From: Flavobacteriaceae bacterium
GTDB lineage: Bacteria > Bacteroidota > Bacteroidia > Flavobacteriales > Weeksellaceae
Length of the DNA stretch: 64,000 bases
Assembly (NCBI GenBank): GCA_018260565.1
Contig: JAGLAZ010000002.1
Coordinates: 1-64,000 of the forward strand
Direction of reading: 5' to 3'
Made by a program: the position numbers and the translations under genes. Shown here in pieces: positions 1-64,000 of this stretch. Each line of letters opens with the position of its first letter. Position 1 is the stretch's first letter. A model generated the notes under the pieces. The model was not told where the DNA came from and ran no database searches. It saw only the letters and a list, made by a program, of their open reading frames with translations.

Positions 1-569
1 TGAAACCGAAAACACTACCTAAGAAATAGTACACTTTCTTTTGACGACATACAAATAATATTCAAAATCTTGGATAAATCTAAAGTCCAAGTCCTTCAGT
101 TTAACATCATTTTTAGAAACCTGAAACTTTATAAAAGCTTCTAAATCTTGTTTTATGTAAATGAATTTATCTAAAGTTGATTGTTTCAACTCAATTCCAA
201 TAAGCCTCCTTTGTTTTTCCAACCAAAGTGTATAAAATTCTAATAATCCATATTCTTTGATGGTAGTTTCACCTCGAAACTGCCTGTATATATCATTCGC
301 ATCAAATGGTTCATCTCTAACTTGTAAACACTGAATTAAGCCTGATTAATTTTATTTCTAATCAGGCTTAATTCAGTGTTTATAAAATTGGATTCTTCAT
401 TTGGAGGAAATGCTTTTTGTTTCTGTGCATTCCAATTTTTGGGATTAACGAATAATCCAGTTGAAAAAGGTTTTCTTTTAGCATCATATGTAATTCTGCA
501 TTCAATTGGACATTGTGTTTTTGCGTTAATTTTATTTCTCCTTAAAAGAAATAGAATAGAAATTTTCAT
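1..569 (-). pseudogene. Tyrosine recombinase (integrase) remnant, frameshifted and truncated
   Basis: Two pieces on the minus strand resemble the N-terminal half of a Bacteroidota mobile-element tyrosine recombinase. Positions 569-336 encode the Arm-type DNA-binding domain (start MKISILFLLRRNK, then a strand pattern ending INTELSLIRNKINQ). A frame change follows at about 336-340. In the new frame the reading runs from about 320 to 19 (RDEPFDANDIYRQF, then the SAM-like core-binding segment ending DLDFRFIQDFEYYL). It stops at a TAG at 19-21, just where the family normally continues with a conserved N-T-A segment. The catalytic domain is not in the window. The frameshift lies inside a perfect 24-bp inverted repeat (325-382). 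The gene points the same way as the neighbouring tRNA-Asn, a usual attachment target, so this is probably a relic of an integrated element whose body lies to the left. The domain match is from pattern recognition. Confidence 0.78.
325..382. repeat. Perfect 24-bp inverted repeat with 10-nt loop
   Basis: Positions 325-348 are the exact reverse complement of 359-382, separated by ten AT-rich bases. The hairpin lies inside the integrase remnant, at the point where its reading frame breaks. No T-run follows on either side, so it does not look like a terminator. Confidence 0.9.
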
Positions 570-584
570 TAAGAAATAAGATTT

Positions 585-632
585 AAAAATGGGTAACCTG
601 AGTTTTAAAATGGGTAACCTTAAGGGTAACCT
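585..632. repeat. Three short direct repeats GGGTAACCT upstream of integrase remnant
   Basis: GGGTAACCT occurs at 591-599, 612-620 and 624-632. The first two copies are preceded by a T/A-rich run ending AAAATG and are 21 bp apart; the third is 12 bp further on. They lie directly upstream of the integrase start at 569. Short direct repeats in this position can be arm-type recombinase sites or operator repeats; which applies here is not shown by the sequence. Confidence 0.6.
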
Positions 633-756
633 AAATTTCAGATTAATTAGAAGAAAATGAGAGAATCAAAAAAGAATAGAAGGACGGCAATGTATCTCAA
701 ACTACTATGAAATCAACAAAACACAAAAAAGACCCACATTACTGTAAGTCTTTCAG

Positions 757-830
757 CTCCTCCTGCTGGGCTCGAACCAGCGACCCTCTGATTAACAGTC
801 AGATGCTCTAACCAACTGAGCTAAGGAGGA
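757..830 (-). tRNA. tRNA-Asn (anticodon GTT)
   Basis: On the minus strand the cloverleaf reads: acceptor TCCTCCT paired with AGGAGGA, D-arm AGCTCAGTTGGTTAGAGC, anticodon arm with loop CTGTTAA (anticodon GTT), T-arm GCTGG-TTCGAGC-CCAGC, discriminator G. CCA is not encoded. Length is 74 nt. Its 3' end faces the integrase remnant, as expected for an integration target. Confidence 0.97.
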
Positions 831-893
831 AAATCCGCTTCCGAAAAAGCGTTTGCAAATATAAAAAAAATATTTTCTCAGCAAAAACTTTTT

Positions 894-2366
894 TTAATTT
901 TTTATTGCTCGTATTATATCCATCCCATTTGCGTACAACATAAGACCAAACAAGATGATCATTCCTGCTATCTGTGCTACTTCAAGGAATTTCTCGCTCG
1001 GCTTTCGGCGAGTAATCATTTCATACAATAGAAATAAAATATGCCCACCATCCAGTGCAGGAATAGGTAATAGATTCATCACCGCGAGCATAATACTGAT
1101 AAGCCCTGTAGTAAGCCAGAACTGATGCCCATCCCAGCTGGTAGGGAAAAGCTTAGCTATTGTGCCGAAGCCTCCCATTTGTGTCGCTCCCTTTGCAGTA
1201 AATACATATTTAAACTGCGTGATGAAATCCCGCACTAGATAATATCCATTATGGACGCCTTCTTCTAAACTTTCTCCGAGGTTTAATTCCTTGTGAGTAA
1301 AACTTTTTGAAAGTGAGCTAAGATCTGGCTTCGCCGCAATTCCTAATTTTTTTTCTTCATCTAAAAGTACCGTAGCCATCTTTTCTTCACCATTGGATAT
1401 ATACTGAATAAGCAGCGGCCCTTGCTGTGAATAGTGAAGGCGTTCCATAATATCATTGAAACTTTCTACTGGCTTCCCATCTATCTTGGTAATTTTATCT
1501 CCCTTTTTAATTCCTGCTTTTTGTGCTAAGGAGTTTGCCATCACTGTGTCTACCACAGTAGAGTTATTTTTAAGACTAAAGGCCTGCTCGCGTAATCCGT
1601 TTTTCCAAATATACATACCTATATCCTCCGGTACCGCAACTTCTGCTTTGCTGCCATCCTCTCTAAGGACGCCCACAGTTTTCACATCGCGTAATAGTAG
1701 CAATCTATTAATTTCAAGAGGATTATCCAGTGTTTTTCCATTGGTAGCGTAAGGAACATCTCCTTTATTAAACCCTATAGGCAATAACTTTTCTGACACA
1801 TGGATTTTACCGCGGAGGTTTTCAGCGGATATGACGTCCTTTCCCCAAACTGCTGCAATAGCGGTAAAAATTGCAAAGCCTAAAATCAGGTTCACAGTAA
1901 CGCCGCCTATCATGATGATGAGTCTTTGCCAAGCTGGCTTGCTACGGAATTCCCAAGGTTTGGGAGCTTGGTTTAGTTCGTTTTTATCCAGACTTTCATC
2001 TAACATACCTGCTATTTTTACATAGCCACCTAAGGGTATCCACCCGATTCCCCAAGTGGTGCATTCTTTATGTTTTCTCCAGTCGGTTTCCGGTAAACTT
2101 TCCGCATCTATGGGTACATCTATTGTTTTTCCTGAATCGTTTTTTGCTTTAACGGTATCTGGGAGATTTTTAGCAAATATTTTTGTTTGCCATTTACCAT
2201 TAATTTTTTTTGCTTTAAAAAGGGAAAAATCCCAATCGAAAAAAAGCATAAATTTCTCAATGCGTGTTCCAAAGAGCCGAGCCGGCAGAAAGTGTCCTAA
2301 TTCATGTAAAATAATAAGGAGCGACATGGAGAGTATCAGCTGAACGATGCGTATCGTTAGTTCCAT
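894..2366 (-). CDS. rseP: RIP zinc metalloprotease, RseP/site-2 protease family
   Basis: Intramembrane protease that cleaves transmembrane segments, classically anti-sigma factors. The zinc motif HELGHF sits at residues 21-26 in the first transmembrane helix. A central PDZ-like region follows (for example AGIKKGDKITKIDGKPV), and the C-terminal membrane motif NLLPIPALDGGH supplies the LDG element that completes the active site. At 490 residues the length is normal for the Bacteroidota form. I chose the ATG at 2366 because the ten extra upstream codons would run through a good -7 promoter box (2391-2398), and the protein then begins MELTIRIVQLIL as expected. It is divergent from the nitrilase-family gene on the other side. 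The substrate is unknown. Confidence 0.93.
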   Translation of the reverse strand: MELTIRIVQLILSMSLLIILHELGHFLPARLFGTRIEKFMLFFDWDFSLFKAKKINGKWQTKIFAKNLPDTVKAKNDSGKTIDVPIDAESLPETDWRKHKECTTWGIGWIPLGGYVKIAGMLDESLDKNELNQAPKPWEFRSKPAWQRLIIMIGGVTVNLILGFAIFTAIAAVWGKDVISAENLRGKIHVSEKLLPIGFNKGDVPYATNGKTLDNPLEINRLLLLRDVKTVGVLREDGSKAEVAVPEDIGMYIWKNGLREQAFSLKNNSTVVDTVMANSLAQKAGIKKGDKITKIDGKPVESFNDIMERLHYSQQGPLLIQYISNGEEKMATVLLDEEKKLGIAAKPDLSSLSKSFTHKELNLGESLEEGVHNGYYLVRDFITQFKYVFTAKGATQMGGFGTIAKLFPTSWDGHQFWLTTGLISIMLAVMNLLPIPALDGGHILFLLYEMITRRKPSEKFLEVAQIAGMIILFGLMLYANGMDIIRAIKN

Positions 2367-2390
2367 TTTTAGGTATAATTTTGTAGGTTG

Positions 2391-2398
2391 CAAATGTA
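2391..2398 (-). promoter_or_regulatory. Candidate -7 promoter box for rseP
   Basis: TACATTTG on the minus strand fits the Bacteroidota -7 consensus TAnnTTTG, 25 bp before the chosen rseP ATG. No convincing -33 TTTG at the usual distance was seen. Confidence 0.5.
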
Positions 2399-2457
2399 CT
2401 TATAACTTACTCAATTCGAGAATTGGCTATAAAATGACCCCCATTAAACAAAAAGGC

Positions 2458-3267
2458 ATGCCCGCAGTCCAAGAAAATCTTCATGTATTATGTTACAGTG
2501 CTAAACCTGAATGGGAAAATGCTGAGAAAAGTTTAGTGGATATAGAGCGGGATTTTGAAATTTATTTTAAAAATAATGCAATACCCGATTTACTTGTCTT
2601 GCCAGAAATGTTTGCCACAGGTTTTAGTATGAATACAGCTAAAGTGGCTGCACAGGAAGAAGTAATACTTTCCCACCTCAGATCATGGTCGAAAAATTAC
2701 AACTGTGCGATATATGGAAGTTTAGCAGTAGAGGAAAATGCGTACAAAAACAGAGGCTTTTTTATCCAGCCGGACGAAGATGAAACGCTATACGATAAAG
2801 TACATCTCTTTAGTTATTCTGGTGAGGACAAACACTATTCTCCGGGCAAAGAGGTAAAAATTGCAACATATAAAGGTTGGCGATTTTTACTCAATATATG
2901 TTATGATTTACGATTTCCCATATCCATATATAATCTTCAAAAACAATCTGGTGAAGCGCGCTATGATGTGTATTTGAATGTAGCAAACTGGCCCGAACCT
3001 AGAATTTCTGCTTGGGAAACTCTACTGAAGGCACGGGCGATAGAAAATCAGGCCTATAGTATTGGTTGTAATCGCAGCGGTACGGATGGGAATGGGCTAC
3101 ATTATCCCCTCAGCAGTTTTATATTTGATTTTTTGGGAGAGCCTATTCAAAGCGCCTTAAAAAATGAGTTGTTCCAAAGTGCAATATTGTATCTTTCTCA
3201 GTTACAAAACTTTAGAACAAAATACCCCTTCATACAAGATGAAAGGGCTGAGTTTACAAAAGATTAA
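2458..3267 (+). CDS. Carbon-nitrogen hydrolase, omega-amidase (YafV) type
   Basis: Nitrilase-superfamily amidohydrolase. The E-K-C catalytic triad is visible: Glu in VLPEMF (about residue 50), Lys in YDKVHLF (about 114) and Cys in NICYDLRFP (about 148). The FATGFSM and GEDKHYSPG segments are typical of the YafV/Nit2 group, which hydrolyses alpha-keto acid amides left by transamination of glutamine or methionine. At 270 residues the length fits. An upstream in-frame start would overlap the rseP promoter and 5' end and adds residues not expected in the family, so ATG 2458 is preferred (ATG 2434 is possible). The stop abuts the stop of the converging DUF4440 gene. Confidence 0.85.
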   Translation: MPAVQENLHVLCYSAKPEWENAEKSLVDIERDFEIYFKNNAIPDLLVLPEMFATGFSMNTAKVAAQEEVILSHLRSWSKNYNCAIYGSLAVEENAYKNRGFFIQPDEDETLYDKVHLFSYSGEDKHYSPGKEVKIATYKGWRFLLNICYDLRFPISIYNLQKQSGEARYDVYLNVANWPEPRISAWETLLKARAIENQAYSIGCNRSGTDGNGLHYPLSSFIFDFLGEPIQSALKNELFQSAILYLSQLQNFRTKYPFIQDERAEFTKD

Positions 3268-3678
3268 TCATTCCGTATGATCCGAAATAATCTTCCAAAT
3301 TCCTTTTTTCTTTTCGAATATTAAATCAAAAATTCCTCCCACCGGTTCCTCTCGGGCGAGCTCCCATTTTCCTAAAACTTGTGCATATTGTTTACCTAAT
3401 GGACGAACCACAATATCAGAAAAAGAGAGTTTTCCCATAATTTTCTGATTCGGATAGGATTTTTTATAATTAGAAAGCACCTTTTTGTAACCGTATACTA
3501 ATCCGTTTTTTCCAATAAAAAGTAAAGAATCAGATTCTGTATAGCCTTTCATAAATCCATCTAAATCTCCACGATTCCATGCCGCCTCTTGAACTTTTAA
3601 TACGTTCAAAATATCTGCTTTTTGCCCGAAAACAATACCAAATATTGAAAAAAAAAGTAGTAAAGCAATTTTTTTCAC
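3268..3678 (-). CDS. Secreted DUF4440/SnoaL-like (NTF2 fold) protein
   Basis: A 136-residue protein with an N-terminal signal peptide (MKKIALLLFFSIFGIVFGQ). An NTF2-like core follows: the helix QEAAWNRGDLDGFMKGY, a Y-x-S-D-S-L-L-F-I strand, and terminal strands around GGIFDLIFEKKKGIWKII. DUF4440 domains are small cone-shaped binding pockets whose roles are mostly unknown; some are enzymes. It overlaps the upstream thioredoxin gene by 4 nt, so the two are co-translated. It is probably periplasmic. No function is assigned. Confidence 0.72.
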   Translation of the reverse strand: MKKIALLLFFSIFGIVFGQKADILNVLKVQEAAWNRGDLDGFMKGYTESDSLLFIGKNGLVYGYKKVLSNYKKSYPNQKIMGKLSFSDIVVRPLGKQYAQVLGKWELAREEPVGGIFDLIFEKKKGIWKIISDHTE

Positions 3679-3974
3679 GATTGATCAGTAAGCAGTTCTG
3701 TTAAGGTATTTACATCATGTACGCCTTGCCCTTTCCATAAAACTTCAGAATTTTTAAAAAGTATTAATGTGGGTATGCTACGAACACTGTACTCTGCAGA
3801 TATACTGGGATATTTATCTACATCTATTTTTACGATTCGGGCTTTAGGGCCAATATTGGCTTTTACAGTTTCCAGCACGCTAGATTGTACTTTACACGGA
3901 CCACACCACTCGGCGAAAAAATCTACTAAAACTGGAGTCTCTGAGGCTATTAATTCTTGAAATTTTTGTGACAT
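3675..3974 (-). CDS. trxA: Thioredoxin
   Basis: A 99-residue thioredoxin fold with the redox motif WCGPC at residues 23-27, preceded by VLVDFFAE. The cis-proline segment RSIPTLILFKNSE follows. There is no signal peptide, so it is cytosolic and probably reduces disulfides in metabolic and repair enzymes. It sits between the Gre-like gene (5-nt gap) and the DUF4440 gene (4-nt overlap) in a minus-strand operon. It is slightly short at the N-terminus compared with E. coli TrxA. Whether it is the housekeeping thioredoxin cannot be told from this window. Confidence 0.92.
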   Translation of the reverse strand: MSQKFQELIASETPVLVDFFAEWCGPCKVQSSVLETVKANIGPKARIVKIDVDKYPSISAEYSVRSIPTLILFKNSEVLWKGQGVHDVNTLTELLTDQS

Positions 3975-3978
3975 AATG

Positions 3979-4404
3979 TTATAGAATATGTTTTACCGTA
4001 TACCTGTCATTTCCTAAAGTAAAAGATTTCCCCTCTTCCACTGAAGCTAATTCCGAGTAGGCAGGAGCCTCTTCTGAAACGCCTAAAACTTCCTTATCTC
4101 CAACTGAAAATCTTTGCATGCTGGCTCCCAAAACAAAAACTATATTGCCAGTGTCTATCATCTTAAGAGTATCCGCATCCTGTAAATAGTTTTTTTGAGC
4201 TATGGCTGCATCCAGCTGTTGCTGAAATCGTAATTGTAGATCTTTTGCCTGTGTTTGTTGGCTGAGATCTTCAGGATCCAATGTATCATCCTCATCTATA
4301 TCACTCGCGATATTATATCTTTTTACTTGCAAGCGAAGATTTTCTATTAAGGAATCTTGCTCTTCTAATAGGGCCTTGCTTATTTGTTCTCTGGTTATTT
4401 TCAT
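3979..4404 (-). CDS. Unknown protein with Gre-like layout (coiled coil plus C-terminal domain)
   Basis: 141 residues from the ATG at 4404. The N-terminal half (about 1-75) is a highly charged helical segment with an acidic turn (DIDEDDTLDPED) that could form an antiparallel coiled coil. The C-terminal half (about 85-141) looks like a small beta-rich domain ending G-K-S-F-T-L-G-N-D-R-Y-T-V-K-H-I-L, with an S-E-L-A segment. This outline recalls GreA/GreB-type RNA polymerase secondary-channel factors, but I cannot confirm homology. A start at 4455 would add residues that do not look coding. It is first in the operon with thioredoxin and the DUF4440 gene. Confidence 0.6.
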   Translation of the reverse strand: MKITREQISKALLEEQDSLIENLRLQVKRYNIASDIDEDDTLDPEDLSQQTQAKDLQLRFQQQLDAAIAQKNYLQDADTLKMIDTGNIVFVLGASMQRFSVGDKEVLGVSEEAPAYSELASVEEGKSFTLGNDRYTVKHIL

Positions 4405-4573
4405 TTTTCCAATATTACTATTATGTAAAAATAATGTAAAATTTTGTTTAAACATATCCTGATGGAAAAGAGGTATTGGCGGATAATGTTTCGATGATTT
4501 TAATAGACACTACACAATTGTTATTTTCTCAAAATACCATAAATTGCAAGGGTACAAAAAGTTTTCACCACCT

Positions 4574-6130
4574 ATGAGCACCCTAAATAAGCCTACTAAA
4601 CAAGAATTTTTATCTGAAATGTCAGATGCCTATACTCCTGCAGGAGATTCTCTCCTCATCGGGACGGCTATGCTGGACGGAGAAGTCCTTCCCGGTGCGG
4701 AGGTGCGTATTCCGCTAAAGACTCTAAACCGGCATGGGCTGATTGCAGGTGCTACCGGAACTGGAAAAACGAAAACCTTACAAGCTTTTATAGAGCAACT
4801 TTCTGAGAAAGGAATCCCTTCTTTGGTTTTGGATGTTAAAGGTGATTTATCTGGAATTGCTATGCCTGGACAAGAAAATCCTATTATCCGAGAACGCTAT
4901 GATAAAACAGGATACTTTTTTACTCCGCGAGGATTTCCTGTGGAACTGATGAGCATTAGTGGTGCGGAAGGTGTGCCATTGCGTGCCACTGCCACAGAAT
5001 TTGGGCCGGTGCTCATCAGTAAAATTTTAGGATTGAATGATACCCAATCCAGCATCATGTCTATCGTATTTAAGTTTGCAGATGATTCAGGATTGCCTTT
5101 AATAGATCTGGAAGACCTTAAAAAAACACTGAATTATCTAACTAATGACGATGCCGGCAAAGAGGCTTTAAAAAATTCCTATGGTGCTATATCTCCAGCG
5201 AGCTTAGGGGCTATTTTGCGTTCCATTGTAGCCTTAGAGCAACAAGGAGCAGGCACTTTCTTTGGTGAACCAAGCTTTGACGTGCAAGATTTACTGCATA
5301 CACGGGACGGTATGGGCGTAGTAAATATCCTCCGTGTAGGCGATATCCAAAACCAGCCACAGCTTTTTAGTACCTTTATGTTGTCTCTTTTTGCCGAAAT
5401 TTTTATGACTTTTCCAGAGGAAGGAGATTCCGGCAAACCCAAGCTAATGCTCTTTATAGATGAAGCACATTTAATCTTTAAACAAGCATCTAAAGCCTTA
5501 CTCAGCCAGATAGAAACGATGGTAAAACTGATCCGCTCCAAAGGGGTGGGCATCTATTTTATTACTCAAATTCCAGGTGATGTTCCGGAAGAAGTGCTAT
5601 CACAGTTGGGGCTCAAAATTCAACACGCACTTCGTGGGTTTACTGCAAAAGATAAAAAAGAAATAGATAAAGCAGTGGAGAATTATCCCAGCACGACCTA
5701 TTATGATGCAGGAGAACTTATCCAAAACTTAGGGATAGGCGAAGCCTTTCTCACCGCCTTGAATGAAAAGGGAATACCTACGCCTCTGGTACAGACTTTC
5801 CTTATTTCTCCTCAGTCCCGCATGGACACTTTAGAACTTGAGGAAGTACACAGTCTCTTGCAGGAATCCGTTTTGTATTCTAAATATAAAAACAGTGTAG
5901 ATAGGGAGTCTGCACGTGAAATGCTGACCCAAAGAATGGAACAAGCAGCAGCTACCATCCCTAATGCGCCTGCTAAAGCTGCAAAAGCTTCTCCTGTGCC
6001 TAAAGAACAGCCCTCTGCTATGGAAAATGTACTGAATAGCAAACTGGGGCGGACTTTTACCACAACTATCGCAAGAGAAGGTGCTAAATTTGTCCTTGGA
6101 ATGTTGGGTATAGGGGGCAGAAGAAGGTAA
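4574..6130 (+). CDS. HerA-like ATPase, DUF853 (YjgR) family
   Basis: P-loop ATPase of the HerA/FtsK superfamily. The Walker A motif GATGTGKT is at about residues 59-66 and the Walker B stretch LMLFIDEAH at about 291-299. A sensor-like FITQIPGDVPEEVLSQLG segment follows, typical of DUF853. The last 60 residues are an alanine/proline-rich linker and a short glycine/arginine-rich tail. E. coli YjgR is about 500 residues, so the length fits. The in-vivo role of this family is not well established; a DNA-translocating function is inferred from HerA. ATG 4574 is preferred over an upstream start because MSTLNKPTKQEF leads directly into the conserved part. Confidence 0.85.
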   Translation: MSTLNKPTKQEFLSEMSDAYTPAGDSLLIGTAMLDGEVLPGAEVRIPLKTLNRHGLIAGATGTGKTKTLQAFIEQLSEKGIPSLVLDVKGDLSGIAMPGQENPIIRERYDKTGYFFTPRGFPVELMSISGAEGVPLRATATEFGPVLISKILGLNDTQSSIMSIVFKFADDSGLPLIDLEDLKKTLNYLTNDDAGKEALKNSYGAISPASLGAILRSIVALEQQGAGTFFGEPSFDVQDLLHTRDGMGVVNILRVGDIQNQPQLFSTFMLSLFAEIFMTFPEEGDSGKPKLMLFIDEAHLIFKQASKALLSQIETMVKLIRSKGVGIYFITQIPGDVPEEVLSQLGLKIQHALRGFTAKDKKEIDKAVENYPSTTYYDAGELIQNLGIGEAFLTALNEKGIPTPLVQTFLISPQSRMDTLELEEVHSLLQESVLYSKYKNSVDRESAREMLTQRMEQAAATIPNAPAKAAKASPVPKEQPSAMENVLNSKLGRTFTTTIAREGAKFVLGMLGIGGRRR

Positions 6131-6193
6131 TTTAAAAATATCAATTATTTTTTGATATTGATATAACTGATTGATTGATAGAATGTTGCATGT

Positions 6194-6275
6194 GCGGCCC
6201 GACCTGAGTGGAGCTCATTTTATGAGGAGGAACGACGAAATAAAATAGCGGGAACGGAGGGCGGAACAGCCGCCC
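6194..6275 (+). repeat. Structured intergenic repeat, copy 1
   Basis: An element of 82 nt between the HerA-like ATPase and the exonuclease. Its left flank (6194-6216) and right flank (6247-6275) match copy 2 at 43680-43765 with two differences each. The centre differs in sequence but is self-complementary in both: here ATTTTAT pairs with ATAAAAT. GCGGC at the left end can pair with GCCGC at the right end, and GGGCGG can alternatively pair with CCGCCC within the right flank. This looks like a folded RNA or palindromic repeat. I recognise no family name. Strand is assigned arbitrarily. Confidence 0.75.
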
Positions 6276-6340
6276 AAAAAAAATAGTACTTACAACTAAG
6301 TCATTACCCCTTACCTTAGTATATCCAATATCGAATCGCT

Positions 6341-6348
6341 TATCTTTG
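6341..6348 (+). promoter_or_regulatory. Candidate -7 promoter box for the exonuclease gene
   Basis: TATCTTTG matches TAnnTTTG exactly and ends 17 bp before the TTG start at 6366, which supports that unusual start. No clear -33 box was seen. Confidence 0.5.
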
Positions 6349-6365
6349 GAAATAATTAATTTGTT

Positions 6366-7607
6366 TTGTACGCGGTACTGGATATAGAAGCCAATGGAGG
6401 AAAATTTGGCGAAGAAAAAATAATAGAAATTGCTGTTCTTCGATACGATGGCGAAAAAGTAACAGATGAACTTTTTGCCCTTGTAAACCCGGAAGCGAGC
6501 ATTAACCCATATGTGGAAAAGCTTACGGGAATCTATTCCCATCATCTGAAAAGTGCACCTAAATTTCCCCAAGTGGCACGCAGAATTTTAGAAATTACGG
6601 AGGGATGTATTTTGGTTGGCCATAATGTGGGCTTTGATTACCGGATGCTTCAGCAGTCTTTTCAAGATTTGGGTTATAGGTATGAACGTGAGACCATAGA
6701 TACGCTCCCTTTGGCAGAAAAACTGATACCGGGAATTCCCTCTTATGGTCTCTCTAAACTGTGCGATGCTCTGGCTATCCCGCTTCTAAAAGCGCACCGT
6801 GCAGGGGATGATGCTCGTGCTACGCTAGAATTATTCAAAATTTTATTGCTAAAGGACCCTTCAGGGGAAATATTTGCACAGCAAAAAGATTTGGAATATT
6901 CTAATATTCAGCTTAAAAGGTTAAAAAATTGGCTTAAGGAAGCTCCATTGGACCGAAGTATTGCTCACTTTCTGCATACCTCTGGGAAGACTAACCAACG
7001 ATTTTTTTCTTATACCAAAAATGATTTGGCAGATTTTTTAGGTAAAATGATACTACAATACCCAAAAGAAGTAGAAAATATAGAGAATATATCCTTTGAA
7101 AGAACTGGGAACCAGCTGTGCAGTGCCCTTATGTGCTATTCTAAATCGTTACATTTTTCTGTTCAGTTTCCTTATGAGCTTGTATTTCATGAAGGCGAAT
7201 GGGGCAAAACACCCCTTGATATAGAGCGTGTAAATCTCAAACAAAACCTTCTTGGGGAAACTGCACAGTTATGTTTACAGTCGGCAAGCCAGGCATCCAA
7301 ACTTATCCAGCATATTACATCTCAAAATTACACAGAATGGGAAAATGTAGCTGCCAGATCCAGTGTAAAGCATGATGAAAGCCTACTAATAGGGCATGGG
7401 AGAAATAGAGGTGAGAAATTATTTATTCACCAAAAACAAGGCATACCAAAAGCCTTTGGTTTTTATCAATTATTTCATCAAATATCCAGTGAAGAAAAAT
7501 TCCAATCGCGAGCTGTGATTTTGCCCGAGGAAGTTCCTTGGCAACTGATACAACTACTGCGCATGGGCCTATTACAGAAGAACTTACAGGAAAAAACCTT
7601 GGAATAA
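6366..7607 (+). CDS. DnaQ-type 3'-5' exonuclease with long C-terminal extension
   Basis: Residues 1-165 are a DEDD exonuclease domain: D6/E8 in VLDIEANGG, HNVGFDYRML for Exo II, and HRAGDDARAT for Exo III, the same layout as DNA polymerase III epsilon. The remaining 250 residues occupy the place where many Bacteroidota homologues carry a GIY-YIG nuclease. Here the GIY-YIG core residues are not visible; SIAHFLHTSGKTNQRFFSY stands where the G-x-Y and Y-x-G strands are expected, while the downstream ISFERTGNQLCSAL still resembles the ISFE-TG-ELxAL segment of that module. The start is TTG; no suitable ATG lies nearby and a -7 box sits 17 bp upstream. The 3' end overlaps ybeY by 24 nt, tail to tail. 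Confidence 0.82.
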   Translation: MYAVLDIEANGGKFGEEKIIEIAVLRYDGEKVTDELFALVNPEASINPYVEKLTGIYSHHLKSAPKFPQVARRILEITEGCILVGHNVGFDYRMLQQSFQDLGYRYERETIDTLPLAEKLIPGIPSYGLSKLCDALAIPLLKAHRAGDDARATLELFKILLLKDPSGEIFAQQKDLEYSNIQLKRLKNWLKEAPLDRSIAHFLHTSGKTNQRFFSYTKNDLADFLGKMILQYPKEVENIENISFERTGNQLCSALMCYSKSLHFSVQFPYELVFHEGEWGKTPLDIERVNLKQNLLGETAQLCLQSASQASKLIQHITSQNYTEWENVAARSSVKHDESLLIGHGRNRGEKLFIHQKQGIPKAFGFYQLFHQISSEEKFQSRAVILPEEVPWQLIQLLRMGLLQKNLQEKTLE

Positions 7608-8054
7608 ACTTTTTGTATTATTTATTGGAGCCTGAAGTTTATTGAGTATAATTTCCTCTTTACCTCGCATCTCTGCAGCTTCTAAGTCCGTCTTGTCCTT
7701 CTGACCTAAAAGATGTAAAAGACCGTGGCCCAGCACCCGTAAAAACTCCCGTTCTGCTGGTTCACCTAGGATTTGTGCATTTTCTATTACTCTATCTATT
7801 GAGATATACATTTCGCCAGAAATTGCATTAGCTCTGCAGGTATCGAAGGTAATAATATCTGTATACTCATCATGCTGAAGGAATTTCTTGTTTATTTCCA
7901 GAAGTTTTTCATCATCCAGAAAAATGTAGTTAAGCTGCTGAATTTTCTTTCCTGTTGAAAAATAATCAACTATAGAATGTAACCACTTCCGTATTTCTTC
8001 TGCTGTATTCTCCTCCCATTTAAAATGAGGGTAATCTGAATAAAAATCAATCAT
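7584..8054 (-). CDS. ybeY: Endoribonuclease YbeY (16S rRNA maturation)
   Basis: Metal-dependent endoribonuclease acting in 16S rRNA 3'-end maturation and ribosome quality control. The zinc motif reads HGLLHLLGQKDKT at about residues 110-122: the first two histidines are conserved, while the third ligand position has K-D as in other Bacteroidota rather than the usual D-H. The DIITFDT segment before it is also typical. Its 156 residues are a normal length. It lies 9 nt downstream of the patatin gene and is probably part of the minus-strand tdk-murF/alr-patatin-ybeY run. It converges on, and overlaps, the exonuclease gene. Confidence 0.9.
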   Translation of the reverse strand: MIDFYSDYPHFKWEENTAEEIRKWLHSIVDYFSTGKKIQQLNYIFLDDEKLLEINKKFLQHDEYTDIITFDTCRANAISGEMYISIDRVIENAQILGEPAEREFLRVLGHGLLHLLGQKDKTDLEAAEMRGKEEIILNKLQAPINNTKSLFQGFFL

Positions 8055-8063
8055 AATAATACT

Positions 8064-10238
8064 TTAAAACCAATGACCTAAAACCACAGAGAAAATACCC
8101 GGTGTTTTATCTATTGACTTACTGATATTAAGTTTTACTTGTCCTGCTGGGGTTTTATAACCAAGTGTTATCCCTACTGAACTGTATTTAAAGTTAAAAA
8201 TTTGTTTCAAATCAAATGTATCATAAGCGCCCGCTGCATAAAAATGGGCAGTAGCATAAACATTTTTAATAACATTTACTTGCAGATCGTCTCCTAAAAT
8301 TATTAAGTTTTTAGCTTGGATTTGCCCAAACTGATAGCCTGGCATTTGGAAAAAGGTATGGATGTTTTGATCAAATATACCACCTGCGCGAAAGTTATAA
8401 AATGGACTAATCTCCTCACCAATACTAAAGGCGGAGTATCCTCTAATTCTGTTTGTAAGACGGGTATTTATTGGAATGTTTATTCTCAAATCTGTACGGG
8501 ATTGGATCTGCCTATTGGTTTTAATTTTGCCAAAAATATCTAAAAACTTCAATTCTGAATGAAGGTAAATTCCTCGTGTGGGAAAACTTCTATCATCACG
8601 CGTATCTGATTTTAAAAAAATATATGGATTTATGCTATATGTATGAGACTCTTCTGTGGTAGGAATGCTTTTTACTTTAAAATAATCATGGCTTATACCT
8701 CCTCCCAATGCGTATTTATCTTTCCAAATAGATTGTATATATGCCTCGTTCCGGATCCAGGACCAGGACTCAATATCATCTCCATTTTGGTTTTTGGTAT
8801 TAAAGGTCATACCAGAAGCATAAAGCCCAAAACCAGGAATGTAACCGTTATCAATAAAATAATTGAAATAATAGCGTGGTTTATCCCCTATTACAACATC
8901 CAATGATGCGATACTGTTATTAAAAATAGGCCTTCTAAAGGTTGCATTTAATAAGAGTCCCGTGCGAAAAGTGGGGTCATAATGTAAGCCTGCTTTCAAG
9001 AAGAGCCGGGTGGTATCCTCTTCTACGTTAAGATTAAGACTATAATTTCCCTCATTTTCTTCTATATCATAGCTAATAAGATTATAATTGCCAGTGGCAT
9101 ATAGCTTATCCAGCATAGAATTTATCTGTGTATAACTAAGTAATTGTGGCAGACGGAGATTCATTTTCCCAATGATATAATCTTTATTAAAAATTTTATT
9201 ATTGGTTACCTTTAGTGTAGTTATATTATAGCTCGTGCTGAATAAAAAATTAGTTCTGGCACGCACTTGCCTTGTAGGACTTTGTGGTAATTTTTGCAGC
9301 CAAGGCAGATATTTCTGAGCCGCTATATCTCCTTGTCTTAAAATTTTATCTTTATCATCATAGCTTGTAGCGCCTAGCCCAGTAAGATCTGGCTTAATAT
9401 TGATATCTGTATATTCATATTGCAATTGGGTGTCCCGCTGAATCCCGAAATCAATTACTTGATTTATAATGGCAGCTGCAGATACTAATTGTTCACGGGT
9501 CTGGAGGCCCTGGTTTAGATCCACTCCTATTACGATGTCCATTCCCTTCTCTTTAAGTTGGCGCGATGGATAATTTACCGTCATTGCTCCATCTATATAC
9601 AAGGAGTCATTTATTTTTACAGGATCTAATAAGCCGGGAAAAGCAGAACTTGCCATAATACTTTGTACGATATCTCCCCTCTCGAATTCCTTAATTTTTC
9701 CTGTTTCTAGATTGGTTGCTATACACATGAAAGGAATTGGAAGTTTAGAGAAATCTTCAATGTCTTTTACATTTCGGAAAATTTCCTTTAGTAAATAAAT
9801 GTTTCGCTGACCGTTTGAAATTGCTTTGGGAAGGAAATTTAACTTCCCGTCTTTAACAGGTACGCTAAATAGGTATTTATCATTTGATTTATCTACAAAA
9901 GATTTTTCCGTTCGAGCAGTGGGTGCCGTAATAAGTGAAATAAAATCTGTCTCCCTAATTATAGCCTCTATTTCTTTACCACTATAGCCAGCCGCATACA
10001 TTCCTCCTACGATACTCCCCATACTTGTACCCGAAATATAATCCACTTTTACGCCAAGTGAATCCAACATTTTTAATACGCCTACATGAGCAAAACCCTT
10101 AGCACCACCTCCAGCTAGGGACAGTCCTATTTTAGGATTTTTGGGTATTATTAATCCTTGCTTAACCTGTGCGTGATAACCAAAGGAAATGCAGGTAAAC
10201 AAAAAAATTAAAAAGGAAAGGATATATTTTTTAATCAT
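8064..10238 (-). CDS. Patatin-like phospholipase with C-terminal outer-membrane beta-barrel
   Basis: A signal peptide (about 1-24) is followed by a patatin domain. The oxyanion loop GGGAKG is at 43-48, the nucleophile motif GTSMG at 70-74 (Ser72) and the DGA motif at about 216-218, completing the Ser-Asp dyad. From about residue 330 a POTRA-like linker and a 16-strand-type barrel rich in alternating aromatic residues run to the end, finishing with a C-terminal phenylalanine (VVLGHWF). This is the type Vd (PlpD-like) autotransporter layout common in Bacteroidota. The predicted activity is phospholipid or lysophospholipid hydrolysis at the cell surface or in the periplasm. Its start overlaps murF-alr by 8 nt. 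Confidence 0.9.
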   Translation of the reverse strand: MIKKYILSFLIFLFTCISFGYHAQVKQGLIIPKNPKIGLSLAGGGAKGFAHVGVLKMLDSLGVKVDYISGTSMGSIVGGMYAAGYSGKEIEAIIRETDFISLITAPTARTEKSFVDKSNDKYLFSVPVKDGKLNFLPKAISNGQRNIYLLKEIFRNVKDIEDFSKLPIPFMCIATNLETGKIKEFERGDIVQSIMASSAFPGLLDPVKINDSLYIDGAMTVNYPSRQLKEKGMDIVIGVDLNQGLQTREQLVSAAAIINQVIDFGIQRDTQLQYEYTDINIKPDLTGLGATSYDDKDKILRQGDIAAQKYLPWLQKLPQSPTRQVRARTNFLFSTSYNITTLKVTNNKIFNKDYIIGKMNLRLPQLLSYTQINSMLDKLYATGNYNLISYDIEENEGNYSLNLNVEEDTTRLFLKAGLHYDPTFRTGLLLNATFRRPIFNNSIASLDVVIGDKPRYYFNYFIDNGYIPGFGLYASGMTFNTKNQNGDDIESWSWIRNEAYIQSIWKDKYALGGGISHDYFKVKSIPTTEESHTYSINPYIFLKSDTRDDRSFPTRGIYLHSELKFLDIFGKIKTNRQIQSRTDLRINIPINTRLTNRIRGYSAFSIGEEISPFYNFRAGGIFDQNIHTFFQMPGYQFGQIQAKNLIILGDDLQVNVIKNVYATAHFYAAGAYDTFDLKQIFNFKYSSVGITLGYKTPAGQVKLNISKSIDKTPGIFSVVLGHWF

Positions 10239-12687
10239 GATAGTATATGCGTTTTATACGGGAAGATATCCCGGTAAGTATTTCGTAACTAATTGTTTGT
10301 GAAGCATTTGCTAAATTTTGGAGTGATTCTTGATCATCAAAAATAATAACCTTTGAGCCTTCAGGGTATTCATCAGTCCCTAAATAAATCATCATCATGT
10401 CCATACAAATACTTCCTACTACTGGATAGTGCTTTTTACCAATGCGCACTGTGAACTCTCCGAATTTGGCATTCGCCATTCTGTGAATTCCGTCAGCATA
10501 GCCTATGGGTAAGGTAGCAATATTGCAATCTTCTGGAGCCACCCACTTCCTGGAATAGCTTACTCCCTCTCCTTTTCGCACAAAAGTAATTTGGGATATC
10601 ACTGTAGACAGGCTGACCACAGGCATAAGATAGGGTTGATGTCGTGATGTAGAAAGCCCATACATCCCTATGCCTAATCTTGCTAAATCACTTGGGGTTT
10701 CATTAAAAGAAGCTATTCCACCAGTGTTAAGAATATGTCGTTGAGGGGAATATCCCAGGGTTTTCTCAATGATATTAAAACCTGTTTCAAACTTTTTAAT
10801 TTGAAGTTCCGTAAATTCTTTTCCTTCTTCAGAATCTGAGGAACTTAAATGAGACATTATACTTTTGACTTCTATTTTATCTAAATATTGCGTTAAAATT
10901 GATAAAAAAGGTTCTATTTGCTGTTCTGAAAAGCCCAAACGATGCATTCCAGTATCTAATTTTATGTGAATTGGAAATTTGGAAGTACTATTTAAGACTC
11001 CTTCATCTATTAAGTATTGAAACTGCTGTATGGAATGAATTTCCGGTTCTAAGTAAAACTCTTTCATTTTGGTAATCTGAGCACGCTCAGGATTTAAAAC
11101 TAAAATGGGCACTGTAATACCATGTTTCCTCAATTCTACACCTTCATCAATAAAGGCAACTCCGAAATAAGAGATATTTTTATTAGAAAATTGTTTTGCA
11201 ATACCTAAACTTCCCATCCCATAGGCATTGGCCTTTAGCATTAGCATAAGGTTTACATTGGGACTGAGTAAATTTCTAAAGTATGAAACATTGTGCTCTA
11301 AATTCCCAAGATGAATTGCTAAACAAGTTTCATGATTAATGAGACTTAATTTATCTACTATTTTTTCAGTTTTAAAACTTCTTGCTCCTTTAATAATAAT
11401 GTAACTTGATTTTAAAGTGTTTATTTCCGTGCTATCCAGAAAAACATCAACATCTACAAAATTTACTATTGGTTTCACGTGAAACCATTCTTTGTATTCA
11501 TTTATAACTTTTCCTATAAGGATTAATTTTTCTGGTTGTGCTGAATTAAGTAAACTTGCAATATTGCTATATACTTCATTTATATCGTGCTCCTTATAAT
11601 GATCAGTATCTATATCTGTTAATATCAGAATTTTGGTTAAACTAGTTTCGTTAAATTTTTGAAGGCAGATGCGTAAGCTTTCTAGATCGAAATTATAGGT
11701 ATCGTTTAAGATTATATTATCTCTAATACCAGGAATTCTTTCCATCCTCATTTCTACTTCAGAAAGCTGGTTTATACCCTTAATTATTTGGTCGGATTGA
11801 TATCCATACAGATGTTGCATAGCAAATAATGCACAAGCATTCAAGAGTGAAGCATAATCATCATTCCTAATTTCAATGGTACTTTGTCCCTCTGGATAAG
11901 AAATAGTGTAACATTTATCTTTTAATAATTGGATTGAATACGTATTGGTAACGTTAAATCCAAAACTATAGGTTGGAATTTCTAACCTTTGAACATAACT
12001 TTTTACTTCTTCATCATCTCCAAAGTATAAAAAGCGTTTTGCGTTTTTAGCAATTTTTATCTTTTCTTTTATATGACATTCTCGATTTGGAAAGTGTGCT
12101 GAATGTGCACTGCCAATATTCATAAGAACTGCAAGTTCCGGAAATAGCATTTGAGATGGAATATCCATTTCATTCAATCCGCTAATTCCTACTTCAAATA
12201 TTCCTAGTGTATGTTCATATCCAGCTGCTAAAATTGAAAGAGATAATCCTAATGTAGAATTATAACTTTTAGGGCTTTTGCAAATACGATAGGAAACAGA
12301 AAATACTTCAGATGCCCATTCTTTTAAAATAGTTTTTCCATTACTACCTGTTATTGCAATATGTGGCAGCTTTAGTTTTCGCAAATGAGCTTGTGCTGCT
12401 TTATGCAAAAATTTTGAGGAAGACGGTGATTTAATAAATTGTGCATCGAGAAAGATTGAATAATTTTCTGGAAGTATTTCGACAATAAACGAGCGTATTC
12501 CTTTATTATAAGCTTCTTGTATATAAGAATGACCATCTTGATTTTTTGTCTTTATCGCTACAAATGCAGTATTTTTAGTAAAATATATTTTTCTAGTATC
12601 ATACTCAATGAATTGAATTTGTTGCTGATTATTATTAAATAAAATACCTCCACCAAGTTCTGCTAGTTCACTTCCCGAATAATTCAT
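10231..12687 (-). CDS. murF-alr: Bifunctional MurF ligase / alanine racemase
   Basis: Fused peptidoglycan-precursor enzyme. Residues 1 to about 445 are a Mur ligase (UDP-MurNAc-tripeptide:D-Ala-D-Ala ligase), with the ATP-binding motif TGSNGKT and NDTYNFD. From about 450 to the end is a PLP-dependent alanine racemase, with the PLP lysine in LMLKANAYGMG (about 482) and the catalytic tyrosine region GVSYSRKW. Supply of D-Ala and ligation of D-Ala-D-Ala are thus on one chain, an arrangement known in Bacteroidota. At 818 residues it is the expected fused length. It overlaps tdk by 4 nt and the patatin gene by 8 nt. A perfect parS palindrome (11472-11485) lies inside the coding sequence and encodes W-F-H-V-K-P in the Mur half. 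Confidence 0.95.
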   Translation of the reverse strand: MNYSGSELAELGGGILFNNNQQQIQFIEYDTRKIYFTKNTAFVAIKTKNQDGHSYIQEAYNKGIRSFIVEILPENYSIFLDAQFIKSPSSSKFLHKAAQAHLRKLKLPHIAITGSNGKTILKEWASEVFSVSYRICKSPKSYNSTLGLSLSILAAGYEHTLGIFEVGISGLNEMDIPSQMLFPELAVLMNIGSAHSAHFPNRECHIKEKIKIAKNAKRFLYFGDDEEVKSYVQRLEIPTYSFGFNVTNTYSIQLLKDKCYTISYPEGQSTIEIRNDDYASLLNACALFAMQHLYGYQSDQIIKGINQLSEVEMRMERIPGIRDNIILNDTYNFDLESLRICLQKFNETSLTKILILTDIDTDHYKEHDINEVYSNIASLLNSAQPEKLILIGKVINEYKEWFHVKPIVNFVDVDVFLDSTEINTLKSSYIIIKGARSFKTEKIVDKLSLINHETCLAIHLGNLEHNVSYFRNLLSPNVNLMLMLKANAYGMGSLGIAKQFSNKNISYFGVAFIDEGVELRKHGITVPILVLNPERAQITKMKEFYLEPEIHSIQQFQYLIDEGVLNSTSKFPIHIKLDTGMHRLGFSEQQIEPFLSILTQYLDKIEVKSIMSHLSSSDSEEGKEFTELQIKKFETGFNIIEKTLGYSPQRHILNTGGIASFNETPSDLARLGIGMYGLSTSRHQPYLMPVVSLSTVISQITFVRKGEGVSYSRKWVAPEDCNIATLPIGYADGIHRMANAKFGEFTVRIGKKHYPVVGSICMDMMMIYLGTDEYPEGSKVIIFDDQESLQNLANASQTISYEILTGISSRIKRIYYHD
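11472..11485. promoter_or_regulatory. parS: parS site A (ParB-binding centromere)
   Basis: GTTTCACGTGAAAC, a perfect match to the core of the widely conserved parS consensus. The palindrome extends to 18 bp (11470-11487, flanks TG/CA). It lies within the MurF half of murF-alr. Confidence 0.85.
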
Positions 12688-13295
12688 TCATTCTTTGTAT
12701 AAAATAATTTCCTGGATACTGCTTCATAAGAATCTTCAGCACCCAGTTGTATTGGGTTAAGAGTTTTATCTGTAGATATGCTATTTGCTTTTAACTTTGA
12801 ATAATGTGCAGGACCTCCGGTTTCCCTACAAATGGCGTGTACCTTAGTTACATATTCAGCTATAGCCATTAAATTGGGCATCGGTCCAAAAGGTTGTCCC
12901 TTATAGTCCATATCCAGCCCAGCCAAAATAATCCTTTTACCTGAATTTGCAAGTTGATTTGCCACTGAAATAATTCCATCATCAAAAAATTGGCATTCAT
13001 CTATACCCACTACTTCTGCATCCTCAGAAAGCTCAAGGATTTCTGTAGATGATGCCACTGGAATAGCTGGAAGGGATGATTTATTATGGCTGATAATATC
13101 TGTCTCAGAGTATCGTATATCCATTTTCGGTTTAAACAGAATGGTTTTTAGACCTGCTATTTCTGCCCGCCTAAACCGCCGAAGTAATTCCTCCGTCTTT
13201 CCAGAAAACATAGGACCCGCAATAACCTCTATCCATCCAAAATGAGTATCTTTTTGATACTGAGGACTTTCTGGACTTGTATTCTCGATATACAT
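12684..13295 (-). CDS. tdk: Thymidine kinase
   Basis: Type II thymidine kinase of pyrimidine salvage, phosphorylating thymidine with ATP. The P-loop GPMFSGKT is at about residues 27-34. The DECQFF segment supplies the catalytic aspartate-glutamate region, and the lasso region lies around HAICRETGGPAHYSK. The four-cysteine zinc site of the E. coli enzyme is not evident, as in other Bacteroidota homologues. At 203 residues the length is normal. It is first in the minus-strand operon with murF-alr (4-nt overlap), and a -7 box lies 22 bp upstream. It is divergent from the 220-residue unknown gene. Confidence 0.95.
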   Translation of the reverse strand: MYIENTSPESPQYQKDTHFGWIEVIAGPMFSGKTEELLRRFRRAEIAGLKTILFKPKMDIRYSETDIISHNKSSLPAIPVASSTEILELSEDAEVVGIDECQFFDDGIISVANQLANSGKRIILAGLDMDYKGQPFGPMPNLMAIAEYVTKVHAICRETGGPAHYSKLKANSISTDKTLNPIQLGAEDSYEAVSRKLFYTKNE

Positions 13296-13316
13296 TCTTT
13301 ATATTAGCAAAACTTT

Positions 13317-13324
13317 CAAAGTTA
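13317..13324 (-). promoter_or_regulatory. Candidate -7 promoter box for the tdk operon
   Basis: TAACTTTG on the minus strand matches TAnnTTTG and ends 21 bp before the tdk ATG. Confidence 0.5.
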
Positions 13325-13335
13325 CATAATTTCGC

Positions 13336-13998
13336 ATGGAACCCTATTTACTTTCTCAAAAATTACAAAGTCTTGCACAAGATATTGAGCGTATCCACAT
13401 GGATCTTAGTCAACTCTCGGATTTGGAATGTATTCATAAAAATAAAGATAAGTTCTTGGAGATTTTTAAAAAATTAATAGAATATGATGTGCTGGTAGAC
13501 TATCAACAAAAGATAACATCTGAAACTACTACGCTTTCTCTTACCGATGATGAAGTAACATCTACTACTCTGATAGAGATTCAGACTGAGAATTTACATC
13601 CAGAATACAAGAGCGAAACTGTTGATACTACCCGTTCTAATTCATCAACAGAAGATTGTGATAATCAACAAGAAAATGAACCTGTATCTAAGCTTAAAAT
13701 TCCAAAATTAAAATCAAATCAAACTTCAGCAATCGATTTAGGCACTACAAAAGAATCTTTGGCGCAAAATAAAAAGCTGGCGGTAGATCTTAACGATAAA
13801 ATATTCCTTATTCAACAATTATTTAATCACAATGCGGAAGCATATACTTCCTGCATTGATCAATTAGAAAAATGTGAAACACGAGATGAGGCTAATGCTT
13901 ATCTCAGCAATGAATATCATAAAAGAAATTGGAAAAATCAAGATGTTGCTGCGCAAAGGCTTTGGACTCTGGTAGAAAACGCTTTATATGTCAGGTAA
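13336..13998 (+). CDS. Conserved protein of unknown function upstream of rsmI
   Basis: 220 residues. The N-terminal 55 residues are predicted helical. A polar Ser/Thr/Glu/Asn-rich linker (about 60-135) follows. The C-terminal 75 residues form a compact unit: V-D-L-N-D-K-I-F-L-I-Q-Q-L-F-N-H-N-A-E-A-Y, then CIDQLEKCETRDEANAYL, and finally W-K-N-Q-D. I recall similar C-terminal units in other Bacteroidota hypothetical proteins, where the pattern is I-N-D-R-F-x-F-x-x-x-L-F. No catalytic motif or signal peptide was seen. The gene overlaps rsmI by 11 nt, so translation is probably coupled. Function unknown. Confidence 0.75.
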   Translation: MEPYLLSQKLQSLAQDIERIHMDLSQLSDLECIHKNKDKFLEIFKKLIEYDVLVDYQQKITSETTTLSLTDDEVTSTTLIEIQTENLHPEYKSETVDTTRSNSSTEDCDNQQENEPVSKLKIPKLKSNQTSAIDLGTTKESLAQNKKLAVDLNDKIFLIQQLFNHNAEAYTSCIDQLEKCETRDEANAYLSNEYHKRNWKNQDVAAQRLWTLVENALYVR

Positions 13999-14680
13999 AA
14001 TAAGCCTCATCCCTACACCTATAGGGAATTTAGAAGATATTACTTTTCGTGCTGTTCGGTATTTGCAAGAAGCGGATATAATTTTTTGTGAAGACACCCG
14101 TGTATCTGGTAAACTTTTGCAACATTATCAAGTATCTAAACCATTAAAATCTTTGCACGCCTACAATGAACATGCAGATATTAGTAAAATTATAGAGCAA
14201 TGTACGCAGCAAAATTTACATATATGCTATATTTCTGATGCTGGTACACCTGGAATATCGGATCCTGGCTATTTGCTCGCAAAGGCTGCTATAGAGCACA
14301 ATATTTTGCTTGAGTGTCTTCCAGGGGCCTGCGCTTTTGTACCAGCCCTCGTAATAAGCGGTCTCCCTATTCATGAGTTTAAATTCATGGGGTTCTTGCC
14401 ACCTAAAAAAGGCAGAAAAGCAAAATTAGAGCTAATAGCACAAGAAAAATGTATATGTATTCTCTATGAAAGTCCGCATAAAATCAATACATTATTGAAA
14501 GAAATATCGGAAATTTGTGGTCCGCAAACTCAAATAAGTCTTTCTCGTGAGTTGTCTAAATTGTTTGAAGAAACATTTCGTGGTGCAGTGCAGGAAATAA
14601 TAGAGGTTATAGGTGAGAGAAAACTTAAAGGGGAAATGGTAGTATGCATTAATCCAAATTCAAAACATGATTCAAAATAA
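13988..14680 (+). CDS. rsmI: 16S rRNA (cytidine(1402)-2'-O)-methyltransferase
   Basis: SAM-dependent enzyme that 2'-O-methylates C1402 in the 16S rRNA decoding centre. The tetrapyrrole-methylase fold is visible: LIPTPIGNLEDITFRA at the start, IIFCEDTRVSGKLL, YISDAGTPGISDPGY, the LPGACAFVPALVISGLP loop, FMGFLPPKKGRK and ILYESPHKI. At 230 residues it is a normal length for Bacteroidota RsmI. It overlaps the upstream unknown gene by 11 nt and fabG by 14 nt. Confidence 0.96.
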   Translation: MSGKISLIPTPIGNLEDITFRAVRYLQEADIIFCEDTRVSGKLLQHYQVSKPLKSLHAYNEHADISKIIEQCTQQNLHICYISDAGTPGISDPGYLLAKAAIEHNILLECLPGACAFVPALVISGLPIHEFKFMGFLPPKKGRKAKLELIAQEKCICILYESPHKINTLLKEISEICGPQTQISLSRELSKLFEETFRGAVQEIIEVIGERKLKGEMVVCINPNSKHDSK

Positions 14681-15404
14681 AACAGTTCTCATTACGGGAG
14701 GCTCCCGTGGAATAGGGAAAGGAATAGTAGAATATTTTATTCAAAAAGGTGCACAGGTAGGATTTACCTATGCAGGATCTAAAGATCTTGCTGAGCAGCT
14801 AGTAGCTGAATACTCAGGGAAAGGAAAAATTATAGCATATCAATCTGACGCATCAGATTTTTCGGCCTCAGAACAATTAATAGAAAAATTTATTCAAGAT
14901 TTTGGCTCCATTCAAGTTGTAATCAATAATGCTGGAATTACTAAAGATAACTTAATGCTTCGTATGAATGAGACTGATTGGGATTCCGTAATTAATACCA
15001 ATTTAAAATCAGTTTTTAATATTACAAAAGCATGCATAAAACCTATGATGAAAGCCAAACAAGGCAGCATAATTAATATGACTTCGGTAGTTGGTATCAG
15101 TGGTAATGCAGGACAAGCTAATTACGCAGCTTCTAAAGCAGGTGTTATAGGATTTACTAAATCAATAGCCTTAGAATTAGGCTCAAGAAATATAAGATGT
15201 AATGCCATCGCCCCGGGCTTTATAGCCACAGAAATGACAGAAAAACTGGATGAAAAGACTAGAGAGGTTTGGGCTGAACAAATACCTCTAAAAAGGGCAG
15301 GCAAACCAGAAGATATTGCCAAAGCATGTGCGTTTTTAGCTTCCGATGATAGCAGTTATATTACAGGCCAAGTCCTACAAGTGGACGGCGGCATGCTTAC
15401 ATAA
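14667..15404 (+). CDS. fabG: 3-oxoacyl-[acyl-carrier-protein] reductase
   Basis: NADPH-dependent reductase of type II fatty-acid synthesis, reducing beta-ketoacyl-ACP. It is a classical short-chain dehydrogenase: cofactor motif TGGSRGIGKG near the N-terminus, NNAG in the middle, catalytic Ser in NMTSVVGISG and YAASKAG for Tyr/Lys. The C-terminal APGFIATEMTEKL and SYITGQVLQVDGGM are diagnostic of FabG. Its 245 residues are the normal length. It overlaps rsmI by 14 nt and is followed by mnmG after 13 nt. Confidence 0.94.
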   Translation: MIQNKTVLITGGSRGIGKGIVEYFIQKGAQVGFTYAGSKDLAEQLVAEYSGKGKIIAYQSDASDFSASEQLIEKFIQDFGSIQVVINNAGITKDNLMLRMNETDWDSVINTNLKSVFNITKACIKPMMKAKQGSIINMTSVVGISGNAGQANYAASKAGVIGFTKSIALELGSRNIRCNAIAPGFIATEMTEKLDEKTREVWAEQIPLKRAGKPEDIAKACAFLASDDSSYITGQVLQVDGGMLT

Positions 15405-15417
15405 TTATTCGTAAATA

Positions 15418-17283
15418 ATGGATAATATATTTGATACCATCGTAGTAGGTGGTGGCCACGCAGGCTGCGAAGCCGCTACTGCAAGCGCAAAAATGGGTAG
15501 TAAAACCTTACTTATTACCATGAATATGCAGATGATTGGCCAAATGAGCTGTAATCCTGCAATGGGTGGTATAGCCAAAGGACAAATTGTAAGAGAGATA
15601 GACGCTTTAGGTGGTGGGAGCGGTATCGTTTCAGATAAATCATCTATCCAGTTTAAAATGCTTAATCTTTCCAAAGGTCCGGCAATGTGGTCTCCAAGAA
15701 CTCAGAATGATAGGATGCTATTTGCTCATTACTGGAGAATGCATTTGGAGTCTTTACCAAACTTGGAATTTTATCAAGGGATGGTAGACGATATTTTAGT
15801 TAAAGAAGGAAAACTAAAAGGAGTAAAACTAAATACCGGTGAAATCTTTTATACCAAAAGTGTTGTACTTACCAATGGTACTTTTTTAAATGGTTTAATC
15901 CATATTGGAGAAAAACAATTTGGAGGCGGAAGAATGGGTGAACCAAGAGCCTTTGGTTTAACAGAAAAACTTGTACAACTAGGATTTTCATCCGGAAGAA
16001 TGAAAACTGGAACTCCTCCCCGAATAGATGGGAGAAGCCTGGATTATACTAAAATGGAGGAGCAAAAAGGCGACGAAAATCCTGCCCAATTCTCCTATTT
16101 TCATCCTAATGAATTAGCCGAAAAAACTCAAAAATCTTGTTTTATCAGTTATACTAATCCTATTGTACATGAAATTTTGGCTTCAGGATTTGATAGATCT
16201 CCCATGTTTAATGGAGCTATACAATCCACTGGACCAAGATATTGTCCCAGTATTGAAGATAAGATCAACAGATTTGCAGAAAGGGAAAGACATCAGATTT
16301 TTGCAGAACCAGAAGGTTGGGATACGGTAGAAGTTTATGTAAATGGATTTTCCACAAGCTTACCTGAAGATGTTCAAAAAAAAGCAATTCGATTTATTCC
16401 AGGCTTTGAAAATGCCAAATTTTTCCGTCCAGGTTACGCTATTGAATATGATTATTTCCCACCAACTCAATTAAAAAGAACGCTGGAAACCAAACTTATT
16501 CAAGGGTTGTTTTTTGCTGGACAAATCAATGGAACTACTGGCTATGAAGAAGCGGCAGCCCAAGGTCTTATGGCAGGAATAAATGCGCATCAATATTCAC
16601 ATGATAAGGAGCCCGTTATTCTAGGCAGAAATGAAGCGTATATAGGGGTTTTAATCGATGATTTGGTAACTAAAGGTACGGAGGAGCCTTATAGAATGTT
16701 TACATCTCGTGCAGAATATCGTTTATTATTAAGACAAGATAATGCTGATGAAAGATTATCTCGCATAGGAGCAGAAATTGGATTATTAGAATCCTATAAA
16801 TATGATCTTATTCAAAAGAAATATGAGAATTTAAATCATCTGGTCGCTAATATTCGTAAAGTAAGCATTGGTCCTAAAGATGCAAACCCTGTTATTGTAG
16901 AAAAAAATGGCTCTGAAATAGATCAAAAAGTTAAAATAAGTCAGATTCTTACTAGGCCAGAAATAAAAATTTTAGACTTTAAAGATTTTATAATTAAAGA
17001 ATTAAATTTAGAAAATGAAGATGTAATACCTTGGGAAAATGCTGAAATTAGAATAAAATATGAAGGGTACATTCAGAAAGAAAATGAACAAGTTGAAAAG
17101 TTTAAAAAGATAGAGAAACTTAAATTTCCCGATAATTTTGATTACTCACCAATACAATCTTTAAGTACAGAGGCCAAACAAAAGCTAATAGCTATACAGC
17201 CTGAAACTTTGGGTATGGCAAGCAGAATCTCAGGTGTTTCCCCAGCAGATATCCAAGTACTAATGATATATTTAAACAAATAG
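15418..17283 (+). CDS. mnmG: tRNA uridine-5-carboxymethylaminomethyl modification enzyme MnmG
   Basis: FAD-binding subunit that, with MnmE, installs the carboxymethylaminomethyl group on U34 of tRNAs reading split codon boxes. Visible are the dinucleotide-binding motif [10 protein letters not shown] at the N-terminus, [24 protein letters not shown] and the conserved [12 protein letters not shown]. The family C-terminal domain ends [19 protein letters not shown]. At 621 residues it is full length. Its stop codon TAG (17281-17283) shares its last base with a parS palindrome. MnmG is origin-proximal in many bacteria. Confidence 0.97.
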
Positions 17284-17296
17284 TTTCACGTGAAAC
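17283..17296. promoter_or_regulatory. parS: parS site B, spanning mnmG stop and the next gene's start
   Basis: GTTTCACGTGAAAC, a perfect consensus core. It begins at the last base of the mnmG stop codon and contains the GTG start (17290-17292) of the following methyltransferase gene. Confidence 0.88.
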
Positions 17297-18132
17297 CGGT
17301 TATTATAGTAAAGGATCATTATTACTCAAATGAGGAATTTGCAATTTCAGCTTCAGGAATTTCAGGTATTTTGGAGACCCAAGATATTCCAGAAAATATA
17401 AAAACATATTATGATAGTGAAAATTATATCTCTCACAAGCATAACAATAAAGAGTCTATTCTTTCACAGGTCTATTTCCTTATTCAAAAAATCAACTTTA
17501 AATCTAAATTAAAACTATTAACAGATACAGAATCTACTGATCATAATTTGTTAGATTTTGGTTGTGGAAATGGTGCCTTTTTAGATTTTGTAGCTTCGAA
17601 GAAAAATTGGAAATTATATGGTTTTGAATCAAATCTTGATACTGGGAAATATTTGAAGTATAAAGATTCTATTAAGCTGTATTCTAAAATAGAAGACATA
17701 CCTGACTTATATTTTGATACTATTTGTTTGTGGCATGTTTTTGAACATCTCCCCTCCCCTACCCAATATTTAGAATTTTTCATTAAAAAATTAAAACCAA
17801 AAGGAAGACTTATTCTAGCTGTACCCAATTTTAATTCTTATGATGCTAATTACTATGCCCAGTATTGGGCAGCATGGGATGTACCGAGACATTTATATCA
17901 TTTCTCCCAAAAAGGAATGAAAAATCTAATTCACTTGTATAAAGATCAAGTGGCATTAGCAAAAATACATCCCTTGGTTTGGGATGCATTTTATATTTCA
18001 ATAACTGCTGAAAAATACAGGAATAATACAATTTTTCCAATTTCAGGTACTTGGATTGGATTAAAATCAAATATTAAGGCTATAAAATCTACTGAATATT
18101 CATCTTTGGTATATTGTATCGAAAAAAAATAG
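17290..18132 (+). CDS. Class I SAM-dependent methyltransferase
   Basis: 280 residues. SAM motif I is LLDFGCGNGAFLDFV (about 87-101), followed by an acidic residue in YGFES. The post-motif WHVFEHLPSPTQYL and the strand GRLILAVPN are typical of the Methyltransf_23-like families often found in cell-surface polysaccharide or lipid pathways. The later AAWDVPRHLYHFS segment is also characteristic. The substrate is unknown. The start is GTG at 17290, inside a parS palindrome and 7 nt after the mnmG stop. The first 30 residues (VIIVKDHYYSNEEF) look coding, so an internal start is less likely. Confidence 0.85.
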   Translation: MKPVIIVKDHYYSNEEFAISASGISGILETQDIPENIKTYYDSENYISHKHNNKESILSQVYFLIQKINFKSKLKLLTDTESTDHNLLDFGCGNGAFLDFVASKKNWKLYGFESNLDTGKYLKYKDSIKLYSKIEDIPDLYFDTICLWHVFEHLPSPTQYLEFFIKKLKPKGRLILAVPNFNSYDANYYAQYWAAWDVPRHLYHFSQKGMKNLIHLYKDQVALAKIHPLVWDAFYISITAEKYRNNTIFPISGTWIGLKSNIKAIKSTEYSSLVYCIEKK

Positions 18133-18154
18133 ATCTTTTAAAATAGACCTATTT
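18127..18154. terminator. Possible bidirectional terminator hairpin between converging genes
   Basis: AAATAGATC (18127-18135) pairs with GACCTATTT (18146-18154) with one mismatch, between the converging methyltransferase and pgk genes. A-rich sequence precedes it and T-rich sequence lies downstream. The stem is weak. Confidence 0.4.
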
Positions 18155-18161
18155 CTGAAGG

Positions 18162-19361
18162 TTAATTTTTTGCAGTAATAGCAGCAACTCCCGGCAATTC
18201 CTTACCCTCAAGACTTTCTAACATCGCACCTCCTCCGGTAGACACATAACTTACCTTATCTTCATATCCGAATTGTTTTACAAAACTTACACTATCTCCA
18301 CCTCCCACTAAACTGAATGCTCCTAAAGCTGTTGCTTCTGCTATTGCATCCCCTAATGCCACCGTTCCTTTCGCAAAAGTTGGCATCTCAAATACACCTA
18401 AAGGACCATTCCAAAGTATTGTCTTGCTATCTAAAATTACATCATGAAAAAGTGCTCTGGATTTAGGGCCTACATCCAATCCCATTTTATCAAAAGGTAT
18501 CTTCATTATATCTTCTTCTGAAGTTTCACTGGCATTATTAAATTCACTGGCAGCGATGACATCCACAGGTAGGTGAAGTTTTACATTATATGTTTCACAT
18601 TTACGCATAAGGTCTACAGCTAATTCAATTTTATCCTCTTCCACCATACTTTTTCCTACCATACCACCATTAGCTCGTATAAAAGTAAAAGCCATTCCTC
18701 CTCCAATGATTAAATGATCAATAGCTGGCAAAATATTTTCTATTACAGTAATTTTGGAACTTACTTTAGCTCCTCCTATAACAGCTGTTATAGGATGTTT
18801 ACCTTCTTTCAAAACTTTCTCTATTGCATGTAATTCTTTCTCCATTAATAAACCGAAAAATTTCGTTTTAGAAAACTTCTCAGCTAATACTGCAGTGCTG
18901 GCATGTCTACGATGCGCTGTCCCAAAAGCATCATTAATATAAACATCCCCTAATTTTGCAAGCTGTGTCGCAAAGGAATCGTCTCCGCTTTCCTCACCTG
19001 GATAGAATCTAATATTTTCACAGAGAATAAGACTTTTTTCGGGAAAATCTTCAATCCATTTTCGAGCGTTTACAGAAGTAGGATCTTCTAAAAAATTGAT
19101 AGAATGTCCTAAAATCTCCTCAAGCTGTGGAACTAAAGATTGTAAGGAGAATTCCTCGGATTTTTTACCTTTCGGTCTACCAAAATGGGTAAGAAGAACA
19201 ACTTTTCCTCCTGATTGTAGTACAGTATTTATGCTGTCTTTAGCGGCTTGTATGCGAGTAGCATCAGTAATATTTTTTTTCTCATCCAGCGGGACATTAA
19301 AATCCACTCGCATAAGAGCAATTTTTCCAGAAAAATCAAAATCAGAAAAACTATTTTGCAT
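18162..19361 (-). CDS. pgk: Phosphoglycerate kinase
   Basis: Glycolytic enzyme transferring phosphate between 1,3-bisphosphoglycerate and ADP. Signature segments: KIALMRVDFNVPLDE at the start, VVLLTHFGRPKG, the substrate-binding NDAFGTAHRRHAS, GGAKVSSKITV and the nucleotide-binding GGGDSVSFV near the end. From the ATG at 19361 the protein is 399 residues, the usual size. The longer in-frame start at 19409 is rejected because the extra residues are hydrophobic and not family-like, and a perfect -7 box (19379-19386) falls inside them. Transcription runs away from the candidate origin region. Confidence 0.97.
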   Translation of the reverse strand: MQNSFSDFDFSGKIALMRVDFNVPLDEKKNITDATRIQAAKDSINTVLQSGGKVVLLTHFGRPKGKKSEEFSLQSLVPQLEEILGHSINFLEDPTSVNARKWIEDFPEKSLILCENIRFYPGEESGDDSFATQLAKLGDVYINDAFGTAHRRHASTAVLAEKFSKTKFFGLLMEKELHAIEKVLKEGKHPITAVIGGAKVSSKITVIENILPAIDHLIIGGGMAFTFIRANGGMVGKSMVEEDKIELAVDLMRKCETYNVKLHLPVDVIAASEFNNASETSEEDIMKIPFDKMGLDVGPKSRALFHDVILDSKTILWNGPLGVFEMPTFAKGTVALGDAIAEATALGAFSLVGGGDSVSFVKQFGYEDKVSYVSTGGGAMLESLEGKELPGVAAITAKN

Positions 19362-19378
19362 ATGTAATTTGTTTGCCA

Positions 19379-19386
19379 CAAAGATA
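19379..19386 (-). promoter_or_regulatory. Candidate -7 promoter box for pgk
   Basis: TATCTTTG on the minus strand matches TAnnTTTG, 17 bp before the preferred pgk ATG. A TTTG on the same strand at 19400-19403 is closer than the usual -33 spacing. Confidence 0.55.
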
Positions 19387-19655
19387 CACAGCCAAAATTC
19401 AAAATACATAAAAGCTTTTCCCCCACCCCATCTTTACATCTTCAAGTTTATTTTAAATAATAGTATACTTAAATAATTAAAGATAATGCTGTATGATAAT
19501 GGATAAGTCGCAATAGTGGAAAACAATATTTTTCCCCGTTTTTGAGAATATATTTGTTTTTATTGTTAATCGATTTTAATTGAGATTCAAGTATTTACTA
19601 TGTTTATCCACTTATTAACATAACCGTAAATCATCTAGTAAATTTTCAAAAATTA

Positions 19656-19664
19656 TGTGGATAA
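19656..19664 (-). promoter_or_regulatory. DnaA box (perfect)
   Basis: TGTGGATAA on the plus strand is TTATCCACA on the minus strand, the strict DnaA-box consensus. Confidence 0.7.
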
Positions 19665-19814
19665 ACCTAAAATAAGTCCCAAGAAAAAATAGGCCAAATG
19701 GTGAAACTTTTTCGGAGATGCCACTCCATACGGAATTTATTGTAATAAGATTAACACCAGTTACATTTATTTATCCCCATCATTTTAAAGACTTCTTTTT
19801 ACTAAATCCTTGAC

Positions 19815-19823
19815 TTATCCACA
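19815..19823 (+). promoter_or_regulatory. DnaA box (perfect)
   Basis: TTATCCACA, the strict DnaA-box consensus, 150 bp from the other perfect box and in the opposite orientation. Confidence 0.7.
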
Positions 19824-20351
19824 TTCTATATAACATAATATTTAATACTAAAAAATTATGTTCTTTAAAGGTAAAATTTAAATGATAAGGAGACAATCAT
19901 AAGTGATAAATTTTCCAGAATCAATATTTTAAGCTGTAATTAAATTTAATTAATGCCCAACTGGACCTTTGGTATAAAAGAATTTTATTTAAATACTCGT
20001 TGTAAATTTTTGTTTTTAATGAGAGAAATATTAAAGTTTTTTAATTGAAGATGGAAAAATATTGTATGCTTATCCTTATTTATTTAAATCAATTACATAC
20101 CAGTAATAAAAGTGAGAATTAAATTTCTTGCTAATAAAGTTTAGTATTGAATAGAAAAATTCTCTATAATATAATTTACTGCTAAATTCTACTAATTTTT
20201 ATTAGACACTACTCCATATAATATATAAGGATTTATAAAAATCGAAAACTTTGATTTGTTTATTAACTGTTTGGTAACCAATAAGCTAAAATGATATTTA
20301 ATATTAGCTAGAAATTCAAAATTTGCTACCCTTACTCAAAATTATTTAAAG

Positions 20352-20359
20352 TAACTTTG
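20352..20359 (+). promoter_or_regulatory. Candidate -7 promoter box for rpiB
   Basis: TAACTTTG matches TAnnTTTG, 13 bp before the rpiB ATG. A TTTG at 20322-20325 lies 26 bp upstream of it, slightly farther than usual. Confidence 0.5.
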
Positions 20360-20372
20360 TGAAAAAGCCAAT

Positions 20373-20819
20373 ATGTTGCATATCGCAATTGCAGGAGACC
20401 ATGCATCTCCCGCGCTTAAAAAAAAAATTATAGAAACCTTTTCCAGTACATACCATTTTAAAGATTTTGGTACATGCACAGAAGAATCTGTAGATTATCC
20501 AGATTTTGCACATCCTGCAGCCAAAGAGGTTTCAGAAGGAACATGCGATTTTGGGATTCTAATCTGCGGAAGTGGAAATGGTGTCCAAATGACGGCCAAT
20601 AAATACCAAAAAATACGCTGCGCACTGGCATGGACAGTAGAGGTAGCAGCTCTGGCAAGACAACATAATGACGCCAATATGCTGGCACTACCTGCACGCT
20701 TCATTTCAGAAGAGCTAGCCTTAGAAATGGTTAAAACTTTCCTAGCCACAAGCTTTGAAGGTGGAAGACACCAGCGAAGGGTAGATAAAATTGCCATTCC
20801 AAAAGAATACAAAGAATGA
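20373..20819 (+). CDS. rpiB: Ribose-5-phosphate isomerase B
   Basis: Interconverts ribose-5-phosphate and ribulose-5-phosphate in the pentose phosphate pathway. RpiB/LacA fold: the start MLHIAIAGDHASPALKK contains the conserved GDHA, then SVDYPDFAHPAA, and the active-site loop GILICGSGNGVQMTANK with the catalytic cysteine. Late arginine/histidine phosphate ligands appear in ARQHNDAN and GGRHQRRVDKI. At 148 residues the length is normal. It is the first gene right of the candidate origin and overlaps rnr by 4 nt. Confidence 0.95.
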   Translation: MLHIAIAGDHASPALKKKIIETFSSTYHFKDFGTCTEESVDYPDFAHPAAKEVSEGTCDFGILICGSGNGVQMTANKYQKIRCALAWTVEVAALARQHNDANMLALPARFISEELALEMVKTFLATSFEGGRHQRRVDKIAIPKEYKE

Positions 20820-22981
20820 ACAAAAAACCAAAATTTTTCAGTGCGAAAAAGGATACCAAATTGAAGGAAGTAGGTAAACTCATTCTGGATTTTCTTAATA
20901 AAAACCCTACAAAAATATACAACTATAAACAGATTGCAAATGCTGTAGAGTATAAGAATCCCCGTGAACGGGAATTAATTATTCAGGCTCTGCACCAGCT
21001 ACTGGCAGAGGAAAAAATTCAAGAAACCGAAAAGGGTAAATATATCGTAAACCTAAAAATTAAGGGAACTGTTACAGGTACTATAGACTTCAACCAAGCG
21101 GGTAATGCCTATGTAAAAGTTCCTGGATTAGATCAAGATATTTTTATTCACGCTAAAAATGTAAAAAATGCATTTCAAGGGGATAAAGTACTGATTCTTA
21201 CCTACCATTTTAAAGGGAAACAGATGGAAGGTTCCGTAGTAGAGGTCATAGAACGACATAAGGAAGAATTCGTAGGTACCTTTGAATATATAGAACATAA
21301 GGACTTCGGTTTTGTAGTTTTCGATAAAAAAACTCTTCATACTGATATGTTTATCCCCAAAAATGCAATCAACGGTGCTTATGATGGGGATAAAGTAGTA
21401 GCAAAATTAATTGATTGGCCTGCAAATTCTAAGAATCCAGTGGGTGAAATAACTCGGGTTTTAGGTGCTCCTGGAGAGCATGAGACAGAAATTCACTCTA
21501 TCCTTGCAGATTATGACCTACCCTATGAGTTCCCACCAGAAGTAGAAGAGGCAGCCGCTGCCATTTCAGAAGAAATTACTGCAGATGAATTAGAAAAAAG
21601 GTGGGATATGCGCGGCATTACTACCTTTACTATAGATCCTAAAGATGCCAAAGACTTTGATGATGCACTCTCAGTTCGTCGCCTAGAAAATGGGCTATGG
21701 GAAATAGGAGTACATATAGCAGATGTTGCCCATTTTGTGCATCCAGATACCTTACTAGATGAAGAGGCCTACGCACGAGCAACTTCTGTGTATTTGGTGG
21801 ATCGTGTGGTCCCTATGCTTCCTGAAAAACTCTCAAACGGTGTGTGTAGTCTTAGGCCCAATGAGGATAAATATACCTTCTCCGCCGTCTTTGAAATTGA
21901 TGATGATGCTAATATTAAGAAATCTTGGTTTGGCCGGACTGTAACGCATTCGGATAGGCGATTCACCTATGAAGAAGCTCAAGAAAGAATAGAGACAGGA
22001 ACTGGAGATTTTGCCGAAGAAATTATGAGTCTCAATATTTTGGCTAAAAAATTCAGGGAAAGACGCATAGCCAATGGCGCTATTACTTTTGAAAGAAGTG
22101 AGGTTCGTTTTAATTTAGATGAAAAAAATAATCCCATAGGTGTTTACTTTAAAATTCCAAAAGATTCTAATAACTTAATTGAAGAATTCATGCTCTTGGC
22201 AAACAAAGCCGTAGCAGAGCGTGTGAGTCTCAATAGAAATAACGAACCTACGGGTAGCACCTTCATCTATAGAATACATGATGATCCGGATCCTGCAAAA
22301 CTTCAGGCTCTCAAGGAGTTTGTGGGAACCTTTGGATATGAAATGAATATTTCTAATGCCCGACACACAGCCCAATCCATGAATAAGCTATTAAAGGAGG
22401 TTAGAAATAAAGCAGAAGGAAATATGATAGAAACTCTTGCTATGAGAAGTATGTCGAAGGCTATCTATTCCACTAATCCTATCGGACATTACGGGCTGGG
22501 ATTTGAATATTATTCACACTTTACCTCACCCATCCGAAGGTACCCAGATGTTTTAGCACACCGCCTTCTTCAGCACTATTTATTGGGTGGCAGATCGCCG
22601 ATGCGAGATGATTATGAGGAAATGTGTCAGCATTGTAGCCAGCGTGAAAAAATGGCTGCAGATGCAGAACGGGACAGTATAAAATATATGCAGGTGAAAT
22701 TTATGCAGGATAAAGTAGGCCAAGAATTCCGAGGTATTATTAGTGGCGTTGCCGAATTCGGATTTTGGGTCCAAATTCCAGAAAACGGAGCTGAAGGTCT
22801 AATAAAAACTCGTGACCTCATGGACGATAGCTATTATTATGATGCTAAATCCCATATGGTGGTAGGTAAAAGAACAGGCAATACTTTTCGCCTTGGTGAT
22901 GAGGTAAGTATTATGGTAATGAAAGCCAACCTTATCCAGAAACAATTAGATTTTAAAATTATACACCCATCTGAGGAATAA
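20816..22981 (+). CDS. rnr: Ribonuclease R
   Basis: Processive 3'-5' exoribonuclease able to degrade structured RNA. The N-terminal 70 residues form a winged helix (YKQIANAVEY). Cold-shock/OB domains follow (TGTIDFNQAGNAYVKV; VGTFEYIEHKDFGFVV). The RNB catalytic domain has the metal-binding aspartates in DPKDAKDFDDALSV and later HFTSPIRRYPDVLAHRLL. A C-terminal S1 domain (FRGIISGVAEFGFWVQI) completes the enzyme. At 721 residues it is typical for Bacteroidota. It is translationally coupled to rpiB through a 4-nt overlap. Confidence 0.96.
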   Translation: MNKKPKFFSAKKDTKLKEVGKLILDFLNKNPTKIYNYKQIANAVEYKNPRERELIIQALHQLLAEEKIQETEKGKYIVNLKIKGTVTGTIDFNQAGNAYVKVPGLDQDIFIHAKNVKNAFQGDKVLILTYHFKGKQMEGSVVEVIERHKEEFVGTFEYIEHKDFGFVVFDKKTLHTDMFIPKNAINGAYDGDKVVAKLIDWPANSKNPVGEITRVLGAPGEHETEIHSILADYDLPYEFPPEVEEAAAAISEEITADELEKRWDMRGITTFTIDPKDAKDFDDALSVRRLENGLWEIGVHIADVAHFVHPDTLLDEEAYARATSVYLVDRVVPMLPEKLSNGVCSLRPNEDKYTFSAVFEIDDDANIKKSWFGRTVTHSDRRFTYEEAQERIETGTGDFAEEIMSLNILAKKFRERRIANGAITFERSEVRFNLDEKNNPIGVYFKIPKDSNNLIEEFMLLANKAVAERVSLNRNNEPTGSTFIYRIHDDPDPAKLQALKEFVGTFGYEMNISNARHTAQSMNKLLKEVRNKAEGNMIETLAMRSMSKAIYSTNPIGHYGLGFEYYSHFTSPIRRYPDVLAHRLLQHYLLGGRSPMRDDYEEMCQHCSQREKMAADAERDSIKYMQVKFMQDKVGQEFRGIISGVAEFGFWVQIPENGAEGLIKTRDLMDDSYYYDAKSHMVVGKRTGNTFRLGDEVSIMVMKANLIQKQLDFKIIHPSEE

Positions 22982-22992
22982 ATAGTAAAGGT

Positions 22993-23667
22993 ATGCTGGA
23001 ACTGATTTTTTCTGCCATAGGGCTTGGCGTGATGCTAAGTTTGGTCTTTATAGGCCCCATGTTTTTCTTATTAATAGAAACTTCTTTCACCCGAGGATAT
23101 AGACATGGTATTGCACTGGATTTAGGCGTTATATCAGCCGATATTTTGTATATTATCATTGCTTATTTTGCAAGTGAGGATATTATACATCTCATAGATC
23201 AATATCCAGGTTTCTATAAAATTACGGCATTGCTCATCTTTGTTTACGCCATATATATGCTCTTAACAAAGACTAAAATGCATGTGGAAAACGAGGAAAA
23301 ACTCATACAGCAGAATTATATAAAGACATTCATCAATGGTTTATTAATGAATTTTCTAAATATTGGAGTTCTGTTATTTTGGCTTGTAAATGTTATAGTA
23401 GCGAGAAATAAATTTCAGGAGACCCCAAAAGTTATTCTCTATTTAGGTCTTGTAATTGCCACATTTCTTACTATTGATTTAATAAAAATCTATCTCGCAA
23501 ATATCTTTCATAAAAAACTCACTGAAAAAGTGGCTACTACTATAAGAAGGATTGTAGGAGTAGTGCTTGTAATATTTAGTATTTTTATCTTTTTACAGAG
23601 TTACAGTAAGTTTAATCAATTTGATAAACAAATCAATGAAGCAGAAGCAGCAAATCCTACTCGATAG
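22993..23667 (+). CDS. LysE/RhtB-family amino-acid exporter
   Basis: 224 residues with about six hydrophobic segments. The first (LIFSAIGLGVMLSLVFIGP) ends in the GP-MFFLLIETSFTRGYRHG pattern typical of LysE-type exporters, which carry amino acids or similar small molecules out of the cell. FINGLLMNFLNIGVLLFWL is the usual mid-protein helix with N and G. The substrate cannot be predicted. It sits 11 nt after rnr, and its end overlaps the next gene. Confidence 0.85.
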   Translation: MLELIFSAIGLGVMLSLVFIGPMFFLLIETSFTRGYRHGIALDLGVISADILYIIIAYFASEDIIHLIDQYPGFYKITALLIFVYAIYMLLTKTKMHVENEEKLIQQNYIKTFINGLLMNFLNIGVLLFWLVNVIVARNKFQETPKVILYLGLVIATFLTIDLIKIYLANIFHKKLTEKVATTIRRIVGVVLVIFSIFIFLQSYSKFNQFDKQINEAEAANPTR

Positions 23668-24601
23668 GCCAAAAAAAAGTCTAATACCGGAATATTTAGA
23701 GAAGGAAGACACGATAGCAGTTCTTAGTCCTGCCGGAGCGGTTCCAGAGCAGGATGCCCAGGATGCTATTAGAATGATAGAAGATAGAGGATACCGTGCC
23801 TTTGTAATGCCACATACCTTTGGTAGTTATTCTCAAGGATACGCTTATTCTGGAACCCCAGAGGCGCGTTTCACAGATTTTAATAATGCTCTACAGGACC
23901 AAGAAGTAAAAGCCATCTGGACCACCCGTGGAGGGTATGGCTGTATGCATCTACTGCCCTATTTAGATTTTGGCAAAAAAAAACATATTCCATGGATTAT
24001 TGGATATTCGGATGTTACAGCCCTTCAATCGGCGCTTTTACGAGAAAAAAATGTGTGTTCTATTCATGGTCAAAGTCTAAGGAAAGCATCTTTTGGAGTT
24101 AATTCTGATGCGTATGAAGCTATATTTAATGTGATGGAAGGGGAATTTCCCAATTTTGAGTTTGATGCGTATGCACAAAACAGACAAGGTGCCGCACGAG
24201 GACAGCTCATTGGAGGAAATTTATCCCTCATTTATGCACTATTAGGAACTGATTACAGTTATAAGTTTAAAAAAAGAATTCTCTTTATTGAAGAAATTGG
24301 AGAAAAATTATACGCTTTAGACAGAATGCTGATGGCTTTAAAGTTGGCTGGTGTTTTTAATAAAATTGGAGGATTGATAATCGGTGGAATGTCTCAAATG
24401 GGAGATGTGGAAGGAGATGAGTATGATTCGCCCTACTCTACTACCGCTTATAATCTAATTTTTCATCATGTAAAGGAATTTGATTTTCCCGTAGCATTTG
24501 GTTTCCCCAATGGACATATTTATGATAATTTTCCTTTAGTAATAGGTGCGGAAGTAGTACTTCAAGTTTCAGAAAATACATCTCGCATGTTATATGTCTG
24601 A
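23636..24601 (+). CDS. ldcA: LD-carboxypeptidase (peptidase S66 family)
   Basis: Murein-recycling peptidase family that removes the terminal D-Ala from tetrapeptides. The nucleophile serine is in IIGYSDVTAL. The glutamate partner is in FIEEIGEKLYALDRML and the histidine in FGFPNGHIYDNFPLVIG, giving the S66 Ser-Glu-His triad. TRGGYGCMHLLPYL is also conserved. I prefer ATG 23636 (MKQKQQ) to an in-frame TTG five codons earlier. Either way it overlaps the end of the LysE gene (about 32 nt) in a different frame. It is 321 residues and has no signal peptide, so it is cytosolic. Confidence 0.9.
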   Translation: MKQKQQILLDRPKKSLIPEYLEKEDTIAVLSPAGAVPEQDAQDAIRMIEDRGYRAFVMPHTFGSYSQGYAYSGTPEARFTDFNNALQDQEVKAIWTTRGGYGCMHLLPYLDFGKKKHIPWIIGYSDVTALQSALLREKNVCSIHGQSLRKASFGVNSDAYEAIFNVMEGEFPNFEFDAYAQNRQGAARGQLIGGNLSLIYALLGTDYSYKFKKRILFIEEIGEKLYALDRMLMALKLAGVFNKIGGLIIGGMSQMGDVEGDEYDSPYSTTAYNLIFHHVKEFDFPVAFGFPNGHIYDNFPLVIGAEVVLQVSENTSRMLYV

Positions 24602-24962
24602 ATCTTTTGATTTTGGAAAAAAAGCTGAAGAAGCCGCAGAAAAATATCTTATAAATAAGGGATACCGCATTCTCACTACAAATTATCGTGCTGGAAAAGC
24701 GGAGGTAGATCTTTTCGCTGCTAAGGATGATCTAATCATATGTGTTGAAGTAAAAGCAAGAAGTTCTAAAGATTTTGCAGCACCAGAAGAAGCCGTAAAC
24801 AAAACAAAAATCAAACATCTTGTACAGGCTGCCAATCAGTTTTTAGAAAACAATACTCAATTTCAAGAAGTGAGATTTGATATTATAAGTATTTCCGGAA
24901 AAGAATCCCATTGGAAAATAACACATTTGGAAGATGCATTCCAGCCTTGGGATGCAAATTAA
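24594..24962 (+). CDS. YraN family (UPF0102) nuclease-fold protein
   Basis: 122 residues matching the UPF0102/YraN layout. The helix FGKKAEEAAEKYLINKGYRIL is followed by the PD-(D/E)XK-like core NYRAGKAEVDL and ICVEVKARSS, with E/D and E-V-K as the putative metal-binding residues, and then KIKHLVQAANQFL. A predicted endonuclease or Holliday-junction-related role is a family inference only. It overlaps the S66 gene by 8 nt, and the SDR gene follows after 6 nt. Confidence 0.9.
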   Translation: MSESFDFGKKAEEAAEKYLINKGYRILTTNYRAGKAEVDLFAAKDDLIICVEVKARSSKDFAAPEEAVNKTKIKHLVQAANQFLENNTQFQEVRFDIISISGKESHWKITHLEDAFQPWDAN

Positions 24963-24968
24963 AACAAT

Positions 24969-25718
24969 ATGAGAACAGCACTTATCACGGGAGCCAGCTC
25001 TGGAATAGGAGCCGCAATTGCCCAAAATTTAGCTAAAAAACAGTTCAGATTAATCCTTTGTGGAAGAAATGAGGCACGATTACAAAAAACTAAAAGTTTT
25101 TGTGAATCTTTTACCGAAGTACACAGTCTACTATTTGATGTCGCCGATAACGCCGAAGTGACACAAGCAATTCATTCACTCCCAGATGAGTGGAAAACCA
25201 TATCTGTCTTAATAAATAATGCTGGAAATGCGCACGGTTTGGCTCCCTTAGAGGCAGGTCACATATCAGATTGGCACCAGATGCTGGATTCTAATGTTGC
25301 AGGCCTTTTACACGTGTCAGCTGCCGTAATTCCATTCTTATTATCTTCAAAAAATTCTCAAATTATTAATATTAGCAGTGTGGCTGCACGCAAAACCTAT
25401 GTAAATGGAGTGGTGTATTGTGCCACCAAGAAAGCAGTAGATGTTATTAGTGAAGGAATGCGCCTTGAACTTACGGAAAAAGGGGTCCGAGTCACCAATA
25501 TTCAACCGGGTGCTGTGGAAACTGATTTTTCCTTGGTACGATTTAAAAATGACGCTGATCGTGCGGCCCAAGTTTACCAAGGCTATGAGGCTTTACAAGC
25601 AGAAGATATAGCAGAGGCTGTATCCTATTGCCTAAAAGTTCCTTCCCGGGTAAGCATCGCAGAAATGTGCATTTATCCTGCTGCACAGGCGGATCCTACT
25701 ACCATTTTTAGAAAATAA
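24969..25718 (+). CDS. Short-chain dehydrogenase/reductase (YdfG-like)
   Basis: Classical SDR with the NAD(P) motif TGASSGIGAAIA, NNAG in VLINNAGNAHG, catalytic Ser in INISSVAARKTY, and YCATKKAV supplying Tyr and Lys. The C-terminal INIQPGAVETDFSLVRF and AEDIAEAVSYCL resemble the serine 3-dehydrogenase/malonic-semialdehyde reductase (YdfG) group. Exact substrate uncertain. At 249 residues the length is normal. It ends one base into the tsaB start (ATG overlapping TAA), so the two are coupled. Confidence 0.85.
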   Translation: MRTALITGASSGIGAAIAQNLAKKQFRLILCGRNEARLQKTKSFCESFTEVHSLLFDVADNAEVTQAIHSLPDEWKTISVLINNAGNAHGLAPLEAGHISDWHQMLDSNVAGLLHVSAAVIPFLLSSKNSQIINISSVAARKTYVNGVVYCATKKAVDVISEGMRLELTEKGVRVTNIQPGAVETDFSLVRFKNDADRAAQVYQGYEALQAEDIAEAVSYCLKVPSRVSIAEMCIYPAAQADPTTIFRK

Positions 25719-26413
25719 TGGAATTGCCATATATACTTCATTTGGAAACATCCTCCAGAAATTGCTCTGTTGCTGTTTCTCATGGACCGGAATTGGTGGC
25801 TCTTTGCGAGGAAGAATCCGATGGTTATGCACATTCTGAAAAGCTGCATTTATTTGCTGAGTATGCCATGGAAGGTGCACAGATAGAATGGAAAGATCTC
25901 TCTGCTATTCATCTTTCCGCTGGGCCAGGTAGTTATACAGGTCTTCGCATAGGTGCTGCAGCAGCAAAGGGATATTGCTATGCCTTGGAAGTACCTCTCA
26001 TGGTATCAGATACCAGTCTAATCCTTGCGAAAATGGCTAAATTTTTTGAAATTCCCCCTTTTGAGGTGGTTTTTTCTATGATGGATGCCCGAAGGATGGA
26101 AGTATATTTAGCGGCATATGAGGCTTCCAACTATTCAAAGCTTATACCTGTACAGCCTTTTATTTTTGAGGAAAGTGACCAGCATTCAGCGAATAAATTT
26201 TTTACGGATTTTGAAAATAAATTCTGTGTATGTATAGGAGATGGCTGCAGAAAAGCAATTCCTTGGATAGAGTCATTTTGTAAAGAAGTTTTTCCAGATG
26301 TACTACCTTCTGCTAAGGCAATGCCAGAACTAGGAATGGAACTATTTACTAAAAGTCATTTTATAGATGCGGCAAATTTTAGCCCTAATTACCTTAAAAA
26401 TAACTACGTCTAA
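25718..26413 (+). CDS. tsaB: tRNA threonylcarbamoyladenosine biosynthesis protein TsaB
   Basis: Partner of TsaD/TsaE in making t6A37 on ANN-decoding tRNAs. ASKHA-type fold: LHLETSSRNCSVAVSHG at the N-terminus, HSEKLHLFAEYA, and the diagnostic HLSAGPGSYTGLRIGAAAAKG. FSMMDARRMEVYLA follows, and the protein ends FSPNYLKNNYV as TsaB proteins often do. At 231 residues it is typical. It is the last gene of the plus-strand run from rpiB, followed by a probable terminator. Confidence 0.95.
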   Translation: MELPYILHLETSSRNCSVAVSHGPELVALCEEESDGYAHSEKLHLFAEYAMEGAQIEWKDLSAIHLSAGPGSYTGLRIGAAAAKGYCYALEVPLMVSDTSLILAKMAKFFEIPPFEVVFSMMDARRMEVYLAAYEASNYSKLIPVQPFIFEESDQHSANKFFTDFENKFCVCIGDGCRKAIPWIESFCKEVFPDVLPSAKAMPELGMELFTKSHFIDAANFSPNYLKNNYV

Positions 26414-26436
26414 AAAATAGATTACTATACTATCCA

Positions 26437-26475
26437 GGTTATATACTGTTTAAAAAGGTATATAATAACCGTTTT
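26437..26475 (+). terminator. Probable terminator after tsaB
   Basis: GGTTATATAC (26437-26446) pairs with GTATATAATAACC (26458-26470), allowing a two-base bulge, and GTTTT follows. Confidence 0.5.
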
Positions 26476-26613
26476 AGGCTTCAGGTGTTTGAGGATTTTG
26501 TATAGAGTTAGAATAAAATCTTCGGTAGAATTTTTACAATTTATTATCCTAAGTGAAGTAATTTGAGCGTGTCTATCTTAATCTAATGTTTAGATATAAC
26601 TCAATCTTAAATA

Positions 26614-29241
26614 TTACTTAATTTTACGGTCAATCGGAGGATTTTGATTGATGATTTTTTCTGTTTGTACCCGTTGTGGAATTCTATTTTCATTTGTAAT
26701 GGGTGCATTACCATTTTGGGTTTCGGTAGACCCTAACTCATTAGATGTATTCACTCCAAACCCCGACTCTTCTTCTCCCTCATTTGTTGGTATTTCACTT
26801 TTAATAGAACCATCAGCGTTACGCATAATAGGCTGTGAACCTCCTCCTAAACTTTTCAATACTTCTGTGGCATATTCGCCTTCTGCTGTTTGGCCATAAT
26901 TTAGGCTTAGCTGTTGCAGTTGTAATATCATAATATCCTTTCCAGAGGTTTTTCCAGTAATAAAAGCACGTAAAAGTAAAAATTTAGGGGCTAAGGCATC
27001 TTTTGGATAGCGTTGTAACGCTTTTTCTGTAGTTTCCGATGCTGTTAAGAAATCTTCATCTACGTAAGACTGATATGCTTGCTTATATGCAGCTTCTGCT
27101 TCGGCATTACTTGTCTCCAGTTGCGGTGCTTTGGGATTTTTAGCAAATTCTGCGAAGGGTGTATATGGGTATTTTTCTATTAGTATTTGTTTTGCTCGTT
27201 CTGCGTCTTGAGGATTTTTAGTTTGATTGAATAAGAATATTGAGTACAATGCTTGTTGTTCGGTACTTTCTTGAGGTTTGGCAGCTACCAGAGCGAATAG
27301 TGTTTTGGTGGCTAATTGAGTATTCCCGAAAAAGCTTTCATACATCCTTCCTAAGCCTAAGCTGGCTGTGTCGCGGGCATTTTTTATTCGGACTAATTCT
27401 TTCTTGCTTTGTGGAATTTTTTCCAAATAATAACTTGGTTCAAAGCGACGCGGATTTTGGCTAGAAGCATTAGAATCTTTGCTTATAATATCGGCAGATG
27501 GAGACATTCGGGAGAGGTATCTCCAGTTATCCACGGAGGCACGGTCACCCCAGCGTTGTCTAAAGTCGGCCTGGCCTCGAGATACCGTATTAGTGCTTGC
27601 AAAGTAAAAGCTACCTGAGGAATTACCAAATAAATTTCCGGCTTCCGTAGAGCGAGCATTATTTCTCCCGAATATAGAATTGTTTCCTACATCACTGTTA
27701 AGAAAATCTTTAGCATTTTGTTCTTTTTGAAGTTTAAGGTTTTCTGAAGCTTCTTTTTGTTTTAAACGCGAAATATATGCTACGAAATATGCTTCTTGCT
27801 GATTTGGATCTAATGAGGCAATGCGGAGAATACTATCATTTTTCTTTATTAAAGCATCATTTTCTGCGATGCGGCGGATACTGTTATTCTGGAGCGCAAT
27901 ATTATTTTTTATAGGAGCATATGTCATTACCGCTACTGCAGAATCATAGTATTTACCTGCTTTTAGGTAGTCTTCTTTTTGAAGTGCATTTTTACCTAAC
28001 TGCTCATATACCAACCCGCGAAGTTGGGGATCGCTTTGTTTTTCTTGTAAAGATTTTTGGAAGTATTCATCCGCTTCTTTGTCCTTCCCTGCCTGCATGG
28101 CGAGTAATCCCTGAGCATAGAGAAATTCGTTTTTACGAGAAGCGTATGTTCCTTTTTTTGAAATTTTATCTAAATAGTCATTGGCAGCATTGTAACCACC
28201 ATTATCCATGGTATTGGTATGGAAAGTTTTTGCTATTTCTATTTGGGATTTTACTTCAAATTCAAAATCTGATGCTTTTGCGTAAGCTTCTTCGAAACTT
28301 TTTCTTGCTGCGGCAAAGTTTTTTTGATGTGCATAGAGCTGGCCTAAAATATAACTTACTCTACTATCCTGTGCTTTGGAAATTTTGGAGGATTTTGCCA
28401 TATTTAATTCGGAAATGGCTCTATCGTACTCTTTACTTCTTATTAAAAGGTCAGCGTAACGAAGGTGGAATTCTAAACTTTCTTTGGAGCTAAGCTCTTT
28501 GGATTTAATTCTTTCAAAAAGTTCATTAGCTCTATTAAAATTCCCCAAGTGGGTATATGCCACTGCTTGCCAGATGTAAGCTTCATTAATGCGCTTATCA
28601 TTTTTCATTTTAGAAAAGAGGAAATTAAAAGCATCCAAAGATTGTAGAGGTTTCCCCATAAAAATTCTGGCTTTTGCTATGAGTAAATAGGCATCAAAAA
28701 CCTTCTTATTCGTTTCCTCACCATTTTTTACGAATCCAAATTTATCTATTGCTTTTTTGGCCTTGGCTTCAGCAACTTCAAGGCGTGTGGCCGGCTTTTT
28801 TTCCATTTCTCCTTCTGGAATGTCGTTTCTGGAATTTCTTCTGGAAGAGGTAGGCATTCCTAGTTTTCCAAAGTTCCCGCTCTTCCCTTCTGCACCAAAG
28901 CCAGCTTCTTCCTCCACTTCCCTGCTGCTGTTTCTGTTTCCGGATATTGCAGTAGATGAAGTAATTGTAGGCATACTTTCTATATTTGATATTAGGCTGT
29001 CTAATGGAAATATGGGAAGAAATTCATCATAAAAATTATCTTGAAATGCCGTTTTCCTGGCAGTAAGCTCTGCTTTATATGCTTCTTCAGCATTAAAGAG
29101 GGTATTGTACTGAGTTCTGAATTCTTTTAAGACCCTATTTTTTTTTGAATTTTTTCTACCTTTGGTGGCGCATGTGGTAATACATAGACATGCCATTGCT
29201 ATGCATATGAAGGAAAGTATATTGTGGCGAAATCGCAGCAT
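26614..29241 (-). CDS. sprE: TPR lipoprotein SprE/PorW, type IX secretion and gliding
   Basis: 875 residues with a lipoprotein signal peptide (Cys24 in CITTCATKG). The opening segment F-R-T-Q-Y-N-T-L-F-N-A-E-E-A-Y, then Y-D-E-F-L-P-I-F-P, matches the start of SprE/PorW as I recall it. Multiple tetratricopeptide repeats follow (about 180-450; for example AYIWQAVAYTHLGNFNRANE). A long low-complexity region and more TPR-like helices come next, with a Pro/Asn/Glu-rich tail. SprE is an outer-membrane-associated lipoprotein needed for type IX secretion and, in gliding species, motility. No other T9SS gene is in the window. The name rests on length, lipobox and N-terminal pattern. Confidence 0.78.
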   Translation of the reverse strand: MLRFRHNILSFICIAMACLCITTCATKGRKNSKKNRVLKEFRTQYNTLFNAEEAYKAELTARKTAFQDNFYDEFLPIFPLDSLISNIESMPTITSSTAISGNRNSSREVEEEAGFGAEGKSGNFGKLGMPTSSRRNSRNDIPEGEMEKKPATRLEVAEAKAKKAIDKFGFVKNGEETNKKVFDAYLLIAKARIFMGKPLQSLDAFNFLFSKMKNDKRINEAYIWQAVAYTHLGNFNRANELFERIKSKELSSKESLEFHLRYADLLIRSKEYDRAISELNMAKSSKISKAQDSRVSYILGQLYAHQKNFAAARKSFEEAYAKASDFEFEVKSQIEIAKTFHTNTMDNGGYNAANDYLDKISKKGTYASRKNEFLYAQGLLAMQAGKDKEADEYFQKSLQEKQSDPQLRGLVYEQLGKNALQKEDYLKAGKYYDSAVAVMTYAPIKNNIALQNNSIRRIAENDALIKKNDSILRIASLDPNQQEAYFVAYISRLKQKEASENLKLQKEQNAKDFLNSDVGNNSIFGRNNARSTEAGNLFGNSSGSFYFASTNTVSRGQADFRQRWGDRASVDNWRYLSRMSPSADIISKDSNASSQNPRRFEPSYYLEKIPQSKKELVRIKNARDTASLGLGRMYESFFGNTQLATKTLFALVAAKPQESTEQQALYSIFLFNQTKNPQDAERAKQILIEKYPYTPFAEFAKNPKAPQLETSNAEAEAAYKQAYQSYVDEDFLTASETTEKALQRYPKDALAPKFLLLRAFITGKTSGKDIMILQLQQLSLNYGQTAEGEYATEVLKSLGGGSQPIMRNADGSIKSEIPTNEGEEESGFGVNTSNELGSTETQNGNAPITNENRIPQRVQTEKIINQNPPIDRKIK

Positions 29242-29372
29242 GAAGTTTCTTAAAAATGTAAATGTAACAAATGTTTCTAAGTAGTGCTAAATTACCGAAA
29301 TTGCCTTTTACTTTTAATAAAAATTAATACAGATTTACACCCACTAAGGTAAGAAATTGTATTACCATCATC

Positions 29373-30101
29373 ATGTCCGAAAACCCTACAAGACTCAACA
29401 AATATCTTAGCGAAATAGGCTTCTGTTCTCGCCGTGAAGCAGATCGATATATAGAATCAGGCCAAGTATTGATAAATAATCATCCTGCTGAAATGGGGCA
29501 AAAGGTTACAGATGCCGATACCATCACTGTGCAAGGGAAAAATGTGAAAGCACAAGCGGATAAAGAGCATGTATATTTAGCCTTTAATAAACCTACTGGT
29601 ATTGTATGTACCACAGATAGAGTTCGGGAAAAAAACAATATTATAGCCTATATCCAATATCCCACCCGGATATTTCCTATTGGAAGATTAGATAAGGATA
29701 GCGAAGGACTTATACTGTTAACATCAGACGGAGATATTGTTAATAAAATACTACGATCCCGAAATGGGCATGAAAAAAAATATTTAGTACGTGTAGATAA
29801 GCCTATTACGGAAGATTTTTTAAAAAAAATGAGGTCTGGCGTACCTATTTTGGATACTGTAACCAAAAAATGCGAGGTAGAGCAAATAGATCAGGTGCAT
29901 TTCCAAATTATTCTTACTCAAGGTCTTAATAGACAAATCCGCAGAATGTGCGAATATTTAGGATATGAAGTTAAAAAACTTAAGCGCGTTAGCGTGCTGA
30001 ATATCCATTTGGATTTACCGAGTGGAAAATGGCGAGACCTTAGCCCGGAAGAACTCTCAACACTTAATGCACTAGTACAAGATTCTGAAAAAACAGCCTA
30101 A
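29373..30101 (+). CDS. rluF: 23S rRNA pseudouridine synthase, RluF/RluB family
   Basis: An S4 RNA-binding domain at residues 5-65 (RLNKYLSEIGFCSRREADRY) is followed by the RsuA-type catalytic domain, with the nucleophilic aspartate in PIGRLDKDSEGLILLTSDG. The late segment GLNRQIRRMCEYLGYEVKKL and the ending GKWRDLSPEEL resemble E. coli RluF, which acts on U2604 of 23S rRNA, more than RluB. Its 242 residues fit the shorter form. It converges on maf; a hairpin covers both stop codons. Confidence 0.88.
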   Translation: MSENPTRLNKYLSEIGFCSRREADRYIESGQVLINNHPAEMGQKVTDADTITVQGKNVKAQADKEHVYLAFNKPTGIVCTTDRVREKNNIIAYIQYPTRIFPIGRLDKDSEGLILLTSDGDIVNKILRSRNGHEKKYLVRVDKPITEDFLKKMRSGVPILDTVTKKCEVEQIDQVHFQIILTQGLNRQIRRMCEYLGYEVKKLKRVSVLNIHLDLPSGKWRDLSPEELSTLNALVQDSEKTA

Positions 30102-30112
30102 AATATTAGGCT
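30095..30112 (-). terminator. Hairpin spanning the rluF and maf stop codons
   Basis: AGCCTAA (30095-30101) and TTAGGCT (30106-30112) pair perfectly around a 4-nt loop. On the minus strand a run of six T follows, so it should terminate maf transcription; on the plus strand no T-run follows. Confidence 0.6.
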
Positions 30113-30675
30113 CTAAAATGCTGCAATTCCTGATATAGCTGATGCGTATTTAGACCCATAATAGTGTAAAAACTACCTGTAATTGCAGTTATTTTGCATA
30201 TACCAAGCCAATCCTGAACACCATAAGATCCTGCTTTATCAAATGGGTGGTAATTTTCAATATAATAGTCAATTTCTTTCTCTGATATTGTGGCGATACA
30301 TACAGAGGCTGTATCTGAGCGAACTATAATATTCCCCTCCCATGATAGACAAAAAGCCGTATGTACTTGATGCTCCTCTCCGGACAATAAAGATAGCATC
30401 TCAGCGGCTTCTGCTTTATTCTTAGGCTTACCTAATATTCTGCCTTTAAGTTCCACAATGGTATCTGCAGTAAGAAGTAAGCCATTATCTAATTTTTTGC
30501 AAGAATTAGCTTTATTTATTGCGATATGAGAAGCTATTTCAGCTCCAGTTAAGCTGGTAGGATAGGATTCATCTGCCTCTAGGTTTTTCTGAGAAAATTC
30601 AACTCCCATATTTTCCAAAAGTTCTTTTCTTCTGGGAGAGGAAGAGCCTAAAATAAGAGGTTTAGAAAGTTTCAT
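30106..30675 (-). CDS. maf: Maf-family nucleoside triphosphate pyrophosphatase
   Basis: House-cleaning pyrophosphatase of the Maf/HAM1-related family, hydrolysing non-canonical or excess nucleotides such as dTTP/UTP. The N-terminal LGSSSPRRKELLENMG and ADTIVELKGRILGKPKNKAEA are signature segments. HQVHTAFCLSW and the late DKAGSYGVQDWLG complete the active site. The length (189 residues) is normal. Its start overlaps the KdsC-like gene by 4 nt. Confidence 0.93.
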   Translation of the reverse strand: MKLSKPLILGSSSPRRKELLENMGVEFSQKNLEADESYPTSLTGAEIASHIAINKANSCKKLDNGLLLTADTIVELKGRILGKPKNKAEAAEMLSLLSGEEHQVHTAFCLSWEGNIIVRSDTASVCIATISEKEIDYYIENYHPFDKAGSYGVQDWLGICKITAITGSFYTIMGLNTHQLYQELQHFRA

Positions 30676-31196
30676 TTAGATATAGATGATAATGTAGAGA
30701 TTCCCCATTTTTTTTGGGCGCGGAGCACCATTTCCACACATTCCCGCACAGCACCTTTACCCCCAGGGGTTTGTAAAATTATTCCCGCACTAGCCAAAAC
30801 TTCGGGAACGGCATTGGGAGGAGCTGCAGAGATGGCGCAATGTTGCATTACGGCAAGATCTGGAAGATCATCTCCTACGGCAAAACTATTCTCTGGGCGA
30901 AAAGAGTGTCTTTGGCACAGTTCAAGAAAGCAGTCTATTTTATTTTGAATTTTAGAAAAATAATGTTGAACCCCTAAATATTCAAACCTTTTGCGAACAG
31001 CAGGATCATCTCCTCCGGTGATTATTATGATATCAAAGCCGTATTTTAAAGCTTCCTGTATAGCATAGCCATCTAGAACACTCATACTTCTGCTCATGCT
31101 TCCGGAGGATTCCAAAAGGATGCTTCCATCTGTAAATACACCATCTACATCGAATACGAATGTTTTGATAGCAGGTAATTGAGATATGATATTCAT
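30672..31196 (-). CDS. kdsC: HAD phosphatase, KDO-8-phosphate phosphatase (KdsC) type
   Basis: C0-type HAD phosphatase with the nucleophile motif DVDGVFTDG near residue 20. Motif II is IIITGGD, and AVGDDLPDLAVMQHCAISAAP forms motifs III/IV. This matches KdsC, which dephosphorylates KDO-8-phosphate for lipopolysaccharide core synthesis; related sugar-acid phosphatases cannot be excluded. ATG 31196 gives 174 residues and starts MNIISQLPAIKTF; the upstream ATG at 31214 is also possible. It overlaps maf by 4 nt. Confidence 0.85.
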   Translation of the reverse strand: MNIISQLPAIKTFVFDVDGVFTDGSILLESSGSMSRSMSVLDGYAIQEALKYGFDIIIITGGDDPAVRKRFEYLGVQHYFSKIQNKIDCFLELCQRHSFRPENSFAVGDDLPDLAVMQHCAISAAPPNAVPEVLASAGIILQTPGGKGAVRECVEMVLRAQKKWGISTLSSISK

Positions 31197-31216
31197 AGCG
31201 GTAAAAATAGGCATAG

Positions 31217-31242
31217 AAAAGGCTCGATCTATTCTCCGAGCC
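31217..31242 (-). terminator. Rho-independent terminator after the GLPGLI gene
   Basis: On the minus strand GGCTCG pairs with CGAGCC (arms 31237-31242 and 31221-31226) around a 10-nt loop, followed by TTTT. It separates the GLPGLI/barrel operon from kdsC-maf. Confidence 0.7.
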
Positions 31243-31265
31243 CTATTTTTTTATTTGGTTACAAT

Positions 31266-32186
31266 CTATTTGGTGTCTTTTCCATAATATACAGTAAGAT
31301 CAATCGGATTATTTTTCTTGGCAAGTTGGGCTTTGAGTCTAACTTCCAAATCTTTAGGGTCAATAGGTTCATTATTAAAAGTGCCCACACTTTTAAATAC
31401 AACTCTTTCACCATTATTGGATCGGGAATTATTTTCCATAAAGTTTTTAAATTCTCTTGTAGGATCTTCTAAATGAGTTTTCCAAGCCTTTTGAAATTGT
31501 TTTTCCGTAGCCACCACAGTAGTCCCACCAAAATGGCTTTTTTGAGATTCCTTAGGCATCTCTGAAACAGATTTCATCTTTACCAATTCAAGCTTATGAT
31601 AGCCTTTACTGTCTGCTGCCTTTAAAACCAATCCTGGAAGCCCTTTTAATAAGAAAGGACCTTCGGATTCTGCAATATCTGGAGTAAACCAAACTATCCA
31701 GTCTCTACCTCCGTAATGGGTGCTAGCTTTTTGAATTTTATATCCTTGGTATGTATCGGTTTCAGGATGAAGTTTCCATATAGGTTTCCTCTGTATTTTA
31801 ATTAAAAATTTATTAGCTCCTATGTTTCTCTGCCAATAAGTTTCTGCTTTGCCTTGAGTTATTTGAGTCCTTACAGCATCTTGTAATTGCGAGTTCATTT
31901 TGGAACCTGACGCATTCAAAACAATATTACCATTATTCCTATTGGTGTTTTTATAAGCTTTATCTAGTAGTGCATTGCGAACACTATCATTTTTCTCCCC
32001 GGAAATACTATGGAAAAGGCTACCATCTTTAGAGATGTAGAGCGCCATTAAATCTGTAGATGAACTGGCAGCATTGGTGGAGTCTATTTGATAATCATAT
32101 TTGTACTCATATTTTCTTACTTGGCTCTTATAGAGTAAAGAACATCCGAAAATGAGACATACTAAAAGAAGTTTTAGATTTTTCAT
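31266..32186 (-). CDS. GLPGLI family protein
   Basis: 306 residues with a signal peptide (MKNLKLLLVCLIFGCSLLYKSQ). The family motif appears as LLKGLPGLVLKAAD at about 187-200, preceded by YQGYKIQKASTHYGGRDW and WFTPDIAESEGP, both typical of the GLPGLI family. These proteins are restricted largely to Bacteroidota and often lie next to TonB-dependent-receptor-like genes, as here (6-nt gap). Function unknown; location probably periplasmic or outer membrane. Confidence 0.88.
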   Translation of the reverse strand: MKNLKLLLVCLIFGCSLLYKSQVRKYEYKYDYQIDSTNAASSSTDLMALYISKDGSLFHSISGEKNDSVRNALLDKAYKNTNRNNGNIVLNASGSKMNSQLQDAVRTQITQGKAETYWQRNIGANKFLIKIQRKPIWKLHPETDTYQGYKIQKASTHYGGRDWIVWFTPDIAESEGPFLLKGLPGLVLKAADSKGYHKLELVKMKSVSEMPKESQKSHFGGTTVVATEKQFQKAWKTHLEDPTREFKNFMENNSRSNNGERVVFKSVGTFNNEPIDPKDLEVRLKAQLAKKNNPIDLTVYYGKDTK

Positions 32187-32192
32187 ACAGTT

Positions 32193-34871
32193 TTATTTAA
32201 AATTAAATTTAATACTAAGCATTACCTGTGAAGGTCGCAGATTATAGTGGGTTCTTGAGGTTACGAGATTATCTCCAGATACGCTAAATTCATCATATTC
32301 TTTGGTATTTAGAATATTGAACCATTTCAATTCAAAATCCATTTTCCGTTTTTCCCAAGTGTATTGGTATGCGAGATCCAGAAATCTGTTCCCGAACTTT
32401 TCTCCTTCATTCGTCTGCCTACTATCCTCATAGGTAACGCCAATACTATGATTTTCCAAAGGATAAACAAAGGCTGAAAGATTCTGAGATAAGCTGGTAA
32501 TGGTGCGCGTAATTTGGTCTGTTTTGTTTAGGCTCTTTGACTTGCTTGCGGAAAGTATATAATCTATTGTAAACCACTTAAAATAGTTGTTACTAAATTT
32601 AAACTCATAGGTAGTATTAGTATTTTCGGTTTCCCGTAAGAGTATTTCAGGATTTGGAAGGTATTGGTTTGCGCTAAAAGAGTTGGATGTTAAATAAGCG
32701 AAGTTTACACTCGCATTGGTTTTAATCTTAGGAAAATATTTACCCAAATTACCTGTGAAGGACTGGGTTACAGGCCGAGTCACGAGTTCCAATTGCCCGA
32801 TAATTACATTTAAGTTTTGATCTCGGATGATGGTGGAAATAAAGTTCCTCTTGGATTTAGTATAAGAATACCGCACATTAGAGAAAACATTATTTAGTGG
32901 ATTTTTATAATCTAGCGATGTACCTACAGATTCCGATCTTGCCATCTGGAGTGGGATAATCCTGGAACCCAAATTGGTAGGTGAGGAAAAGAGTGTACCA
33001 TAATATAATTCTCCAAAACCGATCGTATTATACCTCCTACTTGCAAAAGTGCTAAGCTTAAAAAAGCTAGCAAAATTATAATAGGCGAATAGGGAAGGGG
33101 AGAAGACCACCGGAGAATATTTTTCTTTTTTATTGAAAAAACGATCTTCTATAGTATTATTTTCTTGGCTAAGCGGAAGGCTTAAGCTGGCATTGAGATT
33201 ATCCCCTTTATAATTCACCTCCATTTCTCCATAAGGTTTTATTAAGGTCCAAATCTGGTCATTTTTTATATTTTGGATGGCATTATCATTTGCATAAAAT
33301 TGGGATTGAAGGCTTTGCTTAGTATAATCAAGTCCTACTCTTGGAGAAAATGTCCAATTTTTTAAACTAAATATATATGATGCGCTATGATTTGCTGTCA
33401 GTTCTGTAATTTTAGCTTGTTGATGCCAGTTTCCTGCATCAAAATTGTAGCTATTTCCAAAAAGTGGATCCGAATTCCATTGCAAATCTTGCGTATCTTG
33501 CTGGTATTTCAAATAGGACATTATATTTATCAGCTGTTTCCCTACAGGTAAAACACTGCTTAGTGAATTTTCTATACTGCTAGAAGGAGAGCGAAGTGAT
33601 TGATTTTGTAAAAAATCTGAAGTAGAAATTCTTCTAACATCGGATTGATTTCTTTGCCAAAAGCCATTCCATGTAGTGGTATTTTTAAAGAAATTTTTCT
33701 CAGAGTTATTTAAAAAGATGAGTTCTCCACGCACTTTATCGGTATATCTACGAGTAAGAATGGACCGGGTTACTGTATTTTCCAATCCGTTTAGTAGAGT
33801 AGTTACGCGTGATTCTGTGCCATTGTCTATAGCATTATTTACGTAGGATGTGTTGGCTTTCACTTCCCATTCTTTACTTTTAAATGGAGATGTAAGAATA
33901 TTTGCACTGAATGAATGGATAGTATTGAATAAATACCGGTTCATATCCACCGGTGGAGTAGCGGCCTGCGTAGTAGATAGCCAAGTATTCTGTGCAGCAC
34001 TGCGCCGAAAACCTTCATATCTATTACCGAAGGCCATCATATTGGATTCATCTGCTAAATTTTCACCAGAATTATTGGTCTTATAATTTACTACCCATTG
34101 GGTGTTTTTTCCAAAAAACATCGGTGTTAATTTAATATTCCAAAGAAAAGGAGAAAGTCCTACGCCTACTTCCCCACGCCCTGTCATAGTGGTGGCTTTT
34201 TTTAAAACTACATTCACAGCGGCATCTTCAGTGGGTACTTTATCTCTAAGAATTTTTAAGGGCTGATGATTTTGCAATATTTCAACCTTGGTAACGTCCC
34301 CCTTGGGAAGGGCATTGCTAATAATACCATAGCCGCCCTCCATCAGGTCTTTACCATTTACATAAAATTTTGAAATGGCCTTACCTTGGAATAAAATAGA
34401 ACCGTCTTTTTTTACTTCTACACCAGGCATATTCCGCATGACATCTGCCAGGGACCGGTCGGATTTATTTTCAAAAGACTTTATATCATACGAAATAGTA
34501 TCCCCTTTTTGGGTTATCATTTTAGCCTTTAATACCACTTCTTTTAGCTGCCGAATATCCTCGGTTACCTTAAATTGAACACTTTGTGTGACAGCAGATA
34601 TTACTTTTTCCTCAGTTTTATAGTTAAAGGCTTTTACCTTAACACTAAGTTTAGGCAAATCCGTATCTACCGATATTTTAAACTCTCCACTGGGATTGGT
34701 AATGCCATAGGCCAATATTTCTTCTTTTCCCTCAGGTTCTATTGTTACGCTGGCAGATGGTACGCCCGCACCAGATGAATTAAGAACCCTTCCGGAAATA
34801 ATTTTTTGCCCGTAAAATGACATATTAAAAATAAGGAAAGCAAGTAAACTTACTAATTTGTAAATTTTCAT
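32193..34871 (-). CDS. TonB-dependent-receptor-like outer-membrane protein with carboxypeptidase-regulatory domain
   Basis: 892 residues. After a signal peptide (about 1-21) comes a CarboxypepD_reg-like beta-sandwich (GRVLNSSGAGVPSASVTI, about 27-110). A plug-like region follows (SLADVMRNMPGVEVKKDGSI, KFYVNGKDLMEGGYG, about 140-225) and then a long beta-barrel rich in aromatic and asparagine residues, ending SIKFNFK. It lacks an obvious TonB box. This group is often annotated as outer-membrane beta-barrel protein rather than a classical receptor. Co-transcribed with the GLPGLI gene. Ligand unknown. Confidence 0.82.
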   Translation of the reverse strand: MKIYKLVSLLAFLIFNMSFYGQKIISGRVLNSSGAGVPSASVTIEPEGKEEILAYGITNPSGEFKISVDTDLPKLSVKVKAFNYKTEEKVISAVTQSVQFKVTEDIRQLKEVVLKAKMITQKGDTISYDIKSFENKSDRSLADVMRNMPGVEVKKDGSILFQGKAISKFYVNGKDLMEGGYGIISNALPKGDVTKVEILQNHQPLKILRDKVPTEDAAVNVVLKKATTMTGRGEVGVGLSPFLWNIKLTPMFFGKNTQWVVNYKTNNSGENLADESNMMAFGNRYEGFRRSAAQNTWLSTTQAATPPVDMNRYLFNTIHSFSANILTSPFKSKEWEVKANTSYVNNAIDNGTESRVTTLLNGLENTVTRSILTRRYTDKVRGELIFLNNSEKNFFKNTTTWNGFWQRNQSDVRRISTSDFLQNQSLRSPSSSIENSLSSVLPVGKQLINIMSYLKYQQDTQDLQWNSDPLFGNSYNFDAGNWHQQAKITELTANHSASYIFSLKNWTFSPRVGLDYTKQSLQSQFYANDNAIQNIKNDQIWTLIKPYGEMEVNYKGDNLNASLSLPLSQENNTIEDRFFNKKEKYSPVVFSPSLFAYYNFASFFKLSTFASRRYNTIGFGELYYGTLFSSPTNLGSRIIPLQMARSESVGTSLDYKNPLNNVFSNVRYSYTKSKRNFISTIIRDQNLNVIIGQLELVTRPVTQSFTGNLGKYFPKIKTNASVNFAYLTSNSFSANQYLPNPEILLRETENTNTTYEFKFSNNYFKWFTIDYILSASKSKSLNKTDQITRTITSLSQNLSAFVYPLENHSIGVTYEDSRQTNEGEKFGNRFLDLAYQYTWEKRKMDFELKWFNILNTKEYDEFSVSGDNLVTSRTHYNLRPSQVMLSIKFNFK

Positions 34872-34948
34872 AAAAGGAGGATATGGATTTTAACTAGCTT
34901 ATAAATAAGGATAAAGTAAGTATGTAGTATATTAAGTTAAGGAGATTT

Positions 34949-36727
34949 CTATTTCATTTCGGCAATTCTTTCCTCTAAAATACTGAGTGGGATGCAGCCA
35001 CTTTCCAATATTCTTTGGTGAAAAGCTGCCAAAGAAAATCTTCCCCCAAGTCTTTTTTTGGTTTTTTCCCTGAGTTCTAATATTTTAAGGCTTCCAATTT
35101 TATATCCTAATGCTTGTCCAGGCCAAGACATATAACGCTCCACTTCGGCTGTTGCAGAGGCTTCATCATAAGATACATGATCTAGAAAATAGGCTATTCC
35201 ATCTTCACGAGACATTCTCCCCGTGTGAATACCTGTGTCTATTACAAGCCGTACCGCGCGCAACATTTGGTCACTAAGATATCCCATCTTTTGATAAGGA
35301 TCCTGATACAGCCCTAACTCAAATCCCAAAGTCTCGGTATAATGTGCCCATCCTTCCCCATAGGCATTTATCCAACTGAAACGCATAAATTCTGGCAATG
35401 ATGTATTTTCTTGCTGAAGGGAAATCTGAAAGTGATGCCCAGGGATGGCTTCATGTAAAAATAGAGACTCCATCCCACTTGTAATATTAAATTTGGAAGG
35501 TTCTGGTAGAGGGATATAGAATATTCCAGGTCTACTTCCATCGGGAGAACCTTGTACATATTCCGCACTGGCTGTTTTTTCTCGGAATTTTTCTGTTTGC
35601 TTTATTTGGAAGGATGTTTTAGGTTGATTTTTAAACATTAATTTCACTCCCGGTGCGGATCTTTGTTGGATAGCAGCAAATGCATCTAATACTTCCTTCG
35701 ATGTTTTATAAGGCATGGCTTTGGGATCTGTTTTTAGCTCATTAAGGAAAGTTCGTAGGCTTCCTGTCTTATGCATTGATGCTTGTATTTCAAGCATCTG
35801 TTTGCTAAGCATTTCTACTTCTCGAAGACCCATTTGGTAGATTTCCTCCGGCTTTAGCTGGGTGGTAGTCCAGGATTTAACAGCGTATTCATAGGCTTCT
35901 CTTCCCTTGGGTATAGCATATAATCCGTGGGTAATTCTTGCGCCTGGAAGATATTCTGTTTCTAAAAACTTACCCATGTCTTTATACGCTGGGATTATTT
36001 TAGATAAAATTACGCTTTCATATTGGGCAGTAATTTTCTGTTTATCCTCGCTGGAAATCTCATCAGGAAGGGATAGTATAGGTTTATAAAATATATTTTT
36101 TTTAATGTTTTTGGTCACTATTTCATCAGAATTCATCTGTGTAATCATCTTCTGAACTAAAATTTTAGGTAAAACATTACCGCTTTTTAATCCTCTTCTA
36201 AATGCATCTTCAGCAGCGTCCATCCAGGCTGGAAATTTTTCCATTCGGGAAAGCCAGTTTTCGTAGTCTTTTTTTGTTTTAAAGGGCTGAATTCCTTCTC
36301 CAGAACCCATTAAAGGAAATTCTAATGGAAGTCCAATAAACTGTGTAAAAGGAATTTCATCATTATGATGTGAAAAGCCTTGAATTTTATCCTTTAATGA
36401 ATAATCTAGTGTGTAATAAATTAATTTTTCCCTTTCGGACATATCTTTCACACTAAGTTTTTTTAATAAACCTAAAATTTCTCCATAAAAACCGCTCTCC
36501 TTTGTTATATTTTCTTTAGTAAAAGGTATATTTAATTCGGAATTAAAAGCTAATTTACCTTGGGATGTAGCCTCTATTGGGTAGAATTTTAGGTATTGAG
36601 TATAATATTTCTTGGCTATACTATCTATCTGCATAGGTGTTTCTTTTGCAATAGGATGGTCTTTTTGTTTGCAAGAAAAAAAACTGAGAAGTACCAGAAT
36701 GCTCAGTATTCCAGATGAAATTTTCAT
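34949..36727 (-). CDS. DUF885 family lipoprotein, predicted metallopeptidase
   Basis: 592 residues with a lipoprotein-type signal (Cys19 in FFSCKQK). The diagnostic HEAIPGHH motif (in SLFLHEAIPGHHFQ) lies at about residues 424-431 and resembles a gluzincin zinc site. Downstream EGWAHYTE supplies a likely third ligand and Y-x-S-W-P-G-Q-A-L-G-Y-K a conserved late segment. DUF885 proteins are predicted peptidases; substrate unknown. The family length of about 580 fits. It stands alone with a -7 box at 36747-36754. Confidence 0.87.
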   Translation of the reverse strand: MKISSGILSILVLLSFFSCKQKDHPIAKETPMQIDSIAKKYYTQYLKFYPIEATSQGKLAFNSELNIPFTKENITKESGFYGEILGLLKKLSVKDMSEREKLIYYTLDYSLKDKIQGFSHHNDEIPFTQFIGLPLEFPLMGSGEGIQPFKTKKDYENWLSRMEKFPAWMDAAEDAFRRGLKSGNVLPKILVQKMITQMNSDEIVTKNIKKNIFYKPILSLPDEISSEDKQKITAQYESVILSKIIPAYKDMGKFLETEYLPGARITHGLYAIPKGREAYEYAVKSWTTTQLKPEEIYQMGLREVEMLSKQMLEIQASMHKTGSLRTFLNELKTDPKAMPYKTSKEVLDAFAAIQQRSAPGVKLMFKNQPKTSFQIKQTEKFREKTASAEYVQGSPDGSRPGIFYIPLPEPSKFNITSGMESLFLHEAIPGHHFQISLQQENTSLPEFMRFSWINAYGEGWAHYTETLGFELGLYQDPYQKMGYLSDQMLRAVRLVIDTGIHTGRMSREDGIAYFLDHVSYDEASATAEVERYMSWPGQALGYKIGSLKILELREKTKKRLGGRFSLAAFHQRILESGCIPLSILEERIAEMK

Positions 36728-36746
36728 AAAATAGTCACTTAAAAAA

Positions 36747-36754
36747 CAAATGTA
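36747..36754 (-). promoter_or_regulatory. Candidate -7 promoter box for the DUF885 gene
   Basis: TACATTTG on the minus strand matches TAnnTTTG and lies 19 bp before the ATG at 36727. Confidence 0.5.
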
Positions 36755-36807
36755 GGGTAAATTATCATTACTGATTAAAATAAAACCGCCGTCAACTCCT
36801 TAATTTA

Positions 36808-36815
36808 TATATTTG
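36808..36815 (+). promoter_or_regulatory. Candidate -7 promoter box for the unknown-exbB-exbD-tonB run
   Basis: TATATTTG matches TAnnTTTG, 25 bp before the ATG at 36841. No good -33 element was seen. Confidence 0.45.
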
Positions 36816-36840
36816 CCTTGCATAAAACCATCCACCTTCG

Positions 36841-37326
36841 ATGAACAAAGGGCTATTAAAAATATACCACCCGGAAGAAACGCTTCGTTATACATTACAG
36901 AACGCATTCGCCAAAGCCGCATACGCGCAAGGACAATATTTGCTAGATGCAGAATTTTGTTCTGATGATTCATTAGATCACGTGGACGATGACTCTCTCC
37001 AATATAAATTTCCTCAGATAGAACTCTTAATAAAAGATATTGAATTGTCTGGAGAAGATCTTACACTACAAACACTAGAACTATCTACTGAAGATTGCTA
37101 CAGTTTTATAGAGCTGGATATCTTTGATGATGAAGATTCATTTGTTACAGAATGTAAAATTTCTTTTACTAAAGAAAACAAAGACTCACAAGAGATTCTA
37201 GTTTGTAAAATGGAAGGAATGATGAATGATTTTTATAGACTTACCGAGAATGAAATACCTTTTAAATTAAAATCATATTGCAATATCGCAGAGGTGCAAG
37301 ATGGAGATGCCTATGAAGATTCTTAA
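36841..37326 (+). CDS. Small acidic protein of unknown function
   Basis: 161 residues, strongly acidic (runs such as DDSLDHVDDDSLQ and FDDEDSF), no signal peptide or membrane segment, beginning MNKGLLKIYHPEETLRYTLQ. Alternating hydrophobic/polar stretches in the second half suggest beta structure. I do not recognise a family. It lies 24 nt upstream of exbB in the same orientation and shares the only evident promoter, so it may be co-transcribed with the TonB-energising genes. Confidence 0.7.
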   Translation: MNKGLLKIYHPEETLRYTLQNAFAKAAYAQGQYLLDAEFCSDDSLDHVDDDSLQYKFPQIELLIKDIELSGEDLTLQTLELSTEDCYSFIELDIFDDEDSFVTECKISFTKENKDSQEILVCKMEGMMNDFYRLTENEIPFKLKSYCNIAEVQDGDAYEDS

Positions 37327-37350
37327 CATTAGTAACCTAATATTTACGCA

Positions 37351-37995
37351 TTGAAAACTAAAACTACCCAAGTATTTTCGCTCTGGGACATAATGACATC
37401 CGGAGGATTAGCCTCTAATATAGTAATGGCTCTCATTTTTTTATTGGGACTAATTGCAGTATATATTTTTATTGAAAGGCTTTTACTTTATAGAAAATGC
37501 AAAAAAAAATCTTTGTTGTTGGAGCAAATAACTGCTGCACTTCATCAGGGGAATGTAGCTGAAGCTCAGAGGATTTGCTCTCAAGATTCCTCTCCTCAAG
37601 CGCGAATTATTGAGAAAGCATTATTAAGAATAGGCAGACCTATGTCTGATATTAATTCTGCAATGCAAGCTCAAGGTCAGCAAGAAGTTGCTACGTTAGA
37701 AGCTAATTTACCCATCCTTGCCACCTGTGCAGGTGCTGCCCCTATGCTTGGCTTTCTAGGTACTGTAATAGGGATGATCATGGCGTTTTTTGAAATTTCA
37801 AATGTGACAGGAAATATCAGTCCCAAGTTATTAGCGGAAGGAATTTATACTGCAATGGGTACCACCGCTGCAGGATTAGCTGTAGGAATACCAGCCTATA
37901 TCTTGTATAATCTTTTAGTAGGTATGCTCGATAAAAAGATTGCTGTAATACAGGAGGATAGCAATATTTTCCAAGATGTGATTAATAAAGCATAG
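37351..37995 (+). CDS. exbB: ExbB/TolQ/MotA-family proton channel protein
   Basis: Inner-membrane proton-channel subunit that, with ExbD, powers TonB. Three hydrophobic helices are visible: about 21-42, the long helix with the conserved AAPMLGFLGTVIGMIMAF, and AMGTTAAGLAVGIPAYILY. At 214 residues the length is usual for Bacteroidota. The start is TTG at 37351; the next in-frame ATG (MTSGG) would remove residues SLWDI that appear in related proteins. exbD follows 2 nt after the stop. Confidence 0.92.
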   Translation: MKTKTTQVFSLWDIMTSGGLASNIVMALIFLLGLIAVYIFIERLLLYRKCKKKSLLLEQITAALHQGNVAEAQRICSQDSSPQARIIEKALLRIGRPMSDINSAMQAQGQQEVATLEANLPILATCAGAAPMLGFLGTVIGMIMAFFEISNVTGNISPKLLAEGIYTAMGTTAAGLAVGIPAYILYNLLVGMLDKKIAVIQEDSNIFQDVINKA

Positions 37996-37997
37996 AA

Positions 37998-38399
37998 ATG
38001 GAGTTAAAAAGAAGATCTCGTGCCAATGCGGAATTTAGTATGGCATCAATGACAGACATTATTTTTCTGTTATTAATTTTCTTTATGATCACCAGTTCCG
38101 CTATTTCCCAGAGTGCTATACAAGTAGATTTGCCAAGTGCTACTGATGCTGCGCAGCCAGAGACTGTACCTATAAGTATTACAGTGAATAAAGAGGGACA
38201 ATATTTTTTTCAAAATGATCAACAGCCAACTCCTAAAGAACAGGTGGAACAAAAATTACTTCCTCTTTTGCAGGCAGGCAAGCAGAAAATATTTAGTATA
38301 AAGGCAGATAAAATGTCAACACACGGAGATGTCGTTTATTTAATGAATATTGCCGAAAAAAATAAGTTAGGGATATCTTTAGCCACATTAGCTGATTAA
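37998..38399 (+). CDS. exbD: ExbD/TolR-family biopolymer transport protein
   Basis: 133 residues with one N-terminal transmembrane helix carrying the conserved aspartate (SMTDIIFLLLIFFMITSS, Asp at about 20) that forms the proton path with ExbB. The periplasmic domain (TVNKEGQYFFQND, IKADKMSTHGDVVYLMNI) follows the ExbD pattern. A single exbD is present, where some flavobacteria carry two. It sits 2 nt after exbB and 11 nt before tonB. Confidence 0.93.
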   Translation: MELKRRSRANAEFSMASMTDIIFLLLIFFMITSSAISQSAIQVDLPSATDAAQPETVPISITVNKEGQYFFQNDQQPTPKEQVEQKLLPLLQAGKQKIFSIKADKMSTHGDVVYLMNIAEKNKLGISLATLAD

Positions 38400-38410
38400 A
38401 AAACATCTGA

Positions 38411-39268
38411 ATGCGAAACCCCTCATTTCATATATCACCATCTTATTTCAATAAAGAGCATCAGAAAATAAAAAGAATAAGCGCTTTACTTACAGCAATT
38501 ATCGGGAGTTTACTATTCCTTTTTCTTTATACCTACCGGTTTATAAAAACACAAAAGGAGGAGAATCTTACCGCACCAGTTACCGCTATGTTGCTAAATT
38601 TTGGAGATAATCAACAAGATATAGGAAATGGAACAGAGGAACCCGCTCCAGTTGAGTTAGCTGGATCTACACAATTGTCGCCAGGTTCTTTTGCTCAAGA
38701 AAGATCTAATTCTCCAGCTACAATTACTGAGGCACAGCCTACTACAAGTAAAGAAATCACTGGAATTTCAACAAACAGAAACACCACAAAACCTTCAGAA
38801 AAAAAATCAATTTCTTCTCAAAAAAAAGTTATAAAAGGAAAAAAATCTTCTACTACTAACTCCTCAATTTCACCGGAGGCAAGTAAGGCGATAGGTAATT
38901 TTATATCTGGAAAAGGAAAATCCAAAACAGGGCAGGGCAGTACGGGAACTCCTGGAAATGCTGGAGATCCCAGAGGGGGAGACAGTGATGGGAATAGCAC
39001 TGTAGGAGAAGATAGAAAACTCATAGGATTCATTCCCGGTACGCTTGGGAGGGGAGGATCTCTTCCTAATCATTCTTGTGATGCGAGAGGGCAAATCATT
39101 ATATCCTACGTGGTAGATGCCTCTGGCCGTGTCGTTTCTGCTAAAAAATCAAGAGGTATATCAGATCCATGTGTAGTACAGACTACCACATCCTGGGTAC
39201 GGCGCTATGTGCGTGCAGAACGCGCTACCCACAACAGCTCTGGACAGTATACAATAAAATTTCAATAA
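38411..39268 (+). CDS. tonB: TonB-like energy transducer
   Basis: 285 residues. One N-terminal transmembrane helix (about 24-45) is followed by a long linker rich in Ser, Thr, Lys and Gly instead of the usual proline. A TonB-type C-terminal domain completes it (GQIIISYVVDASGRVVSAKK, ending YTIKFQ). Two cysteines flank the domain core (NHSCDARG and SDPCVVQ) and could form a disulfide in the periplasm. It should pass energy from ExbBD to outer-membrane receptors. Last gene of the cluster, followed by a terminator. Confidence 0.85.
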   Translation: MRNPSFHISPSYFNKEHQKIKRISALLTAIIGSLLFLFLYTYRFIKTQKEENLTAPVTAMLLNFGDNQQDIGNGTEEPAPVELAGSTQLSPGSFAQERSNSPATITEAQPTTSKEITGISTNRNTTKPSEKKSISSQKKVIKGKKSSTTNSSISPEASKAIGNFISGKGKSKTGQGSTGTPGNAGDPRGGDSDGNSTVGEDRKLIGFIPGTLGRGGSLPNHSCDARGQIIISYVVDASGRVVSAKKSRGISDPCVVQTTTSWVRRYVRAERATHNSSGQYTIKFQ

Positions 39269-39282
39269 GTTATTATTGGATA

Positions 39283-39307
39283 ATAGCCTTTTCTTCGGCT
39301 GTTTTTT
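39283..39307 (+). terminator. Terminator after tonB
   Basis: ATAGCC (39283-39288) and GGCTGT (39297-39302) form a hairpin with an 8-nt loop, followed by TTTTT. Confidence 0.65.
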
Positions 39308-39367
39308 AATATAATTTAACTATACTATTTATATATAGCAATTGACTTATATACGATATCACTTTCG

Positions 39368-39375
39368 TACCTTTG
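39368..39375 (+). promoter_or_regulatory. Promoter (-7 box) of the suf operon
   Basis: TACCTTTG matches TAnnTTTG, with an ATTG at 39341-39344 placed as a possible -33 element (23 bp spacing). It lies 27 bp before the GTG start of the A-type carrier gene. Confidence 0.55.
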
Positions 39376-39402
39376 CCTTAGAATCAGTCTAAATAAAAAG
39401 AA

Positions 39403-39732
39403 GTGATACAAGTAAGTAATCAAGCCAAACAAAAAGCAATACAACTCATGACAGAGGAGGGCTTTGATCCAAATAATGATTTCATACGAGTTGGCGTTAA
39501 AAGTGGGGGATGTAGTGGGCTAGAATATGTATTAAAATTTGATAATCAAGTACAAGATGGAGATCAAGTATATGAAGATAATGGAATTAAAGTAGTGGTG
39601 GAAAAAAAATCCATCTTATATTTAGCCGGTACAACCTTAGAGTTTTCAGGAGGTCTAAATGGTAAGGGATTTATCTTTAATAATCCAAATGCATCCCGAA
39701 CTTGTGGATGCGGGGAGTCTTTTAGTTTGTAA
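39403..39732 (+). CDS. sufA: A-type iron-sulfur carrier (HesB/IscA/SufA family)
   Basis: 109-residue Fe-S scaffold/carrier that receives clusters and delivers them to apoproteins. The three family cysteines are visible: GCSGLEYVLKF in the middle and CGCGESF at the C-terminus. The start codon is GTG, giving MIQVSNQAKQK, the normal family start. As first gene before sufB it is taken as the SufA-like member; IscA/ErpA naming is equally possible from sequence alone. Confidence 0.92.
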   Translation: MIQVSNQAKQKAIQLMTEEGFDPNNDFIRVGVKSGGCSGLEYVLKFDNQVQDGDQVYEDNGIKVVVEKKSILYLAGTTLEFSGGLNGKGFIFNNPNASRTCGCGESFSL

Positions 39733-39812
39733 AAGCATTCAAAACCTAAGAGAGAAAACAAATTTCCAAACATATTGAATCCATGATCATAACTCTGGAA
39801 TCGTAAGAAATA

Positions 39813-41261
39813 ATGGCAAAATATACAGAAGACGACCTTCGGGTTGATTTAGAAAATAAAGAATACGAGGCAGGTTTTTATACTGATATAGAGTATGAAG
39901 ATTTTCCCGTGGGAATCAATGAGGATATTGTCCGCATGATTTCTGCAAAGAAAAATGAACCAGAATGGATGACCAATTGGCGTTTGGAGGCATTCCGAAT
40001 TTGGGAAAAGATGGAAGAGCCAGATTGGGCCAATGTACGATATCAAAAACCTGACTTTCAGGCAATTAAATATTACGCAGCTCCAAAAGTAAAGCCAGAA
40101 TTAGCAAGCCTAGATGAAGTAGACCCAGAACTTTTAAAAACTTTTGCGAAACTGGGTATTAATATAGAAGAGCAAAAGAGACTTTCCGGTGTAGCAGTAG
40201 ATATTGTGATGGATTCAGTATCCGTAAAAACTACTTTTCAAGCAACACTTAAAGAAAAAGGAATCATCTTTATGTCTATTTCTGAAGCTATCAAAGAACA
40301 TCCTGATCTTGTAAAACAATATATTGGAAAAGTGGTACCTAGAGGAGATAATTTTTATGCTGCTCTCAACTCGGCGGTATTTTCGGATGGTAGTTTTTGT
40401 TATATTCCCAAAGGGGTACGTTGCCCAATGGAACTATCTACTTATTTTCGGATAAATCAGGCAGGAACAGGCCAATTTGAGCGTACTCTCGTAATTGCAG
40501 ATGAAGGCAGCTATGTAAGTTATCTGGAGGGATGTACAGCCCCTGCACGAGATGAAAATCAACTACATGCAGCTGTGGTGGAGCTTATAGCTTTAGATAA
40601 TGCAGAAATTAAGTACTCCACTGTGCAAAATTGGTTTCCTGGCGATTCTGAGGGAAAAGGGGGAGTATATAATTTTGTTACTAAGAGAGGATTATGTGAA
40701 ACTCGAGCTAAAATTTCCTGGACTCAGGTAGAAACAGGATCAGCAGTTACATGGAAATACCCAAGCTGTATCTTAAAGGGTGATCATTCAGTAGGAGAGT
40801 TTTATTCCATAGCAGTTACAAATAATCACCAATATGCTGATACAGGAACTAAAATGATCCACATTGGGAAAAACACCAAATCCACCATTATTTCCAAAGG
40901 AATATCAGCAGGAAAATCTAATAATTCGTACCGAGGTTTAGTAAAGGTAATGCCAACTGCTAAGGGAGCAAGAAACTTTTCTCAATGTGACTCTTTACTG
41001 ATGGGAAATGAATGCGGAGCTCATACATTTCCTTATATAGAAATTAAAGACCCTACAGCACAGCTAGAACACGAGGCGACGACATCCAAAATTGGGGAAG
41101 ATCAGATATTTTATTGTAATCAGCGGGGGATAGATACTGAAAGAGCTATCGCATTGATAGTCAATGGTTTTAGCAAAGAAGTTTTAAATAAATTACCTAT
41201 GGAATTTGCTATTGAAGCTCAAAAACTGTTAGAAATCTCGTTAGAAGGTAGTGTAGGGTAA
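39813..41261 (+). CDS. sufB: Fe-S cluster assembly protein SufB
   Basis: Scaffold subunit of SufBC2D on which Fe-S clusters are built. Family segments: [18 protein letters not shown], the conserved [64 protein letters not shown], and the C-terminal [13 protein letters not shown]. These include cysteines used for cluster or persulfide handling. Its 482 residues are the standard length. It follows sufA by 80 nt; the 240-nt gap to sufC is longer than usual. Confidence 0.97.
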
Positions 41262-41501
41262 TAAAAACACAGTTGAAAACCTTAAAGTTTAAATTTTTAG
41301 GTTTTCATATGTTTAAATTTTAATTCAAATTATTGAAATAACTAATTATAGTTTGGATTTCCTAAATACACTATTTAATTGTTGAAAACTCTTAGCAATA
41401 CCATAGAAGTATTGCTCGAAGTCTAAAATCATCTCACTACAAAAAAAACAAAATAAGGAAATTGCAAAATTTCCCCATTATATAAATTCCTAATTAACAA
41501 T
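41262..41501 (+). other. sufB-sufC spacer with two hairpins
   Basis: 240 nt without a gene inside the suf operon. TGAAAACCT (41274-41282) pairs perfectly with AGGTTTTCA (41299-41307), and GCAATAC (41395-41401) with GTATTGC (41409-41415). Neither has a T-run directly after it. They could stabilise the 3' end of sufAB mRNA or act as a processing point between sufB and sufCD. I see no certain promoter in the spacer. Confidence 0.5.
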
Positions 41502-42245
41502 ATGCTACAAATAAATAATTTACACACCTCTATAGAAGATGGAGCTGAAATCCTTAAAGGCATCAATCTTACCATTAATCCTGGTGAAGTGCATGCTATT
41601 ATGGGTCCAAATGGAGCGGGAAAATCCACGCTTTCCTCTGTAATCGCAGGGAAGGAAGAATATGTAGTTACTGAAGGTGAAATACGCTTCGAGGGTGAAA
41701 ACATTATTGAAGATGCTCCTGAAGATAGAGCTCATAAAGGGATCTTCCTATCTTTTCAGTATCCAATAGAAATTCCTGGAGTATCCGTGACAAATTTTAT
41801 TAAAGCGGCACTGAACGAAACGCGAAAAGCTAATGGATTGGAGGATATGCCAGCAAAAGAAATGCTTGCCCTCATTCGTGAAAAATCTGAGCTATTGGAA
41901 ATAAAAAAGGACTTCCTATCTCGTTCATTGAATGATGGTTTTTCTGGTGGCGAAAAGAAAAGAAATGAAATCTTTCAAATGATGATGCTAAATCCAAAAC
42001 TGGCCATCTTAGACGAAACAGATTCAGGACTGGATATTGATGCACTCCGTATTGTAGCAGATGGTGTGAATAAATTTAGAAATGAAAATAACGCCGTTCT
42101 ACTTATCACACATTATCAAAGATTATTAAATTACATCCAACCGGATTTTGTGCATGTTTTGGCCGATGGTAAAATTATCAAAACCGGTGATAAAACCCTG
42201 GCCTTAGAGCTGGAAGAAAAAGGCTATGATTGGTTGTTGAATTAA
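41502..42245 (+). CDS. sufC: Fe-S cluster assembly ATPase SufC
   Basis: ABC-type ATPase of the SufBCD complex. Walker A GPNGAGKS at about residues 35-42; the SufC-specific LSFQYPIEIPGV (Q-loop region); signature SGGEKKRNEIFQM; Walker B LAILDETDSGLD; and switch histidine in LLITHYQRLL. Its 247 residues are normal. No membrane domain accompanies it, as expected. sufD follows after 75 nt. Confidence 0.97.
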   Translation: MLQINNLHTSIEDGAEILKGINLTINPGEVHAIMGPNGAGKSTLSSVIAGKEEYVVTEGEIRFEGENIIEDAPEDRAHKGIFLSFQYPIEIPGVSVTNFIKAALNETRKANGLEDMPAKEMLALIREKSELLEIKKDFLSRSLNDGFSGGEKKRNEIFQMMMLNPKLAILDETDSGLDIDALRIVADGVNKFRNENNAVLLITHYQRLLNYIQPDFVHVLADGKIIKTGDKTLALELEEKGYDWLLN

Positions 42246-42320
42246 GCTAATTTTAAAAGTAAAAAATCAAGACCGAATATAAAACAGAAAGTGGACTTAG
42301 GTTTCCTTTAACAGTATCAA

Positions 42321-43598
42321 ATGAATTTATCTGAGCAAATTAAAACATATAGGCAGTCACTATCAGGGGAAAAACTTCTCGCGCTGGAACACTTCTTGCA
42401 CCGAGGCTTTCCTACCAAAAAAGACGAAGAATATAAGTATACCAATCTTCGGGAAATCATTGAAAAATCGTATGAGGCGCCTCAAAATAAAGCTGTAATA
42501 TTAGAAAACAGAACGATTGAAGAATTGATGGTGGATACTACCTTTCATCGTGCGGTATTTATTAATGGTAGTTTTTCAGAAACTTTATCACGGCTGGATT
42601 CGGCGGTTTTTGAATTTATACCCATCTCCAGGCTATCAGCAGAACCAGAGGTAGAGCCCATTGCAAAGTTGCATATTGGTAGCCTATCTGCACAAAAAAC
42701 AGCCTTAGTATCCCTCAATAGAGCCTTATATGAAGAAGGTGCTTATATCAGAGTAAAGAAGAATATTCAGGTAGATAAACCATTGGAGATACTCTTTATA
42801 ACCACCAGCCAGCCGAGCAATACCATGCTGCAGTGGAGAAACCTGTTCATTATGGATGAAGGTGCATCTATGGAAGTAATAGAATCTCATCATAATTTAG
42901 GTGATACATTTTCATATAGCAATAGCGTAACAGAAATATTTGTAAGTAAAAATGCAAAAGCAGATTGGCATAAACTACAGAACGATAGTGAGTTATCCTA
43001 CCTTACCGACTCTACCTTCGCAAGACAAGAGCAGGATAGCCGCTGTACAGTAAATACTTTTTCATTTGGAGGGAAATTGGTACGGAATACCTTAGATTTC
43101 ATTCAAGAAGGTGAAAATATCAATTCCTTTATGAATGGTATTACCCTCATAGGGAAGGATCAGCTTGTAGATCATCACACCAATGTGCATCACAACCAGC
43201 CCAACTGTGAGAGTTACCAGAACTATAAAGGTATTTATAAGGATAAGTCCCATGGAGTTTTTAATGGTAAAATATTTGTCCATAAAATTGCTCAAAAAAC
43301 AAATGCGTACCAGCAAAATAACAATGTTTTGCTTAATGAAGGTGCGAGTATAGATACCAAACCGCAACTCGAAATATTTGCTGATGATGTGAAGTGTTCT
43401 CACGGCTGTACAGTAGGTCAACTGAATAATGATGCCTTATTTTATTTACGAGCTAGGGGAATTTCTAAAAATGAAGCACAGGCACTACTTCTCTATGCTT
43501 TTGCAAATGATGCTATGGAAAATATAGATATTGAGCCACTTAAAACTAACGTATCGAAACTTTTAGCTGAAAAATTACATGTAAGTATGGAGTTTTAA
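42321..43598 (+). CDS. sufD: Fe-S cluster assembly protein SufD
   Basis: 425 residues with the SufB/D beta-helix. It begins with a helical segment holding the family pattern P-T-K-K-D-E-E-Y-K-Y-T-N-L. It contains HHTNVHHNQPNCESYQNYKG with the conserved histidine, HGVFNGKIFVHKIAQKTNAYQ, and the late KCSHGCTVGQLNNDALFYL. Partner of SufB in the SufBC2D scaffold. It is followed by a strong terminator. No sufS or sufE follows it, unlike the usual order. Confidence 0.96.
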   Translation: MNLSEQIKTYRQSLSGEKLLALEHFLHRGFPTKKDEEYKYTNLREIIEKSYEAPQNKAVILENRTIEELMVDTTFHRAVFINGSFSETLSRLDSAVFEFIPISRLSAEPEVEPIAKLHIGSLSAQKTALVSLNRALYEEGAYIRVKKNIQVDKPLEILFITTSQPSNTMLQWRNLFIMDEGASMEVIESHHNLGDTFSYSNSVTEIFVSKNAKADWHKLQNDSELSYLTDSTFARQEQDSRCTVNTFSFGGKLVRNTLDFIQEGENINSFMNGITLIGKDQLVDHHTNVHHNQPNCESYQNYKGIYKDKSHGVFNGKIFVHKIAQKTNAYQQNNNVLLNEGASIDTKPQLEIFADDVKCSHGCTVGQLNNDALFYLRARGISKNEAQALLLYAFANDAMENIDIEPLKTNVSKLLAEKLHVSMEF

Positions 43599-43620
43599 GT
43601 AATTAATTACCTAAGGAACA

Positions 43621-43660
43621 AAAAAAGCAGTATTTACATCAAGTAAATACTGCTTTTTTT
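43621..43660 (+). terminator. Strong terminator after sufD
   Basis: A 17-bp perfect stem (43621-43637 with 43643-43659) with a 5-nt loop ends in T7. The A-run on the left gives a T-run on the other strand, so it can also serve the converging DUF3078 gene. Confidence 0.9.
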
Positions 43661-43679
43661 ATCTTTTAGTGTTGAGTTT

Positions 43680-43765
43680 GCGGCCCGGCCTGTGTGGAGC
43701 TCTTTTGTAGTAAAGGCCTTAGCCGAAACTACAAAAAGCGGGAACGGAGGACGGAATAGCCGCCC
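43680..43765 (+). repeat. Structured intergenic repeat, copy 2
   Basis: 86 nt between the sufD terminator and the DUF3078 gene. The flanks (43680-43702; 43737-43765) match copy 1 at 6194-6275 with two differences each. In the centre TTTTGTAGT pairs with ACTACAAAA, where copy 1 uses a different but also complementary pair. Terminal GCGGC/GCCGC pairing is kept. The alternative right-flank hairpin of copy 1 carries one mismatch here (GGACGG). Confidence 0.75.
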
Positions 43766-43770
43766 AATTT

Positions 43771-44679
43771 TTATCTCCAGGATTGCACATCTTTATTGGC
43801 AGTTCTTTTAATCCCATTTTCGATGGTATACGCAACTCCTACGCCAAGAGTCTGTTTAAGCTGGGTCTTTTTGATTTGGTTATGATCATACAATACATCC
43901 AGCGTAATCACAGAGGAAATATATTTGTTAATTTTCAAGTTTAAGATGCCTCCATAAGATAAAACCAATCGCTCTGGGTGATCTAAATAATTGGAAAATA
44001 CAGAGGCTGTATTAATAAGGCTGATATTTTCCATTAGCTTAATCTTATACATCGCAGTTCCTAAGAAACCGAACTGGAATAAGGAGGAATCGCCATCATT
44101 TTTTAGGCCATAAACTCCTTTTCGTTGCAAATCCTTGTCTGTTACAAAGGTCCAGCGAGCATTGGCGGGCCGTAATGTAGCAGTAAAATTATCATTTGGA
44201 CGGTAAGTAAAGCCAGCACCTGCATTTACATATCCGGGAGCCATAAAATTTGATATTTTTGTTGCGTTTGGATTGTTTCCATCTGTATAGCCTGGTGCAA
44301 ACTGTGTGGCAAGACCTACACCTGCAGAGGCAAACCAATTAGGAGAAATTTTACGCCCATAATTAGAATTTATATTGATTATATCCTGAGTTTTACGAGA
44401 GCCTATGCCTTCTGTATGGTTTTGTCCGTAGCCTAATATGATATTATTTTCCCAAAGATCCTTGGATTTTTCATAGGTCATATTATAATTGGTCCCTGCA
44501 ATCCATCCTATATTATTTGCTCCACCACCTACCCAATTACTGAAGGCAGCCTGATTCAGCATTAGTGTATTTTGTCCCTGTACAGACCAATATTTTGTAG
44601 AATCAGTAGTCGGTACTTCGTCTTGGGCCAAAAAGCTCATACTATAAAGTACAAGAGCCACCATGTTTATTTTTTTCAT
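43771..44679 (-). CDS. DUF3078 family outer-membrane protein
   Basis: 302 residues with a signal peptide (MKKINMVALVLYSMSFLAQ). Family segments of DUF3078 are visible: YWSVQGQNTLMLNQAAFSNW with W-V-G-G-G, and many alternating strand patterns (NIILGYGQNHTEG, NWFASAGVGLATQF, VNAGAGFTYRPND) consistent with an outer-membrane beta-barrel. Function unknown. It is divergent from the exonuclease gene; a parS-like site lies in the 75-nt spacer. Confidence 0.83.
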   Translation of the reverse strand: MKKINMVALVLYSMSFLAQDEVPTTDSTKYWSVQGQNTLMLNQAAFSNWVGGGANNIGWIAGTNYNMTYEKSKDLWENNIILGYGQNHTEGIGSRKTQDIININSNYGRKISPNWFASAGVGLATQFAPGYTDGNNPNATKISNFMAPGYVNAGAGFTYRPNDNFTATLRPANARWTFVTDKDLQRKGVYGLKNDGDSSLFQFGFLGTAMYKIKLMENISLINTASVFSNYLDHPERLVLSYGGILNLKINKYISSVITLDVLYDHNQIKKTQLKQTLGVGVAYTIENGIKRTANKDVQSWR

Positions 44680-44733
44680 AAGTTTATATTAGCGGATTCG
44701 CAATATAGAAAATATAAATTTTTATAAAAAACC

Positions 44734-44747
44734 GTTCCACGTGAAAC
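44734..44747. promoter_or_regulatory. parS: parS-like site C (one mismatch)
   Basis: GTTCCACGTGAAAC differs from the parS core by one base in the left arm (T to C). It lies in the divergent spacer between the DUF3078 and exonuclease genes. Confidence 0.7.
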
Positions 44748-44754
44748 AAAATAT

Positions 44755-45450
44755 ATGATAGATAAAATTCCTTTAGAAAAAGTTTTGTTTTTAGATATTG
44801 AAACTGTTCCTATGGTAGGTGAATGGAAAGAACTTTCTCCTAAAGACCAAGAAATGTGGGAGAAAAAGACGGAGCGCCAAAGACCTGATACGCTTACTGC
44901 AAGTGAATTTTTCGAGCAGAGAGGAGGTATAATGGCGGAATTTGGAAAGATAATATGCATTTCTGTAGGGATGCAGCATGATTTTAACAGCATAAAAATA
45001 AGATCCTTTGCAGATGATGATGAGATGCTTCTTTTGGCTGAATTTAGCAACATATTTGAGCATGAAAAGTTACAAAATGTAATTCTATGCGCACATAATG
45101 GAAAGGAGTTTGATTTTCCGTGGATAGCTCGTAGATTTTTAATTAATGGAATGATGCCTCCAGTCCCATTTCAAATGTTTGGAAAAAAGCCATGGGAAAT
45201 ACCTCATCTGGATACGATGGAACTGTGGAAATTTGGTGATTATAAAACATTTATTTCCTTAGAATTATTAGCCCATATTTTTAAAATACCCACTCCCAAG
45301 GATGATATTTCTGGTGCTGATGTAGCCCAGGTATATTATAAAGATAAAGATCTGAAGAGAATAGTAACTTACTGTGAAAAAGATGTACTCACCTTGGCTA
45401 ATATCTTAAGAAGAATGCGTCAAGAAGAATTATATATCCGCAGTATATAG
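44755..45450 (+). CDS. Predicted 3'-5' exonuclease, PolB-related RNase H fold
   Basis: 231 residues. DEDD-type motifs are visible: FLDIETVP (Exo I, about 15-22), CAHNGKEFDFPWIARR (Exo II) and Y-C-E-K-D-V-L-T-L-A (Exo III), plus the SLELLAHIF and SGADVAQVYY segments. This matches the stand-alone exonucleases related to the proofreading domain of family B polymerases, found in Bacteroidota. Substrate unproved. The start is ATG at 44755, 8 nt after parS site C. The MIP18 gene follows after 12 nt. Confidence 0.85.
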   Translation: MIDKIPLEKVLFLDIETVPMVGEWKELSPKDQEMWEKKTERQRPDTLTASEFFEQRGGIMAEFGKIICISVGMQHDFNSIKIRSFADDDEMLLLAEFSNIFEHEKLQNVILCAHNGKEFDFPWIARRFLINGMMPPVPFQMFGKKPWEIPHLDTMELWKFGDYKTFISLELLAHIFKIPTPKDDISGADVAQVYYKDKDLKRIVTYCEKDVLTLANILRRMRQEELYIRSI

Positions 45451-45462
45451 TAAATTTGTGTT

Positions 45463-45792
45463 ATGATTCCACTTACAGACGATGAAATTGCCGATATAGG
45501 TGAAAAAATAATTATTAAACTTAAAAGTGTGTATGATCCAGAAATCCCTGTGGATATATATGAATTAGGATTGATATATGATGTACAAATCTCGGAGGAG
45601 GGTGATGTGAAGGTTATTATGACTCTTACCACACCAAATTGCCCCGTGGCGGAGAGTCTCCCAGCAGAAGTGCGGCAAAAAGTAGCATCCGTGGAGAGGG
45701 TAAGAAATGTAGATTTGGAACTTACTTTTGAGCCAGCCTGGAACCGAGATATGATGAGTGAAGAGGCTCGATTTGAGCTGGGTATGCTGTAG
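45463..45792 (+). CDS. MIP18/DUF59 family Fe-S assembly-associated protein
   Basis: 109 residues. YDPEIPVDIYELGLIYDV and MTLTTPNCPVAESLP match the DUF59 (MIP18, SufT-like/PaaD-like) pattern, with the conserved cysteine in TPNCP. Such proteins help mature Fe-S proteins and are commonly in suf operons. Here it is separated from sufD by two unrelated genes and a terminator. Twelve nt after the exonuclease gene and probably co-transcribed with it. Confidence 0.88.
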   Translation: MIPLTDDEIADIGEKIIIKLKSVYDPEIPVDIYELGLIYDVQISEEGDVKVIMTLTTPNCPVAESLPAEVRQKVASVERVRNVDLELTFEPAWNRDMMSEEARFELGML

Positions 45793-46114
45793 CTTTTAGG
45801 TTTCTATTAATGGAATAACGCTGTGGATGGCGTTAAGAGAATTATTTGTATAATTCACTTTAATTCTATTTCATACCCATTTAATTTCTGGATATGAGGT
45901 TTTAGAATATTATTATATTACATTTAAATGTCACAATCTAACCCTGATAGAGATTTACTAAGTAAAAATTACTTCTATAAATCTATAAAATGATATTTTT
46001 GAAATACCAGCCTGATATTCTTTAAACTAATAAAGCCTAGGCATACCTTTAAATTTTTCTGCCTAGAGAACTAAAATTTCCAGTAAAATCCATCTTAGAA
46101 GATGTAAATTAATA
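45793..46114. other. Intergenic region with two adjacent hairpins
   Basis: 322 nt without a gene. TAACGC (45816-45821) pairs with GCGTTA (45830-45835), and GAATTAT (45839-45845) with ATAATTC (45850-45856), giving two back-to-back stems just after the MIP18 stop. They lack a T-run but may end or protect the transcript. The rest of the region, to 46114, shows nothing I can identify. Confidence 0.4.
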
Positions 46115-46741
46115 CTATCCTCGGGCTCTTTCTAGCAACACCATCATCATAAAGGAAAGTAAAATTATTGTTTCTTCCTCATTGGGACGATCTGAAGTTC
46201 TAGCAAGTTCAAATTTTCTCCCAAAAAATGAAGGCTTCTTTTTTAATTGGTAAATAGGAGATGCAGCAGCATCGGCTCCAATTCTTGCGCTGTAGCTCGG
46301 ATTAAAAATATATCCCGTAAACATACCTAATATAGGGATTTCACCTACTATACTATCAATAACCTTTACCCACGCATTATCTTCGCTCAGGCTAAACTGA
46401 ATGCTTCCATCCTCAGATTTCCCATGATACATACTCTTCCACAACGAGCGCATTCCTTTACGTGAAAGTTCTCCTATCTTATTTCCTGATTTTTGATCAA
46501 ATATGGAATAGGTGGCATTAAAATCGATCCATTGGTTGGCGCGAATACGATATAGCTCTTCATTCCTGGATTCATCTTTAAAAATAATAACATCCTCCTT
46601 TAACTTAAGCAACTTTTGACGCACATAGGCTACCGTGTTACCACTAGGATCTTTTACTGTAAAATCACTTGCCAAAGTGCTTAGCTTAAATAGCAGTTGG
46701 AGTGGAAATTTTAAATCTGGGAAGGTGTTTTTAGTAGTCAT
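46115..46741 (-). CDS. Tubby-C/LURP-one-like (scramblase-fold) protein
   Basis: 208 residues. The order of strands resembles the LURP-one/phospholipid-scramblase (Tubby C-terminal-like) barrel: F-T-V-K-D-P-S-G-N-T-V-A-Y-V-R-Q-K, F-K-D-E-S-R-N-E-E-L-Y-R-I, YSIFDQKSGNKIGELSRKG, and a late hydrophobic stretch (ETIILLSFMMMVLL) that could touch the membrane. No catalytic residues are expected. Function unknown. It follows the lipoprotein gene after 7 nt. Confidence 0.6.
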   Translation of the reverse strand: MTTKNTFPDLKFPLQLLFKLSTLASDFTVKDPSGNTVAYVRQKLLKLKEDVIIFKDESRNEELYRIRANQWIDFNATYSIFDQKSGNKIGELSRKGMRSLWKSMYHGKSEDGSIQFSLSEDNAWVKVIDSIVGEIPILGMFTGYIFNPSYSARIGADAAASPIYQLKKKPSFFGRKFELARTSDRPNEEETIILLSFMMMVLLERARG

Positions 46742-46748
46742 GGTTTAA

Positions 46749-47549
46749 TTATTCTGTTTCTATGGTAAAAGTGTCAGTGTATTTGCCATTCATAAGCTCT
46801 ATCAACTGTTCTGAACTTAGATTTATTACCGCTTGATAATCATTTACTTTGGTAAGATATGGTGTAGGTGTATCTGCATTGATATTTTTAATTTTACGCT
46901 TAAAATTCATTTTATACTGCATGCTAATTGGGAGGTCATCCATCATTTCTTTAAGCTCCGCGTATTTGTTTTCAGAGTTGTTTTGTAAATTTAATTTCAA
47001 TGTTAACTTTTTTCCATCCCAATCCGTAGAATTGGAACTATTCAAAGTATTCAAAGACCCTATTGCATTTTCCAAACTAGAAATATCCTCTTTCGTAAGG
47101 TTTCTACGCTGAAAAGCCAGCCCGGTAGTCTCTCCATTTGTTTCTATTCTTTTTAGAAAAATTTTATCAAAAGAATGGGGGGCAGAACCTTTTCTCTCAC
47201 TAAATTTTCGCTCAAATATCGATGTTTTAGTAAATGGAGTATAGTCTAATGGAACATCCTGAAATACACCCGTAAATCCTGAAATAAAGCTTTTGGCAAA
47301 TGCTTCTTCAGCAATATCCATACTATCCTCTGGTATATTTGCTATAATGGAATCTGGTAATGTTTGAGTAAATAAATTTCCAATTCTTTTTTTATTCTGT
47401 ATCAGATCTTTAAAATCTATTAGTGCATTTTCGCTCAGGCTTCCGTCTGGCGAGAAGGTTGTTTCTGAAGATATATTACAAGATACGAGAGAATTAACTG
47501 CAATAAATAGAACTAATACTTTCCAGTACTTTGTGATTAACTTTGACAT
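46749..47549 (-). CDS. Lipoprotein of unknown function
   Basis: 266 residues with a good lipobox (LVSC, Cys24). The mature part begins NISSETTFSPDGSLSEN, mixes helical and strand segments, and ends YTDTFTIETE. No enzymatic motif. The family was not recognised. It is first of a pair with the Tubby/LURP-like gene. Confidence 0.72.
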   Translation of the reverse strand: MSKLITKYWKVLVLFIAVNSLVSCNISSETTFSPDGSLSENALIDFKDLIQNKKRIGNLFTQTLPDSIIANIPEDSMDIAEEAFAKSFISGFTGVFQDVPLDYTPFTKTSIFERKFSERKGSAPHSFDKIFLKRIETNGETTGLAFQRRNLTKEDISSLENAIGSLNTLNSSNSTDWDGKKLTLKLNLQNNSENKYAELKEMMDDLPISMQYKMNFKRKIKNINADTPTPYLTKVNDYQAVINLSSEQLIELMNGKYTDTFTIETE

Positions 47550-47598
47550 ATTTTTTATTAAAATTAATAAAACCTTATTATTAATACAAAATTTAATA

Positions 47599-47630
47599 AA
47601 AAATAATTGCCTCTCATGGAGGCAGTTATT
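47599..47630 (-). terminator. Terminator after secA
   Basis: On the minus strand TGCCTC pairs with GAGGCA (arms 47619-47624 and 47608-47613), flanked by further A/T pairs, and ATTATTTTTT follows. It lies directly after the secA stop codon. Confidence 0.7.
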
Positions 47631-47631
47631 T

Positions 47632-50600
47632 TTATTCTAAGGGTATTTCACCTTTATATAAGAAGGAAACTATTTCCTTGTTTATCTTATCTATAAGTTC
47701 TGTAAAAAGGTGATAACTTTCTTGTTTATATATTACCAAAGGATCTTTCTGTTCGTAAACTGCGCCTTGCGAAGAGCGCCGAAGATCATCCATTTCTCTA
47801 AGGTGATTCTTCCAATTTTCATCTATGATTGAAAGAGAAATATTCTTTTCAAAATCATTAATAAGTGTTTCACATTGTGTCTCATGGGCCTTCTGAAGAT
47901 CCGCCAAAATAGTAATACTTCGTGTCCCGTCAGAGAACGGAACCTGGATCATACGGAACATATTACCCTGAGTTTTATATACATTTTCTATTACTGGAGC
48001 AGCCTTTTCTTGCAAAAGATTGAGCTTCATACGGTAATCTTCCTCTGCAGTCTTATAAAGCAAATGGGTGAGTTCTGCGATAGGAAGAGTTTTAAATTGT
48101 TCCTCCGTAACAGGCGCTTCCATAGTGAAGTATTTAATCACCTCAAATTCAAAATCTTTATAATCTCCACTATTTTTAGTCTGTGTAACGATGCTTTGGC
48201 AAACATCAAATATCATGTTTAGGATGTCATTTTTTAATCGGTCACCAAAGAGTGCATTTCGTCTTCTTTTATAGATAACGTCGCGCTGCTTGTTCATTAC
48301 ATCATCATATTCTAAGAGCCTTTTTCTAATACCGAAATTATTTTGCTCTACTTTTTTCTGTGCACGCTCTATAGATTTAGTAATCATGCCTGCCTGAATA
48401 ACTTCTCCTTCTTTATGGCCTAATTTATCCATCATTTTAGAGATTCTTTCAGAGCCAAAGAGACGCATTAGATTATCTTCTAAGGATACATAAAACTGGG
48501 AACTTCCCGGATCACCTTGCCGTCCAGCTCTACCCCGAAGCTGTCTATCCACTCGTCTGGAATCATGCCTTTCTGTACCAATGATGGCAAGCCCACCTGC
48601 TTGTTTTACTTCAGGAGCCAGTTTAATATCTGTTCCTCTACCTGCCATATTAGTCGCTATGGTAACTACACCTGGACCACCAGCTTCAGCAACTATTTCC
48701 GCCTCTTTCTTATGGAGTTTTGCATTGAGTACATTGTGCGGTATCTTTCTTAAGCTTAATGCTTTAGATAATAATTGCGAAATTTCCACGGTAGTAGTAC
48801 CCACTAAAACAGGACGCCCGGCATCGGTGAGTTTTTCTATATCTTCTATTACAGCATTGTATTTTTCACGGTTGGTTTTGTAAACCAAATCTTGCTTGTC
48901 ATCTCTTTGGATTGGGCGGTTTGTGGGAATTACCACAACATCCAGTTTGTAAATTTCCCACAGTTCTCCCGCTTCCGTTTCTGCAGTACCCGTCATTCCA
49001 GCAAGTTTATTGTACATGCGGAAATAATTTTGCAGGGTAATAGTTGCGAAAGTTTGAGTTGCAGCCTCTATTTTTACATTTTCTTTGGCTTCTATTGCCT
49101 GATGCAGACCATCGGAATATCGGCGACCTTCCATGATACGGCCCGTCTGTTCATCTACAATTTTTACCTCACCATCCATCACTACATAGGCATCATCTTT
49201 TTCAAATAAGGTATAAGCTTTTAGTAGCTGAGATAAGGTATGAATTCTTTCAGATTTAATAGCAAAATCACGATAAAGCTCTTCCTTAGCCTCAAATTCT
49301 TCTTCTTTAGATAAATTTTTAGCTTCCAACTCGGCTATATCAGTAGCGATGTCTTGAAGTACGAAAAAATTAGGGTCGGAATTACCTTGAGACATATATT
49401 CTACGCCCTTATCTGTAAGTTCTATTTGGTTATTTTTCTCATCAATAACAAAATAAAGATCCTTATCTACTATAGGCATGTCTCTATTGTTATCTTGCAT
49501 GTATTGGCCTTCCACCTTTTGCAAAATAACTTTATTTCCTGTTTCGGATAAAAATTTAATGAGTTGACGATTTTTAGGTAAACCTCTATAGGCCTGAAGA
49601 AGTTTAAATCCTCCTTCCTTAGTGTTACCTGCTGCAATGAGTTTCTTAGCTTCGTTAAAAATCTGAGATACTGTTTTTTTCTGAATTTCTACAATTCTGT
49701 CAATAGAAGGTTTCAAAACATCAAATTCCTGACGGTCACCTTGAGGAACTGGCCCCGATATAATAAGTGGGGTTCTTGCGTCATCTATTAATACGGAATC
49801 TACTTCATCTACAATAGCAAAATTAAGTTCACCTTGCACCATTTCTTCTGGTGTGCTTACCATATTGTCCCTTAAATAATCAAACCCAAATTCATTATTT
49901 GTTCCATAGGTAATATTAGCCCGGTAGGCTGTTCTTCTTTGTTCAGAGTTTGGTTGATGATTATCAATACAATCAATACTCAGCCCATGAAATTGATAAA
50001 GGGGTCCCATCCATGCACTATCTCGTCTTGCTAGATAATCATTTACGGTAACTACATGAACGCCTCTTCCGGGTAGGGCATTTAAGTAGATAGGAAGTGT
50101 TCCTACTAAAGTTTTCCCTTCACCAGTGGCCATCTCAGCAATTTTTCCTGAATGAAGTACTACACCCCCGATGAATTGCACATCATAGTGTACCATATCC
50201 CAAATCACGGGTGTACCTGCCGCATTCCATGTGTTTCCATAAATAGCGAAATCCCCATCAATGGTCACAAAATCTTTAGTTTCTGCTAATTGGCGGTCCA
50301 TATCTGTTGCCCGTACGCGCAAAGTCTTATTCTGAGCCAATCGGCGAGCAGTTTCTTTTATTACGGCGAATGCTTCAGGAAGAATTTCTTCCAGCACTAC
50401 TTCTTCTGCTTTATATGCAGCTTTTTTTAGTTCATCAATACGAGAGTAAAAATTTTCTTTTTCATCTATATTTTCGCTGGACTCTATCTTCTGCTGAAGA
50501 TCGGCAGCCATACTATCATGCTCAGAGGTAGCTTGTTTTATTCTTTGCTGAAACTCAAATGTTTTTCCGCGCAACTCATCATCAGTCAAGCGGGAAATAT

Positions 50601-50706
50601 CCTCTTCTTTTGTTTTAATGAGGGCAACTGTTTTCTTTACTTCTTTAAGGTCTTTAGCATTTTTATCGCCTAAAAAACCTTTCAGTATTTGATTAAAAAA
50701 ACTCAT
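47632..50706 (-). CDS. secA: Preprotein translocase ATPase SecA
   Basis: Motor ATPase pushing unfolded precursors through SecYEG. Walker A ATGEGKT, then [17 protein letters not shown]; motif [32 protein letters not shown] and [23 protein letters not shown] in the second nucleotide-binding domain; and the helical scaffold [19 protein letters not shown]. The C-terminal cysteine-rich zinc tail of E. coli SecA is absent. From ATG 50706 ([19 protein letters not shown]) it has 1024 residues, usual for Bacteroidota. The upstream in-frame ATG adds residues not seen in the family. Confidence 0.97.
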
Positions 50707-50814
50707 ATAATTGTTTGTAGTGCTGAAAGGTAAACAATATTCCAGCAAATTTTCCCGAAGATCGGGTGTGGGTAATAGTTATAAAAAGCCTAATAAAGGG
50801 CTTTAGAAGAGTGT

Positions 50815-51036
50815 TTAATACTCGTCTTCATTCCATAGGAAGTCATCATCGGTGGGATAATCACTCCATACTTCTTCTATACTTTCATATATTTCTCCTT
50901 CATCTTCAATTGCTTGAAGATTCTCTACTACTTCTAGCGGAGCTCCGGTTCTAATAGCATAATCTATCAGTTCTGACTTCGTCATAGGCCAAGGAGCATC
51001 ACTTAAATAAGAGGCTAATTCCAGTGTCCAATACAT
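50815..51036 (-). CDS. DUF2795 family small protein
   Basis: 73 residues: MYWTLELASYLSDAPWPMTK, then SELIDYAIRTGAPLEVVENL and an acidic tail (DYPTDDDFLWNEDEY). This is the pattern of the small DUF2795 proteins common near housekeeping genes in Bacteroidota; function unknown, possibly nucleic-acid- or protein-binding. It lies about 110 nt upstream of secA and has its own -7 box. Confidence 0.85.
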   Translation of the reverse strand: MYWTLELASYLSDAPWPMTKSELIDYAIRTGAPLEVVENLQAIEDEGEIYESIEEVWSDYPTDDDFLWNEDEY

Positions 51037-51050
51037 ACTAAATATTTTTG

Positions 51051-51058
51051 CAAAAATA
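51051..51058 (-). promoter_or_regulatory. Candidate -7 promoter box for the DUF2795 gene
   Basis: TATTTTTG on the minus strand matches TAnnTTTG, 14 bp before the ATG at 51036. Confidence 0.45.
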
Positions 51059-51102
51059 TAAAATTAAATTGCTGAAAAATCAACATTTTTATAGCCTTAT
51101 TT

Positions 51103-52176
51103 TTAATTGTCATTTTTGCCCATTGTAGGGCGATTTTGAGCCAAAAACCATTCAATAAAATATGTAATTCCTTCTTTAAAATGGATTTCTGGCTGATATC
51201 CTATTAGTTTTTTCGCTTTAGTAATATCCGCCCAAGTAGCTTCCATATCTCCATCCTGTTTTGGCAATGGTAATAAATTCGCCTTTTTAGAGATATTGTT
51301 TTCAATATAATGCAGCATATCCGAAAGCGTAGTTTTTCTGCCTGCTCCAAGATTGATAATCTCATAGACAGATTCTGTGGAAGGTATCTGAGTGATGTAT
51401 TCAATACTTTGTAAGATGCCTGTAACAATATCAGAAATAAAAGTGTAGTCTCTATAAGTGCTACCATCCCCATAAAATGGTATTTCTTTTCCAGAAAGGA
51501 TTCGTTCTGTAAATAGGCGAATGGCTAAATCTGGGCGTTGCCGTGGGCCATACACAGTAAAAAAACGCAAGAACAATAAATTCATTTGAAATAAATGATG
51601 ATATGCGTGTCCCAAAACTTCATTACATTTTTTAGTGGCAGCATAAGGAGAAATGGGCATACTTACATCCATATCCTCATTAAACGGAAGCGTTTTAGTA
51701 TTACCATATACACTGGAAGAGGATGCCGCAATGATGTTTCGGATTCCGCAATCTTTTGCAGCATCCAGAACAGACTGAGTACCATTAATATTTACATCGA
51801 TATAGCTTTGAGGATCTTGGATAGAAGGTCTTACACCAGCTAGCGCTGCAAGATGAATTATACAGGCTGGTTGTTCTTTTTGAATAATGAGTTTCAGTTT
51901 AGCCGTTTCACGGATATCACAGTCATATAATTTTACAGCATTTTCCTCAGTCGCAAGTCTTTTGATAAGGTCTGTAATGGCAAAAGATTTTTCAAAAGCT
52001 ATAGGGTCTGATGGAGCTATTCCAGCTGCAATCTCTACGTTTCTTATCTTTTGTGGATAAGGATAAAAGTCATTAAAATTATCTACTAGTATTATTCTGT
52101 CCCCGGAAAGTCTAAGTTTTTCTGCTATATGAGAGCCGATAAAGCCTGCGCCTCCGGTGATAAGTATTGTTTTCAT
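51103..52176 (-). CDS. NAD-dependent sugar-nucleotide epimerase (UDP-glucuronate 4-epimerase type)
   Basis: Extended SDR, 357 residues. NAD motif TGGAGFIGSHIAEKL; HLAALAGVRPSIQDPQSYID; catalytic Ser in AASSSSVYGNT; YAATKKCNEVL for Tyr and Lys; RFFTVYGPRQRPDLAI. The VDNFNDFYPYPQK and late ETTLSDM-like segments resemble the GalE-related UDP-glucuronate 4-epimerase group, making UDP-galacturonate for surface polysaccharides. Exact substrate uncertain; other epimerases and dehydratases of this family share these motifs. Confidence 0.85.
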   Translation of the reverse strand: MKTILITGGAGFIGSHIAEKLRLSGDRIILVDNFNDFYPYPQKIRNVEIAAGIAPSDPIAFEKSFAITDLIKRLATEENAVKLYDCDIRETAKLKLIIQKEQPACIIHLAALAGVRPSIQDPQSYIDVNINGTQSVLDAAKDCGIRNIIAASSSSVYGNTKTLPFNEDMDVSMPISPYAATKKCNEVLGHAYHHLFQMNLLFLRFFTVYGPRQRPDLAIRLFTERILSGKEIPFYGDGSTYRDYTFISDIVTGILQSIEYITQIPSTESVYEIINLGAGRKTTLSDMLHYIENNISKKANLLPLPKQDGDMEATWADITKAKKLIGYQPEIHFKEGITYFIEWFLAQNRPTMGKNDN

Positions 52177-52290
52177 TCTATACTAAAATAGGAAAGTTAA
52201 TTAATTAAATCAAACTAATGATATAATACATAGACATAATAAAACTCATAATCTTCATTGTGGCATACTTTTGTGTCCCTTTATTTAGTT

Positions 52291-53040
52291 ATGGTTATTT
52301 TAATTTTCGTTATCATTCTTTGGTACTCTGGTTTATTCTTTCAAACATTCTTTTTACATAGGTATGCGGCGCATCAGTCTTTTACCATGTCAAAATTTGG
52401 AGAAAAAATCTGCTTTATTCTTACTTGGATTACCCAAGGTTCTAATTATTTAAGTGCCTACGGATATGGAGTAATGCACAGGATGCATCATGCTTATGCT
52501 GATACAGAGCTGGATCCTCATTCGCCAAAATATGACCCAGATCCTTTTTCTATGTTGTGGCGCACAAAAAATATTTATGCTGATATAAATGCGAAGAAAG
52601 TTCCTGTGGAAGAACGATTTACTAAAAATGTTCCTCAGTGGGATAGGTTTGATAGGTTTTTCTCCTCATGGGGTTCTCGTTTAATTTGGGGAATATTATA
52701 TACTGTATTCTTTTTTTATTTTGCTACAGCGTGGTGGCAATGGTTATTACTACCCATAGTTTACTTCATGGCACCTATTCATGGGATGATAATTAACTGG
52801 TTTGCACACATATATGGTTATAAAAATTTTAAAGTAAAAGATACATCTACTAATTTCCTTCCATTTGATTTTCTAATGATGGGGGAGGCTTACCATAATA
52901 ACCATCATAAATATGGTGGCAGACCAAACTTTGGGAGTGTTCGCTGGCATGAAATAGATCCTACTTACATTATTATGAAATGCCTTCACGCCATTGGGTT
53001 TATTCAATTAAAGAAATTCCCTAAAGTAGTCCGAGAATAA
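52291..53040 (+). CDS. Fatty-acid (acyl-CoA) desaturase
   Basis: Membrane di-iron desaturase introducing a double bond into fatty-acyl chains. Three histidine boxes are visible: HRYAAH, HRMHHAY and HNNHH, the set of the delta-9 acyl-CoA/lipid desaturases. Four or so hydrophobic segments surround them. ATG 52291 (MVILIFVIILWYSGLFFQ) is preferred; an upstream in-frame TTG at 52258 adds eleven residues and would be an unusual start. It is 249 residues and probably adjusts membrane fluidity. Confidence 0.9.
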   Translation: MVILIFVIILWYSGLFFQTFFLHRYAAHQSFTMSKFGEKICFILTWITQGSNYLSAYGYGVMHRMHHAYADTELDPHSPKYDPDPFSMLWRTKNIYADINAKKVPVEERFTKNVPQWDRFDRFFSSWGSRLIWGILYTVFFFYFATAWWQWLLLPIVYFMAPIHGMIINWFAHIYGYKNFKVKDTSTNFLPFDFLMMGEAYHNNHHKYGGRPNFGSVRWHEIDPTYIIMKCLHAIGFIQLKKFPKVVRE

Positions 53041-53053
53041 AAAAACAAAATTA

Positions 53054-53061
53054 TATATTTG
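53054..53061 (+). promoter_or_regulatory. Candidate -7 promoter box for the DUF2797 gene
   Basis: TATATTTG matches TAnnTTTG, 15 bp before the ATG at 53077. Confidence 0.4.
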
Positions 53062-53076
53062 ATAGAATAATAGTAC

Positions 53077-53868
53077 ATGAAAATTTTTGGAGTTATCCGT
53101 AAAATGAAAGCCGTAATGGGAAATCCACTGCGGTATTATTTATTTTTAGATAAGGATGTTCTATTACTTAATACAGTCTTTGGCAGGGAGATTATAATTA
53201 CACACGAAGGCTACTCTTGCTGTAACTGTGGGAAAGATGTACCCTTATTCAGGATGGGATTTTGTAAAAAGTGTTTTTTTGAAAGTCCCTATGCCTCCGA
53301 AACTATCATACGTCCAGAACTTTCCCGTGCCCATTTAGGAGAAGAGGAAAGAGATCTGGAGGTGGAAAAGCAAATACAGCTACAGCCACATGTAGTGTAC
53401 CTAAGCTATACAGGTGATATAAAAGTAGGAGTAACTAGAAAGTCAAATATTCCTTCTCGCTGGGTAGATCAGGGAGCTACCTATGCGACTATTATTGCAG
53501 AAACGCCCAATAGATATGAGGCAGGACTAATAGAAGTCACTTTAAAAAACCATATATCAGATACTACGGCTTGGCGTAAAATGTTAGAAGATTCTGGGGA
53601 TAGCATACCGGATTTTGAAACCGCGCTGCAAAGAATTGAAGAATATTGGCCGGAAGAAAGTAAAGCTTTTAAAAAAGATAACTTAGAAGTAATACGCCTC
53701 CAATATCCTTACTCTCCTCCTGAAAAAATAATAGGGCTAAAATTAGAAAAATCCCCAAAAATAAGTGGTGTTTTATCAGGTATTAAAGGGCAATATCTAA
53801 ATCTAGATACAGGTTTATTAAATTTATATGCCCATGAAGGCTATAAAATATCACTCGAAATTAATTAA
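53077..53868 (+). CDS. DUF2797 family zinc-ribbon protein
   Basis: 263 residues. A four-cysteine zinc ribbon (CCNCGKDVP then C-K-K-C, about 48-67) is followed by a segment HVVYLSYTGDIKVGVTRK and RWVDQGATYATIIAETPNRY resembling a GIY-YIG-like fold, where Y-S-Y and K-V-G-V occupy the usual positions. Family function unknown; a nucleic-acid-related role is an inference from the zinc ribbon and fold. The AsmA-like gene follows after 6 nt. Confidence 0.85.
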   Translation: MKIFGVIRKMKAVMGNPLRYYLFLDKDVLLLNTVFGREIIITHEGYSCCNCGKDVPLFRMGFCKKCFFESPYASETIIRPELSRAHLGEEERDLEVEKQIQLQPHVVYLSYTGDIKVGVTRKSNIPSRWVDQGATYATIIAETPNRYEAGLIEVTLKNHISDTTAWRKMLEDSGDSIPDFETALQRIEEYWPEESKAFKKDNLEVIRLQYPYSPPEKIIGLKLEKSPKISGVLSGIKGQYLNLDTGLLNLYAHEGYKISLEIN

Positions 53869-53874
53869 TACGCT

Positions 53875-56046
53875 ATGAAAAAACCGATAAAAATTGCCTT
53901 AATATCACTCGCTGTATTAGGCGCTCTTATATTTGGTGGGCAGATTTACTTTAATTATTGGTTACAAAATCATCTTCCAGAATATTTACGAGACAAGACG
54001 CCCTTTGTTATTCAATATAAAGATTTACAAGTGGGTCTTTGGAACGGTGATATTACCGCTACTCAGGTTTCAATTTATAATAAAGATCCTAAAGATTCAA
54101 AAATAAAAATTAAAGGAACCGTGGCTGAAGCTAAAGTTTCTCGTTTGGGTTTATTCGGTATTATTACAGGCGGTGATGTTTCAGCTAAAAGATTAAGTAT
54201 TACCAATCCTAACCTTGAAATCATCCTACCAGATCCTAAAAGACCAAAAGACCCGAATAAAAAGGAATCTAAGATACCATCATTCCGAGATTTTGTAGTT
54301 ACAGATGGAACTATTAAAATTTATAAATATTCTGGAGCACCTTTTATTTCTGCAGAACAACTGAATGTGGAAATAGATAAACTTCAGTTTAATAATGATG
54401 CAGAAGATAAACTCCCTCTTACATTTGATTCCTATAAAATAAACGCAAGAAACTTTTTACTCCAGCCAGATGAAGTATATAGATTTACTTCTCCTCATGT
54501 ATATACGAATGATGCTAAAACGAAGTTTGAGCAATTTAAGATGGAGCCACTTATCAGTTTTCAAGAATTTCAATCTCGGTTTCCTACGAAAAGATCCCTA
54601 TTTAATGTACGTACAGATTTATTAGAATTCTCGGAATTGGTCCTTAGTGATAAAAAATTAAATCTGGGAGACATTCATCTTAATAAGCCTTTAATTCAGA
54701 TTTTTTCCAATGACAATGCCATCAAACCTAAAGAAAAATCTTTTAGTAATGAACTTTCTCTTACTAAATTAAGGATCACAGATGGAAGTGTGCAATATGA
54801 AACCAGTAAAAATCAAAAGTTCAGCTTAAATCAGCTAAATATTGATGCTGATGAACTGAAAATAGATAAAGAAACAGCACAAGGGGGGCTCCCTTTTTCT
54901 TACAAGGATTTTGATGTAAAATTTAAGAATTTTAGCATGCCTAGTGGGAGATTTTATGTTTTAGAGGCATCATCTGGTCATGCTAAACCATCAAGTCTAG
55001 AAGTACTTAATTATGCCTTTCGTCCTACTCTTAGCCGAGAAGCACATGCCAAGGCTATTTCTGTAGAAGAGGATTATTATGATATCACAGGTCAAAAACT
55101 AAATGCCACGGGTATAGACTGGAAGGTAACCAATAATCAGCCTGATATCACAATAGATAACTTAATTCTATCTGCAGTAACAGCTAAAATATATCGAGAT
55201 AAAAACCCTACAGATGCTCCAGAAACAAGGAAAAAGCTATACAGCGAATCGCTCAGAGGTATAAAGTTTCCATTGTGGGTAAAAACCTTAAATTTAAATA
55301 ATTCATTTGTTTCATATGCCGAGCAAGCTCCCGGCACGGATGCTCCTGGTGTTTTGGATTTACATCAAATTAATGCAACGATTAAAAATGTCAATTCTGC
55401 TAAGAAAAAAGATGCTCCCACAAAGGTGGAAATTTTAGGAAAATTCATGCTTTATAACTCAGCTCCGGCTCAATTATCGTGGAGCTTTGATGTGGCAAAT
55501 ACATCAGATGCATTTAATATTGGGGCTACAATCACAGGATTACCAGCAGAGAAGATTGAAAGATTTGTGAAAAACTATGCTAATATTGGCTTGTCTGGAG
55601 TAATTAATCTTATTAAGTTTAATTTTAATGGTACTAATTCTTACATCGGTGGAAGCTATCAAATGCAGCATCAAAATCTGAAGGTAGAAATTAATAACAA
55701 AAAAACGGGAGAGCAAAATGGGCTACTAAGTAAAGCAGCAAACATAATCCTTAAAAATGATACTAAAGGTGGGCCGGAAGTAGTACAGGTAAACGTAAAA
55801 AGGGAAAATAATGCTTTCTTTAATTTTTTATGGAAAGGTATAGAGCAAGGCTTAAAAAAAGTTCTAATTGGTGAGAATTATCAAGACTTAGAGCAGCATG
55901 CAGAAAATATACAGTCTGCGGTGAAAGACACCAAGGAGGCAGTTAAGAATATTAAAACAGATTTTAAATCTGCCGTAAAGGATGTGAAAAAGGAAGCCAA
56001 ATCTGTAAAAGAAACTATCAAGGGAATTTTCAAAAAGAAAGATTAG
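53875..56046 (+). CDS. AsmA-like envelope protein
   Basis: 723 residues with one N-terminal membrane anchor (about 6-27), then a long beta-rich region with repeated strand units (VQYETSKNQKFSLNQLNIDA; ITATQVSIYNKD). This layout fits the AsmA/TamB-like bridge-type proteins that span the periplasm and are implicated in lipid movement. The last 50 residues are a lysine/alanine/valine-rich amphipathic helix with heptad-like repeats (VKDTKEAVKNIKTD, VKDVKKEAKSVKE). Function inferred from fold only. The gene lies 6 nt after DUF2797. Confidence 0.7.
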   Translation: MKKPIKIALISLAVLGALIFGGQIYFNYWLQNHLPEYLRDKTPFVIQYKDLQVGLWNGDITATQVSIYNKDPKDSKIKIKGTVAEAKVSRLGLFGIITGGDVSAKRLSITNPNLEIILPDPKRPKDPNKKESKIPSFRDFVVTDGTIKIYKYSGAPFISAEQLNVEIDKLQFNNDAEDKLPLTFDSYKINARNFLLQPDEVYRFTSPHVYTNDAKTKFEQFKMEPLISFQEFQSRFPTKRSLFNVRTDLLEFSELVLSDKKLNLGDIHLNKPLIQIFSNDNAIKPKEKSFSNELSLTKLRITDGSVQYETSKNQKFSLNQLNIDADELKIDKETAQGGLPFSYKDFDVKFKNFSMPSGRFYVLEASSGHAKPSSLEVLNYAFRPTLSREAHAKAISVEEDYYDITGQKLNATGIDWKVTNNQPDITIDNLILSAVTAKIYRDKNPTDAPETRKKLYSESLRGIKFPLWVKTLNLNNSFVSYAEQAPGTDAPGVLDLHQINATIKNVNSAKKKDAPTKVEILGKFMLYNSAPAQLSWSFDVANTSDAFNIGATITGLPAEKIERFVKNYANIGLSGVINLIKFNFNGTNSYIGGSYQMQHQNLKVEINNKKTGEQNGLLSKAANIILKNDTKGGPEVVQVNVKRENNAFFNFLWKGIEQGLKKVLIGENYQDLEQHAENIQSAVKDTKEAVKNIKTDFKSAVKDVKKEAKSVKETIKGIFKKKD

Positions 56047-56103
56047 AATAGTTTCAACGAAATCTCTAACATTTTTCTATCAAATTGCGTAATTTTACCC
56101 CTT

Positions 56104-57855
56104 ATGGGTGATGTTATTCAGTTACTTCCAGATCATGTGGCCAATCAGATAGCCGCCGGAGAAGTCGTACAAAGACCTGCATCTGTAGTTAAGGAGCTTT
56201 TGGAAAATGCCCTAGATGCAGGTTCGGAAAATATAGAAATCCATATCCGGGATGCTGGGCGAAACCTCATTCAAATATTAGATGATGGAAATGGTATGTC
56301 TCCTACTGATGCTAGAATGGCATTTGAACGGCATGCAACATCCAAAATACGAAGTTCTGAGGATATTTTTACTATTAGTACTAAAGGATTCCGGGGTGAA
56401 GCATTAGCATCCATTGCTGCAGTAGCCCAAGTAGAACTAAGAACACGCCAAGCAGATGCTCCCGTAGGTACAGCGATCTATTTAGAAGGCAGTGATATTA
56501 AATTTCAAGAACCTTGTCAGTTTTCTCCAGGAACAAGTATCAGTGTCAAAAATCTCTTTTATAATGTTCCTGCTAGGCGAAAATTCCTAAAAAATAACAG
56601 TGTAGAGTTTCGTCATATTATTGATGAATTTCATCGGGTAGCACTTCCTCATCCCGATACCGCATTTGATCTTTTTCATAATGATGAGCCCGTTTTTAGG
56701 CTCAGGAAAGGGCAATTCCAGCATAGAATTTTAGACATTTTTGGTAGAAAATTGCAACCTGCACTTGTCCCTGTACAAGAGGATCTTGGATGGGTAAGTC
56801 TATCCGGTTATGTAGCCAAACCAGAGGCAGCCAAGAAAAATAGAGGAGAGCAATTTTTCTTCGTTAATAACAGATTTTTTAAAAGCCCATATCTTCATCG
56901 CGCCGTACAAGATGCCTTTGAGGGACTACTACTGCCAGGATACTCGCCATCTTACTTTTTACTAATAGAAATTCCGCCGGAAAAAATAGATGTAAATATT
57001 CATCCCCAAAAAACTGAAATAAAATTTGAGGATGAAAACCTAATTTTTGCTCTTATACGGAGTACCGTAAAACGGGCATTAGGCATATATAATGTGGCTC
57101 CTAGTCTTCGGTTTGATGCTCCATTAGGATTGGAATCTGTGCTATCTTCTGGTACCACATCTTCATCCTCTGGCCATATTTCTGGAGGGATCCAGGTGCC
57201 ACGAGATTATAATCCTTTTAAAGATGAGGTTGCGGGTCCTTTAGGAAGTGTAAGTTTTCCCGCCCAAGATATGGAGCCTTCTAAAATTAATCTGTTTCCA
57301 GATGAGGATTTAGATGAAGATTTGATGCGCCTTCCTAATGGATATTGGCTTTATAATGATGGGGAAAGATGCCTAATGATAGATCCTGGTAGGATGCACC
57401 GCCTTTTAGTAAAAGAATCAAAAGATAGTTCGCCGCTAACTGCTGTAAGCACACCTCTTTTATTTTCTATGGAGTACCATATGAGCGAGCCGGAGCGGCT
57501 ACGGCTGCGGCAAATGAAAAAATATTTAGCAAAAGTGGGCTTTCAGCTGGAAATAAAACATGAAAGTACATTACTCATCAATTCAGTGCCTTATGGGCTC
57601 AATGAAGCGCGTCTCCATTCATTTTTTGAACGTCTCTTCGAAATCACAGAATTAGATTCCGAAGAAGCATTTTTACAGGCATATCAAGAACGTTGGAAAG
57701 CTTCCCAAGCGCGCTCTCGCTTTGATTTTTTGTATAAAAAAGATGTAGAGGAAGTGATAAAACAATTCACAAAGCTGGGTTTTCCTAAGTATTTACCAGA
57801 TGGGAAACGATGCTATATGGAACTTCCATTGGAGGAATTTAAAAATAAATTTTAA
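56104..57855 (+). CDS. mutL: DNA mismatch repair protein MutL
   Basis: GHKL ATPase linking MutS recognition to excision. N-terminal motifs: IAAGEVVQRPASVVKELLENALDAG, ILDDGNGMSPTDARMAFERHATSKI, STKGFRGEALASIAAV and FYNVPARRKFLK. The C-terminal dimerisation region (about 395-583) lacks the endonuclease motif: where DQHA-x2-E-x4-E would be it reads DPGRMHRLLVKE, and the C-P-H-G-R-P element is replaced by LPDGKRC. Of normal length (583 residues). The rhomboid gene starts at its last base. Confidence 0.95.
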   Translation: MGDVIQLLPDHVANQIAAGEVVQRPASVVKELLENALDAGSENIEIHIRDAGRNLIQILDDGNGMSPTDARMAFERHATSKIRSSEDIFTISTKGFRGEALASIAAVAQVELRTRQADAPVGTAIYLEGSDIKFQEPCQFSPGTSISVKNLFYNVPARRKFLKNNSVEFRHIIDEFHRVALPHPDTAFDLFHNDEPVFRLRKGQFQHRILDIFGRKLQPALVPVQEDLGWVSLSGYVAKPEAAKKNRGEQFFFVNNRFFKSPYLHRAVQDAFEGLLLPGYSPSYFLLIEIPPEKIDVNIHPQKTEIKFEDENLIFALIRSTVKRALGIYNVAPSLRFDAPLGLESVLSSGTTSSSSGHISGGIQVPRDYNPFKDEVAGPLGSVSFPAQDMEPSKINLFPDEDLDEDLMRLPNGYWLYNDGERCLMIDPGRMHRLLVKESKDSSPLTAVSTPLLFSMEYHMSEPERLRLRQMKKYLAKVGFQLEIKHESTLLINSVPYGLNEARLHSFFERLFEITELDSEEAFLQAYQERWKASQARSRFDFLYKKDVEEVIKQFTKLGFPKYLPDGKRCYMELPLEEFKNKF

Positions 57856-58613
57856 TGTTAAAAAATATACCGCCCGTAACACGTAATCTACTTATTATTA
57901 ACCTAATAGTATATCTTCTCAGTAATTTTGTTTTAAATGAAGCTTGGGCCTTCGAATATTTGGCTGGATATTTTCCGCTTTCTCCTTTATTTAAAATTTG
58001 GCAACCTATAACCCACATGTTCATGCACGCGGGAATCAGCACACCTGGAGGGATCACTCATATTTTATTCAATATGATTACGCTTTATAGTTTTGGGCCT
58101 GTTTTGGAACATACATTAGGTTTCAGAAAATATGCAGGTCTTTATTTTTTGGCAGGATTGGGAGGGTTTTTTCTATACAATTTGATTAATTATATAGAAT
58201 TTCAAAATTATATGCAAAGTTTAAATATAGCAGGTTATAGTCCTGGTTTATTCTTTCAAAATGTAAGGTTAATGTTAGCAGGGAAGGGAGATCCTAATGC
58301 ATTTCAATCTTGGCCTGAAATTACTGGAGAAGCCTTAAAAATCATTACCACCCCCATGGTAGGCGCTTCCGGAGCTATTTTTGGTGTTATGGCAGCCTTT
58401 ACTACCTTTTACCCTAATGCCAAATTGATATTTTTATTTATACCGTTTCCTATTAAAGCAAAGTATATACTTCCAGGAATACTGCTTGTTTCTGTGGTAT
58501 TAGGATATACAGGGGGAATGGCAGGAATAGCACATACTGCCCATATTGGCGGGGCTTTGGTAGGATTTATTCTAGCTCTGCTGTGGAAGAAAAAGATGCT
58601 AATCCATTCCTAA
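57855..58613 (+). CDS. Rhomboid-family intramembrane serine protease
   Basis: 252 residues with six or more hydrophobic segments. The catalytic serine lies in GASGAIFGVMAAF and the histidine in HTAHIGGALVGFILALLW, forming the Ser-His dyad; HMFMHAG and HILFNMITLYSFGPVLE match the rhomboid pattern. It cleaves transmembrane segments; substrates unknown. Translation is coupled to mutL by the overlapping TAATG. A second membrane-anchored gene follows after 7 nt. Confidence 0.92.
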   Translation: MLKNIPPVTRNLLIINLIVYLLSNFVLNEAWAFEYLAGYFPLSPLFKIWQPITHMFMHAGISTPGGITHILFNMITLYSFGPVLEHTLGFRKYAGLYFLAGLGGFFLYNLINYIEFQNYMQSLNIAGYSPGLFFQNVRLMLAGKGDPNAFQSWPEITGEALKIITTPMVGASGAIFGVMAAFTTFYPNAKLIFLFIPFPIKAKYILPGILLVSVVLGYTGGMAGIAHTAHIGGALVGFILALLWKKKMLIHS

Positions 58614-58620
58614 TTACTCA

Positions 58621-59700
58621 ATGGGTGTAACGGTACAAGCTGTAGTAAAGCGAAAAAAATCTTTGTATAGATTCCTATCCTTTATTCATGCCTTGATTGT
58701 TTGTGGGATGTTTGCAACATGGGCAAGCCGATGGAGTTCTGTACAATTTCTTGGATTCTCGGGAGTATATTTTAATTATCTGGCCTTTACTTTCCCCTTA
58801 TTTTTTCTTTTACATATACTACTCTTACTAAATTGGCTACTAATATCGAGGAAGAAATTTCTAATATTTTTACTCATAGGCTTGCCTAGTTTTCTATTGT
58901 TAAAACCTTGGGTGTCATTTTCCTTTAATTCAGAAACTTCTCACCAAAGTCAACAGGATCTTAAGATTATAAGTTTTAATGTTTTAAAAATAGAAAGAGG
59001 TAATGATGCCCAATTGATGAAGTTTCTATCGCAGGAAAAGCCAGATATATTGCTGCTTCAGGAGGCAAATTCCTTTCCTTTTACCGGATTGCATTCTTAT
59101 AATACATGGAACTATGTAGGTAAACAGTTAGTAAAAATATACACACACTTTCCTATTGTTCGTTCCGGAAGGATTTTTACTGATAAAAATGGAGAAGCTT
59201 ATTTTGCAGATATTAATGTGGAAGGTAAAACGGTGCGAGTAATTTCAGCATATTTATATCCTTTCAGTCTAGATTCACAAGCTGCAGATGATTTGCCAGA
59301 GCCTACTAAAAGCAGTATCAAACAAAAGATAATCATTTTAAAAAAAATGGCACCTATTTTTAATATCCATCAAAATCTAATTCAAAAAATCAGGGAGTGT
59401 ATTCGTGAAAGCCCAGATCCTACTCGTGTAATTTTAGGTGGAGACCTTAACTCTTTGCCCAATTCATATGAGTACTTTGCCTTAGCTGATGTGCTTAAAG
59501 ACGGATTTGTGGAGGGTCCTGGGAAATCTAATCAAAAGGGAATATTAATAGGTGAAACCTTCCACTCTTTCTCTTTTCCTTTAAAAATTGACTATATATT
59601 TCATTCTAAAAAGATAAAGTTATTAGAATATAAAATTCATAATAACATTCTCTATTCAGATCATTATCCTACCACCGCCTCATTTTCTATTTTTAAATGA
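58621..59700 (+). CDS. Membrane-anchored endonuclease/exonuclease/phosphatase (EEP) family protein
   Basis: 359 residues. Three hydrophobic segments at about 17-95 anchor the protein. The EEP fold follows: KIISFNVLKIERG, PDILLLQEAN with the metal-binding glutamate, LGGDLNSLP with the catalytic D-x-N, KIDYIFHSKKI, and S-D-H-Y-P for the general base. The catalytic domain probably faces the periplasm or cell exterior. Substrate (DNA, phospholipid or sugar phosphate) unknown. The lipoprotein gene overlaps its end by 4 nt. Confidence 0.88.
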   Translation: MGVTVQAVVKRKKSLYRFLSFIHALIVCGMFATWASRWSSVQFLGFSGVYFNYLAFTFPLFFLLHILLLLNWLLISRKKFLIFLLIGLPSFLLLKPWVSFSFNSETSHQSQQDLKIISFNVLKIERGNDAQLMKFLSQEKPDILLLQEANSFPFTGLHSYNTWNYVGKQLVKIYTHFPIVRSGRIFTDKNGEAYFADINVEGKTVRVISAYLYPFSLDSQAADDLPEPTKSSIKQKIIILKKMAPIFNIHQNLIQKIRECIRESPDPTRVILGGDLNSLPNSYEYFALADVLKDGFVEGPGKSNQKGILIGETFHSFSFPLKIDYIFHSKKIKLLEYKIHNNILYSDHYPTTASFSIFK

Positions 59701-60095
59701 AATTTTTTTCTATATACCTGCCGATTTTCTTAGGTGTACTTATAAGTTCAAGCTCCTGCAGTAAAAAAGAAATAAAACAAGCCCCCTCAGGATACTCCGC
59801 AAAAGAGCTTAGACCTCCCTACGATACCTTGCCAAAAGATTCCTTCAGCCCGGGGGCAATTCCGGAGGAAATTTTTCAAAACTTGCGCGTAAATTCTAAA
59901 TCTTATCAAGATTCTTTAGCAAAAAAGAAAATAGAAGATTTGGCTGCTCAAAAGGACAGTAAAAAAAAGGATTCAATTGAGAAATTAGGTCAAAAAGAAA
60001 AGGCCGCTAAAAAGGAAAAAGATAAAAATTCTAACGAGAAATCTCAAGCCCAAAAAGAGACTGAAGTATTGAAATCTGAACAAAGAGGGAACTAA
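59697..60095 (+). CDS. Small lipoprotein with charged Lys/Glu-rich tail
   Basis: 132 residues; lipoprotein signal with Cys21 (ISSSSCSKKE). A short conserved-looking segment (ELRPPYDTLPKDSFSPGA) is followed from about residue 67 by a repetitive lysine/aspartate/glutamate/alanine-rich helix (KKKDSIEKLGQKEKAAKKEK). No recognised family. Co-translated with the EEP gene. It converges on the GH3 gene with a 4-nt overlap. Confidence 0.7.
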   Translation: MKFFSIYLPIFLGVLISSSSCSKKEIKQAPSGYSAKELRPPYDTLPKDSFSPGAIPEEIFQNLRVNSKSYQDSLAKKKIEDLAAQKDSKKKDSIEKLGQKEKAAKKEKDKNSNEKSQAQKETEVLKSEQRGN

Positions 60096-61624
60096 GAGGT
60101 CTTAACTTTATTATTTTCCTCCAACAGCGGATCCAGATATTCGCGAGTATTGCTGAGACGAGGTACCTTGTTTTGTCCACCCAGTTTTCCGCGTTGCTGG
60201 AGCCAAGTATAAAACACATTTTCCCTTCCTATGTGAAGAATTGGAGGGGAAAGTGTCATATTCTGATAGCGTTTCGCGTCATAGTCTGAGTTGAGTCTGC
60301 GTAACTCTGCATCAAAGGCTTCCCAAAAAAGATCTGGTTTTTCCGGAGCGGTATAAAATTCCACCAGCCACTCATGCGCACCAGAATTTTCACCTGTCAT
60401 AAAAACGGGTGCGGCGGTATAATCTTTTATGCTGCAAGAGAATTCTTGGCATACCTTGGCAAATGCCGCCTCCACATTATCTATCATCAGTTCCTCCCCG
60501 AAAGCATTGATGTGGTGTTTCGTTCTTCCCGTTACTATAATGCGGTGAGGTTTTAGGCTGGTAAATTTTATAGTGTCCCCTATGATATAACGCCAAAGCC
60601 CGCCATTTGTTGTAATTACGAGAGCATAATTTTTACCGATTTCCACCTCTTCTAAAGTGAGGGTTTTGGGTTGAGAGGAACCGAGGAAATCTTCCATCGG
60701 GATAAACTCATAGAAAACCCCATAATCCAGCATGAGCAGCATTTCCTTAATTCCCGGCTGGTCTTGGATGGCAAAAAAACCTTCGGAGGCATTGTATATC
60801 TCGTAGTATTGGATGTCTTTACCAATGATTTTTTTGTATTCCTGCTCATACGGCCGAAAACTGATGCCCCCATGAAAAAACACCTCTAAATCCGGCCATA
60901 ATTGGCTGATATTTTCTTTACCGGTATGGTCTAAAATCTTTCTAAGTAGGACCAGCATCCAGCTGGGAACGCCACTCATACTACCTACATTTTCTTTGGT
61001 TACCTGGCTTACGATAGCTTCTAGCTTGCTTTCCCACTCGCTCATCAGCGATATTTTTTTGTTGGGCGTGGTGGTTATTTCTATCCAGGGAGGGAGATTA
61101 TCAATTAAAATGGCGGAGAGATCTCCAAATTTTGTATTAAAATTTTGATAGAGCTCTGCGCTACCTCCTAATCGTAAATTTTTATTGCCAAAAAGCTTAT
61201 TATTCGGATGATTGTTACAATAAATTGCGATTAAATCTTTCCCAGCTTTATAATGGCAGTCCTCCAAACTTTCATCAGATATAGGGATGAACTTACTGCG
61301 GGCATTGGTAGTTCCAGACGATTTTGCGAAATGCCGAATGTAGCCCGGCCAAATGATATCTGCCTCGCCTTGGCGTGCGCGCTCTATCCATGGCTCTATG
61401 TCCTCATAATGGACGAGGGGAACCTGTTGCTGGAAATCGCGTATACTGCTTATGTTTTTAAACCCGTATTGCTGACCATATTTGGTATCCTCCGCTTGAA
61501 ATAATTGGGAAAAAAGTACCGATTTTTGGGTTTCGACTGGAAACTGAAAAAAATTTTTGATTTGATCTACCCGTTGGCGAATAAACCAATTGACCACAGA
61601 ATTAAACAGAGTTTTTGTCGGCAT
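60092..61624 (-). CDS. GH3-family acyl-adenylate-forming enzyme
   Basis: 510 residues related to plant GH3 proteins (acyl-acid amido synthetases). Segments: YGFKNIS-x-DFQQQVPLVHYEDIEPWI, HFAKSSGTTNARSKFIPI (the ATP-binding SSGTT loop), EIYNASEGFFAIQDQPG, WRYIIGDTIKFTSLKPHRI and GRTKHHINAFGEELM (adenylate-forming family motifs). Bacterial GH3 homologues are widespread in Bacteroidota, but their substrate is unknown. It stands alone on the minus strand; a -7 box lies just upstream. Confidence 0.9.
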   Translation of the reverse strand: MPTKTLFNSVVNWFIRQRVDQIKNFFQFPVETQKSVLFSQLFQAEDTKYGQQYGFKNISSIRDFQQQVPLVHYEDIEPWIERARQGEADIIWPGYIRHFAKSSGTTNARSKFIPISDESLEDCHYKAGKDLIAIYCNNHPNNKLFGNKNLRLGGSAELYQNFNTKFGDLSAILIDNLPPWIEITTTPNKKISLMSEWESKLEAIVSQVTKENVGSMSGVPSWMLVLLRKILDHTGKENISQLWPDLEVFFHGGISFRPYEQEYKKIIGKDIQYYEIYNASEGFFAIQDQPGIKEMLLMLDYGVFYEFIPMEDFLGSSQPKTLTLEEVEIGKNYALVITTNGGLWRYIIGDTIKFTSLKPHRIIVTGRTKHHINAFGEELMIDNVEAAFAKVCQEFSCSIKDYTAAPVFMTGENSGAHEWLVEFYTAPEKPDLFWEAFDAELRRLNSDYDAKRYQNMTLSPPILHIGRENVFYTWLQQRGKLGGQNKVPRLSNTREYLDPLLEENNKVKTS

Positions 61625-61628
61625 TTCA

Positions 61629-61636
61629 CAAATGTA
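61629..61636 (-). promoter_or_regulatory. Candidate -7 promoter box for the GH3 gene
   Basis: TACATTTG on the minus strand matches TAnnTTTG but lies only 4 bp before the listed ATG, so either the leader is almost absent or the true start is slightly downstream. Confidence 0.35.
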
Positions 61637-61683
61637 GGAAATTCAAATAAATGAATATTTAAACGATAGAGTGTAGTGAAAAG

Positions 61684-61707
61684 TAAAAACCGCCATGATT
61701 GGTGGTT
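61684..61707 (-). terminator. Terminator after surE
   Basis: On the minus strand AACCACC pairs with GGCGGTT (arms 61701-61707 and 61688-61694, one G-T pair) around a 6-nt loop; T-rich sequence follows. Confidence 0.65.
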
Positions 61708-61735
61708 ATTTTAGTTAAAAATTTAACCCTATCTA

Positions 61736-62500
61736 TTATTCTAGGGATTTCTTAAGTACATCTATATATTCATAGGCCGTTAAATCAAATTTTACGGGAA
61801 CCACGCTTACATAGCCATTGGAAAGTGCATTTTCATCTGCATCCGGGCTGGAGTCCATATTATTAAAATAGCCCGTGAGCCAGTAGTATTTTTTGCCGTG
61901 CGGGTTGATGCGTTCATCAAAGTTTTCCTCCCATTTTGCATCTGCTTGTTTGCATACGCGGATACCTTTTATTTCCTCCGCAGGGAGTTTTGGGATATTT
62001 ACATTAAGAACAATTCCCTGAGGGAGTGGATTGGCCAAAATTTTACGAACAATATCTTGTATAAACTCTTTAGATTGGGAAAAATCAGCATCCCAATTAT
62101 AATCCAATAATGAAAATCCAATGGCTTGTAAACCTTCTACACCGGCTTCTACAGCTGCAGACATCGTCCCGGAATAGATAACGTTGATGGAATTATTCGC
62201 ACCGTGATTTATCCCGGAAACCACTAAGTCTGGTTTGTAATCCAGTATTTTATCCAAAGCAAATTTTACACAATCCACAGGGGTACCACTAAGGGAATAA
62301 TCCCGCTGCGGACCCTCCAGCGTAATTTCCTCAAAAGTAAGGGTAGAATTGATGGTTATGGCATGGCCTTTTCCGCTTTGAGGCGAGTTGGGCGCCACCA
62401 CCGTCACATCTCCAATTTCATTCATAAAACTTACCAAGGCGCGAATTCCAGGGGCCGTAATACCATCATCATTGGTGACTAATATTTTAGGTTTACTCAT
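61736..62500 (-). CDS. surE: 5'/3'-nucleotidase SurE
   Basis: Metal-dependent nucleoside monophosphatase. The N-terminal LVTNDDGITAPGIRAL carries the D-D metal ligands. VVAPNSPQSGKGHAITIN, YSLSGTPVDCVKFAL and VVSGINHGANNSINVIYSGT with the conserved N-H-G-x-N complete the active site. Its 254 residues are a normal length. Single gene, divergent from the protease gene at 62640. Confidence 0.96.
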   Translation of the reverse strand: MSKPKILVTNDDGITAPGIRALVSFMNEIGDVTVVAPNSPQSGKGHAITINSTLTFEEITLEGPQRDYSLSGTPVDCVKFALDKILDYKPDLVVSGINHGANNSINVIYSGTMSAAVEAGVEGLQAIGFSLLDYNWDADFSQSKEFIQDIVRKILANPLPQGIVLNVNIPKLPAEEIKGIRVCKQADAKWEENFDERINPHGKKYYWLTGYFNNMDSSPDADENALSNGYVSVVPVKFDLTAYEYIDVLKKSLE

Positions 62501-62639
62501 CTTTTTTCTTTGGGTAAAGATATTAAACCAATTTTGTCTTTAATCTTTAAATAATTGTAATAAATCTATTCATTTACCCGGTCTGGCATCAATTTCACTA
62601 TACTTAATTCTTATCTTAGCCCCTTATACAGTCCAAACC

Positions 62640-64000
62640 ATGCTGAAAAAAATTCCACTCATTGCCCTTTTGGTGTTTATACCACTTAGCACGATGATGT
62701 TTTGCCACAATGCTCCTACAAATGATGATGAAAAATTTTCCACTATCATGAAAACGATTGGGAGAACACTTCAATATATCCATTTTTCACCTAAAGCAAT
62801 AGATGATTCTTATAGCAAAGAAGTATTCAAGACCTATATGCAATCACTAGATCCAATGAAACGGTATTTTCAGGAAAAGGACTATCAAGAATTTAAAAAA
62901 TATGAACTTAAGCTGGATGATTATCTTAATAATGGAGATCTTACATTTTACAAACTTACTACCACCCGCCTATTTCAAAGGATGGATGAAGTAGATAAGC
63001 TTTCCCAAAAATTATTGGCAAGCCCTTTAAATTTTAAAGAAAACGAAAAACTTGTAGTAGAACCAGACGATGCGGTCTTTGCAAAAAGTTCTTCTGAATA
63101 CCAAAACGAGTGGAAAAAATATATTAAATACAGTGTTCTTCAGGAGGTACAAAGTTTAAATATGAAGGAGGAGGCAAGGAAAGAGAAAAAGGACTCAATT
63201 AATAGGATTAAAGGTGTAGATTCTATTACCCTAAAACCTACCACAACGGATGCGAAAATAAGTAAGTCCATTGCAGAGGTAAAAAGCTTGATGGCAGAAT
63301 CATTCCGAAGATCTAAAAAAAGAATGGAAATAGATTGGTTTACTATCTATATGAACGCTTATACTGAAGTATTCGATCCTCATACCAATTATCTATCCCC
63401 TAAATCCAAGGAAGATTTCGATATGATGTTTGGTGGAAGAATAACCGGTATAGGTGCCATAATTCAGGAGAAAAAAGGTTACCTTTATTTAGGTTCTCTT
63501 ACTGTAGGTGCTCCAGCTTGGAAATCCAAACAACTGAATGAAGGCGATAAAATACTTAAAGTAAAATCAGCGCCCAATAAGGATGCTGTGAATGTGGTGG
63601 GTATGCTTAATGATGAAGCAGTTCGGCTAATCCGTGGTCCTAAAGGAACAAAAGTAACCCTTACAGTAGAAAAGAAAGACGGCAGTATTCGGGATGTCAC
63701 CATGGTTCGGGAAGAAGTAGAAATAGAGGATACTTTCGCCAAAAGCATTGTGATAGAGGATGAAGCGGGTAAAAAATATGGGTATATTAATCTCCCGAGC
63801 TTTAATATAGAAGTAGGAAAGGAAAATGGCAGAAATGCCTCTGAAGATGTGCGTGCGGAACTTATCAAACTTAAAAAACAAGGAGTTTCTGGGATAATTT
63901 TAGATTTAAGAAACAATGGAGGAGGCAGTCTTACAGAAGTGGGAGATATCCTCGCACTGTTCATGCCGCCTAGCCCGTATGTACAAGTGAAAGAATCAGG
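62640..64000 (+). CDS. prc: C-terminal processing (tail-specific) protease, partial at window end
   Basis: The first 453 residues of a periplasmic S41A protease; the gene continues past 64000. A signal peptide (MLKKIPLIALLVFIPLS) is followed by an N-terminal helical domain typical of long Prc/Tsp forms (F-D-P-H-T-N-Y-L-S-P-K at about residue 245). A PDZ domain comes next (GAPAWKSKQLNEGDKILKVK, IRGPKGTKVTLTV), then the start of the protease domain (YINLPSFNI, ILDLRNNGGGSLTEV). The catalytic serine/lysine pair should lie beyond the window. Such proteases trim C-termini of envelope proteins and regulate murein enzymes. Confidence 0.92.
   Translation, partial: MLKKIPLIALLVFIPLSTMMFCHNAPTNDDEKFSTIMKTIGRTLQYIHFSPKAIDDSYSKEVFKTYMQSLDPMKRYFQEKDYQEFKKYELKLDDYLNNGDLTFYKLTTTRLFQRMDEVDKLSQKLLASPLNFKENEKLVVEPDDAVFAKSSSEYQNEWKKYIKYSVLQEVQSLNMKEEARKEKKDSINRIKGVDSITLKPTTTDAKISKSIAEVKSLMAESFRRSKKRMEIDWFTIYMNAYTEVFDPHTNYLSPKSKEDFDMMFGGRITGIGAIIQEKKGYLYLGSLTVGAPAWKSKQLNEGDKILKVKSAPNKDAVNVVGMLNDEAVRLIRGPKGTKVTLTVEKKDGSIRDVTMVREEVEIEDTFAKSIVIEDEAGKKYGYINLPSFNIEVGKENGRNASEDVRAELIKLKKQGVSGIILDLRNNGGGSLTEVGDILALFMPPSPYVQVKES

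What the first reader, a model, noticed from the sequence alone, without database searches (positions are those of the whole stretch)
19404..20351. Candidate replication origin without dnaA beside it
This is the longest gene-free stretch in the window. It has two perfect DnaA boxes in opposite orientation (19656-19664, 19815-19823) and two single-mismatch boxes (19604-19612, 19771-19779) clustered in 220 bp. An extremely AT-rich tract lies to its right, and parS-like sites on both sides. DnaA-box clusters next to an AT-rich unwinding element define bacterial origins. Here the flanking genes are pgk and rpiB, so a search centred on dnaA would miss it.
Basis: partly seen in the sequence, partly recalled or inferred. 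Interest (0 to 1): 0.72.

Follow-up and report, generated by a model that had tools for sequence, protein, structure and literature searches.

The report
Chromosome replication origin away from dnaA
This 1-kb gap between two sugar-metabolism genes is very probably where the chromosome of this Flavobacteriales bacterium starts copying itself; finding it far from the usual marker gene dnaA is normal for this phylum, so it is a solid but ordinary finding.

Summary
The pgk-rpiB gap (about 19362-20372) has two perfect DnaA boxes and two one-mismatch boxes. They lie beside the most AT-rich 400 bp of the 188-kb contig, and parS sites lie on both sides. The perfect boxes are the only pair closer than 2.6 kb in the 1.87-Mb draft genome. 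All three of its exact parS sites are in the window, and dnaA is on another contig with no box cluster. Comparative evidence makes a chromosomal oriC very likely. In 25 pgk-rpiB gaps (24 relatives plus own), DnaA boxes are nine times over expectation, and promoters hug the gap's edges. The order parS-mnmG-parS-MTase-pgk-gap-rpiB-rnr is conserved. rpiB lies within 50 kb of parS in 30 of 31 genomes; dnaA is 0.5-1.4 Mb from parS. Sampled GC skew switches in the stretch holding this gap in one relative, 50-250 kb off in a second and 0.2-0.5 Mb off in a third; never at dnaA. Published work already says oriC is commonly far from dnaA in Bacteroidetes. This is a new member of a known kind, not demonstrated in cells.

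The parts
19387..20351 (.). candidate oriC: gene-free stretch between the pgk and rpiB promoters
19604..19612 (+). DnaA box, 1 mismatch (TTATCCACT)
19656..19664 (-). perfect DnaA box TTATCCACA
19771..19779 (+). DnaA box, 1 mismatch (TTATCCCCA)
19815..19823 (+). perfect DnaA box TTATCCACA
19824..20351 (.). AT-rich tract, inferred DNA unwinding element; overlaps the most AT-rich 400-bp windows of the 188-kb contig
   Evidence: 79.5% AT; unwinding role inferred
19379..19386 (-). TATCTTTG, Bacteroidota-type -7 promoter element (TAnnTTTG) of pgk, at the left edge
20352..20359 (+). TAACTTTG, Bacteroidota-type -7 promoter element (TAnnTTTG) of rpiB, at the right edge
11472..11485 (.). parS GTTTCACGTGAAAC
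17283..17296 (.). parS GTTTCACGTGAAAC at the 3' end of mnmG
44734..44747 (.). parS GTTCCACGTGAAAC
15418..17283 (+). mnmG (gidA), conserved origin-side gene
18162..19361 (-). pgk, left flank
20373..20819 (+). rpiB, right flank
20816..22981 (+). rnr (RNase R), conserved origin-side gene

Best explanation
The pgk-rpiB gap is the chromosomal replication origin (oriC). DnaA, made from a gene elsewhere on the chromosome, binds the two perfect boxes (19656 and 19815) and the two weaker ones (19604, 19771). It oligomerises towards the AT-rich tract at about 19824-20351 and opens it for helicase loading. Replication then runs both ways, and ParB at the nearby parS sites segregates the new origins. Shown here by sequence: the box cluster and its uniqueness, the AT tract, parS proximity, family-wide conservation, promoters confined to the edges, and a skew switch at or near the gap in two of three sampled relatives. 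Inferred: DnaA binding, which tract unwinds, helicase loading and bidirectional forks.
For: Only close pair of exact boxes in the genome; no box cluster at dnaA, which lies on contig C16; 0 of 1000 simulations. In 25 pgk-rpiB gaps (24 relatives plus own): 75 boxes in 16,652 bp against 8.0 +/- 3.3 expected, and TTATCCACA found blind in 15 gaps against 0.38 expected. Conserved order parS-mnmG-parS-MTase-pgk-gap-rpiB-rnr in 11 of 14 relatives examined. TAnnTTTG promoter elements within 110 nt of pgk in 24 of 25 and of rpiB in 20 of 25, against about 2.7 expected. rpiB within 50 kb of parS in 30 of 31 genomes, dnaA 0.54-1.39 Mb from parS in all 10 measurable. GC-skew fit in G031 puts the origin in the stretch with this gap, better than any of 500 permutations; local skew minimum within about 1 kb of the gap in G031 and inside it in G026. 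The genome encodes DnaA and a ParB-family protein.
Against: No replication data. The draft assembly prevents a whole-chromosome skew for this organism; the contig's own minimum is at 13.85 kb, 6 kb to the left. In G008 the sampled skew switch is 0.2-0.5 Mb from the gap, which there holds only two one-mismatch boxes; in G026 the best fits are 50-250 kb off. Canonical DnaA-trios are not enriched beside the boxes. The gap does not align base for base with those of relatives.
Confidence: 0.9

Rival explanations
1. A long divergent promoter region for pgk and rpiB in which DnaA boxes regulate those genes.
For: The two genes are divergent and DnaA can act as a transcription factor (general knowledge).
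Against: Promoter elements sit within 110 nt of the genes in most relatives, leaving the middle of the gap with the boxes unexplained. parS, mnmG synteny and skew also point to the origin. In Flavobacteriaceae loci the neighbour changes to rnr, yet boxes upstream of rpiB stay enriched (1/808 against 1/2796 bp).
Confidence: 0.04
2. A DnaA-titration site (datA-like) close to, but not itself, the origin.
For: The box cluster and the origin-proximal position would look alike.
Against: No other exact-box cluster exists in the genome or at dnaA. The AT-rich flank and conservation across genera fit an origin. In G031 and G026 the local skew minimum is at or within about 1 kb of the gap.
Confidence: 0.05
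3. Chance cluster of boxes in AT-rich noncoding DNA, with the true origin elsewhere.
For: Skew offsets in G008 and G026. Exact boxes are not over-represented genome-wide.
Against: 0 of 1000 simulations and ninefold enrichment in 25 gaps.
Confidence: 0.01

Closest known systems
Bacteroidetes oriC regions distant from dnaA (DoriC / Ori-Finder; stated for the phylum in PMC4755523, Prevotella intermedia)
   Same: Multiple DnaA boxes at the GC-skew switch, dnaA far away.
   Different: Flanking genes there are not given in the passages read; here they are pgk and rpiB with mnmG and parS close by.
Elizabethkingia meningoseptica G4076 predicted oriC (PMC8994065)
   Same: Predicted oriC of 649 bp with three boxes and AT-rich elements, about 1.9 Mb from dnaA.
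   Different: Flanking genes not named in the passages read, so identity of the locus was not checked.
Mariniflexile litorale predicted oriC next to mnmG (PMC11278836)
   Same: Ori-Finder and GC skew place oriC near mnmG and not at dnaA.
   Different: Text and figure legend of that paper disagree on which end is oriC; pgk/rpiB not mentioned in the passages read.
Escherichia coli oriC (beside mnmG/gidA, not dnaA)
   Same: From general knowledge: box cluster plus AT-rich unwinding element, near gidA, away from dnaA.
   Different: No chromosomal parS/ParB system in E. coli (general knowledge); box number and order differ.

Membership tests
bacterial chromosomal oriC | cluster of DnaA boxes above chance | tested here: met
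bacterial chromosomal oriC | adjacent AT-rich tract that can serve as unwinding element | tested here: met
   most AT-rich 400 bp of the contig lies beside the boxes; unwinding itself not tested
bacterial chromosomal oriC | located at the GC-skew switch of the chromosome | tested here: inconclusive
   Own genome is a draft; window minimum fits, contig minimum is 6 kb left. In the sampled stretch in relative G031, close in G026, 0.2-0.5 Mb off in G008
bacterial chromosomal oriC | parS sites nearby | tested here: met
   all three exact parS of the genome lie about 8 and 2 kb left and 25 kb right; 30 of 31 genomes
bacterial chromosomal oriC | conserved in position among relatives | tested here: met
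bacterial chromosomal oriC | replication starts there in cells | not testable with these tools
   needs read-depth or plasmid assays
BUS (DnaA box plus DnaA-trio, PMC8287927) | at least three NAN trios within 16 bp of a box, more often than chance | tested here: not met
   47% of boxes against 51% of random positions in the same gaps; the AT-rich background makes the loose rule uninformative
dnaA-dnaN type origin | boxes beside dnaA | tested here: not met
   dnaA on C16 with no cluster

The most novel reading that the evidence does not exclude
Origins of this family share an unwinding module that is not the canonical DnaA-trio: on the pgk side many relatives carry a DnaA box followed by an ACAACAACA-type trinucleotide run and then a T-rich tract (CTACAACAA in 8 gaps, 0.15 expected). 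This would be a lineage-specific replacement for the trio. The window's own gap lacks it.
Probability: 0.15. Interest if true: 0.5.

Novelty: new member of a known kind. Interest (0 to 1): 0.27.

Why it matters
It gives a gene-context rule for finding origins in Flavobacteriales drafts: look upstream of rpiB near the mnmG/parS pair, not at dnaA. Several single-contig relatives have dnaA at base 1, about 1.0-1.1 Mb from the likely origin, which would mislead replichore and peak-to-trough growth estimates that assume the origin is at dnaA. A defined oriC would also allow replicating test plasmids in laboratory strains of this group.

Tried and rejected
dnaA-adjacent origin: no box cluster on C16. 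Rival box clusters with three exact boxes in G031, G026 and G004 share the same 234/20-bp spacing, and in the two that were read the sequence is near-identical with GTGAGTGCAATTCCGAA repeats; judged a mobile element, not an origin. Canonical DnaA-trio: not above background. The 62.5-kb 'gap' is an ORF running off the window. A literature search for oriC with rpiB and DnaA boxes gave only one paper with all three terms, on Acinetobacter.

Full report
What is there. The gap between pgk (-) and rpiB (+) runs from about 19362 to 20372 (gene identities by Pfam). It holds two perfect DnaA boxes, at 19656 (-) and 19815 (+), and two one-mismatch boxes, at 19604 and 19771. The cluster is the densest in the 188-kb contig, and none of 1000 order-2 Markov simulations of the gap reaches it. 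In the whole 1.87-Mb, 46-contig genome there are 26 exact TTATCCACA sites, about the number in the reversed control, so the site itself is not enriched. The pair here is the only one closer than 2.6 kb. The tract to the right includes the most AT-rich 400-bp windows of the contig at 79.5% AT. No RNA gene lies in the gap.

parS. The pattern GTTNCACGTGNAAC has three exact sites in the genome, all in the window: 11472, 17283 and 44734. A ParB-family gene is present. In most family members there are exactly two sites, typically about 1.9 kb apart; in the loci examined they flank mnmG. Over Flavobacteriales, rpiB is within 50 kb of parS in 30 of 31 genomes where both lie on one contig (median 6.5 kb). 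dnaA is 0.54-1.39 Mb from parS in all ten genomes where that was measured (from the positions).

Relatives. The window belongs to a Flavobacteriales family, probably Weeksellaceae by the named loci with the same gene order (Kaistella, Vaginella). Eleven of 14 relatives examined keep mnmG-MTase-pgk(-)-gap-rpiB-rnr, all eleven with a parS site at each end of mnmG. The window's genome has the site 3' of mnmG but not the 5' one. In 25 distinct pgk-rpiB gaps, own included, there are 75 boxes in 16,652 bp where 8.0 +/- 3.3 are expected, and an unguided k-mer search returns TTATCCACA in 15 gaps against 0.38 expected. Bacteroidota-type TAnnTTTG promoter elements (motif from general knowledge) lie within 110 nt of pgk in 24 gaps and of rpiB in 20, against about 2.7 expected, so the middle of the gap is probably not needed as promoter. 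In Flavobacteriaceae loci rnr often replaces pgk as the divergent neighbour, yet boxes remain enriched upstream of rpiB (1 per 808 bp against 1 per 2796 bp).

Skew. For single-contig relatives I sampled 20-kb stretches and fitted one origin and one terminus. G031: the origin falls between 2,189,323 and 2,270,409; the gap is at about 2.2034 Mb. G026: best fits lie between 1.45 and 1.66 Mb; the gap is at 1.703 Mb, with a local minimum in the gap. G008: best fits lie between 2.36 and 2.66 Mb; the gap is at 2.867 Mb, a real disagreement that a rearrangement or an origin shift might explain. In no case does the switch fall at dnaA. In each case 0 of 500 permutations fit as well. For the window's own contig, the skew is flat and low from 13.85 to about 20 kb and then rises for 150 kb; only 20 kb are available on the left.

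How it most likely works. By analogy with studied bacterial origins, DnaA binds the boxes, oligomerises towards the AT-rich tract and opens it for the replicative helicase; two forks leave in opposite directions, and ParB bound at parS moves the new origins apart. The sequence evidence supports the position and the parts; every biochemical step is inferred.

What is known. A published analysis states that in Bacteroidetes oriC is commonly far from dnaA (PMC4755523). Elizabethkingia has a predicted oriC about 1.9 Mb from dnaA (PMC8994065), and Mariniflexile one near mnmG (PMC11278836, whose legend disagrees with its text). Gut bacteria studied by Hi-C show the origin at parS clusters and not always at dnaA (PMC10197239). 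The window's locus is therefore a new member of a known kind.

Open points. The loose DnaA-trio rule of PMC8287927 does not separate boxes from background here. Many relatives carry a box followed by an ACAACAACA-type run on the pgk side, but the window's gap does not. Function in cells is untested.

Noticed in passing
G031:C1:1873595, G026:C1:2285386, G004:C1:261502: Three exact DnaA boxes with the same 234/20-bp spacing; near-identical sequence in G031 and G026 with GTGAGTGCAATTCCGAA repeats: probably the end of a mobile element, a decoy for origin finders.
   Followed up: partly
pgk-rpiB gaps of relatives, e.g. L089, L093, L105, L110: Conserved element A-tract - TGTTGTTGTAG - spacer - TTGTGGA(T/A)AA-like box on the pgk side; function unknown, absent from the window's gap.
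   Followed up: partly
window 15418-17296: mnmG is flanked by a parS on each side in most relatives examined; here only the 3' site is next to mnmG, with extra sites at 11472 and 44734.
   Followed up: partly
G031, G026, G008, G020: Single-contig relatives start at dnaA, about 1.0-1.1 Mb from parS and the likely origin.
   Followed up: yes
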